From Deltaproteobacteria bacterium (GTDB lineage: Bacteria; Desulfobacterota; Desulfuromonadia; Desulfuromonadales; BM103): 31,984 bases of DNA. Shown piece by piece: positions 1-31,984 of the stretch. The stretch is from NCBI GenBank assembly GCA_024636215.1, contig JAGXHL010000036.1, positions 1 to 31,984 on the forward strand. The letters are read 5' to 3'. Under the pieces are notes generated by a model that ran no database searches, was not told where the DNA came from, and saw only the letters and a list, made by a program, of their open reading frames with translations. Position numbers and translations under genes: made by a program. Each line of letters starts with the position of its first letter. Position 1 is the first letter of the stretch.

Positions 1-953
1 ACCGGCAGGACCTTCTTGGTACCGCCGGGTCCGTGAGCGACGTGACGCGCCCGACATTTGCCGATCACGACCGGATCGACTGCCTCCAGGTGGCTTGGGT
101 TGGCAGCCAGGCTGAGATGAATGTTGCGACCGGAAGAGAGCTCAATATCCGCAGAATAACCCTGATGGTATTTCACATCGCCTTCGCCCACGAAAGCCAG
201 TTCAAGATTGTCATGGAATTCAGCAAAGGTATTCTCCAGCGGTTTATTGAAGATGTTGGCCAGCACGTTGAGTCTGCCGCGATGGGACATCCCCATGACC
301 AGATCTTCAATTCCTCTTTGTGCTGCCTGATTGAGCAGGCTGTCGAGCAAGGGAATGATGACTTCACCTCCCTCGAGAGAGAAACGTTTCTGACCGAGAA
401 ACTTGCGATGCAGAAATGTCTCGAAAAGGGCGGCTTCCTGGAGCTTTACGAGGGTGTGAAGTTGTTCTTCTCGCCCGAAATCCGGACGGTTGCGTTTCTC
501 TTCCATGCGCTGTTTCAGCCAGTCCCGTTTGGCCGGATCCTGAATATGCATGAACTCTACGCCGATTGTGCGGCAATAGGTCTCCTCAAGCAGAGCAATG
601 ATTTCGCGAAGAGTGACGCTTTGTTTTGGGAAGCGGAGCGGATAGAAAGTCCGATCCAAATCTGATTCAGAGAGACCAAATGTTTCGAGATTCAGTTGCG
701 CATGGCTGGGCTGGTCGGGAGAAAGCGGGTCGGTGTCGGCCTGTAAATGCCCAAGGTCCCTGTAACGATAGATCAGGGAATCGACAGCTGAATTTTTAGC
801 GGCCAACTCACGATCGGTTGTCGGTGCTTGTCGGGCCAGATCGAAGCCCTCAAAAAAGGTCTGCCAGTCAGGAGAAACCTGGTCCGGCTCCGATTGCCAC
901 AGCTGATATTGTGCTTCCAGCCACTGTGGGCTGACATTTCCGGAAATGCTCAT
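1..953 (-). CDS. sucA: 2-oxoglutarate dehydrogenase E1 component, N-terminal part (runs off the left edge)
   Basis: E1 of the 2-oxoglutarate dehydrogenase complex, a thiamine-diphosphate enzyme that decarboxylates 2-oxoglutarate and passes the succinyl group to lipoylated E2. The visible 317 residues begin MSISGNVSPQWLEAQY, matching the E1 N-terminal motif that includes 'SPDW'. They contain the E1 blocks MGMSHRGRLNVL and NPSHLEAVDPVV, with the active-site histidines expected in each. The frame is open to the window edge, ending just before the expected HGDAA thiamine-diphosphate segment, so the gene is cut by the window and not truncated by mutation. The start ATG (953-951) has an AGGGA element a few bases upstream. 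It lies 82 bp downstream of trxB in the same direction, and lipA, which makes the lipoyl cofactor used by this complex, is just upstream of trxB. Confidence 0.93.
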   Translation of the reverse strand, partial: MSISGNVSPQWLEAQYQLWQSEPDQVSPDWQTFFEGFDLARQAPTTDRELAAKNSAVDSLIYRYRDLGHLQADTDPLSPDQPSHAQLNLETFGLSESDLDRTFYPLRFPKQSVTLREIIALLEETYCRTIGVEFMHIQDPAKRDWLKQRMEEKRNRPDFGREEQLHTLVKLQEAALFETFLHRKFLGQKRFSLEGGEVIIPLLDSLLNQAAQRGIEDLVMGMSHRGRLNVLANIFNKPLENTFAEFHDNLELAFVGEGDVKYHQGYSADIELSSGRNIHLSLAANPSHLEAVDPVVIGKCRARHVAHGPGGTKKVLP

Positions 954-1035
954 CGATATCCCTGTTGATAACAATCAGTATTGGCTCAAAACTCCGCAAA
1001 GTATATCAAGGGCTGCCAATCAGGCAGACGGGAAG

Positions 1036-2019
1036 CTAACCCTTAGGCTTGCAGATGCCCTTCTGGCAGGAGAGGCTCGGATCATAAGGAAGATCATCGA
1101 GAAAACGTTCTGCCTGAATTGCCGCCATGCAACCGGTCCCGGCAGCTGTCACGGCCTGCCGGAACTGCCGGTCCTGTACGTCGCCGGCGGCAAAGACTCC
1201 GGGAATGTTGGTTCCTGTGCCGTTTCGGGTGAGGATATGACCTTCAACGTCCATTTCCAGTTGGTCGACAAACAGAGATGTATTCGGTTGATGGCCGATG
1301 GCGATAAAAACGCCGTCACAGGACAACTCCAATTCTTCCTCCGTGTTGATATTCTTGATGCGGACTCCGGTAACGCCATTGGTATCGGCGATGATTTCCG
1401 TCAATACGGAATCCCATTTGAAACGGATCGCTTTATTGGTCAGGGCCCGATCCGCAAGAATTGGAGTTGCCCGCAACGAATTGCGGCGATGGACCACTGT
1501 TACCTGTTTGGCAAAACGGGTTAGAAAGACGGCTTCCTCCATGGCGGTATCGCCGCCGCCGACTACGACGACTTCACGATCACGATAAAAGAAACCATCG
1601 CAAGTTGCGCACACGGAAACCCCCCGCCCATAGAGGGACTCTTCATTGCCCAGGCCGAGCAGTTTGGGCGAGGCTCCGGTGGAGATGATCAGTGACAGGC
1701 AGCGATAAAGGTCCTCGCCGATCCAGACGCGAAACGGGCGCTCCTGAAAGTCGACTTTTGTCACCTCTCCCTCGATGAACTGCGTGCCGAAGCGTTCAGC
1801 CTGTTGGCGTATCTTGGCCATCAGTTCAGGACCATCTATCCCTTCCGGAAAACCGGGATAATTGTCGATTGCTGTTGTCGTCGTCAGTTGCCCGCCCGGT
1901 TGAATACCGCTGATTAATAGCGGGCAGCAGCGGCTGCGCGCTGCATAGATTGCCGCTGTCAGACCAGCAGGTCCCGAACCGAGGATGATGGTTTCGTAAA
2001 TAAAATCAGGATTGATCAT
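1036..2019 (-). CDS. trxB: thioredoxin reductase (NADPH)
   Basis: Low-molecular-weight FAD thioredoxin reductase, 327 residues, the usual family length; it moves electrons from NADPH to thioredoxin in the cytoplasm. Visible motifs in order: FAD-binding GSGPAGLTAA (14-23), the redox pair CATC (C137, C140), NADPH-binding GGGDTAMEEA (154-163), and the C-terminal FAD motif GVFAAGD (274-280). The frame is open 38 codons further upstream, but that part overlaps lipA and is not TrxB-like. The ATG at 2019 has GGGG 7-8 nt upstream and overlaps the lipA stop by 14 bp, implying translational coupling. The tail carries an extra CQKGIC cysteine pair (318, 323), which the core fold does not require. Confidence 0.95.
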   Translation of the reverse strand: MINPDFIYETIILGSGPAGLTAAIYAARSRCCPLLISGIQPGGQLTTTTAIDNYPGFPEGIDGPELMAKIRQQAERFGTQFIEGEVTKVDFQERPFRVWIGEDLYRCLSLIISTGASPKLLGLGNEESLYGRGVSVCATCDGFFYRDREVVVVGGGDTAMEEAVFLTRFAKQVTVVHRRNSLRATPILADRALTNKAIRFKWDSVLTEIIADTNGVTGVRIKNINTEEELELSCDGVFIAIGHQPNTSLFVDQLEMDVEGHILTRNGTGTNIPGVFAAGDVQDRQFRQAVTAAGTGCMAAIQAERFLDDLPYDPSLSCQKGICKPKG

Positions 2020-2884
2020 CGTGATTCCCCTTGAACTGCTCTGCAGCATGATATGAAGAACGCACCAGGGGGCCGGCCTCGATATGAGCGATACCGAGTT
2101 GCAGCCCTTTTTGGCGCAACTCGCTGAATTCATCCGGATCGATATACCGGGTTACGGGAAGGTGATTGCGTGTCGGTTGCAGATATTGTCCCAAAGTCAG
2201 CATGCTGCAGCCGGCCAGGTGAAGATCTTTCATCACAGCAAGGACTTCAGCAAACGTTTCTCCCATGCCAAGCATCAGGCCTGATTTGGTGGGGATATCA
2301 GAGTCTATTTCTTTGGCGGCAGCGAGAAGCTTCAGGGAGCGATGGTAGACTGCACCAGCTCTGGCTACGGGATAGAGCCGCGGAACCGTTTCCAGATTGT
2401 GTCCGAGAATCTCTGGGCCAGCCAAAAGGATATCCTTCAGGGCCTCGTGGTTCCCCTGCAAATCAGGGATCAGTAATTCGATACGGCACTCCGGGCTGTG
2501 AGTACGAATAGCACGGGTGACAGCCGCAAACTGGCCGGCTCCGCCATCGGCAAGATCGTCGCGCGTCACGGAAGTAATGACCGCATGGCGCAGGCCAAGC
2601 TCTGCAACGGCCAGGGCGACCCTGTCGGCCTCTTGCTGGTCGACAACCAGCGGCGTCTCATGGGCGACATTGCAGAAGCGGCAGTCCCGGGTGCAATGGT
2701 TGCCCAGGATCATGAAAGTGGCGGTTCCCTGTTCCCAACATTCACCCTGGTTGGGACAAGCTGCGCTACGACAGACAGAGTGCAGGCCCTGCTCGCGATG
2801 CAGGCGATCGATCCGTGCGTAATTGGGCCCGGCAGGAAAACGAACCTTGAGCCAGTCAGGTTTGCGTGGTGGTCGAGTTATCAT
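2006..2884 (-). CDS. lipA: lipoyl synthase
   Basis: Radical SAM enzyme that inserts two sulfurs into protein-bound octanoyl groups to make lipoyl cofactor for 2-oxoacid dehydrogenases and the glycine cleavage system. 292 residues, normal length. The auxiliary cluster cysteines are C38, C43 and C49 (CRSAACPNQGEC). The radical SAM CxxxCxxC is CTRDCRFC (C64, C68, C71). The C-terminal RSS motif near 275-277 supplies the serine ligand of the auxiliary cluster. It overlaps trxB by 14 bp and lies in the same transcriptional direction as sucA, whose complex needs lipoylation. The start ATG has only a weak AGG upstream. Confidence 0.96.
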   Translation of the reverse strand: MITRPPRKPDWLKVRFPAGPNYARIDRLHREQGLHSVCRSAACPNQGECWEQGTATFMILGNHCTRDCRFCNVAHETPLVVDQQEADRVALAVAELGLRHAVITSVTRDDLADGGAGQFAAVTRAIRTHSPECRIELLIPDLQGNHEALKDILLAGPEILGHNLETVPRLYPVARAGAVYHRSLKLLAAAKEIDSDIPTKSGLMLGMGETFAEVLAVMKDLHLAGCSMLTLGQYLQPTRNHLPVTRYIDPDEFSELRQKGLQLGIAHIEAGPLVRSSYHAAEQFKGNHDDQS

Positions 2885-3038
2885 TGTGGCTGCCTGGTAA
2901 GGATCGTTGCGGAATCTCGGTGAATTGGCAGATTAACCCTTCAGCAACAGCGTTTTTGCCGTCCTGGTGATCCAGGCCCTGAGTCATGCAGTGTTTGTAA
3001 TTCGATACGTTTCAGTATCAGGCGTGTTAAAGATTTGC

Positions 3039-3197
3039 TTACGCTGCTTCGAAGTTGCTCTTGTCAGCACCGCAGAGGGGGCAGCACCAGTCATCCGGCA
3101 GGTCATCGAAAGCTGTACCGGGATCAATGCCGTTGCCGGGGTCGCCTTCAGTCGGGTCATAGATGTAGTCACAGATTACACAGCGGTACTTGGTCAT
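3039..3197 (-). CDS. rubredoxin
   Basis: 52-residue rubredoxin, a small cytoplasmic one-electron carrier with one iron bound by four cysteines. Translated by hand: it starts [15 protein letters not shown] and contains the two CxxC knuckles CVIC (6-9) and CPLC, with the typical segments [13 protein letters not shown] and [11 protein letters not shown], ending NFEAA before TAA. The ATG (3197-3195) has GGAG 7 nt upstream. A plausible sigma70 promoter lies at 3258-3285. It has its own 5' region and ends about 150 bp before lipA. Typical partners in anaerobes are oxygen- or peroxide-reducing enzymes; none is adjacent here, although a ferritin-like gene lies at 27621. Confidence 0.96.
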
Positions 3198-3257
3198 GAT
3201 TCACTCCTTAAAATGCTATGATTCATTTAGCCGGATGGTCAGACAAACAGTATGACT

Positions 3258-3285
3258 ATTCTAGAGTAAGAATCTGTTCTGGCAA
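3258..3285 (-). promoter_or_regulatory. sigma70-like promoter for rubredoxin
   Basis: On the minus strand TTGCCA (3285-3280) and TAGAAT (3263-3258) are separated by 16 nt, about 60 nt before the rubredoxin start. Good match to consensus; not tested. Confidence 0.5.
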
Positions 3286-3375
3286 GCCTGTCGTTGAAAA
3301 AAGCAGAATATGAATAAAAACAAAAACTTTGCTACAAAGGTAACAATGTCACAACTATAATTTCTCAGGTCACCA

Positions 3376-3396
3376 GATACAAGCTATTCTTGTATC
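3376..3396. repeat. 8-bp perfect inverted repeat
   Basis: GATACAAG (3376-3383) and CTTGTATC (3389-3396) with a 5-nt loop, in the 254-bp space between elbB and rubredoxin. No T run follows on either strand, so it is not a convincing terminator. It could be an operator or a short RNA hairpin. Confidence 0.45.
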
Positions 3397-3414
3397 AGTC
3401 TCTCAGTATTTCTT

Positions 3415-3446
3415 GCAGCCGGCTCATGGATAGTCCGACAGGCTGC
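3415..3446 (-). repeat. 32-bp palindromic REP-like repeat, copy A
   Basis: Starts GCAGCCGGCTCATGGATAG and ends GACAGGCTGC on the plus strand, so its ends are complementary (GCAGCC/GGCTGC). It is the exact reverse complement of the repeat at 28179-28210 over all 32 bases. It lies 5 bp behind the elbB stop codon. Related copies are at 23693, 31048 and 31848. Confidence 0.85.
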
Positions 3447-3451
3447 GCTAT

Positions 3452-4120
3452 TCATTCGATCAGTTTAATCAGAGCCTTAACCGTTTTTTCAATGCCTTCG
3501 GCTGCTTCGGAAATGTTTCCTGCAAGCATGTAGGCAGGGCTTGAAATCAGTTTGTTCTTATGGTCGATGACAAAATCCCTGACGGGACACTGGATATGCT
3601 CTGTACCCATCTTGCTCAGCGCTTCTGCGGTCGCTTCATCAGTGCCAATCGTCAACTGGTGTGATACTTTTTCGCTGCCGAGTACCTTGGATAGAACGGC
3701 CGGAGCGATGCAGACCGCGGCGATCGGTTTGTTTGCGCCATGCATAGCCTTGATCAAGCGGGCGACATCGCTGTTGACTGCGCAGTCAGGTCCCTTGACG
3801 GCAAAATCACAGAGATTCTTTGCTGCTCCAAAGCCGCCGGGAAGCAAAAGGGCATCGATGTCCGCAACCTGGACAGTCGCCAGGTCTTTGATGTTGCCGC
3901 GGGCAATACGGGCTGATTCAACCAGTACATTGCGGGATTCGTCTGCGGCAGGTTCACCAGACAGATGGTTGATGACATGCATTTGCGGAATGTTCGGGGC
4001 CATGCAGACAGCTTCTGCACCGGCACGGTCAATGGCCAGTAATGTGATGACTGCTTCATGGATTTCGCTGCCGTCATAGACGCCGCAGCCGGACAAGATA
4101 ACGCCAATTCGTTTTGCCAT
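3452..4120 (-). CDS. elbB: isoprenoid biosynthesis glyoxalase ElbB (DJ-1/PfpI superfamily)
   Basis: 222-residue cytoplasmic DJ-1/PfpI superfamily protein of the ElbB type, reported in E. coli to have weak glyoxalase III-like activity and annotated in connection with isoprenoid biosynthesis. The opening MAKRIGVILSGCGVYDGSEI is typical of ElbB. The nucleophile elbow is around VCIAPAV with C137, and the LLLPGGFGAAKNL segment (91-103) fits the family. The frame is open to 4294, but the ATG at 4120 has a strong AGGAGG 5-6 nt upstream and starts at the family N-terminus. The extra 58 codons overlap the divergent HAD gene and look non-coding. A palindromic repeat follows the stop by 5 bp. The physiological substrate is uncertain. 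Confidence 0.92.
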   Translation of the reverse strand: MAKRIGVILSGCGVYDGSEIHEAVITLLAIDRAGAEAVCMAPNIPQMHVINHLSGEPAADESRNVLVESARIARGNIKDLATVQVADIDALLLPGGFGAAKNLCDFAVKGPDCAVNSDVARLIKAMHGANKPIAAVCIAPAVLSKVLGSEKVSHQLTIGTDEATAEALSKMGTEHIQCPVRDFVIDHKNKLISSPAYMLAGNISEAAEGIEKTVKALIKLIE

Positions 4121-4211
4121 GTTTTCCTCCTGAAGTTTCTGATGACAGACTCCAGTCAAGGTTAAAGAAAAATTCCGGCATGTCAAGGCTGATGAAAATG
4201 TATGCTGGTCG

Positions 4212-4241
4212 TTGTCTGACCGGTCATGATATCTTATCATG
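4212..4241 (+). promoter_or_regulatory. promoter of the HAD gene overlapped by a palindromic operator
   Basis: TTGTCT (4212-4217) and TATCAT (4235-4240) are 17 nt apart, with a predicted start near 4247. A perfect inverted repeat CATGATA-TCT-TATCATG (4225-4241) covers the spacer and the -10 box, as expected for a repressor site. It lies in the 157-bp divergent space between elbB and the HAD gene. Confidence 0.5.
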
Positions 4242-4277
4242 TATGTCCTCAACCTTTTTACGTAAAGCCACTCTAAT

Positions 4278-5033
4278 ATGATTAGTCTGAACAATATTCA
4301 GGCGGTTCTTTTTGATCTAGATGGAACCCTGATTGATGTCGATATGGATCGGTTCGTGCCGATTTACCTGCGTCGATTGACAGGATATATGAGCGCTCAA
4401 GTCAGCCCAGCAGGTGCGACCCGGACGTTACACCGTGCCGTTGCGGCCATGTTCGCCAATACTGATGCCGGCAGGACGTTGGAGAGCGTTCTACTTGACG
4501 TGCTGGAATCTGAATTGGCCATATCGCCAATGTTCTATGCAAAATGTCTTGAGCAGTTTTGCCGAAACGACCTTGATAGCATGCGCCCCCTGGTCACAGG
4601 ACATCCTTTGTCATCTCAGCTGATCGAATCGTCCCTGGGCAGAAACTGGAAAGTTGTTCTGGCAACCAACCCGATTTTTCCTCGGGTTGTTATTGATGCA
4701 CGACTGACCTGGGGGGAGCTGGATGGTCATGTCTTTCACCATATAACTGCCTATGAAACAGCGCATTTCTGCAAACCGAGCCCGCGTTTTTTTGAAGAGA
4801 TTCTGGGACAACTGCAAATTCCTGCAGAACGATGTCTGATGGTCGGCAACGACCCCCTGCACGATCTCTCCGCCAGTCAGGTCGGCATGCAGACCTGTCT
4901 GTTAACGCCCTGGCGTATCAAACGACCTGGTGAACAGTTTAAGGCTGATTGGCAAGGGGGTCATGAGGAGCTACTTGCCTTGTTCGAGTTGCCAGGTTCA
5001 ACGTCCCCGCAAGGTCAAGCTGGATTGACATAA
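4278..5033 (+). CDS. HAD-superfamily hydrolase
   Basis: 251-residue haloacid dehalogenase-type hydrolase, probably a cytoplasmic phosphatase of unknown substrate. Motif I is FDLDGT with nucleophile D13 and acid/base D15. Motif II threonine is in VVLATNP (T130), motif III lysine in CKPSPRFF (K166), and motif IV is GNDPLHD (D192, D196). Residues 20-110 form a helical cap. Start chosen at ATG 4278, six codons before the first core strand; no clear ribosome binding site is visible. It is transcribed divergently from elbB and is followed by an HtrA gene whose -35 box overlaps this gene's end. The motifs make the superfamily secure but not the substrate. Confidence 0.88.
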   Translation: MISLNNIQAVLFDLDGTLIDVDMDRFVPIYLRRLTGYMSAQVSPAGATRTLHRAVAAMFANTDAGRTLESVLLDVLESELAISPMFYAKCLEQFCRNDLDSMRPLVTGHPLSSQLIESSLGRNWKVVLATNPIFPRVVIDARLTWGELDGHVFHHITAYETAHFCKPSPRFFEEILGQLQIPAERCLMVGNDPLHDLSASQVGMQTCLLTPWRIKRPGEQFKADWQGGHEELLALFELPGSTSPQGQAGLT

Positions 5034-5053
5034 GATCTTGTTTTCGCTAAACT
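5025..5053 (+). promoter_or_regulatory. sigma70-like promoter of the HtrA gene
   Basis: Consensus TTGACA (5025-5030), 17-nt spacer, TAAACT (5048-5053); predicted start near 5060, 25 nt before the ATG. The -35 box lies in the last codons of the HAD gene (its stop TAA is 5031-5033). Confidence 0.6.
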
Positions 5054-5084
5054 GCTGTGTCGTCGTTGAGGAGCTTATCTTCAA

Positions 5085-6482
5085 ATGTTCAAGCCCTTTT
5101 TCAAATTGTCCCGAATTTTGTTGTTGGTGCTGCCCTGGCTGTTGTTTACCGGTTGCAATGATCAGCAGGAGGAGGCCCACCTGCAGGCAGAGCTTCAGCC
5201 TCCAGTGGCAGCTCCTGCCCCGGAGTTGCTGATCTCGCAGAAAGCTTTTATTGAAGTTTCCGAGAAAGTGACTCCGGCAGTTGTGAATATTCGTGCCGAG
5301 CGAGTGCGAATGGTCGATCGCCTCAGTCCGCTGTTCGAGGAATTCTTCGGCGATTTTTTCCGGCAGCCGCCTGCGCAGCAGCGCGAGCGCAGCCTTGGCT
5401 CGGGATTCATCCTCAGCGAAGATGGCTATATCCTGACTAACGAGCATGTGGTTTCCGGTGCAGAGCAGATCAAGGTGCGTCTAACGGATCAGCGGGTGTT
5501 CCCCGGCAAAGTCATTGGGGTTGATCCGAAAACCGATGTAGCGGTTATCAAAATTGAAGCTGATGGGCCGCTGCCGGTTGCCGTGCTTGGTGATTCTGAT
5601 CGGCTTAAGGTCGGCCAGTGGGCGCTGGCTATCGGCAACCCCTTTGGCCTTGACAGTACTCTTACCGTCGGCGTGATTTCCGCCACGGGGCGGACCGATA
5701 TAGGCATTGAGGATTATGAAAATTTTGTCCAGACGGATGCCTCGATCAACCCTGGGAATTCGGGTGGTCCCTTACTGAACATCTACGGTGAAGTGGTTGC
5801 TGTGAATACCGCCATTGTTGCGAGTGGTCAGGGTATCGGTTTTGCAATACCGATCAACCTGGCCAAGCTGGTTGCCGATCAACTGATCAACAGCGGCGAG
5901 GTGACACGCGGCTGGTTAGGGGTCAGCATCCAGCCGCTTGATGCCGACCTTGCCGCATCGTTCGGATTGGACCGGGTGACAGGTGCTCTGGTTACCGGTG
6001 TGTTCCCTGGTACGCCAGCGGAAAATGCCGGCATGCAGCGCGGTGATGTTTTGCTCAGCTTCGATGGTAAGCCGGTTCGCAGCGTTAAAGAGCTACAGTT
6101 GCTGGTTGCCAGCTCGCCCCTTGAAAAGGAGCTTTTGGTTGAGGTGTTGCGTGAAGGGACACGCCTGGTTCTTCAAGTGGTCATCGTGGCACGTGATGCA
6201 GAAACGCAACCCGTTAAGCAGAACTACCTGGAGCCATGGCTCGGTATGAGCCTTGAAGAGACCGCACAGGGGGTTCGTGTCGCAGTGATTGATCCGGATG
6301 GTGTTGCCGCCAAAGCAGGTGTTCAGGCAGGGGACCTGATCCTGGCGATCAATCGTCATGCAGTTAAGACGCTGACCGATGTGCATGCGGTCCGCCAACG
6401 GAGCAGAGTGAAAGACAGTGCGCTGTTGCTTCTGCAGCGAGACGAAACAATTCTGTATGTGGCACTGCCTCTCAATGAATAA
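5085..6482 (+). CDS. HtrA/DegP-family periplasmic serine protease, predicted lipoprotein
   Basis: 465-residue trypsin-like protease of the DegP/DegQ family, which degrades or refolds damaged envelope proteins. Residues 5-22 are hydrophobic and followed by a lipobox LFTGC (C24), so it is probably an envelope-anchored lipoprotein and not a soluble periplasmic protein. The catalytic triad is H121 (TNEHVV), D151 (KTDVAVIK) and S226 (GNSGGPL). Two PDZ domains follow, about 275-365 and 385-462; PDZ1 contains GWLGVSIQPL and PDZ2 contains PWLGMSLEE. AGGAG lies 11 nt before the ATG, a slightly long spacing. It has its own promoter. The deg/htr/muc paralogue cannot be fixed from the sequence. Confidence 0.94.
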   Translation: MFKPFFKLSRILLLVLPWLLFTGCNDQQEEAHLQAELQPPVAAPAPELLISQKAFIEVSEKVTPAVVNIRAERVRMVDRLSPLFEEFFGDFFRQPPAQQRERSLGSGFILSEDGYILTNEHVVSGAEQIKVRLTDQRVFPGKVIGVDPKTDVAVIKIEADGPLPVAVLGDSDRLKVGQWALAIGNPFGLDSTLTVGVISATGRTDIGIEDYENFVQTDASINPGNSGGPLLNIYGEVVAVNTAIVASGQGIGFAIPINLAKLVADQLINSGEVTRGWLGVSIQPLDADLAASFGLDRVTGALVTGVFPGTPAENAGMQRGDVLLSFDGKPVRSVKELQLLVASSPLEKELLVEVLREGTRLVLQVVIVARDAETQPVKQNYLEPWLGMSLEETAQGVRVAVIDPDGVAAKAGVQAGDLILAINRHAVKTLTDVHAVRQRSRVKDSALLLLQRDETILYVALPLNE

Positions 6483-6488
6483 GGAACC

Positions 6489-6505
6489 GGGTGCGATTCA
6501 CCCGA
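6489..6505 (+). other. short hairpin after the HtrA gene
   Basis: CGGGTG (6489-6494) pairs perfectly with CACCCG (6500-6505), 5-nt loop, 7 bp behind the HtrA stop. Only an A-rich, not T-rich, tract follows, so termination would be weak at best. Confidence 0.35.
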
Positions 6506-6539
6506 GAAAATATATCTTCACTCCACCTACGGAGGTCTC

Positions 6540-6809
6540 ATGGCCAAACTGGTAGACAACCCTAAACTGGCGTTTCGGTTAGCCCGTGCCATTATCTCGG
6601 ATATCGCCCTCTATAATCAGGAGAAGGTGAAGGAAGGGATCAGGAATGACTCGATTTTTGAAGTCCTGACAGCTGAACTTGAAGAAGGTCGCGAGCATTT
6701 TTATGGTCGGGTTTCTCCGGATCTTGACGACCGTTCACACCTTTATGATCGGGCGATCGTCGATGTTATGATCAAACAGGCCGGCAAGATTGAGAGCTCA
6801 ATCTGGTAA
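6540..6809 (+). CDS. small protein of unknown function
   Basis: 89-residue soluble, charged, mostly helical protein beginning MAKLVDNPKLAFRLARAI. I do not recognise a characterised family. No signal peptide, membrane segment or cysteine motif is visible. It is very likely a real gene: GGAGG lies 5 nt before the ATG, codon choice resembles its neighbours, and the stop is only 5 bp before the rluD start, so the two are probably co-transcribed. The repeated E/D-rich helical stretches (30-55) suggest a protein-interaction role, but no function is claimed. Confidence 0.82.
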   Translation: MAKLVDNPKLAFRLARAIISDIALYNQEKVKEGIRNDSIFEVLTAELEEGREHFYGRVSPDLDDRSHLYDRAIVDVMIKQAGKIESSIW

Positions 6810-6814
6810 ACTGC

Positions 6815-7846
6815 ATGTCTGAGCCATGCTGTCTGCAGGTCACCGCCGAGCACATTGCAGTGCGCCTGGATCGTTTCCTGGACGACTGTTTACCGGAACT
6901 GACTCGTTCGCAGATCAAACGTCTGATTGATGAAGGTTCTGTAACTCTCGACGGCATCTCGAGCAAGGCCGGCATAAAGCTGCGCGGGGGAGAAAAAATT
7001 TGCGTCATTCTGCCCGAGCCGGTTGCAGCCTCAGCGCAGGCAGAAGATATCCCGTTGCAGGTTCTGTACGAGGACTCTGCCCTGATTGTCGTCAATAAAC
7101 CGGCACATTTTGTCGTGCACCCCGCACCTGGCCATTATAAAGGGACACTGGTAAACGCTTTGCTGTATCATTGCAAGGATCTCTCCGGAGTAGGCGGGGA
7201 GTTGCGGCCAGGCATTGTCCATCGTCTCGATAAGGACACCTCAGGAGTGATGGTCGCAACCAAAGATGACCGCACACATCAACATCTGGCCAAACAGTTT
7301 AAAGCACATACAATACAACGACGCTACCGGGCACTTGTCCATGGTAACGTACCGGGCTCGAAAGGCACCGTGGATCAGCCGATCGGCCGACACCCTGTGC
7401 AACGCAAGAAGATGTCGACCGCTGCACGTATCAGCCGCCATGCGGTCACGCACTGGCAGGTCGTGCGACGATATGAAGAAGATCGTCTGACTCTTGTTGA
7501 TCTGTTGCTGGAAACCGGACGGACCCACCAGATCAGGGTGCACCTGGCCGGAATAAACTGCCCGGTTGTCGGCGATCCTCTCTATGCAGGAGCCAACCGT
7601 GCCAATACAATGAACGACGTGGCCCTGCGGCAGATGGTGAGCCGATTAGACCGTCAGTTCCTGCATGCCTGGCAGCTTGGTTTCGACCACCCTGACGGTA
7701 CAGCAATGCTCTTTCAGGCCGCACTGCCGTCAGAACTGCAGAACATGCTCGCTTTTCTCGAAGATAAATATAACTATAACCCTGCCGACCTCGACATCTC
7801 TTCTTATGCAGGTCCGGTTGAAATGGCCTCAAATGAAAACTGTTAA
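6815..7846 (+). CDS. rluD: 23S rRNA pseudouridine synthase, RluD family
   Basis: 343-residue pseudouridine synthase of the RluA/RluD family, which isomerises specific uridines of 23S rRNA. The N-terminal S4 RNA-binding domain covers about 15-70 (RLDRFLDDCLPELTRSQIK). The catalytic motif HRLDKDTSG is at 136-144, with nucleophile D139, followed by the ETGRTHQIRVHL block. The C-terminal tail beyond about 320 is unusual in sequence. The start ATG is 5 bp after the previous stop and lacks a clear ribosome binding site, so coupling is likely. The 3' end overlaps pgeF by 14 bp. Family certain; RluD, with an S4 domain and pgeF next to it, is the best subfamily guess. Confidence 0.93.
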   Translation: MSEPCCLQVTAEHIAVRLDRFLDDCLPELTRSQIKRLIDEGSVTLDGISSKAGIKLRGGEKICVILPEPVAASAQAEDIPLQVLYEDSALIVVNKPAHFVVHPAPGHYKGTLVNALLYHCKDLSGVGGELRPGIVHRLDKDTSGVMVATKDDRTHQHLAKQFKAHTIQRRYRALVHGNVPGSKGTVDQPIGRHPVQRKKMSTAARISRHAVTHWQVVRRYEEDRLTLVDLLLETGRTHQIRVHLAGINCPVVGDPLYAGANRANTMNDVALRQMVSRLDRQFLHAWQLGFDHPDGTAMLFQAALPSELQNMLAFLEDKYNYNPADLDISSYAGPVEMASNENC

Positions 7847-8627
7847 ACAAGGTAAAATTCATTACCTGCAACCTGCCTGGGCAGACCATGCTAACCTGGT
7901 GGCCGGCTTTACCATGCGTAATGGCGGCAGCAGCAGGCCGCCTTTCAACTCGCTTAATCTCGGTTTTGGATCTGGAGATCAGCTGTCGCAGGTGGAAGCC
8001 AACCGCGGCGCTGTGGCAAGAGCGTTTGACCTTGAGCCACATCTTTTCCTGACGGTTAACCAGGTCCACGGCAGTGAAATCCTGGTGATTGATCAGCCCA
8101 ACCCGGATGTCTCTCATTTTCAGCGTGTCGGCAGCGATGCCATCATTACCAATCAGCGCAACATCTTGATCGGTATCCTTGTCGCTGACTGTTTTCCGGT
8201 TATCCTTTTCGATCAGAAAAAGCATGTCGCCGGCGTTGTTCATCTAGGTTGGCGTGGCGCAGCAGCTGGCCTGCTGGGTCGCACGATTAAAGCAATGTAC
8301 GAGATTTTCGGTTGCCAACCGGTGGATCTGTGTGCCGCAGTCGGTCCCGGTATTGCTGCACACAGTTACGAAGTCGATCGTCCGGTGCGCGATGCTTTTC
8401 GGCTGGGGACTGACCAGTGGGGACGAATTGCTACCGAAGTAAGCCTTGGCCATTGGCAACTGGATCTGCAGAAAAGTATTCTGTTGCAACTTGATCAAGC
8501 CGGTATCGATCGTTCTCAAGTCGATCTTGTTAAAGAGTGTACCTGTTGCCACAAGGAGGTTTTTTTCTCCTATCGGCGTGACAATGGCAGAACCGGTCGG
8601 CAGATGGGATTTGCGCTGTTACGCTAA
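7833..8627 (+). CDS. pgeF: PgeF/YfiH family (peptidoglycan editing factor, multicopper polyphenol oxidase domain)
   Basis: 264-residue YfiH/LACC1-type enzyme. Family members are reported to act on purine nucleosides, and E. coli PgeF prevents wrong amino acids (serine for alanine) from entering peptidoglycan precursors. The conserved metal/active-site residues are H79 (NQVHGSE), C120 (ADCFPV) and H137 (GVVHLGWRG). The family ending FFSYRRDNGRTGRQ is present (245-257). The open frame extends to 7665, but the ATG at 7833 matches the normal N-terminus and overlaps the rluD end by 14 bp. rluD-pgeF adjacency is widespread in proteobacteria and supports both calls. Confidence 0.94.
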   Translation: MKTVKQGKIHYLQPAWADHANLVAGFTMRNGGSSRPPFNSLNLGFGSGDQLSQVEANRGAVARAFDLEPHLFLTVNQVHGSEILVIDQPNPDVSHFQRVGSDAIITNQRNILIGILVADCFPVILFDQKKHVAGVVHLGWRGAAAGLLGRTIKAMYEIFGCQPVDLCAAVGPGIAAHSYEVDRPVRDAFRLGTDQWGRIATEVSLGHWQLDLQKSILLQLDQAGIDRSQVDLVKECTCCHKEVFFSYRRDNGRTGRQMGFALLR

Positions 8628-8654
8628 GGTTAATGCTGGAAGGAGGAGTGGTTA

Positions 8655-9869
8655 GTGGACAGACCACATGTGCTGATCATTGAAGACGATGCCAATGTCT
8701 GTGAACTTCTGTTCTCTTGTCTGCGTAAGGACGCATATCGGGTTTCTGCTGCTCAAAGCGGTGAAGCAGGTTTGCTGGAAATCGAAGAAGACATGCCGGA
8801 CGTTGTCGTGCTTGACCTCAACCTGCCCGGGATGAATGGTCTGGACGTTTGTCGCACCATGCGTCAGGACCCCTGGATGAGCAAAATTCCTGTGCTGATG
8901 TTGACAGGGATGGCTGATGAAGAAGATGTCGTTGCTGGACTTGAAGTCGGTGCCGATGATTACATGACGAAACCATTTTCACCGAAGCTCTTGGGCGCCC
9001 GTGTCAAAGCTTTGCTGCGCCGAGGCAACCGCCGGCAAGGGATGACATCCCTTGTAGAGAAAGTTGATAAAACAGACAGTTCCCCGGATATCCTTATGGT
9101 GAAAACCCTGGGGAAATGCGAGTTGCAAATTGCTGATCGTCATTTGTCGTGGATAGAAGAATTCAGTCCCGCGCAGCGTCAACTCATGTCAATACTGGTA
9201 GGCACCCCCACAGGAAAGATTTCTCAAGAAGAGATTCAGGTGGCGCTCTGGCCGGACAGTTCTCCCTCGCGAGCGCGGTCTAGCTTTGATTCTCTTCTGT
9301 CGCGCGTACGTCGTACTCTTGATCAGGCTTTCAAGCCATTCGACAGTAAAAAATACCTGGTGGTCAAGCGTGGATATCTCTGTCTGGAGAACTCCCGGAT
9401 TGACGCGCATGAGTTCTGTCGCTTGATCCATAAAGGTTCCCAGCAATTTGCTCACCGTGAATTCTGGCCGGCCGAAATCTCCTTTTCCTCGGCGTTCAGT
9501 CTCTGGCAAGGGACCTTTGTGCCAGGGAATTTCGGTAGTGATGCAGCGATTGTCTTCCAGGATGAACTGGAGCAGCTTTACCTCGAAACCAGCCTGACTT
9601 TTGCCCGTTTACTTTCCGAAAGCAAGCGTTACCAGCAGGCAGACAAACTTTTACGTGATGCCTTGCGATATGATCCTACCAACGACGATGTTATCCGTTT
9701 GCTCTATCAGTTGTGTATTGTTCAGAACCGGTCGGGACAAGCCAGCCATCTGCTGAAGCAATATAGTGAAGCTTTGGGCAAAGATAATTACACAGCGCAG
9801 GAGATTCACGAGGTGCTACTCCATATCTCGAAGGTCAAGCCTGAGCAGGGATGGCTTGTCGCCGACTGA
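8655..9869 (+). CDS. response regulator with SARP-type winged-helix and BTAD output domains
   Basis: 404-residue two-component transcription regulator. The receiver domain (4-123) has the acidic pair D11/D12, phospho-acceptor D54, T84 and K106. Residues about 150-245 look like the SARP/OmpR winged helix (VALWPDSSPSRARSSF...SLLSRVRRTLD, then KKYLVVKRGYLCL). Residues 255-385 are helical, TPR-like and fit a bacterial transcriptional activator domain. The GTG start at 8655 is fixed by AGGAGG 8 nt upstream. It is the last gene of the rluD-pgeF run; no histidine kinase is adjacent. SARP proteins bind heptamer direct repeats of 11-bp period, and such repeats occur directly behind this gene at 9921 and 10103. 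The link is inferred. Confidence 0.9.
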   Translation: MDRPHVLIIEDDANVCELLFSCLRKDAYRVSAAQSGEAGLLEIEEDMPDVVVLDLNLPGMNGLDVCRTMRQDPWMSKIPVLMLTGMADEEDVVAGLEVGADDYMTKPFSPKLLGARVKALLRRGNRRQGMTSLVEKVDKTDSSPDILMVKTLGKCELQIADRHLSWIEEFSPAQRQLMSILVGTPTGKISQEEIQVALWPDSSPSRARSSFDSLLSRVRRTLDQAFKPFDSKKYLVVKRGYLCLENSRIDAHEFCRLIHKGSQQFAHREFWPAEISFSSAFSLWQGTFVPGNFGSDAAIVFQDELEQLYLETSLTFARLLSESKRYQQADKLLRDALRYDPTNDDVIRLLYQLCIVQNRSGQASHLLKQYSEALGKDNYTAQEIHEVLLHISKVKPEQGWLVAD

Positions 9870-9920
9870 AAAATACAGACATTCTTTAAAATTTAAACTT
9901 TTTCTTTTAAAAAGCCAATG

Positions 9921-9954
9921 TTGTGAGAAAATTGTGAGTACCGGTGAGTATAAT
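9921..9954 (+). promoter_or_regulatory. promoter P1 with 11-bp-period heptamer repeats
   Basis: TTGTGAG (9921-9927), 4 nt, TTGTGAG (9932-9938), 4 nt, GGTGAG (9943-9948), directly followed by TATAAT (9949-9954). No -35 box stands at the normal spacing, so an activator is likely to be needed. CTCACAA at 9956-9962 also makes an inverted repeat with the second heptamer. An AT-rich stretch (9881-9915) lies upstream. The layout matches known SARP-dependent promoters. Confidence 0.5.
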
Positions 9955-9960
9955 GCTCAC

Positions 9961-10061
9961 AAAAATCGCTTGTGTTTGCAGGCTTGAAGATTGAAACAAG
10001 AGAGGGTATGCAATTAGATTAAAAGGGGGCCCCCATCAGATGGATGGGGGCCAATTTTTTT
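9961..10061 (+). ncRNA. candidate small RNA 1 (about 100 nt)
   Basis: Predicted transcript from promoter P1 to the terminator at 10028-10061. No credible coding sequence is present; the only ATG (10008) opens a four-codon frame. The region 9870-10219 holds no other gene. An alternative is that this is only the 3' trailer and terminator of the response regulator mRNA. Confidence 0.4.
10028..10061 (+). terminator. intrinsic terminator T1
   Basis: Perfect 10-bp stem GGCCCCCATC/GATGGGGGCC (10028-10037, 10043-10052), 5-nt loop, followed by AATTTTTTT. Strong on the plus strand; it could also work weakly on the minus strand. Confidence 0.88.
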
Positions 10062-10102
10062 AATTGCAGATAAACATGATATCTTTTGTCTTCTGACGGT
10101 GG

Positions 10103-10137
10103 TTGTAAGATATTTTTGAGAAGTGGTGTGGTATAAG
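10103..10137 (+). promoter_or_regulatory. promoter P2, same architecture as P1
   Basis: TTGTAAG (10103-10109), 4 nt, TTTTGAG (10114-10120), 4 nt, GGTGTGG (10125-10131), directly followed by TATAAG (10132-10137). Each block differs from its P1 counterpart by one or two bases (the third also by one base in length), and the spacing is otherwise the same. No -35 consensus at 16-18 nt. Confidence 0.45.
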
Positions 10138-10143
10138 TTCAAT

Positions 10144-10210
10144 CAGGATTAATTTCCTACCTCCGATTCAAGAACAAGGCCCGGGTCATCGACCCGGGCC
10201 TTGTTCTTTG
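10144..10210 (+). ncRNA. candidate small RNA 2 (about 67 nt) with anti-Shine-Dalgarno-like motif
   Basis: Predicted transcript from P2 to the very strong terminator T2. The unpaired 5' part contains CCTACCTCC (10156-10164), complementary to ribosome binding sites, before the 17-bp terminator stem. No open reading frame of note. Existence and role are inferred from promoter and terminator layout only. Confidence 0.4.
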
Positions 10211-10212
10211 TT
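10171..10212. terminator. intrinsic terminator T2, probably bidirectional
   Basis: Perfect 17-bp stem: left arm 10171-10187 (AGAACAAGGCCCGGGTC), 3-nt loop, right arm 10191-10207, followed by TTGTTTC. It would end candidate RNA 2 on the plus strand and could end the trkA-trkH-hydrolase transcript arriving on the minus strand. Confidence 0.88.
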
Positions 10213-10219
10213 TCGTGCG

Positions 10220-10354
10220 TCAGGTTATGGCGCGCAGCACTACGGCGAGCAAGCCTGAGGTGGAATCTGAGTACTCCCTCAATGTTCTCAATATCGCCTT
10301 CGACTTTAGCCTGAACAAGGTCGATATTGGTTCTAATCTTTTTGTTCCGACCAT
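10220..10354 (-). CDS. possible 44-residue ORF coupled to the hydrolase gene
   Basis: The hydrolase stop and this ATG share a base (TGATG at 10356-10352), with GAGG 7 nt before the ATG, which is a classical coupling layout. The product, MVGTKRLEPISTLFRLKSK..., is basic and resembles nothing I know. Other frames are also open here (a plus-strand ORF 10227-10370, and a minus frame without a start codon), so coding on this strand is uncertain. Confidence 0.22.
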   Translation of the reverse strand: MVGTKRLEPISTLFRLKSKAILRTLREYSDSTSGLLAVVLRAIT

Positions 10355-11223
10355 CAGTCCACCTCTGTAGTAAATCCGGTCCATCGGGCGATTGCCTCCA
10401 TCAGGGTTTGCCGGTAAATCTCTCCACCCACGATAAAGCCATTGTTGTGCCCGGCACCGGGAATCCATAAAATATGTTTTTCCTCTGGTGCCCTGTAAAA
10501 AAGCTCTTCTGCCATGCGTGGCGGGCAGATGCTGTCCTTTTTGCCATGAATGAGCAGAAGAGGACACTTCAGTCCGCTAATTTTTTCCAGGTTGTCGTAC
10601 TTGGCACCAACCAGCCAGCCGAGCAAGCGATTAATCAGCGGATAGTGATACTGACCCATGGCAGCGATCGAGGTAAAGGCTGATTCCATGATCAGGCCGG
10701 CCGGAGGGGAGTGCAGTGCGGCTTCGAGACCGATCGCGGCACCCAGCGAGCGACCGAAGATGATCGTCTGTTCTGATGTCCAGCCGCGGTTACTCAATAA
10801 TTCCAAAGCACCGGCGATATCCTGATAGGTCCCCCTCTCGCTGGCTTTGCCCTCGCTGAGACCGTAGCCACGGTAATTGAAGATGAAGACGGCAACCCCC
10901 AAATCGTGGAGCAATTGCAAGGTATCCAGACGATGGGAGATGTTGCCGGCGTTGCCCATGCAGAAGAGCACGACCGGAGCATTTTCCCGCCCCGGAACAA
11001 GCCAGCCGTTAAGCCGGGTGCCGTCAGTTGCCCAGAAAGCAATCTCTTCGTAATCCAGGTTTATGCTTGTCGGTGTTGCTTCATGACGAGGCTCGGGGAA
11101 GTAAAGAAAGTGGTGGTCGAGGGCGGCGCGAGCAGGCATGGCAAAGATCACTGCCGCCACCAGATAGACGAGCAAACGGTAATGCAACTTTTTGAATCCG
11201 GAAACTTTGGACATGAGAGACAT
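10354..11223 (-). CDS. alpha/beta hydrolase, secreted or membrane-anchored
   Basis: 289-residue serine hydrolase of the alpha/beta fold (BEM46/YsgA-like group). Residues 12-32 form a hydrophobic N-terminal segment ending near ARA, which is either a signal peptide or a membrane anchor, so it acts outside the cytoplasm. The oxyanion segment is CMGNAGN (88-94). The catalytic triad is S159 (GRSLGA), D230 (HGKKDS) and H259 (GAGHNN). The start is one of two nearby ATGs (11223 or 11214). It begins 7 bp after the trkH stop and is presumably co-transcribed with trkA-trkH. The substrate is unknown; no link to potassium transport is evident beyond position. Confidence 0.88.
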   Translation of the reverse strand: MSLMSKVSGFKKLHYRLLVYLVAAVIFAMPARAALDHHFLYFPEPRHEATPTSINLDYEEIAFWATDGTRLNGWLVPGRENAPVVLFCMGNAGNISHRLDTLQLLHDLGVAVFIFNYRGYGLSEGKASERGTYQDIAGALELLSNRGWTSEQTIIFGRSLGAAIGLEAALHSPPAGLIMESAFTSIAAMGQYHYPLINRLLGWLVGAKYDNLEKISGLKCPLLLIHGKKDSICPPRMAEELFYRAPEEKHILWIPGAGHNNGFIVGGEIYRQTLMEAIARWTGFTTEVD

Positions 11224-11230
11224 CGAAGTG

Positions 11231-12673
11231 TCATTTTCGCCAGAAGCTCGGGAAAACCAGAACCAGTACGGTAAAGAGTTCCAGACGTCCTAACAGCATG
11301 CAGAATGCAAGCACCAGTTTACCGAACGCCGGGACATGCGCGAAGTTGTCGACAGGTCCGACCGAGCCGAGTCCCGGACCGATATTACTCAGGGTGGCGA
11401 TGACCGAGGCGCCTGCCGAAGGGAGATCCATACCGACACCTGCCATAATGAAGGAGGCGGCAACAAACACACCCAGATAGAGTGCGAAGAAGCCGAGAAT
11501 CGACTGCATGACTTCTTTATCCACCGGCCGTGCGCCGAGCTTGACCAGGCGTACAGCACGGGGATGAATCAGACGGAAGACCTGCACGTGAGCATGCTTG
11601 AACAGGAGCAGGATGCGGGCGACCTTCATGCCGCCCCCGGTGGATCCTGCGCAACCACCGATGAACATGGCAAACACCAGCAGATACTGGCAGAGGACCG
11701 GCCAGAGTTCATAGTCGGCCGTGGCGAAGCCGGTGGTGGTCATGATCGATACGACCTGGAAGGCGCTGAAACGCAGATTGTCGAGAAAATCGGGATAAGT
11801 GCCGCCCATGTTGAGCAAGGTAATCGAGATCGTGCCGAACAGAATCAGACCGAAGTAAAAGCGCAGTTCCTCGTTGCGAATAAAATCGCCGATCTTGCCC
11901 TGCAGGGCAAGATAATGCAGGGAAAAATTAATCCCGGCCAGAAACATGAACAAGGTAATGACCCATTCGATATAGGCACTGCCGTAGGCTGCAATCGAAG
12001 CGTTGCGGGTTGAAAACCCGCCGGTGGCCATAGTGGTGAAGGAATGGTTCAGGCCATCGAAAAAATTCATGCCGCCAGCCATCAGCAACAAAACTTCAGC
12101 GCCGGTGAGCAGGACGTAAACTCCCCAGAGCAGCTTGGCTGTATCCTGAATACGTGGTTTCAGCCGGTCAGTGGTCGGGCCGGGCACCTCGGCTTTGAAT
12201 AACTGCATACCACCGACACCGAGCATCGGCAGGATGGCGAGGGAGAGGACGATGATGCCCATGCCACCCAGCCATTGTGTCAGAGAGCGCCACAGCAGAA
12301 TGCTTGGCGGCAGTACCTCGATATCGGTAAGAATGGTCGAGCCGGTGGTGGTGAAGCCGCTCATGGTCTCAAAAAAAGCATCGAGGTATGAGGGGATTGC
12401 TCCGGACAAAACAAACGGCAGCGCCCCAAACAGGGAAAAAAGAGTCCAGCCGAACGTGACGACGGCAAAGCCTTCACGGACAGACAGGTCGCTTTCAGAG
12501 CGAAACAGCTTGAAAAGCAGTCCGCCGCATGCTGCAGAAATAACCGAAGAAAGAATAAAGGAGCTCGCAGCACCGTCGCCGTAAAACCAGGAAAACGGCA
12601 CAGGAAAGAGCAGGGCAATCGCCAAGGACAGCAGCAAGGCGCCGAGTATGCGCAAAGTCAGCGTGATATTCAT
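11231..12673 (-). CDS. trkH: Trk potassium uptake system, membrane subunit
   Basis: 480-residue TrkH/KtrB-type potassium channel-like transporter in the inner membrane. It has the four-fold pore repeats of the SKT family, visible as SGFTTTGSTIL, MATGGFSTRN, MTTTGFATADYE and TLSNIGPGLGS, each with the selectivity-filter glycine, and multiple hydrophobic helices throughout. The length is right for TrkH. The start codon touches the trkA stop directly (TAGATG), so the two subunits are co-translated. TrkA gates this subunit by binding NAD(H) or nucleotides. Confidence 0.96.
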   Translation of the reverse strand: MNITLTLRILGALLLSLAIALLFPVPFSWFYGDGAASSFILSSVISAACGGLLFKLFRSESDLSVREGFAVVTFGWTLFSLFGALPFVLSGAIPSYLDAFFETMSGFTTTGSTILTDIEVLPPSILLWRSLTQWLGGMGIIVLSLAILPMLGVGGMQLFKAEVPGPTTDRLKPRIQDTAKLLWGVYVLLTGAEVLLLMAGGMNFFDGLNHSFTTMATGGFSTRNASIAAYGSAYIEWVITLFMFLAGINFSLHYLALQGKIGDFIRNEELRFYFGLILFGTISITLLNMGGTYPDFLDNLRFSAFQVVSIMTTTGFATADYELWPVLCQYLLVFAMFIGGCAGSTGGGMKVARILLLFKHAHVQVFRLIHPRAVRLVKLGARPVDKEVMQSILGFFALYLGVFVAASFIMAGVGMDLPSAGASVIATLSNIGPGLGSVGPVDNFAHVPAFGKLVLAFCMLLGRLELFTVLVLVFPSFWRK

Positions 12674-14026
12674 CTATTCGAAGAATCTTTCGACTTTGGC
12701 AAGTGCTTCTGGTAGAGCAAAGACCATCACCAGGTCGCCTACCTTGATACAAGTCTCGCCGTCGGGAATTTCATAACTGTTCTGGTGAACAATGGCACCG
12801 ATAATCGCTCCGCGCGGGAAGTGCAGATCCTTGAGCGGGGTATCGACAATTGAACTGCCGGATTTGATTTCAATCTCCAGAACTTCCGAATTGCTGCCTT
12901 CGATCGTCGCCAGGGAGATTACATTGCCGCGGCGGGCGAACTTCAGGATCGCACTAGCCGCAGAAAGTCGTGGCGAGACACAAGCGTCAACACCAAGAGA
13001 ATGGGCCAAATCGATAAATTCAGGTCGGTTGACCAGACTAAGGGTCCGTTTGGTTCCGTGGCGTTTGCAGAGAAGCGAGCAGAGGATGTTGGTCTCGTCG
13101 TTATCGGTTGCGGCGATGAAAACATCAGCATTGGCCACGCCTTCATCGAGCAGAACCCGGATGTCGGTGCCCTCGGCGTGAATGATCATGGTTTTTTTCA
13201 ATTGTGCCGAAAGTTTTTCGCAACGGGCCTGATCGCGTTCTATCAGGCGCACATTGAAGCCGCGCTCCTCGAGATTGCGGGCGACCCGCAGGCCAATCCG
13301 GCCGCCACCGAGAATAAAGGCTCGTCGGGATCCCCGACGCTTCTCTTCCTTGACCTTCAGCAGGTACTGAATGGCAGGCAGATCTTGCTTGTGGGCAAAG
13401 ATGAAGATGCTGTCGCCAACCTGTATGGTATCGTCGCCACGAGGAATGATGGTGTGGCCGTGCCGTGTGATTGCGACCACGACGAAGCGATACATGCCGC
13501 GAATTTCACCAAGCTCTTTAAGGGTCAGATCACACAACGGACTGTCTTCGTTAATGCGATAACCGAGAAACTGGATCTGGCCGCCGACGAACTCGGCAAC
13601 ATCGAAAGTCCCGGCCCTGGCAGCGAGGTTGGCCAGTTCGTCAGCTACGGCATCGTCCGGATTGATCATCAGGTCGATGCCCAGTTTATCTTTGGAGAGA
13701 ACAGCGCCCCGGCTCAGGTAGTCAATACTCTTGACACGGGCGATGCGTTTGCCGACGCCATATTCCCGCGCCAGCAGGCAAACCAGAATATTGACCTCAT
13801 CAAGATCAGTGACGGCCATGACAATATCCGCCTCCTTGATGCCGGCCTGTTCCATGGTCTCGGCGCTGGCGCCGTTGCCAAGGATGCCGAGCACATTGAG
13901 ACGATCCTGGGCGGCATTGAGATGGTCCTGATTACGGTCGATCAGGGTGACTCCATGACCTTCCAGAGAGAGCCGTTCGCAGAGAAAGTAGCCGACTTGA
14001 CCCGCTCCGACTATGAGTATGTTCAT
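12674..14026 (-). CDS. trkA: Trk potassium uptake system, regulatory NAD-binding subunit
   Basis: 450-residue cytoplasmic TrkA with two tandem RCK (KTN) units. The first Rossmann motif is ILIVGAGQVGYFL (3-15); the second starts near residue 233 with AFILGGGRIGLRVA. Each is followed by a RCK_C domain (about 140-220 and 365-450; e.g. GDSIFIFA and GDLVMVFA). It regulates TrkH, encoded immediately downstream with no gap. The ATG at 14026 has an AGGGAA element upstream. A long plus-strand open frame over the same DNA is an antisense shadow. Confidence 0.96.
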   Translation of the reverse strand: MNILIVGAGQVGYFLCERLSLEGHGVTLIDRNQDHLNAAQDRLNVLGILGNGASAETMEQAGIKEADIVMAVTDLDEVNILVCLLAREYGVGKRIARVKSIDYLSRGAVLSKDKLGIDLMINPDDAVADELANLAARAGTFDVAEFVGGQIQFLGYRINEDSPLCDLTLKELGEIRGMYRFVVVAITRHGHTIIPRGDDTIQVGDSIFIFAHKQDLPAIQYLLKVKEEKRRGSRRAFILGGGRIGLRVARNLEERGFNVRLIERDQARCEKLSAQLKKTMIIHAEGTDIRVLLDEGVANADVFIAATDNDETNILCSLLCKRHGTKRTLSLVNRPEFIDLAHSLGVDACVSPRLSAASAILKFARRGNVISLATIEGSNSEVLEIEIKSGSSIVDTPLKDLHFPRGAIIGAIVHQNSYEIPDGETCIKVGDLVMVFALPEALAKVERFFE

Positions 14027-14171
14027 CTGGTATTTCCCTTAAGTTTCATCTGAAACGAGCTTTTTCCGCAATCTCTGCATCGATCCACGGGTTATATAGA
14101 TGTGACCTGTTTCGTGGCTGTGATTAACACAACTCTAATACGCAGCCTTTATGTGAACAGCGGCGAATCGC

Positions 14172-14200
14172 TTGCCCGAAAACCCGAAGTCGCTTAAGAT
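14172..14200 (+). promoter_or_regulatory. sigma70-like promoter of the HNH gene
   Basis: TTGCCC (14172-14177), 17-nt spacer, TAAGAT (14195-14200), about 25 nt before the GTG start. It lies in the 199-bp divergent space between trkA and the HNH gene; no trkA promoter could be assigned there. Confidence 0.45.
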
Positions 14201-14225
14201 TGAGCAGACTCAAGCGAGGTAGACT

Positions 14226-14513
14226 GTGGAACCCTGGTACGATATTTCAGAAGAACAGCTGCGCCGCGAACGGCAAATAGCCCGTGAGTTACGGCGCTCC
14301 CAGTGGTGGCGCAAGCGGATTGATGCGGGCCTCTGTCATTATTGTGGTGGTCATTTCAATTCCAGGGATCTAACCTTGGACCACATTGTGCCATTGGTGC
14401 GCGGTGGCAGGAGTTCTCGCGGTAACTGTGTCCCGGCCTGCAAGGAGTGTAACACGCGCAAACGCGACCTGCTGCCTACCGAGTGGCAGGAGTACCTCGA
14501 CAACCTGCTATAA
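14226..14513 (+). CDS. small HNH endonuclease-domain protein
   Basis: 95-residue single-domain HNH nuclease-like protein. The two zinc-knuckle pairs are C37/C40 (CHYC) and C72/C75 (CKEC). The HNH core is LDHIVPL (D52, H53) with N67 and GGRSSRGN. The GTG start is supported by GAGG 6-7 nt upstream. It is a free-standing nuclease domain of the type common in bacterial chromosomes, of unknown role; it is not inside an intron or intein here. It converges with the small acidic gene at the end of the glg operon, and the two stop codons lie in one shared hexamer (14508-14513). Confidence 0.85.
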   Translation: MEPWYDISEEQLRRERQIARELRRSQWWRKRIDAGLCHYCGGHFNSRDLTLDHIVPLVRGGRSSRGNCVPACKECNTRKRDLLPTEWQEYLDNLL

Positions 14514-14738
14514 TTCTTCCAGTTGCTCCGGTTCATCGCCTTCGATGTTGCAGGCAGCGTCATCGTCATCGTCCATTTCATCGAAATCTTCGTCCATGAA
14601 CCTTTCCAAAAAACGCTGGTTGCTGCGCAGTCGACGTTGAATCTTCTCTTCCAGTTCAGCGAGTTCAGGGAAGCGTGCTTTCTTTTCTTCCGTGTCCGGT
14701 TGTTGCGGAGCCGTCACATTATCCTCATGCTCGGTCAT
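14508..14738 (-). CDS. small acidic protein at the end of the glycan operon
   Basis: 76 residues, starting MTEHEDNVTAPQQ. It is highly acidic, with an aspartate run DDDDD near 56-60 and a helical middle (AELEEKIQRRLRSNQRFLER). No family recognised. The ATG at 14738 overlaps the glgA stop as ATGA, so it is translationally coupled to glgA. An upstream in-frame ATG (14756) lies inside glgA and is less likely. The strong coupling suggests a helper or regulator of the polysaccharide enzymes, but that is inference only. Confidence 0.72.
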   Translation of the reverse strand: MTEHEDNVTAPQQPDTEEKKARFPELAELEEKIQRRLRSNQRFLERFMDEDFDEMDDDDDAACNIEGDEPEQLEEL

Positions 14739-16201
14739 TTTAGTTCCTTCATGCACAAACGATAAAGATCTTCGTACTGCCCGGCGGCCTGGTTCCAGGA
14801 CGTCTCTTGAGTCATCCCTTGCAACATCAGTAACCGCCAGCTCTCCGGCTCAGTGTAAGTTGCCAGAGCCCTGTCCAGGCAGTGAAGAAGGCTGTCGTGC
14901 CGATATTCGTGAAAGACAAATCCGTTGGCATGGTCAGTCGATGTCAGTGGATCAAAAATGGTGTCAACAAGCCCACCTGTGGCATGAACCAGGGGGACTG
15001 CGCCGAAACGCAGGGCGATCAATTGGCCCAGGCCACATGGTTCGTAACGACTCGGCATCAGAAATAGATCACTGCCGGCATAGATGCGCCGCGACAGTGC
15101 ATCGTCGAATCGCAGCAATACGCTGGCCTGGTCCGGATAAAAACTGGCGGCCTCGGCAAGTCGGTGTTCAAAATCAGGATTGCCTGAACCGAGAATAATC
15201 AGCTGCAGGTCGCGGGCCATGATCTTGTGCCAACTTTCGAGCACCAGCTCGATCCCTTTCTGTGAATCGAGCCTTGTGACCATGGCGACAATTGGTGTGT
15301 CCGATGATACCGGCAGGCCGAGCTTCTTCTGCAAGTCTTTTTTGCATGCGGTTTTACCGGACAGATTCTGTGAATTATAGGAGCACGTCAAGGACTTATC
15401 GTTGGCTGGAGACCAGAGGTTGCCATCGAGGCCGTTTAAAAGGCCGTGCAGGTGATCAGCACGAGAACGCAAAAGACCATCCAGACTTCTGCCGTGCTCG
15501 GGTGTCTGGATCTCGCGACAATAGGTCGGCGATACGGTATTGACCTGGTCAGCAAAGCGAATACCGCCCTTCAATAGCGAGATCTGGCCATAATATTCGA
15601 GACCGTCGGGAGTAAGCAAGGAATCATCAAGCCCCAGGATGCGTCCGGTTGCAAGTGGGAATACCCCCTGGTAGCCGAGGTTGTGAATGCTGAAAAGACT
15701 GCCGGTTTTAAAAAAGAAAGAATCTTGTTCGCGGTATCGGTGCAGGTAAACCGGAACCAGGCCTGTTTGCCAATCATGAGTGTGAATCACATCCGGGACA
15801 AACTTGAGCTGGCGGACGAGTTCAAGGGCGGCCAGACAGAGCAGGCCGAAACGCTCGGCATTGTCCGGATAACTCTGGCCATGTTCGCCATAAAGTTCCG
15901 GGCGATCGTAAAGTTCCGGTACGTCAATGAAATAGACCGGCATCCCATTGATATCGCCAGTCCGGTAGCCTGCCTGGTAAACGCGATTCCCCATGGGGAT
16001 AGAAAGCTTGCGACGACTTGGGCGGAGATTGCCGGTGACGCCGCGCACGGTTCGATACCAGGGCATAATCAGGCGTACATCATGGCCAAGGGCATGCAAG
16101 GCCGGCGGCAAAGAACCGATGACATCCGCAAGTCCGCCGGTCTTGGCGAAGGGTGCTGCTTCTGAGGCGACCATGAGTAGTTTCAGGGCCGCTTCAGACA
16201 T
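14735..16201 (-). CDS. glgA: glycogen (starch) synthase, GT5
   Basis: 488-residue GT5 glucosyltransferase that extends alpha-1,4-glucan chains from ADP-glucose. The N-terminal KTGGLADV (20-27) is the nucleotide-sugar-binding signature. Also visible are HTHDWQTGLVP, FSIHNLGYQG, the C-terminal VTRLDSQKG and the catalytic region SRYEPCGLGQL. The frame also allows a GTG start four codons upstream (16213), but the ATG at 16201 has GGA 7 nt before it. It follows the GH13 gene by about 40 bp and is coupled to the small acidic gene. No classical glgC lies in the operon; the fused nucleotidyltransferase may supply the donor. Confidence 0.95.
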   Translation of the reverse strand: MSEAALKLLMVASEAAPFAKTGGLADVIGSLPPALHALGHDVRLIMPWYRTVRGVTGNLRPSRRKLSIPMGNRVYQAGYRTGDINGMPVYFIDVPELYDRPELYGEHGQSYPDNAERFGLLCLAALELVRQLKFVPDVIHTHDWQTGLVPVYLHRYREQDSFFFKTGSLFSIHNLGYQGVFPLATGRILGLDDSLLTPDGLEYYGQISLLKGGIRFADQVNTVSPTYCREIQTPEHGRSLDGLLRSRADHLHGLLNGLDGNLWSPANDKSLTCSYNSQNLSGKTACKKDLQKKLGLPVSSDTPIVAMVTRLDSQKGIELVLESWHKIMARDLQLIILGSGNPDFEHRLAEAASFYPDQASVLLRFDDALSRRIYAGSDLFLMPSRYEPCGLGQLIALRFGAVPLVHATGGLVDTIFDPLTSTDHANGFVFHEYRHDSLLHCLDRALATYTEPESWRLLMLQGMTQETSWNQAAGQYEDLYRLCMKELK

Positions 16202-16243
16202 AATTATTTCCACAAAGAAGATTGGTCATTTCAGGGAGGCATT

Positions 16244-19200
16244 CTAACTCAGACTCAGGAATTTATCCAGTCGATAGCCGACGGCCGCTGCGTGAGCCAG
16301 GCGTTGACGCAGAATCTCGGCGGCAGCGGATGCCGAGCCCTTTCCGTCAGCCGTTTTGTCTGGTGTCATGAGCTGCGTGATCTCGGTCTGAAGAGCAATG
16401 GCTCCTGCCAATGCCGTCATACCTTCCTGCAAAAACCAGGTTTTGTCGGCATGGCGGTTGATTCCGAGCAGGCCGGCGTTGCCAGGATCGTTGCACAGCG
16501 CTGCAAAACCAGCTTCGCTGATCGCCGGGTGGGGGGTCGACGCGGCTGTCTGCATCAGTAATATGGCGAGAAACACATCCCTTTCCTGCACTGTTGAGGT
16601 GGCACTGTCCTGCCATGCGTAATCAAGGCCGAATCGGCGAAGAAAATTCAGACAGCCGGAATCGTCGGAAAACCCCAGTTTTTTACCCAGGCTATGCAGC
16701 AGCAGCCAACTGAGGAGCGAAACACCCAAGCCGTGCTGTACTCGCACACCGCACCAGACATCCGCCAGCAGCTTCTCCGGTAGTTTCGCGGCAGAACGTT
16801 CGGCGAGCCAGGTCGGCAAAACGGCAAAAAGATCTTCCAGGTCGTCAGGGCCGGCCAATCCGTCATCGTGAAATTCCGATGAGGAACCTAGTACGGCAGC
16901 AAAATTATCAAGTTCTTCGATCAGTTCTCTCTTTAAGGCTGTGATCGGTCCCGGTTGAGGCAATGCAATCAGGCCACCGGCCAGGACATGCAGACGTGCA
17001 GGGTCGAGCAGCCTGGTGAATGCCTGCCAGAGCGGTTGATGGAGCATCTGCAGTAATTCGCGATCGAGATTTTGCACTGCGCGCCCCTGCAGATGCAGGT
17101 TCAGCTTATGCCAACGTCCATCCGTATCATGGAATAGCTGGAAATCATGAAAAACCTGGTGTTCGTAATCGTTCAGGGAAAGTTCAAGTCCATCAGTCAG
17201 CTGACCGACCTGCTGCAGATATGTAGAGCCCTGCAGATTACGAAAACGGCAAAACTCTCCAGAGGCACGATCCAGGCCCAGCTCTCTGCAGAGGTCCGGC
17301 ATCGAATGCGCCACGCCTTCCTGCTCCGCTGACGCTTTCGGAGCGGCCTGATGCAGTCGACCCCGCGTGGCTTGCGCGGCGTTGTTGTAGACGACCAAAA
17401 CTTTCCTTTCGACGGGGCCATTGCTGAAGGCGTAGACGTTTTCGTCAACACCGTAAGACGTTGTAAAGTCGTAAAGGGAAAAGTGCTCGACGCCGGAAAA
17501 GAGTTGTCGAATACGCAACAGCGGGAAAATCTGCCGTTCATGATGAGAAACAAATCCGTCATCCGGTGATTCCTGCCAGTAGGCGCGGCGATACTCCATG
17601 CCGTACTTTTCCCGGTAACCTTCGATCTGACCATGGCCGAACATGGGTAGGCCGGGCAGGGTTGCGAGCAAGGTGGCGACGCCGAAATATTTGTCACCTT
17701 TGTCAAACTGTTCAACAGCGGTCGCTTCGTCCGGGTTATTCATGAAATTGACATGGCGTTTCAATATTTCCGGATTGTAGGCCAGGATGTCTTTCAGGAT
17801 TTTGCGGTATTTTGCGTTATCCTCGTTCTTGAGCATATTCATGAAGGCGCTGTTATAGACCCGGTGCATGCCAAGGTTGCGAACGAAATAGCTCTCCATC
17901 ATCCAGAACGCTTCGGCAATAAGCAGAGTGTCAGGGACTTCGTGATTAATGCGATCAACCACCTCCCGCCAGAATTCAACCGGAAAAGCCGTTTCGAAGT
18001 CGGCATCAGACATCCAGAAGGTTGAACGCGACGGTACTCCGGCACTGCCGCCCGGTGGCGGGAACCAGAGGCGGCGGAAATGTTTGCGCGCCAGGGTCAT
18101 GGCGGCATCGAAGCGAATCAGGCTGAAGCGTCGGGCGATGGCAACGATCAGGTCGCTCATGGCCCGGCGGACTTCCGGAAGCAGAAAATTGAGTTGTGCT
18201 GTATCGTTCCAGGGCATATGGGTGCCGTCATTGCCATGATAGATATAGCGGCGGCGTCCGGAACGATGATCCTGATATTCATAGACCACGGCAGCATCGC
18301 TATGGTCCCAGTAGCCGTCTTCGATACGGATACTTATTTCGTCTGCATCGCAAAGATCCGGTCCGCTGAAGCGATAGGCTGGATAGGGTGGTTGATCCGC
18401 CTGCAGGAACCAGTCGGGATGGTGTCTGGCCCATTCGGAATCGATGCCGGTGTGGTTGGGGACCACGTCACAGGCTAAACGGATACCGTGATTGCGACAG
18501 CGTCGCTCAAGATCCTGCAAGGCGTTGTCGCCGCCCAGGTCTTCAGCAATCCGATATGCGTGCAGCGCATATGCCGAGGCTTCAGCTTCCGGATTCCCGG
18601 ACAGTTGCTTGATACGTTTTGAAGCCGCAGAGCGCTCCCAGATACCGATCAGCCAGAGTGCGTTGAATCCCCAGTTCGCCAGACATGCCAGTTCTTCATC
18701 CGGGATATCTGACAAGGTGGTGATGGCGCGCTGATAGCGGCGACTGAGTTGATTGAGCCAGACATAGATCGATTTAGCCAGCAAAACAGAGCTGGACATC
18801 CAGTCGATATCCTTAGTGAAAGCCGCTGGAGCGCCACTGCCGTCGCCCCTGCCGAACAGCGGGCTGGGTGAAGGCCCTGGTCCGGGCAGGTGTGGCCGGT
18901 TTTCCTCGGCAGTAATGGCACGGGCAAGCTGTATCTCCAGGATGATGCTCTCCGGGAGCCATGCCGCCCAATGCTGGGCGATGTAAGCGATTTGCCCAGC
19001 CAGGTTATCCGGGGCTGCGCGCATCGGTGCACGCAGAAGCTCAGGCAGATTCTGGCCAAGGGTGACGAGCGGTCCTTGCAGTTGTCCTGACAGATCCGTG
19101 AGTCGCCTGAGCAAGGCATGATAATCGAAGCAAGAGTTTAATTCGGCGTCATCAAAGAGATCCTGAAAAGATCTGATTGCCGGGTTCTCGATCAGGGCTT

Positions 19201-19606
19201 CAAGAATAAAGATTTCGGCAAGCAGGCGCTGACGAGCCAGCGTCTTAGCTACGGTCGCACCAGACTCGACCGCTTTTGCCAGTTCCTGCCTCGGGTAACA
19301 GTGAAGAAATTCCCGGTAAGCCGTGCTGAGCTCCGGCAGAGGATGCCTTGTTCCTGCAAGGTTGATGTCATCGAGACCTGGTTGCAGGCTCAGTTGAGTA
19401 AAGTAGTGCAGCGCCAGCTGTCTTGACGCCGCGGTCAGCAGAGTAAACAGGTAAACCTCAGCTCCGGAGGTCTGGCGCCAAAGGGCAAGCTTCCGAGCCG
19501 CATTGATGTCGGGCATCCCGCCTGCCAATTCGCTCAGACCTGCCTGCTGCAGCCGATGAAGAGCACGCCGATTCAGTAGCAACTTTTTGTCAAAGAGGAT
19601 GGGCAT
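16244..19606 (-). CDS. large GH13 alpha-amylase-family protein with extra N- and C-terminal domains
   Basis: 1120 residues. The central GH13 barrel (about 275-780) has region I DVVPNH (380-385), region II IRFDAAM with nucleophile D500, region III LIAEAF with acid/base E565, and region IV FMNNPDE with D626. In region IV the usual histidine before the aspartate is replaced by proline. The first 270 residues are helical with a proline-rich linker (240-260). The last 300 residues are also helical and unrecognised. No signal peptide, so cytoplasmic. Position between glgA and an NDP-sugar gene suggests glucan synthesis, trimming or transfer, not extracellular digestion. The exact reaction cannot be given. 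GGAG lies 11 nt before the ATG. Confidence 0.88.
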   Translation of the reverse strand: MPILFDKKLLLNRRALHRLQQAGLSELAGGMPDINAARKLALWRQTSGAEVYLFTLLTAASRQLALHYFTQLSLQPGLDDINLAGTRHPLPELSTAYREFLHCYPRQELAKAVESGATVAKTLARQRLLAEIFILEALIENPAIRSFQDLFDDAELNSCFDYHALLRRLTDLSGQLQGPLVTLGQNLPELLRAPMRAAPDNLAGQIAYIAQHWAAWLPESIILEIQLARAITAEENRPHLPGPGPSPSPLFGRGDGSGAPAAFTKDIDWMSSSVLLAKSIYVWLNQLSRRYQRAITTLSDIPDEELACLANWGFNALWLIGIWERSAASKRIKQLSGNPEAEASAYALHAYRIAEDLGGDNALQDLERRCRNHGIRLACDVVPNHTGIDSEWARHHPDWFLQADQPPYPAYRFSGPDLCDADEISIRIEDGYWDHSDAAVVYEYQDHRSGRRRYIYHGNDGTHMPWNDTAQLNFLLPEVRRAMSDLIVAIARRFSLIRFDAAMTLARKHFRRLWFPPPGGSAGVPSRSTFWMSDADFETAFPVEFWREVVDRINHEVPDTLLIAEAFWMMESYFVRNLGMHRVYNSAFMNMLKNEDNAKYRKILKDILAYNPEILKRHVNFMNNPDEATAVEQFDKGDKYFGVATLLATLPGLPMFGHGQIEGYREKYGMEYRRAYWQESPDDGFVSHHERQIFPLLRIRQLFSGVEHFSLYDFTTSYGVDENVYAFSNGPVERKVLVVYNNAAQATRGRLHQAAPKASAEQEGVAHSMPDLCRELGLDRASGEFCRFRNLQGSTYLQQVGQLTDGLELSLNDYEHQVFHDFQLFHDTDGRWHKLNLHLQGRAVQNLDRELLQMLHQPLWQAFTRLLDPARLHVLAGGLIALPQPGPITALKRELIEELDNFAAVLGSSSEFHDDGLAGPDDLEDLFAVLPTWLAERSAAKLPEKLLADVWCGVRVQHGLGVSLLSWLLLHSLGKKLGFSDDSGCLNFLRRFGLDYAWQDSATSTVQERDVFLAILLMQTAASTPHPAISEAGFAALCNDPGNAGLLGINRHADKTWFLQEGMTALAGAIALQTEITQLMTPDKTADGKGSASAAAEILRQRLAHAAAVGYRLDKFLSLS

Positions 19607-19725
19607 TCCGGATAAAACTCCATTGATATCAACACAGGCCAGCTGTTTCAGAAGAGGATGGTCTGGGCGGCTACGCGCAAAGCGCGCTCCCTCAAGGCAC
19701 TCGGTTCAGGTTGTAAACCCTGGAT

Positions 19726-22263
19726 TTAAGGACGCCCGGCAAGGCGTTGTTCAAAGGAGCCCTCCAATTCGTTTAGCCAGCCGGAAACTTTCTTCTGGTA
19801 AAGGTCGCGCAGAGTGTCTGCATCACTCCGTTCGATGGATTCAACGTAGATATGGGCGATGGGCCGGTACTGGTCAGGCAGAACCAGAACCCAGCCGTGA
19901 TCGGTATCGATGCGTACCCCGTCGGTAAAGGATACCTTTTGATCAACGGCGTCCTCACTCATGCGTCGCATCAGTCTGCCCTTGCTCTCCCATGGACAGG
20001 GCAGTTGCAGATGATGATAGGTATGCCGCGGCAGTTTGGCGAACGCCTGGTCCAGGGAAAGCCCTGCCCGGGCTGTGAGTTCCATGATTTTGGCGGCCGC
20101 AAAGAGACCGTCAAAGTGCGGTTGAAATTTAGGAAAGCTGAAGCGGTCATCCATTGATGCAGCAAAACGTACCTGGCGATTACGCGCTGCTTCGACCAGC
20201 GAATAGCCGTCGCCGCGAGTGCGTTGCACAGTCAGGCCGCTGGCCTTGGCCAGTGTCTCCACGGCCTGAGGGGCACCCACCGGCATGACCAGGCTGCCTT
20301 CTCGTTCTACCGCACAAACCAGAACCGTCAATGTACTGAGTGCTTCGCGGTCGGAAAAAATGTGGCCACTACTGCTGACCAGGCGAATTTTCTCACCCGA
20401 AGGTCCGATCCAGAAACCGGCGTCTGCTTCGAGTGTTTTGACAATGCGGCTTAACCGGTCCAGAGCGGTATTGAGTTTGTCGGCGTTCATGTCCATGATT
20501 TTTTCATGAACATGGGAGTTCAATTCAGTGACTTCGAAACCAAGGTCCGACAGCAGAACGGGCAGCAGATCCGCGGCGGGGGAATGATTGAGATCCAGAA
20601 TCACTTTGGGCGCGGTCTTTTTCAACAGGGCATCATCCAGGTTGCGCAGGAATCCTTCCCGGTAGAAATCGTAGACACGTGGGAGCTCCTCGATGCCTCC
20701 TGGCTCTGAATGATGGGCGCGTCGAAAGTTCTCCTTGAAGTAGATGCGTTCAATCCCTTTGGCATTTCCAGAGGGTATTTCGTTGCCGTCACCATCGAAG
20801 AAAACGATTTCCGTGGCTGCAGGATCTTCGGGTGACTGACGGAAGTGGATGCCGCCAACCTCGCCAAATGTGGTCAGCTTGTAACGAAGCACCGGCAGGG
20901 AAATCATTCTGATATCACGGACGTTGACGCCGGCGGAAAGCAGGCCGCCGACAAAGGAACGCTTGAGCATGCGCGATGAACGGATCGCATCGCGACCGGC
21001 GAGAACGTAGCTTCCTTTGGGCAGGGTCGATCCATAAGCTGCACCGAGCCGGGCAGAAAATTCAGGAGTCATCTCCACATTGGTCAGACCTCGGACCACG
21101 GCGCCTTCGAAGAGGCTTTTGCGCCATTTCTCTCCCCAGATCAGGTTGATGGATACCGTCGAGCCACTTTCAATGACTTTGCGCGGCCAGATTCTGATGT
21201 TAGGGCGAATATTGACTTCATCGCCAATCGTCGTTTCATCGGCGATCACGGCACCCGTTTCTATGACTGCCCGTTGGCCGACTCGGACCCGGTTACCGAG
21301 GTTGGCACCGCTGATCCTGGTGCCGGCCTTAATGTAAACATTATCCCAGAGGACAGCGTCTTCGAGGACGCAGTCCTCTTCAATCAGGCAGTTTCGTCCG
21401 ACAACAGAGTTGGTCAGTTGTGCATTGCCCTGAATCCGGGTGTTGTCACCGAGAACGACCATGCCGGAGAGTTTGGCCTGCTCACTCACCTGAGCATCGG
21501 GGCTGATAAAAATCGTACTGCCCGCTGAGTGTGGTGGTTCAGCGATTTCAACGGCGACCATGCCGTGGCAGATGTCGTGGCACGCTTCGAGATAAGCCTC
21601 AGGGTTGCCGATATCGGCCCAGTACCCCTTCATGTCACAACCAAAGAGCGCCTCGTCGTTTTCAAGCATTCTGGGGAAAACGTCTTTCGACCAGTCGCGG
21701 TTCTCTCCATCCGGGATCAATTCAAGGACTTCCGGTTCCAGAATGTAAATGCCGGTATTGATGGTATCGGAAAAGACCTCTCCCCAGCCAGGTTTCTCGA
21801 GAAATTTGGTCACCCGTGATTCTTTGTCGGTGATCACAACGCCGAACTGCAGAGGATCAGTCACTGAGGTGAGGGTAATGGTTGCTTTCGCCTGCTTCTC
21901 TTCGTGAAAAGCGATCACCTTTGACAGATCAAAATCAGTCAGCAGGTCGCCGCTGATAATCATGAAGCGTTTATCAAGATGGCGAGCTGCAGCCTTGACG
22001 GCGCCGGCCGTTCCGAAATCTTCCAAAGGTGTTACATAGGTAATGCGCACGCCGAATTCGCTGCCGTCGCCAAAATAATTCTTGATCGCTTCAGGTTGAT
22101 GAAACAGAAGCAGGATCAGTTCGGTAATGTCGTGCCGTTTCAGCAGATTGACGATATGCTCCATGATCGGCCGGTTGAGCAGCGGAATCATCGGCTTGGG
22201 CATACTGATGGTCAAGGGGTGAATCCGCGTGCCGAAGCCACCCGCCATGATGACAGCTTTCAT
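19726..22263 (-). CDS. sugar-1-phosphate nucleotidyltransferase fused to a degenerate phosphohexomutase
   Basis: 845 residues in three parts. 1-235 is a nucleotidyltransferase with AGGFGTRIHPLT, KPMIPLLNRP, SGDLLTDFD and FLEKPGWGE, as in glucose- or mannose-1-phosphate NTP transferases. 245-375 is a left-handed beta-helix of hexapeptide repeats. 380-835 has the length and fold pattern of a phosphomannomutase/phosphoglucomutase, but its catalytic loops are changed: the phosphoserine loop reads RQSPEDP (475-481), the metal loop DGDGD is replaced by IGPSGEK (619-625), and the phosphate loop reads PDQYRP. The mutase part is thus probably inactive. Similar ~840-residue fusions are annotated as mannose-1-phosphate guanylyltransferase. 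GGAGG precedes the ATG. The nucleotide and sugar are not determined. Confidence 0.9.
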   Translation of the reverse strand: MKAVIMAGGFGTRIHPLTISMPKPMIPLLNRPIMEHIVNLLKRHDITELILLLFHQPEAIKNYFGDGSEFGVRITYVTPLEDFGTAGAVKAAARHLDKRFMIISGDLLTDFDLSKVIAFHEEKQAKATITLTSVTDPLQFGVVITDKESRVTKFLEKPGWGEVFSDTINTGIYILEPEVLELIPDGENRDWSKDVFPRMLENDEALFGCDMKGYWADIGNPEAYLEACHDICHGMVAVEIAEPPHSAGSTIFISPDAQVSEQAKLSGMVVLGDNTRIQGNAQLTNSVVGRNCLIEEDCVLEDAVLWDNVYIKAGTRISGANLGNRVRVGQRAVIETGAVIADETTIGDEVNIRPNIRIWPRKVIESGSTVSINLIWGEKWRKSLFEGAVVRGLTNVEMTPEFSARLGAAYGSTLPKGSYVLAGRDAIRSSRMLKRSFVGGLLSAGVNVRDIRMISLPVLRYKLTTFGEVGGIHFRQSPEDPAATEIVFFDGDGNEIPSGNAKGIERIYFKENFRRAHHSEPGGIEELPRVYDFYREGFLRNLDDALLKKTAPKVILDLNHSPAADLLPVLLSDLGFEVTELNSHVHEKIMDMNADKLNTALDRLSRIVKTLEADAGFWIGPSGEKIRLVSSSGHIFSDREALSTLTVLVCAVEREGSLVMPVGAPQAVETLAKASGLTVQRTRGDGYSLVEAARNRQVRFAASMDDRFSFPKFQPHFDGLFAAAKIMELTARAGLSLDQAFAKLPRHTYHHLQLPCPWESKGRLMRRMSEDAVDQKVSFTDGVRIDTDHGWVLVLPDQYRPIAHIYVESIERSDADTLRDLYQKKVSGWLNELEGSFEQRLAGRP

Positions 22264-22281
22264 GGAGCCTCCTAAGGGATA

Positions 22282-22638
22282 TCAGGATAATGCGAGAATG
22301 CGCCTGACCTCTTTTTTTAATTCATTAAGGTCGGAGCTTTTGACAACATAGGCATCAGCCAGCCATGAGGAAAAGTCATCCTTATAGCTGCTGTAAGCGG
22401 TACAAAGCACCACCGGAATTCTCTCTCGTTCACGCGCAATCTGCTGCAGCAGCTCCAGGCCGCTTTCTTGATCGAGCTGTATATCGAGAATGACCAGATC
22501 AAATGTTTGATGGCGCAGCAGCTCCATCGCATCATTGCGGTCACCGCAGGTTACAACGGTATGACCTTCATCTTCCAGCTCGGCAGCGTAAAGGTGGCGA
22601 ATGTCCCCCTCGTCATCAATAACCAACAGATGTGCCAT
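22282..22638 (-). CDS. single-domain response regulator (CheY-like)
   Basis: 118 residues, a receiver domain only: acidic pocket D8/D9, phospho-acceptor D52 (VILDIQLD), T80, K100. There is no output domain, so it works by protein-protein contact or in a phosphorelay. AGGAG lies 6-7 nt before the ATG. The stop is 18 bp before the nucleotidyltransferase gene, making it the first gene of the polysaccharide operon, which suggests signal-dependent control of that pathway. No histidine kinase gene is in the window. Confidence 0.9.
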   Translation of the reverse strand: MAHLLVIDDEGDIRHLYAAELEDEGHTVVTCGDRNDAMELLRHQTFDLVILDIQLDQESGLELLQQIARERERIPVVLCTAYSSYKDDFSSWLADAYVVKSSDLNELKKEVRRILALS

Positions 22639-22759
22639 AATTTACTCCTAAGAATTTGGCGGAATTCCCGGTTCAGTATACCAGCCACAAGCGTCACTGC
22701 AATCGCAGATAACATTTTGCCTGCTTGCTCTTGACGGAGGGCAATGGCATAGTCTCCTT

Positions 22760-23707
22760 ATGTCAATGACACCGTATCATATTTTTTCCGAGCAGCTGAA
22801 AAAACGTTTCGGTGTCCGGGTTCACAAGATCTCTATCGATGCCGGGTTCGGTTGCCCGAATCGTAATGGGGGAAGAACAGGTTCAGGTTGCCTCTTTTGT
22901 GATCTGACAGGTTCCGGAGCTGTTGGCATTGAACAGCAGTTGCGGGTTGCCGAACAGCTTGAGCAGGGCAAAGAGATTATGAGCCGCAAGTACAAAGCGG
23001 TTAAGTTTATGGCCTATTTCCAGCCCTTCTCCAACACGCTCGCCCCGGTGAGCCGGCTGCGGGCTCTCTATGATGAAGCCCTGTCTGTCGATAGTGTCGT
23101 TGGTCTAGCGGTTGGCACAAGACCCGACTGCGTTCCTTCTGATGTTCTGGACTTACTCGGAGAATATCACCGCCGGACCTACTTCTGGCTGGAACTCGGG
23201 CTGCAGAGCAGTCATGACAGGACCCTCGACTGGTTGAAACGTGGCCACGATTTTGCCGCTTTTACAAAAGCCTACCGCGAGGCCAAAGTCCGCGGACTGC
23301 GCGTTTGTGTCCACGTGATTCTCGGACTTCCCGGCGAGACCCGCGCGGACATGCTGGCAACAGCAGATGTCCTGGCAGCATTGCAGGTTGACGGTGTTAA
23401 GTTGCATCTGCTCCACGTTCTGCAGAACACACCGCTTGGCAATTTGTATGCCGAAGATAAGATCCAGCTGTTAAACAGGGACGAGTACGTAGAACTGGTC
23501 GTCGATGTTATAGAACGACTTCATCCCGACACACTGATCCACAGACTGACCGGTGATGGTCCACGAGACCGATTGCTGGCCCCGCTCTGGTCACTCAAGA
23601 AGTGGGAGGTTCTCAATGCGATCAATGCAGAGTTTGTCAGGCGAGGTTCTCGACAGGGCGCCCACTACGGCAGCTATGAGCAGAATTTGCCTCCGGCTCA
23701 TGGATAA
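22760..23707 (+). CDS. radical SAM protein, YhcC family (TIGR01212-type)
   Basis: 315-residue radical SAM protein of the YhcC type; cellular substrate unknown. The cluster motif is GCPNRNGGRTGSGCLFC with C32, C44 and C47, a long first spacer typical of the YhcC/Elp3-related group. Other conserved segments are KFMAYFQPFSNT, VGTRPDCV, WLELGLQSS and HVILGLPGET. The start could be ATG 22760 or 22766; no ribosome binding site stands close, and a CATAGT box 7 nt upstream hints at an almost leaderless message. The last codons and the stop (PAHG, stop) lie in 14 bp identical to the 32-bp palindromic repeat family. Confidence 0.9.
   Translation: MSMTPYHIFSEQLKKRFGVRVHKISIDAGFGCPNRNGGRTGSGCLFCDLTGSGAVGIEQQLRVAEQLEQGKEIMSRKYKAVKFMAYFQPFSNTLAPVSRLRALYDEALSVDSVVGLAVGTRPDCVPSDVLDLLGEYHRRTYFWLELGLQSSHDRTLDWLKRGHDFAAFTKAYREAKVRGLRVCVHVILGLPGETRADMLATADVLAALQVDGVKLHLLHVLQNTPLGNLYAEDKIQLLNRDEYVELVVDVIERLHPDTLIHRLTGDGPRDRLLAPLWSLKKWEVLNAINAEFVRRGSRQGAHYGSYEQNLPPAHG
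23693..23706 (+). repeat. partial copy of the 32-bp REP-like repeat, at the yhcC stop codon
   Basis: CCGGCTCATGGATA is identical to the core of copy A. It encodes the last residues of the radical SAM protein and most of its TAA stop. Confidence 0.55.
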
Positions 23708-23708
23708 T

Positions 23709-23734
23709 GCACTCGCAAAAACTCTTGGGATGGC
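23709..23734 (+). repeat. 26-bp dispersed repeat, copy 1
   Basis: Begins GCACTCGCAAAAACTC and ends GGGATGGC. It matches 27497-27522 in 25 of 26 bases and starts 2 bp behind the yhcC stop. Confidence 0.75.
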
Positions 23735-23767
23735 TAAGCCGAGCGGGAAATCCAGCACAGAACTGAA

Positions 23768-23793
23768 AACGCCCCCTGATATCAGGAGGCGTT
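23768..23793 (-). terminator. intrinsic terminator at the end of the small membrane gene
   Basis: AACGCC and CCTGA pair with TCAGG and GGCGTT around a 2-nt centre, with one mismatched base pair inside the stem. On the minus strand a short T run (GCGTTTTC) follows. The hairpin includes the stop codon of the minus-strand gene, and it could also face yhcC transcripts. Confidence 0.6.
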
Positions 23794-23991
23794 ATTGACA
23801 ATGGGCGTCGGCTGGGCAACTGTCTCTGTCGGGCTACTCCAGGAAAGGAGCAGCAGAGAGGCCCAGACGATACTGACGAATAAAATTACGAAACGGAACA
23901 TGTCGCGGATCATAACTGAGCGAATCAAAAAAATCAAGAAGAAGGCAAAGCAAAACCATGAAAATTCTTCCGGGACACCCCAGGTTGCCAC
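23782..23991 (-). CDS. small membrane protein with two hydrophobic segments
   Basis: Up to 69 residues from a GTG at 23991. Two hydrophobic stretches, about 11-28 (SWFCFAFFLIFLI) and 33-50 (FVILFVSIVWASLLLLSW), then a short polar tail. It starts 7 bp after the stop of the cytochrome b5-like gene and is in the same reading frame, with only TAA and three codons between them. A start at ATG (23913 or 23901) would leave a single membrane helix. No family recognised. The continuous hydrophobic pattern and position argue that it is real, but the start is uncertain. Confidence 0.5.
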   Translation of the reverse strand: MATWGVPEEFSWFCFAFFLIFLIRSVMIRDMFRFVILFVSIVWASLLLLSWSSPTETVAQPTPIVNNAS

Positions 23992-24000
23992 TCTTTCATA

Positions 24001-24321
24001 TTACAATACCAAAAACAGCAACAAGGCAATGACGGCTGCAACAATGACAATCGCGATGGTCATTATGCCACGTCCGCTGGAGATCTGCACCGGGGGCTTT
24101 TCTTCGAGTGTCCCTGCTACGGGAAATCGTTCGATAACAGTGCGCACGTGCGGCGCTTTGGCCAGCTCATCGGTCAGGTCCTGCCCCGCTTGGTGATCGG
24201 GAGGGTGCAGCCCAGCCTTCCAGTGAGGACTTTCGGTAACGTCATAGATTGTGCCATTGACAGCAATGTAGGCGTGGCGACCGTCCTGGCCGTCGTAGCC
24301 GGCAAGTTCCGTACGGGTCAT
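24001..24321 (-). CDS. cytochrome b5-like heme/steroid-binding domain protein with a C-terminal membrane anchor
   Basis: 106 residues. Residues 1-70 match the short bacterial cytochrome b5-like domain: TRTELAGYDGQDGRHAYIAV, YDVTESPHW, LHPPDHQAGQDLTDEL, and a later PH (H58). Likely heme ligands are H39 or H43 with H58. Residues 86-106 form one hydrophobic helix at the C-terminus, so it is tail-anchored with the domain probably cytoplasmic. GGAGGA lies 5-6 nt before the ATG. It is co-directional with the small membrane gene behind it. Heme binding is predicted, not shown; related domains may instead bind steroids or other ligands. Confidence 0.88.
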   Translation of the reverse strand: MTRTELAGYDGQDGRHAYIAVNGTIYDVTESPHWKAGLHPPDHQAGQDLTDELAKAPHVRTVIERFPVAGTLEEKPPVQISSGRGIMTIAIVIVAAVIALLLFLVL

Positions 24322-24360
24322 GAAGGCTCCTCCTTCTCAGTGATGGTATAAAAAACTGTT

Positions 24361-24504
24361 ATTACGTAACTATTCAGCACATAAGCGAGTGCATGTGGTC
24401 TGCAGCCATTGCCTGCGTCCAACGTTGTCACTTAACTTCCCGCAAGCAACAGCTGCAGTCCACATGCTGTGGCGTTGAGTAAGGGGACTGATTAGTTACG
24501 TTAT
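24361..24504. repeat. MITE-like nested inverted-repeat element
   Basis: Outer arms 24361-24377 (attacgtaactattcag) and 24488-24504 match as inverted repeats at 15 of 17 positions. Inner arms 24391-24417 and 24441-24467 match at 23 of 27, around a 23-nt loop. Three of the four inner mismatches become G-U pairs in minus-strand RNA. No ORF is inside. It fills most of the 266-bp space before mshM and ends 4 bp before the mshM -35 box. Confidence 0.6.
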
Positions 24505-24507
24505 TTC

Positions 24508-24537
24508 TTGGTTTATTTTTTAGTTCGCCTATATAAT
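24508..24537 (+). promoter_or_regulatory. sigma70-like promoter of mshM
   Basis: TTGGTT (24508-24513), 18-nt spacer, consensus TATAAT (24532-24537); start near 24544, about 44 nt before the ATG. Confidence 0.6.
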
Positions 24538-24587
24538 ACTCAGCATTTGCCGGTTGGCAAGCTCGGCAATCCGGGGGGACGAGGTTC

Positions 24588-25508
24588 ATGTATGAAGAAC
24601 ATTTCAAGTTACGGGAAGCTCCCTTCTCGCTGACGCCAGATCCCGATTATTTTTACAATTATATCGGTCATCAACAGGCTTTGAATGTTCTGCTGGTTGC
24701 TTTGCAGAGCGGTGAAGGCCTGATCAAGATAACCGGTGAAGTCGGGACGGGCAAGACCCTGCTCTGTCGTAAACTGCTTGCCGCTCTGACTAATGATTTC
24801 CAGACTGCATATCTGCCCAATCCTCTCCTGAAACCATTTGAGCTTTATCAGGCTCTTGCCGAAGAGTTGGGCATTGTCATCCCCATTGGTATTACCATGC
24901 ATGATCTGGTGAAACGTATTACCGGACAATTAGTTGAGCTGCGCCAGAAGAACAAAAAAGTCGTGCTTTGTATTGATGAAGCACAAGCTATGCCGAAAGA
25001 CACCCTGGAAGCGTTACGTCTGTTCAGTAATCTGGAGACTGAAAAACACAAACTGCTGCAAATTGTTATCTTCGCACAGCCAGAGTTGAACACAATGCTC
25101 GAACGCAGCGACCTGCGACAACTGCGCCAGAGGATAACATTCAGTTACGACCTGCCTGCATTAGATCGCGAAGCCATTACCGGTTATGTCAAACACCGCC
25201 TGAGGGTGGCCGGTCATGAAGATGGTAAATTGTTTGACGCCGCCGCGCTGGATGCCGTATACCGCTCCAGCCGCGGAATCCCGCGGCTGGTCAATATCCT
25301 GTGTCACAAAGCCTTGATGGTCACTTACGGTCAGGGACGGTCCATGGTTGATCTGTCACAGGTGAGGATGGCCAGTCGCGACACCGAGGACGCAACGCAA
25401 ATTTCCCGCTCACTATTGGTCGGCAAGTCATTCAGCTTAACAGTCGGCATCATTACTCTGCTGGAAATTGTTCTGATCATTTACTTGTTGCGGAGTGTTT
25501 TGTCATGA
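24588..25508 (+). CDS. mshM: ExeA/MshM-type AAA ATPase with C-terminal membrane segment
   Basis: 306 residues. The family opening MYEEHFKLREAPFSLTPDPDYFY is shared by ExeA/GspA and MSHA pilus protein MshM. Walker A is GEVGTGKT (50-57), Walker B VVLCIDE (125-131), and the C-terminal lid carries SSRGIPRLVN. Residues 281-303 form a membrane helix. ATPases of this family help assemble type II secretion or MSHA-type pilus machinery at the inner membrane. It lacks the peptidoglycan-binding domain of longer ExeA proteins. The ATG overlap (ATGA, 25505-25508) couples it to the mshN-like gene. The exact pilus or secretion system is not visible in the window. Confidence 0.85.
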   Translation: MYEEHFKLREAPFSLTPDPDYFYNYIGHQQALNVLLVALQSGEGLIKITGEVGTGKTLLCRKLLAALTNDFQTAYLPNPLLKPFELYQALAEELGIVIPIGITMHDLVKRITGQLVELRQKNKKVVLCIDEAQAMPKDTLEALRLFSNLETEKHKLLQIVIFAQPELNTMLERSDLRQLRQRITFSYDLPALDREAITGYVKHRLRVAGHEDGKLFDAAALDAVYRSSRGIPRLVNILCHKALMVTYGQGRSMVDLSQVRMASRDTEDATQISRSLLVGKSFSLTVGIITLLEIVLIIYLLRSVLS

Positions 25509-26761
25509 GTCTGATTAACCAGATGCTACGTGATCTGCAGCAGCAAAATAAGAATGGCGGCACCACCAAACCGGATCGCCTGGGCCACAAAAACAAGGGT
25601 CGTCTTGCTTGCCTGCCCCTGCCGCTGGTTCTGGGCGGTGCCGCATTGCTTCTGCTCTGTCTTATCTGGTGGTCGGCTGGAGCTCTGTCGGACATGATGT
25701 ATGGTTCCGAACCGCTGGTTAAGCCTGAGACATTTCAAAAAGTTGTTGCAGCCGAGCAGCCGTCAACCACAGAAATTGTTGTGGCTATTGCGGAGCCTGA
25801 CCAGCTGACCATGACAGAGCGCGAGGCTGAGCCGCCAGCTTTGCCAGTTATGGACACTCATCCTGCGGCTGTCAATACACAACCAGTGCCTAAAATACTT
25901 ACTGACAAAGTACCCGATGTACAGCCGGTTGCCGTTAATCCGTTGCCCATCGTTGCCAATTCTTCCGTTTCAGCCGTGGCCATCCGCAAGCAGGTGACAG
26001 AGCCAGCTACTGTGACCAAAACATCACAAACAGTTCAGAAACGCCCAGCGCAGATCCCTACCAGGGCCATCGCCACCTCTGCAAAGCAGCTGCATCCTGA
26101 TGATTTACCCGGTGCTGTTCTGAGTAGCCGCCACAGGCTGGTTGAAACCAGAAGCGCCGAGAGGCCATCCAGTACCCTGGCGATGACACCATATGGCATG
26201 GCGGAAGAAGCTTATGTCGATGGTAAAAAGGCTTTTGCTCACGAGCGTAGCAGTCTCGCTGAAGGATCATTGCAGCAGGCGTTGCAATTTTATCCTGGCC
26301 ATCTCCCGGCCAGAGAACTGCTGGTCGAAATATTCGGCAAGCAAGGGAAGTCCGGAGAAGCGATGCTTCTCCTGGCGGAAGGACTCGAGATTGCCCCCGA
26401 CTATATGGCATTCAAAAAAAAATATACCCGGCTGTTGATGGATAAGGGTGATTATGATGCGGCAGCCAAGGTCATGCTGAACGTCGGGTTACCGACAGTC
26501 GAAGACGATCCGGAAGCCCATGTGATTCTGGCTTCATTATATCAGCGTCTCGGCGAGCCATTCCTTGCTGCTCAGACATATCGCAATCTGCTGATTGCAT
26601 GGCCACAGACCGGCGCTTTTTGGGTCGGACTCGGGAGTGCTCTGGAAGGTCAAAATCTTTTCCAGGAAGCAGCAGTGTGTTACCAGAGAGCCCTTAAAAC
26701 CATGGATTTACGCCAGGATTTGAATCATTACGCTGAAGAACGGCTGAGTTTGCTCAATTAG
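25505..26761 (+). CDS. mshN: MshN-like membrane-anchored TPR protein
   Basis: 418 residues. The start MSLINQMLRDLQQQ is the typical MshN/GspB-like cytoplasmic N-terminus. One membrane helix at about 37-60 follows. Residues 70-220 are a Pro/Val/Thr/Ala-rich spacer expected in the periplasm. From about 225 to the end there are tetratricopeptide-type helices (EAYVDGKKAFAHERSSLAEG, then AHVILASLYQRLGEPFLAAQTY). It is translationally coupled to the MshM-like ATPase, the order known from MSHA loci. The rest of an MSHA cluster (mshE, mshG, mshL, pilins) is absent here, so the pair probably serves a pilus or secretion system encoded elsewhere. Confidence 0.8.
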   Translation: MSLINQMLRDLQQQNKNGGTTKPDRLGHKNKGRLACLPLPLVLGGAALLLLCLIWWSAGALSDMMYGSEPLVKPETFQKVVAAEQPSTTEIVVAIAEPDQLTMTEREAEPPALPVMDTHPAAVNTQPVPKILTDKVPDVQPVAVNPLPIVANSSVSAVAIRKQVTEPATVTKTSQTVQKRPAQIPTRAIATSAKQLHPDDLPGAVLSSRHRLVETRSAERPSSTLAMTPYGMAEEAYVDGKKAFAHERSSLAEGSLQQALQFYPGHLPARELLVEIFGKQGKSGEAMLLLAEGLEIAPDYMAFKKKYTRLLMDKGDYDAAAKVMLNVGLPTVEDDPEAHVILASLYQRLGEPFLAAQTYRNLLIAWPQTGAFWVGLGSALEGQNLFQEAAVCYQRALKTMDLRQDLNHYAEERLSLLN

Positions 26762-26816
26762 TTCCCTGTAATTCCTGCACAATATTGGAACATCTAAGAA
26801 ACATTCTGCACAAGCT

Positions 26817-27482
26817 ATGCAACAACTTGCTTCTACACTTCATGCCTATCGTCAGTTGCTCGACGAAGTTGACGCCTGGTTCACTTCTTGCCTGAAGTCC
26901 GGCGGTTCATCTTTGGCTTGTCGCGGTGGCTGCAACGCCTGTTGCCGTGGGTTGTTTGATATCACCCTGCTTGACGCCTGGTTGTTGCAGGAAGCTTTTG
27001 CTGATTTGCCAGCAGACGTGCAGGCGCAGTTGCGCAATCGTTGTCAGCCACGGCGGTCTGAACTTCTTGATCTCTGGCCGGATTTGCATAACCCCTATCT
27101 TCTGAACGCTCTTCCAGAAGAGGAGTGGCGCGGCATGTCGGAAGAGGATCTGACTCCCTGTCCGCTTCTTGATGAGAATGGCTTTTGTCTGGTTTATATG
27201 GCCAGGCCATTAATCTGTCGGTTGCACGGCCTGCCAAATATTGATGTCAGCGGCAAGGATTTTGATGGAACGGTCTGTACCCTGCATACCGGCAATCCTT
27301 TGAACTTGCCGGAGCGGGTACTTCGTTGGCGTTTTCGAGAAGTCTTTACACGCGAGGTCGACTTGTTCCGGGAGTTTGCGAGAACGCTGACCGGGATTTC
27401 CTGGTCGGAGCTGGATACGTTTATTCCGCTGGCACTTCTGGCGGATTATTCTGTTGTCGATTGGCACAACTTCAAATCGTAG
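26817..27482 (+). CDS. YkgJ-family cysteine-cluster protein
   Basis: 221-residue protein with the zinc- or iron-chelating cysteine cluster of the YkgJ/UPF0153 family: C35, C39, C42 and C43 (CRGGCNACC), then CPLL...FCLVY and RPLICRLHG further on. Cytoplasmic, with no signal peptide or membrane helix. Function unknown; it probably binds a metal or Fe-S cluster. It lies 55 bp after the mshN-like gene without its own obvious promoter, so it may be read through. The stop is followed within 14 bp by the second copy of the 26-bp dispersed repeat and then a 13-bp hairpin. Confidence 0.86.
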   Translation: MQQLASTLHAYRQLLDEVDAWFTSCLKSGGSSLACRGGCNACCRGLFDITLLDAWLLQEAFADLPADVQAQLRNRCQPRRSELLDLWPDLHNPYLLNALPEEEWRGMSEEDLTPCPLLDENGFCLVYMARPLICRLHGLPNIDVSGKDFDGTVCTLHTGNPLNLPERVLRWRFREVFTREVDLFREFARTLTGISWSELDTFIPLALLADYSVVDWHNFKS

Positions 27483-27483
27483 T

Positions 27484-27539
27484 CATCAACCATGACGCAC
27501 TCGCAAAAACTCATGGGATGGCGACGCCATCAACCATGC
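27484..27539 (+). repeat. 26-bp dispersed repeat, copy 2, with flanking 11-bp direct repeats
   Basis: Core 27497-27522 matches 23709-23734 in 25 of 26 bases. CATCAACCATG stands on both sides (27484-27494 and 27529-27539). GATGGC-GAC-GCCATC (27517-27531) adds a small hairpin. Located directly behind the YkgJ gene. Confidence 0.7.
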
Positions 27540-27563
27540 AGGCCTGAACAAGGCATGTTAATA

Positions 27564-27595
27564 GAAAGGCCGTTCACTTCAATGAACGGCCTTTC
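27564..27595. terminator. bidirectional hairpin terminator between convergent genes
   Basis: Perfect 13-bp stem GAAAGGCCGTTCA/TGAACGGCCTTTC with a 6-nt loop, between the YkgJ gene (plus) and the ferritin-like gene (minus). The T tracts outside are short, so termination strength is moderate. Confidence 0.7.
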
Positions 27596-27620
27596 ATATA
27601 AATGGTTTTTCTATAAAGAA

Positions 27621-28085
27621 TCAGCCACTCATGCCGAGCATGGCCCTGTAGTCTTCTTCTACCAGTTCCAGGTGGTTGTGAGTCGAGGCAGCATTCGCCA
27701 GGTAAACACGAGCGATGTCAGGGTCATTAATTCTCTCTGCCATATCACGCAGACTTTTTTCCAGATCAGCTTCCTGCTCAATCGCAAGTTCAAGTGCTTT
27801 GCGCTCGTCAAAATCCTGTACTAACAGACTTTGCAGGTTCTTCCACCACGTTGAATCCGTGTTCGGTGGCGTGTTCATAAATTCCTGAAAGGAGGGGATG
27901 TCATTTCCCGGATAGATTCTGTAAAAGGATTCGGCGTGTTGATATTCTTCACGTGCGAGAATCTCGAATGTCTGGCGGGCTTTGTCTTCCGCCATCCGTT
28001 CTGCGCCGTATTTGTAGTAATCCATGGCGTCTTTTTCGGTCTGGATGGAGTCCTTGATCGCCCTTTTCACGTCAATGAGTCCCAT
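27621..28085 (-). CDS. ferritin-like (rubrerythrin-family) di-iron protein
   Basis: 154-residue four-helix protein of the ferritin-like/rubrerythrin superfamily. Ligand candidates: E17 in helix 1 (QTEKDAMDYY), E47 and H50 in EEYQH, E103/E105 in the third helix, and E140 with nearby H136/H138 in the fourth. It lacks the C-terminal rubredoxin-like CxxC domain of classical rubrerythrin. A likely role is iron handling or peroxide reduction in an anaerobe. GGGGAGG lies about 9 nt before the ATG. It is transcribed as a single gene: convergent terminator downstream, repeat element upstream. Confidence 0.85.
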   Translation of the reverse strand: MGLIDVKRAIKDSIQTEKDAMDYYKYGAERMAEDKARQTFEILAREEYQHAESFYRIYPGNDIPSFQEFMNTPPNTDSTWWKNLQSLLVQDFDERKALELAIEQEADLEKSLRDMAERINDPDIARVYLANAASTHNHLELVEEDYRAMLGMSG

Positions 28086-28178
28086 GATTATAAACCTCCC
28101 CGTTTTCTCAATTTATACTCGTAATTTAATCGGCGTATTCATAACATATTTTAAGGAACAGGTCTTGTTTTTTCTCTA

Positions 28179-28210
28179 GCAGCCTGTCGGACTATCCATG
28201 AGCCGGCTGC
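28179..28210 (+). repeat. 32-bp REP-like repeat, copy B
   Basis: Starts GCAGCCTGTCGGACTATCC and ends GAGCCGGCTGC. Exact reverse complement of copy A. With flanks, the arms extend to CTAGCAGCC (28176-28184) and GGCTGCTAG (28205-28213), a perfect 9-bp stem. It lies about 40 bp behind the PilZ stop codon. Confidence 0.85.
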
Positions 28211-28252
28211 TAGGAGACTCAATGGCCTGATAAAAGCAGGGTGATCTCCGGT

Positions 28253-28609
28253 TCAGTCGCAGAGCCAGGCAGATAGTTCACAGAGGGTTGCTTCTGTATC
28301 CCCTGTATTGAGTTCGATCAACCTGCGCAAGTGGGTCAGGGTTTCCAAATTCTCGCTGATGAATCTGAAACCGTAACGGTTGTCTTCGTGGTGAATCAGC
28401 ACTGCCAGGAAATCGAGAGAAACGGGTGTATGCGGCAAGGTAATGCAGAGGCTGCAATGGGTCCCAAGGGGAAGAGATATTGGTGTTTGGGTGCCAACCA
28501 TGGCCCCTTTTAGAGCAACATCAAGCAGCTCGCCCGACCAGGAATCACGGTCGACATTCAGCGTAACTTCTGCTTCAAAAGGGATCCTGCGAAAGCGGCG
28601 GTGGTGCAT
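28253..28609 (-). CDS. PilZ-domain protein
   Basis: 118 residues, essentially one PilZ domain, a cyclic-di-GMP receptor fold. The N-terminal arginine motif is HHRRFRRIPFEAEVTL (RxxxR), followed by LLDVALKGAMV where canonical PilZ has D-x-S-x-x-G; here the serine is alanine. The rest follows PilZ strands (SLPLGTHCSLCITLP, RYGFRFI). Binding of c-di-GMP is likely but the serine loss may weaken it. A purine-rich AAGGAAGAGAG stands before the ATG. No partner gene is adjacent. Confidence 0.82.
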   Translation of the reverse strand: MHHRRFRRIPFEAEVTLNVDRDSWSGELLDVALKGAMVGTQTPISLPLGTHCSLCITLPHTPVSLDFLAVLIHHEDNRYGFRFISENLETLTHLRRLIELNTGDTEATLCELSAWLCD

Positions 28610-28709
28610 CGTTTATCTCTCTTCCTTCAAAATTTTGCAGAGAAACTTGATGAGCATTGAATAGGTATCGGAATTTTAACGCAGAATCGCAGTGAAGCAA
28701 GACGCGGCG

Positions 28710-29336
28710 TCAAGATAACTTTGGCTCTGTTGGTTCCGGAGAGCCGAAATCAAGGTCGTTGAGTTCAAAAAAACTGCGCATCAATCGATAGGTTATTCCC
28801 CACAGAAGCGGTTGCCGCGGCTCCAGCAGTTCAACCACAGGATGGGTCCGCTCCACACCACGGTAGACGATCGTTCTGAGTTGATGGCGCTCTGGCTGCA
28901 GAAGCCTCTCAAGCGGCGACCAGAAGGTCGCAGCTACTTCATGGTTTGGCTTAAACGTCGCAGGCTCCAGAAGTTGGTAGACAAAACCCGAGACGAGTAC
29001 CGGCATTATCGCACCGTAGAGGTCGTTGAGGCGGCCGAGATAACTGGCTTGAGACAGATCAAATGCCAACTCTTCAAAGGTCTCGCGTTCTGCGCCCTGC
29101 TGAGGCGACTCATCGCCCTGATTCAGTCGTCCTCCAGGGAAAGCGATGTTTCCCGACCAGGGATCTTGAGCATGCTCTGCGCGAATAATAAAGAGGACTT
29201 GAGGAGAAGCTGATCCCTGTTTGAGGAGCATGCTGACGGCAGCATGCACCCGGTTGTCGAGGGTCAATATCTCAGGTTGATGATTTGCCAAAACATTGGC
29301 AATGCCGGCAAGGTCCAGGTTTTTAGCTGAGGTCAT
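28710..29336 (-). CDS. Nudix hydrolase, CoA pyrophosphatase type
   Basis: 208 residues. The Nudix box starts at FPGGRLNQGDESPQQGAE (66-83) and continues RETFEEL (84-90), the arrangement of NUDT7/YeaB-type coenzyme A diphosphatases. The RAEHAQDPWSGNIAFPGG block before it is also typical of that subgroup. It probably hydrolyses CoA or related nucleoside diphosphate derivatives to keep their pools clean. No strong ribosome binding site seen. It follows a small secreted-protein gene by 106 bp in the same direction. Confidence 0.88.
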   Translation of the reverse strand: MTSAKNLDLAGIANVLANHQPEILTLDNRVHAAVSMLLKQGSASPQVLFIIRAEHAQDPWSGNIAFPGGRLNQGDESPQQGAERETFEELAFDLSQASYLGRLNDLYGAIMPVLVSGFVYQLLEPATFKPNHEVAATFWSPLERLLQPERHQLRTIVYRGVERTHPVVELLEPRQPLLWGITYRLMRSFFELNDLDFGSPEPTEPKLS

Positions 29337-29442
29337 GATAATAAAGAGTGTACAGGTTCTTCAGCAGTTGTTGATTTTAAAAGATTGTCTGCGGCCCAGC
29401 CAAAGGTCTTTAAGGATTGCATGTGGACCTTCGCCGGATGAA

Positions 29443-29754
29443 TTAATAACTTCCGGATTGCCTCTGCAGGAGAGCCCTGGTTTCATCTATCCACTTGGTG
29501 TTAATCAGTTTGACTTTCTTCAGATAGCCGGAAGATATCATTTTGCTGTCTTCTTTGGTCTTCATGAATGAACAGACCATGAAGTTAGAATAATCAATAT
29601 CCCTCCAGATCTTTTCTTGCACCTCTTCTGGAACAGGATAGCCTTGCTGCAGTTGAGAGAGCAAAAAGGCCTTGTGGTCCTCGATTTTCGGAGTTGTATA
29701 ATTAAGGTAGCCCAGACCCACAACCAGAGCAAAAAAAACGATACGTTTGAGCAT
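29443..29754 (-). CDS. small secreted or membrane-anchored protein of unknown function
   Basis: 103 residues. A hydrophobic N-terminal segment (about 5-18, VFFALVVGLGYLNY) follows a basic start MLKR and would be an uncleaved anchor or signal peptide. The remaining 80 residues are polar and include a lone cysteine and lysine-rich stretches. I recognise no firm family; the layout resembles small DUF4359-like envelope proteins, but only loosely. GGAG lies about 8 nt before the ATG, and the codon pattern looks real. Confidence 0.72.
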   Translation of the reverse strand: MLKRIVFFALVVGLGYLNYTTPKIEDHKAFLLSQLQQGYPVPEEVQEKIWRDIDYSNFMVCSFMKTKEDSKMISSGYLKKVKLINTKWIDETRALLQRQSGSY

Positions 29755-30119
29755 GATGTAGACTCCTTGCGAATTAGTTTTCGTCCGGAAACGGACCTTT
29801 TCGCAATCTCTGTGTCACTCTGCGGACTTGATTGTGCAGCGTAAAAACTCCGCAACCGTTTAAATCCGTTCTCGAACTTTCAGATTTTGACTTCGACCCG
29901 GATAGTCAGAAAGTTTTCCAAGATAACGCAAAAAAGGCTGGAAGAACAGACCTCAATCAGGCTGAGGGTCTTATTCCCGAAAGTTTACTTCGATACGCAT
30001 GCTAATATGCACTTTCTGGCCTCACATCTTGATATATTCCAGTGTATATCGTTAAATGACCGCTTAACCTGGTTATCCACTTCACTCAAGTTAATGAAGA
30101 TGAAAGGCAGATTTCAAAG
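29755..30119. other. 365-bp intergenic region before ttcA
   Basis: Divergent space between the small secreted-protein gene and ttcA. It holds GTCCG-GAAA-CGGAC (a GAAA-tetraloop hairpin near 29784-29797), a stem GACC-TCA/TGA-GGGTC with one bulge (29949-29970), and the ttcA promoter (30029-30057). A plus-strand frame of 91 codons (29887-30162) has no ribosome binding site or protein-like composition and overlaps ttcA. I see no other gene. Confidence 0.5.
30029..30057 (+). promoter_or_regulatory. sigma70-like promoter of ttcA
   Basis: TTGATA (30029-30034), 17-nt spacer, TTAAAT (30052-30057); start near 30064, 56 nt before the TTG start codon. Confidence 0.5.
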
Positions 30120-30902
30120 TTGTTGCTCCATAATGCCGCATTTCTCAAAGTCAAAAAACTGACCGGCCAGGCTGTCGCTGATTTCAGCATGATCGAAGAC
30201 GGTGATCGGATTGCCGTCGCCGTTTCCGGCGGCAAGGACTCCTACACACTCCTGCACATTCTCGATCAGTTGCGTCGCCGCGCCCCGATTCAGTTTGAAC
30301 TGATAGCGGTTAATGTGGATGCAGGCTTCCCAGGTTATCGCAAAGACGTCCTGGAAGACTACCTGAAAGGTTGCGGCTTCCAGGTTCACTTGGAAACGAC
30401 GGACTGCACTCAAATCATCGCTGAGAAGCTGCGACCCGGATCCTCCTATTGCGCGTTTTGCGCCAGGTTACGGCGGGGCATCCTTTATACCGTTGCGGAC
30501 CGGATCGGCTGCAATAAGATCGCTCTTGGTCATCATCTCGATGATTTTATTGAGACACTGCTGCTTAACCAGTTCTATGTCGGCACCTTGGCGGCCATGA
30601 GCCCAAAGCTGTTAGCGGACAATAAGCGACATACACTTATTCGGCCGCTGGTCTACGTGGAAGAATCCGATATACTCAGGGTTGCTCAACAGAACGCATT
30701 CCCGATCATCGATTGCGGTTGCCCCATGATGGGACAGGAGGATCAGAAACGTCAGAAGATGAAGCGGCTGATTGCCGAGTTGCACCAGGAAAACAGGTAT
30801 ATGAAGCGTAGTATGATTCGTTCGCTGAGCAATGTGCGGCCAAGGCATCTGCTTGACCTGGAGATGATCAGATTGATAGAGATGGACGGGCAGGATTCTT
30901 GA
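30120..30902 (+). CDS. ttcA: tRNA 2-thiocytidine biosynthesis protein TtcA family
   Basis: 260-residue ATP-PP-loop enzyme that thiolates cytidine 32 of some tRNAs using a [4Fe-4S] cluster. The PP-loop is VSGGKDSY (35-42). The cluster cysteines are C111 and C114 (YCAFC) plus C199/C201 (DCGCP). The block ALGHHLDDFIETLLLN is typical. No ATG fits: the first in-frame one lies after the conserved KKLTGQAVADF segment, so the TTG at 30120 is used here. The frame stays open 60 nt upstream without ATG or GTG, so a different rare start is possible. A promoter is at 30029. The stop overlaps the next small ORF (TTGA). Confidence 0.9.
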   Translation: MLLHNAAFLKVKKLTGQAVADFSMIEDGDRIAVAVSGGKDSYTLLHILDQLRRRAPIQFELIAVNVDAGFPGYRKDVLEDYLKGCGFQVHLETTDCTQIIAEKLRPGSSYCAFCARLRRGILYTVADRIGCNKIALGHHLDDFIETLLLNQFYVGTLAAMSPKLLADNKRHTLIRPLVYVEESDILRVAQQNAFPIIDCGCPMMGQEDQKRQKMKRLIAELHQENRYMKRSMIRSLSNVRPRHLLDLEMIRLIEMDGQDS

Positions 30903-31066
30903 CAGATGATTCCAGGAGGAACTCTCCGGTTTACAGCCAGTTGGTTCACATTGAAGACTTGAAAGCAGTCATCCGCAAACTGCAAAATTCGCTGTCAGAT
31001 GGCCTGTTGGCTTTTAGCAGACTGGATGGCGAGCATGTGCTATCTTTGCAGCCGGTTCATGGATAG
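30899..31066 (+). CDS. 55-residue ORF coupled to ttcA
   Basis: TTG start overlapping the ttcA stop (TTGA, 30899-30902), with AGGA just upstream. It encodes a plausible soluble helical peptide (LVHIEDLKAVIRKLQNSLSD, then GLLAFSRLDGEHVLSL). The last codons and the TAG stop are CAGCCGGTTCATGGATAG, the left half of a degenerate REP-like repeat, so the original gene may have been cut or re-ended by the repeat. No family recognised. Confidence 0.42.
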   Translation: MTDDSRRNSPVYSQLVHIEDLKAVIRKLQNSLSDGLLAFSRLDGEHVLSLQPVHG

Positions 31067-31079
31067 TGCGACAGATTCC
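31048..31079 (-). repeat. 32-bp REP-like repeat, degenerate copy C
   Basis: GCAGCCGGTTCATGGATAG (31048-31066) differs from copy A by one base; the right half has several changes (GTGCGACAGATTCC). Same orientation as copy A. It contains the TAG stop of the 55-residue ORF. Confidence 0.7.
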
Positions 31080-31146
31080 TGGACAAATTATACGACGATT
31101 ATTGTTGGCCTTGGTAGTCGCTCAAAGAGCAGGGGACAAAGACAGG

Positions 31147-31848
31147 ATGTTATTGGGAGGCAGACAATCAGATATCAAACAGGTTGCGGTTGTAACGCGC
31201 AACCTGCAATTCAATAAACTGTTGAGCAGTATTCTGGCCGACTGGAAGTTCTTTACGGTTGACGATGTGTCTGCGGCGAAAGTTATCTTTGCTGAGCGCG
31301 GGCTTGATCTGCCTGCGCACGAGGCTCAAGTTGTCTGGTTGACTCCCCTGCCGCTTTCGCAAGGAAGTTTTCTGACAGTACCCATCTCCTTAACCGATTT
31401 GTATCATTTGCTCGAAGCCCATTTGTTCCCGACTCCTCGTCGCCATATCCGGGTTGCTTTGGAAACGGCCGTTGATCTGCAGGTTGAAAATAGCTGGCTG
31501 GAAGGTCAACTGGCTTCTCTTTCCGGACGAGGCGGGCGTATTTCATGCACGCAAGAAATAGCGCGTGGCAAGACGCTGCATGTTGAAGTAAAACTGGCAG
31601 GCAGAACTCTCAGAATCCCGGCAGAGGTCTTATATTGTATTCCCGCTGGAGATTCTCCGGGCAGATTGCAAGCCCAGGTTGGTGTCCTGTTCAGACCGTC
31701 TGATTCTCATGTGTTTGAAATGCTTCGGCGCTTTATTGAAAAGACCTGTATCGAAAGGGCCTGTGTCAGAGAGAATCTCCTGCTTAATGATCCCTGCGTC
31801 AGTTGGCTCGAAGTACCGACCAATCCCTGGGAAGCATCAAACTGCTAG
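31147..31848 (+). CDS. PilZ-domain protein with an unrecognised N-terminal domain
   Basis: 233 residues from ATG 31147; an open frame exists to a GTG at 31066, but that GTG lies in repeat copy C. Residues 1-95 look like a degenerate receiver-type alpha/beta domain (QVAVVTRNLQFNKLLSSIL, VVWLTPLPL) without the phosphorylation aspartate. The C-terminal part is PilZ: RRHIRVALETAVDL supplies the RxxxR motif, and SLSGRGGRI stands in place of D-x-S-x-x-G. It probably binds c-di-GMP. The stop TAG is part of the CTAGCAGCC flank of repeat copy D. The second PilZ gene of the window is at 28253. Confidence 0.72.
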   Translation: MLLGGRQSDIKQVAVVTRNLQFNKLLSSILADWKFFTVDDVSAAKVIFAERGLDLPAHEAQVVWLTPLPLSQGSFLTVPISLTDLYHLLEAHLFPTPRRHIRVALETAVDLQVENSWLEGQLASLSGRGGRISCTQEIARGKTLHVEVKLAGRTLRIPAEVLYCIPAGDSPGRLQAQVGVLFRPSDSHVFEMLRRFIEKTCIERACVRENLLLNDPCVSWLEVPTNPWEASNC

Positions 31849-31984
31849 CAGCCTGTCGGACTATACGGGCCGAAGCGAAAATTTGGATGTTTGAGAACAG
31901 ATTTTAGCTCATTTGCAGGTTCATAGCCGTAGCTATGGACCAAAAAGGAGCTGAAATATGGGCCAAACAGCCGGATTTGCAGCC
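31848..31984. repeat. copy D of the REP-like repeat and attached palindromic spacer (runs to the window edge)
   Basis: GCAGCCTGTCGGACTAT (31848-31864) matches copy B, then the sequence diverges. The spacer has nested inverted pairs: TTTGG/CCAAA (31882, 31963), ATTTTAGCTC/GAGCTGAAAT (31901, 31948; 9 of 10) and CATAGC-CGTA-GCTATG (31922-31937). The window ends in TTGCAGCC, the left edge of a copy in the opposite orientation, so the whole may be a repeat pair with a ~110-bp spacer. No ORF. Confidence 0.6.

What the first reader, a model, noticed from the sequence alone, without database searches (positions are those of the whole stretch)
9921..10137. Two matching promoters with 11-bp-period heptamer repeats directly behind a SARP-type response regulator gene
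P1 reads TTGTGAG, 4 nt, TTGTGAG, 4 nt, GGTGAG, TATAAT. P2, 180 bp further, reads TTGTAAG, 4 nt, TTTTGAG, 4 nt, GGTGTGG, TATAAG. Spacing agrees to within one base and neither has a -35 box at normal distance. SARP regulators are known to bind heptamer direct repeats with 11-bp period immediately upstream of the -10. The gene just upstream (8655-9869) is a receiver-SARP-BTAD protein. I infer a local regulator-target module. An alternative for P1 is a dyad site, since CTCACAA (9956-9962) mirrors TTGTGAG.
Basis: partly seen in the sequence, partly recalled or inferred. Interest (0 to 1): 0.75.

Follow-up and report, generated by a model that had tools for sequence, protein, structure and literature searches.

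The report
Response regulator with two adjacent sRNAs
Directly behind a bacterial switch gene lie two probable small-RNA genes whose promoters carry the paired DNA tags that this kind of switch is expected to bind, and the same tags mark surface and signalling genes in related sediment bacteria.

Summary
The two heptamer promoters are real and conserved. Each is followed by an intrinsic terminator 65-100 nt downstream, so they look like two tandem small-RNA genes (sRNA1 about 9961-10060, sRNA2 about 10144-10210) that match no Rfam family at threshold. Across the window and 16 relatives, heptamer 1, heptamer 2 and the -10 are 90, 98 and 93% identical against 50% upstream. With a start at 9961 the two 11-bp units lie at -40..-30 and -29..-19, the geometry published for the AfsR (SARP) box. 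Sites with at most 2 mismatches occur in 18 of 21 genomes with an ortholog of the 8655-9869 regulator and in 0 of 115 others of the order; but the 21 look like one clade. Sites also precede a kinase operon, PilZ/GGDEF and polysaccharide genes and c-di-GMP-I riboswitches. Distant BTAD regulators often carry similar repeats right behind their own genes (8 of 19; 5 of 16 without the three picked on sight). Transcription and binding are inferred. The dyad alternative is not conserved. Closest known protein by architecture: GSU1771, a receiver-SARP regulator of electron transfer in Geobacter. Cytochrome mRNAs as sRNA2 targets are a weak lead.

The parts
8655..9869 (+). Response regulator: receiver, weak OmpR-type winged helix, BTAD/TPR (SARP-like), 404 aa
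   Evidence: Pfam Response_reg 101.9 bits and BTAD 31.4 above cut-off, Trans_reg_C 19.8 below its cut-off 26.2; model and EmbR fold match
9921..9927 (+). P1 heptamer 1 (TTGTGAG)
   Evidence: 90% identity in 17 rows
9932..9938 (+). P1 heptamer 2 (TTGTGAG)
   Evidence: 98% identity in 17 rows
9949..9954 (+). P1 -10 (TATAAT); start inferred near 9961
   Evidence: 93% identity; geometry
9961..10060 (+). sRNA1 (ends inferred)
   Evidence: Alignment of 18, model R1 hits
9967..9985 (+). sRNA1 conserved core CGCTTGTGTTTGCAGGCTT
   Evidence: 88% mean identity; TTGCAGGC invariant in 18 rows
10028..10060 (+). sRNA1 terminator
   Evidence: covariation only modest
10103..10109 (+). P2 heptamer 1 (TTGTAAG)
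10114..10120 (+). P2 heptamer 2 (TTTTGAG)
10132..10137 (+). P2 -10 (TATAAG); start inferred near 10144
10144..10210 (+). sRNA2 (ends inferred)
   Evidence: Alignment of 10, covariation, model R2 hits
10145..10158 (+). sRNA2 hairpin AGGA/UCCU
   Evidence: 92.5% of cells paired, changes on both sides at one of four pairs
10159..10164 (+). sRNA2 ACCUCC, anti-Shine-Dalgarno-like
   Evidence: CCUCC intact in 10 of 13 copies, degenerate in G005, G006, G007
10170..10208 (+). sRNA2 terminator stem-loop
10354..14026 (-). Hydrolase (10354-11223), TrkH (11231-12673), TrkA (12674-14026): conserved neighbours on the far side

Best explanation
The intergenic region holds two small-RNA genes. Each promoter lacks a -35 and has instead a pair of 11-bp-spaced heptamers ending 10-11 nt before the -10. 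Most likely the phosphorylated receiver-SARP protein encoded just upstream binds the heptamers as a side-by-side dimer and holds RNA polymerase in place of a -35, as AfsR does. sRNA1 (about 100 nt, UUUGCAGGC core near its 5' end) and sRNA2 (about 65 nt, CCUCC motif beside a hairpin) would then act on mRNAs. The same regulator would switch on a regulon: a small protein plus histidine kinase, PilZ and GGDEF proteins, surface polysaccharide genes and c-di-GMP-I riboswitch leaders. Shown by sequence comparison: promoter-terminator units, their conservation, genome-wide sites. Inferred: transcription, binding, identity of the regulator, function of the RNAs.
For: Conservation of heptamers and -10. 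Terminators and conserved RNAs. sRNA1 model: 18 genomes at E<1e-5, all with the regulator ortholog (17 of these 18 had supplied rows). sRNA2 model: 12 genomes over 50 bits, all with the ortholog, 3 of them new. Sites with at most 2 mismatches in 18 of 21 ortholog genomes, 0 of 115 others. A pattern one base shorter gave 0 sites in 19 genomes at up to 2 mismatches. 67 of 68 other sites lie outside ORFs of 200 aa or more against 39.9% of random positions. Distant BTAD genes: 8 of 19 have the same architecture behind the stop codon, 0.07 expected; three of the 8 (L180-L182) were fetched because a hit had been seen there, leaving 5 of 16. AfsR geometry.
Against: No transcription or binding data. 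The ortholog genomes look like one clade (TrkA 80-92% identical in the 15 with a full-length match, best other 75%), so any clade-specific regulator would co-occur. G021 has the regulator (55%) but no such RNA behind it and only one 3-mismatch site. L017, with a 47% homolog, has no site. sRNA1-like RNAs with TTGTCAG promoters exist in genomes without the ortholog, so the RNA's place near trkH does not depend on this gene. sRNA1's terminator shows only modest covariation, with as many two-sided pairs when slid.
Confidence: 0.7

Rival explanations
1. The heptamers are sites of another OmpR-family response regulator (for instance PhoB, whose box is also an 11-bp direct repeat; recalled), and the neighbouring SARP gene is incidental.
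For: PhoB-type sites look alike (recalled, no call); the TTGTCAG variant of other clades resembles a pho box; co-occurrence with the SARP gene is confounded by one clade.
Against: Distant BTAD genes carry the same repeats behind them; none of the 20 downstream proteins scanned was a phosphate-transport gene, though ORFs were picked mechanically and most sites were not scanned.
Confidence: 0.18
2. P1 and P2 make no functional RNAs: the short transcripts are by-products of regulated promoters or of insulation between convergent genes.
For: No expression data; sRNA1 shows structure conservation only in its terminator; CCUCC is degenerate in 3 of 13 sRNA2 copies.
Against: The core 9967-9985 is 88% identical across 17 rows; sRNA2 shows compensatory changes at 13 of 20 pairs; the downstream genes differ between relatives while the RNAs stay.
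Confidence: 0.1
3. P1 is a dyad operator (TTGTGAG...CTCACAA).
For: The dyad exists in the window.
Against: Exact in 0 of 16 relatives, 6/7 in 4; no such dyad noted at P2.
Confidence: 0.02

Closest known systems
GSU1771 of Geobacter sulfurreducens (SARP family; PMC10599522, PMC12325454, PMC7962754, passages seen)
   Same: Receiver, winged helix and activator domain; a related group of bacteria; effects on exopolysaccharide, biofilm and cytochromes
   Different: Orthology not tested (no Geobacter sequence examined); no heptamer site or sRNA appeared in the passages seen
AfsR and its afs box, Streptomyces (PMC10936776, passages seen)
   Same: Two 11-bp direct repeats, centre at -29.5, upstream repeat -40 to -30; BTAD domain
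   Different: AfsR has no receiver and has NOD/TPR parts; 3' repeat generally given as 8 bp from the -10, here 10-11 nt after the 7-mer; other heptamer
OmrA/OmrB-like tandem sRNAs under a response regulator (recalled; listing only)
   Same: Two neighbouring sRNA genes thought to be controlled by an OmpR-type response regulator
   Different: Here the two RNAs are unlike each other and sit beside the regulator gene
Alphaproteobacterial sRNAs ar35 (RF02346) and mmgR/suhB (RF00519)
   Same: sRNA2 region scores weakly: 29.6 and 17.3 bits
   Different: Below gathering scores 45 and 41; other class of bacteria

Membership tests
SARP regulator and its operator | OmpR-type winged helix plus BTAD | tested here: met
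   BTAD above cut-off; Trans_reg_C below its cut-off; EmbR 2ff4_A matches 266 columns, TMq 0.51; EmbR and AfsR weak by sequence, E 0.014 and 0.022
SARP regulator and its operator | DNA-binding domain at the N terminus, no receiver | tested here: not met
   Receiver at residues 6-117; this is the GSU1771 layout
SARP regulator and its operator | Heptameric direct repeats with 11-bp period near the -10 | tested here: met
   spacing to the -10 is 10-11 nt, not the quoted 8 bp
SARP regulator and its operator | The protein binds these repeats and activates | not testable with these tools
   No experiment
GSU1771-type regulator | Receiver, winged helix, activator domain in one protein | tested here: met
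   description of GSU1771
GSU1771-type regulator | Orthology with GSU1771 | not tested
   No Geobacter sulfurreducens sequence was at hand
Known Rfam RNA family | Score at or above the gathering threshold | tested here: not met
   0 matches in the window; best sub-threshold
Terminator-ended small RNA gene | Own promoter, no conserved ORF, intrinsic terminator | tested here: met
   both alignments have indels that break any frame (read by eye)
Terminator-ended small RNA gene | Transcript observed | not testable with these tools
   No RNA data

The most novel reading that the evidence does not exclude
Receiver-SARP proteins of electron-transferring Desulfuromonadales reach part of their targets through two dedicated sRNAs: the activated SARP makes sRNA2, which covers GGAGGUAGGAAA Shine-Dalgarno sites of secreted c-type cytochromes. 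This would explain how an activator of the sigma-adaptation type, such as GSU1771, can lower cytochrome levels, and would join it with cyclic-dinucleotide riboswitches in one regulon.
Probability: 0.12. Interest if true: 0.85.

Novelty: new variant of a known kind. Interest (0 to 1): 0.62.

Why it matters
It offers a testable binding site and regulon for a SARP-type regulator outside actinobacteria, in a group known for extracellular electron transfer, and adds two small-RNA families with promoters and, for sRNA2, a supported structure. If the link holds, the biofilm and cytochrome effects reported for the similar GSU1771 get a concrete route to test. The heptamer difference between lineages (TTGTGAG here, TTGTCAG elsewhere) gives a natural series for regulator-site co-evolution.

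Tried and rejected
Dyad site at P1: not conserved. The first regulon pattern had one N too few and gave 0 hits in 19 genomes; I keep it as a spacing control. sRNA1 targets: the complement of its core gave, apart from the sRNA1 loci, only 2-mismatch hits; the genes there were not examined. sRNA2 targets: GGAGGYAGGA-N1-9-ATG gave 27 hits in 18 ortholog genomes, 2 of them antisense to sRNA2; of the other 25, 20 open an ORF of 60 aa or more and 8 of these hold CxxCH (with N1-4: 18 hits, 16 ORFs, 8). Against it: 3 of the 8 are in G009 and G012, where the model found no strong sRNA2, and G005's sRNA2 motif is degenerate; the same cytochrome gene has the same site in G129 and G130, which lack the ortholog. 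Controls: R variant, N1-4, same 18 genomes, 0 of 5 ORFs; Y variant in genomes without the ortholog 3 of 27 ORFs among 40 loci (20 chosen by the tool, 20 picked by me from the list, mostly the T form; 4 loci of ortholog genomes left out). Fisher p = 0.035. Kept only as a lead. A regular expression for sites found none, not even known ones, so only its gene positions are used. Many weak R2 hits (110 of 136 genomes at E up to 0.01) and weak R1 hits I read as chance hairpins and terminators; this was not tested further. The second protein search (with L021's regulator) gave no named Geobacter entry among the 120 listed.

Full report
What is there. The window resembles uncultured Desulfuromonadales: in L001 (Desulfuromonadales MAG37) the regulator is 82% and TrkA 92% identical. 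Between a 404-aa response regulator (8655-9869) and a convergent alpha/beta hydrolase (10354-11223, minus strand) lie 484 nt. Rfam has no match at its thresholds in the window.

Conservation. One genome-contig scan with an alignment of 26 regulator homologs returned 79 loci (the best 80 of 504 were kept); L001-L018 carry relatives of 47-82% identity (L013 as a fragment), L019 a 59% fragment, L020 and L021 distant homologs, and the rest mostly receiver or receiver-plus-helix matches. I read the stretch behind the gene in 19 loci: 16 (L001-L012, L014-L016, L018) have P1 and the RNA (L010 ends inside it), and L017, L020 and L021 do not. In the alignment of the window and these 16, the commonest base reaches on average 90% in heptamer 1, 98% in heptamer 2, 93% in the -10, 88% in 9967-9985, 66% in 9986-10027, 78% in the terminator and 50% in 38 nt upstream. 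CTCACAA is exact in none of the 16.

The two RNAs. sRNA1: 18 sequences aligned (L010 left out, L202 and L210 added), TTGCAGGC invariant; the only consensus helix is the terminator, with modest covariation: the score beats 500 of 500 shuffles, but the number of pair types does not (393 of 500 reach it) and slid versions show as many two-sided pairs. sRNA2: 10 sequences, a 4-bp hairpin, then ACCUCC or a variant, then a 16-bp stem; 13 of 20 pairs change on both sides, covariation 0.539 against 0.286 in shuffles (0 of 500 reach it) and at most 0.201 when slid. Folded alone, sRNA1 has z -2.5 and sRNA2 z -9.1.

Models in the order (136 genomes). R1 at E<1e-5: 18 genomes, one copy each, plus a partial second copy in G003; all 18 have the regulator ortholog, and 17 of them had supplied rows (the other, G010, is the truncated one), so this speaks for single copy and exclusivity more than discovery. 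R2 over 50 bits: 12 genomes, all with the ortholog; 9 had supplied rows and G003, G005, G007 are new. In those three, sRNA2 lies near TrkA on another contig than sRNA1, so sRNA2 goes with the hydrolase/Trk side. All 13 sRNA2 copies, the window included, have a heptamer pair before them, imperfect in G005 and G006. CCUCC is intact in 10 of 13 and degenerate in G005, G006 and G007. In L002 the sRNA2 unit is duplicated in tandem.

Regulon. TGTGAG-N4-TTGTGAG-N8-TGTATA with up to 3 mismatches hits 16 of 19 genomes; the three without have only distant homologs. In the order I counted as orthologs matches of at least 55% identity: 21 of 136 genomes, two of them fragments (G024, G026); several full-length homologs of 26-35% were not counted. 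Sites with at most 2 mismatches: 18 of 21 (not G021, G024, G026) against 0 of 115. With up to 3 mismatches: 86 sites in the 21 (6 for the backward pattern), 40 in the 115 (11 backward); the 40 include TTGTCAG, TTTTGAG and TGTAAG variants. Of 68 distinct sites not followed by the sRNA1 core, 67 lie outside ORFs of 200 aa or more, against 39.9% of random 31-mers in these loci. A GSU3473-like 64-aa gene follows in 11 of 21 genomes, and behind it an ORF of about 318 aa in 10 (in G009 the contig ends); I scanned two of these ORFs (histidine-kinase ATPase in both, HisKA in L084) and one 64-aa protein (GSU3473_fam, 51.6 bits, cut-off 40). Of 20 proteins scanned in Pfam, picked mechanically as long ORFs within about 550 nt, others are receiver-PilZ (2), PilZ (1), GGDEF (2), receiver only (2), kinases (2), Poly_export, Polysacc_synt_2 and Capsule_synth (1 each), DUF6178, DUF2846 and Gp49-like, and 2 without a match. 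I gave 38 of 69 loci to Rfam: nine sites have a c-di-GMP-I aptamer directly downstream (L097, L123, L128, L132, L135, L137, L141, L142, L200). That the kinase is the regulator's partner is a guess.

Wider family. In genomes without the ortholog many BTAD matches lie near the C end of ORFs of about 1000 aa. I fetched 20 regions and dropped L183, a receiver-only match. In 8 of the other 19 the pattern TGTNAG-N5-TGTNAG-N10-TA-N3-T occurs within 300 nt behind the stop codon with at most 2 of 13 positions off; 0.07 were expected. L180, L181 and L182 were fetched because one search had shown a hit there; without them it is 5 of 16. In G053, G055, G058, G060, G062, G067 and G080 a TTGTCAG-type promoter is followed by a short stretch ending in GGAGGGGGG plus a terminator-like hairpin; trkH was found beside it in 6 of 7 (not G062) and yfiH in 6 of 7 (not G080). 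It resembles sRNA1 in place and end, not in its core; common descent is only a suggestion.

Mechanism. AfsR binds a 22-bp box of two 11-bp repeats centred at -29.5, the upstream one at -40 to -30, and sits under sigma region 4 in place of a -35 contact (PMC10936776, passages). If P1 starts at 9961, the repeats here lie at -40 to -30 and -29 to -19; P2 is one base further up. The protein has the domains. Its predicted structure (mean pLDDT 84.8; the other four models 64-71) matches receiver-OmpR proteins and, over 266 columns, EmbR; EmbR and AfsR are also among the weak sequence matches. I take activation by the neighbouring regulator as most likely; phosphorylation, binding and sRNA action are inferred.

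Known relatives. GSU1771 of Geobacter sulfurreducens has a receiver, a winged helix and an activator domain; its deletion changes cytochrome, exopolysaccharide and biofilm genes, it binds several promoters, and it is described as activator of its own gene (PMC10599522, PMC12325454, PMC7962754; passages only). Searches for BTAD + response regulator + Geobacter, Desulfuromonadales + sRNA, Geobacter + SARP, Geobacter + noncoding RNA + start sites, and GSU1771 listed no title or abstract start that reports these heptamers or RNAs; I read passages of three of the papers, and the library lacks most subscription journals.

Verdict. The main weaknesses are that there is no experiment and that regulator and sites co-occur within what looks like one clade.

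Noticed in passing
L109:44-1437 and like places in L084, L106, L107, L108, L117, L121, L124, L203, L212 (L096: first gene only): A GSU3473-like 64-aa gene followed by a membrane histidine-kinase-like ORF of about 318 aa, behind a heptamer promoter; a candidate partner operon of the regulator.
   Followed up: partly
L002:6517-6570: The sRNA2 unit (hairpin plus CCTCC) is duplicated in tandem.
   Followed up: no
L252 and L265 (G003 contig 13): A promoterless 3' half of sRNA1 followed by P2 and sRNA2, on another contig than the regulator: the locus seems to have been split.
   Followed up: partly
L218, L254, L280, L282, L285, L287, L288, L253: In genomes without the regulator ortholog, a TTGTCAG-type heptamer promoter and a short terminator-ended stretch between yfiH and trkH (one neighbour missing in L253 and L288).
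   Followed up: partly
L250 (2327-2462), L251: TTGTCAG-type promoter followed by a terminator about 65-100 nt on, away from yfiH and trkH (G089, G092): a further possible sRNA.
   Followed up: no
L296, L304, L307, L311, L314, L373, L376, L377: A tetraheme cytochrome family with near-identical Shine-Dalgarno site GGAGGTAGGAAA/G before ATG, complementary to sRNA2, also in genomes without sRNA2.
   Followed up: partly
window 24588-26761: XrtA/PEP-CTERM-like ATPase (229 bits, below the model cut-off 324.5) and a TPR protein; no heptamer site nearby.
   Followed up: no
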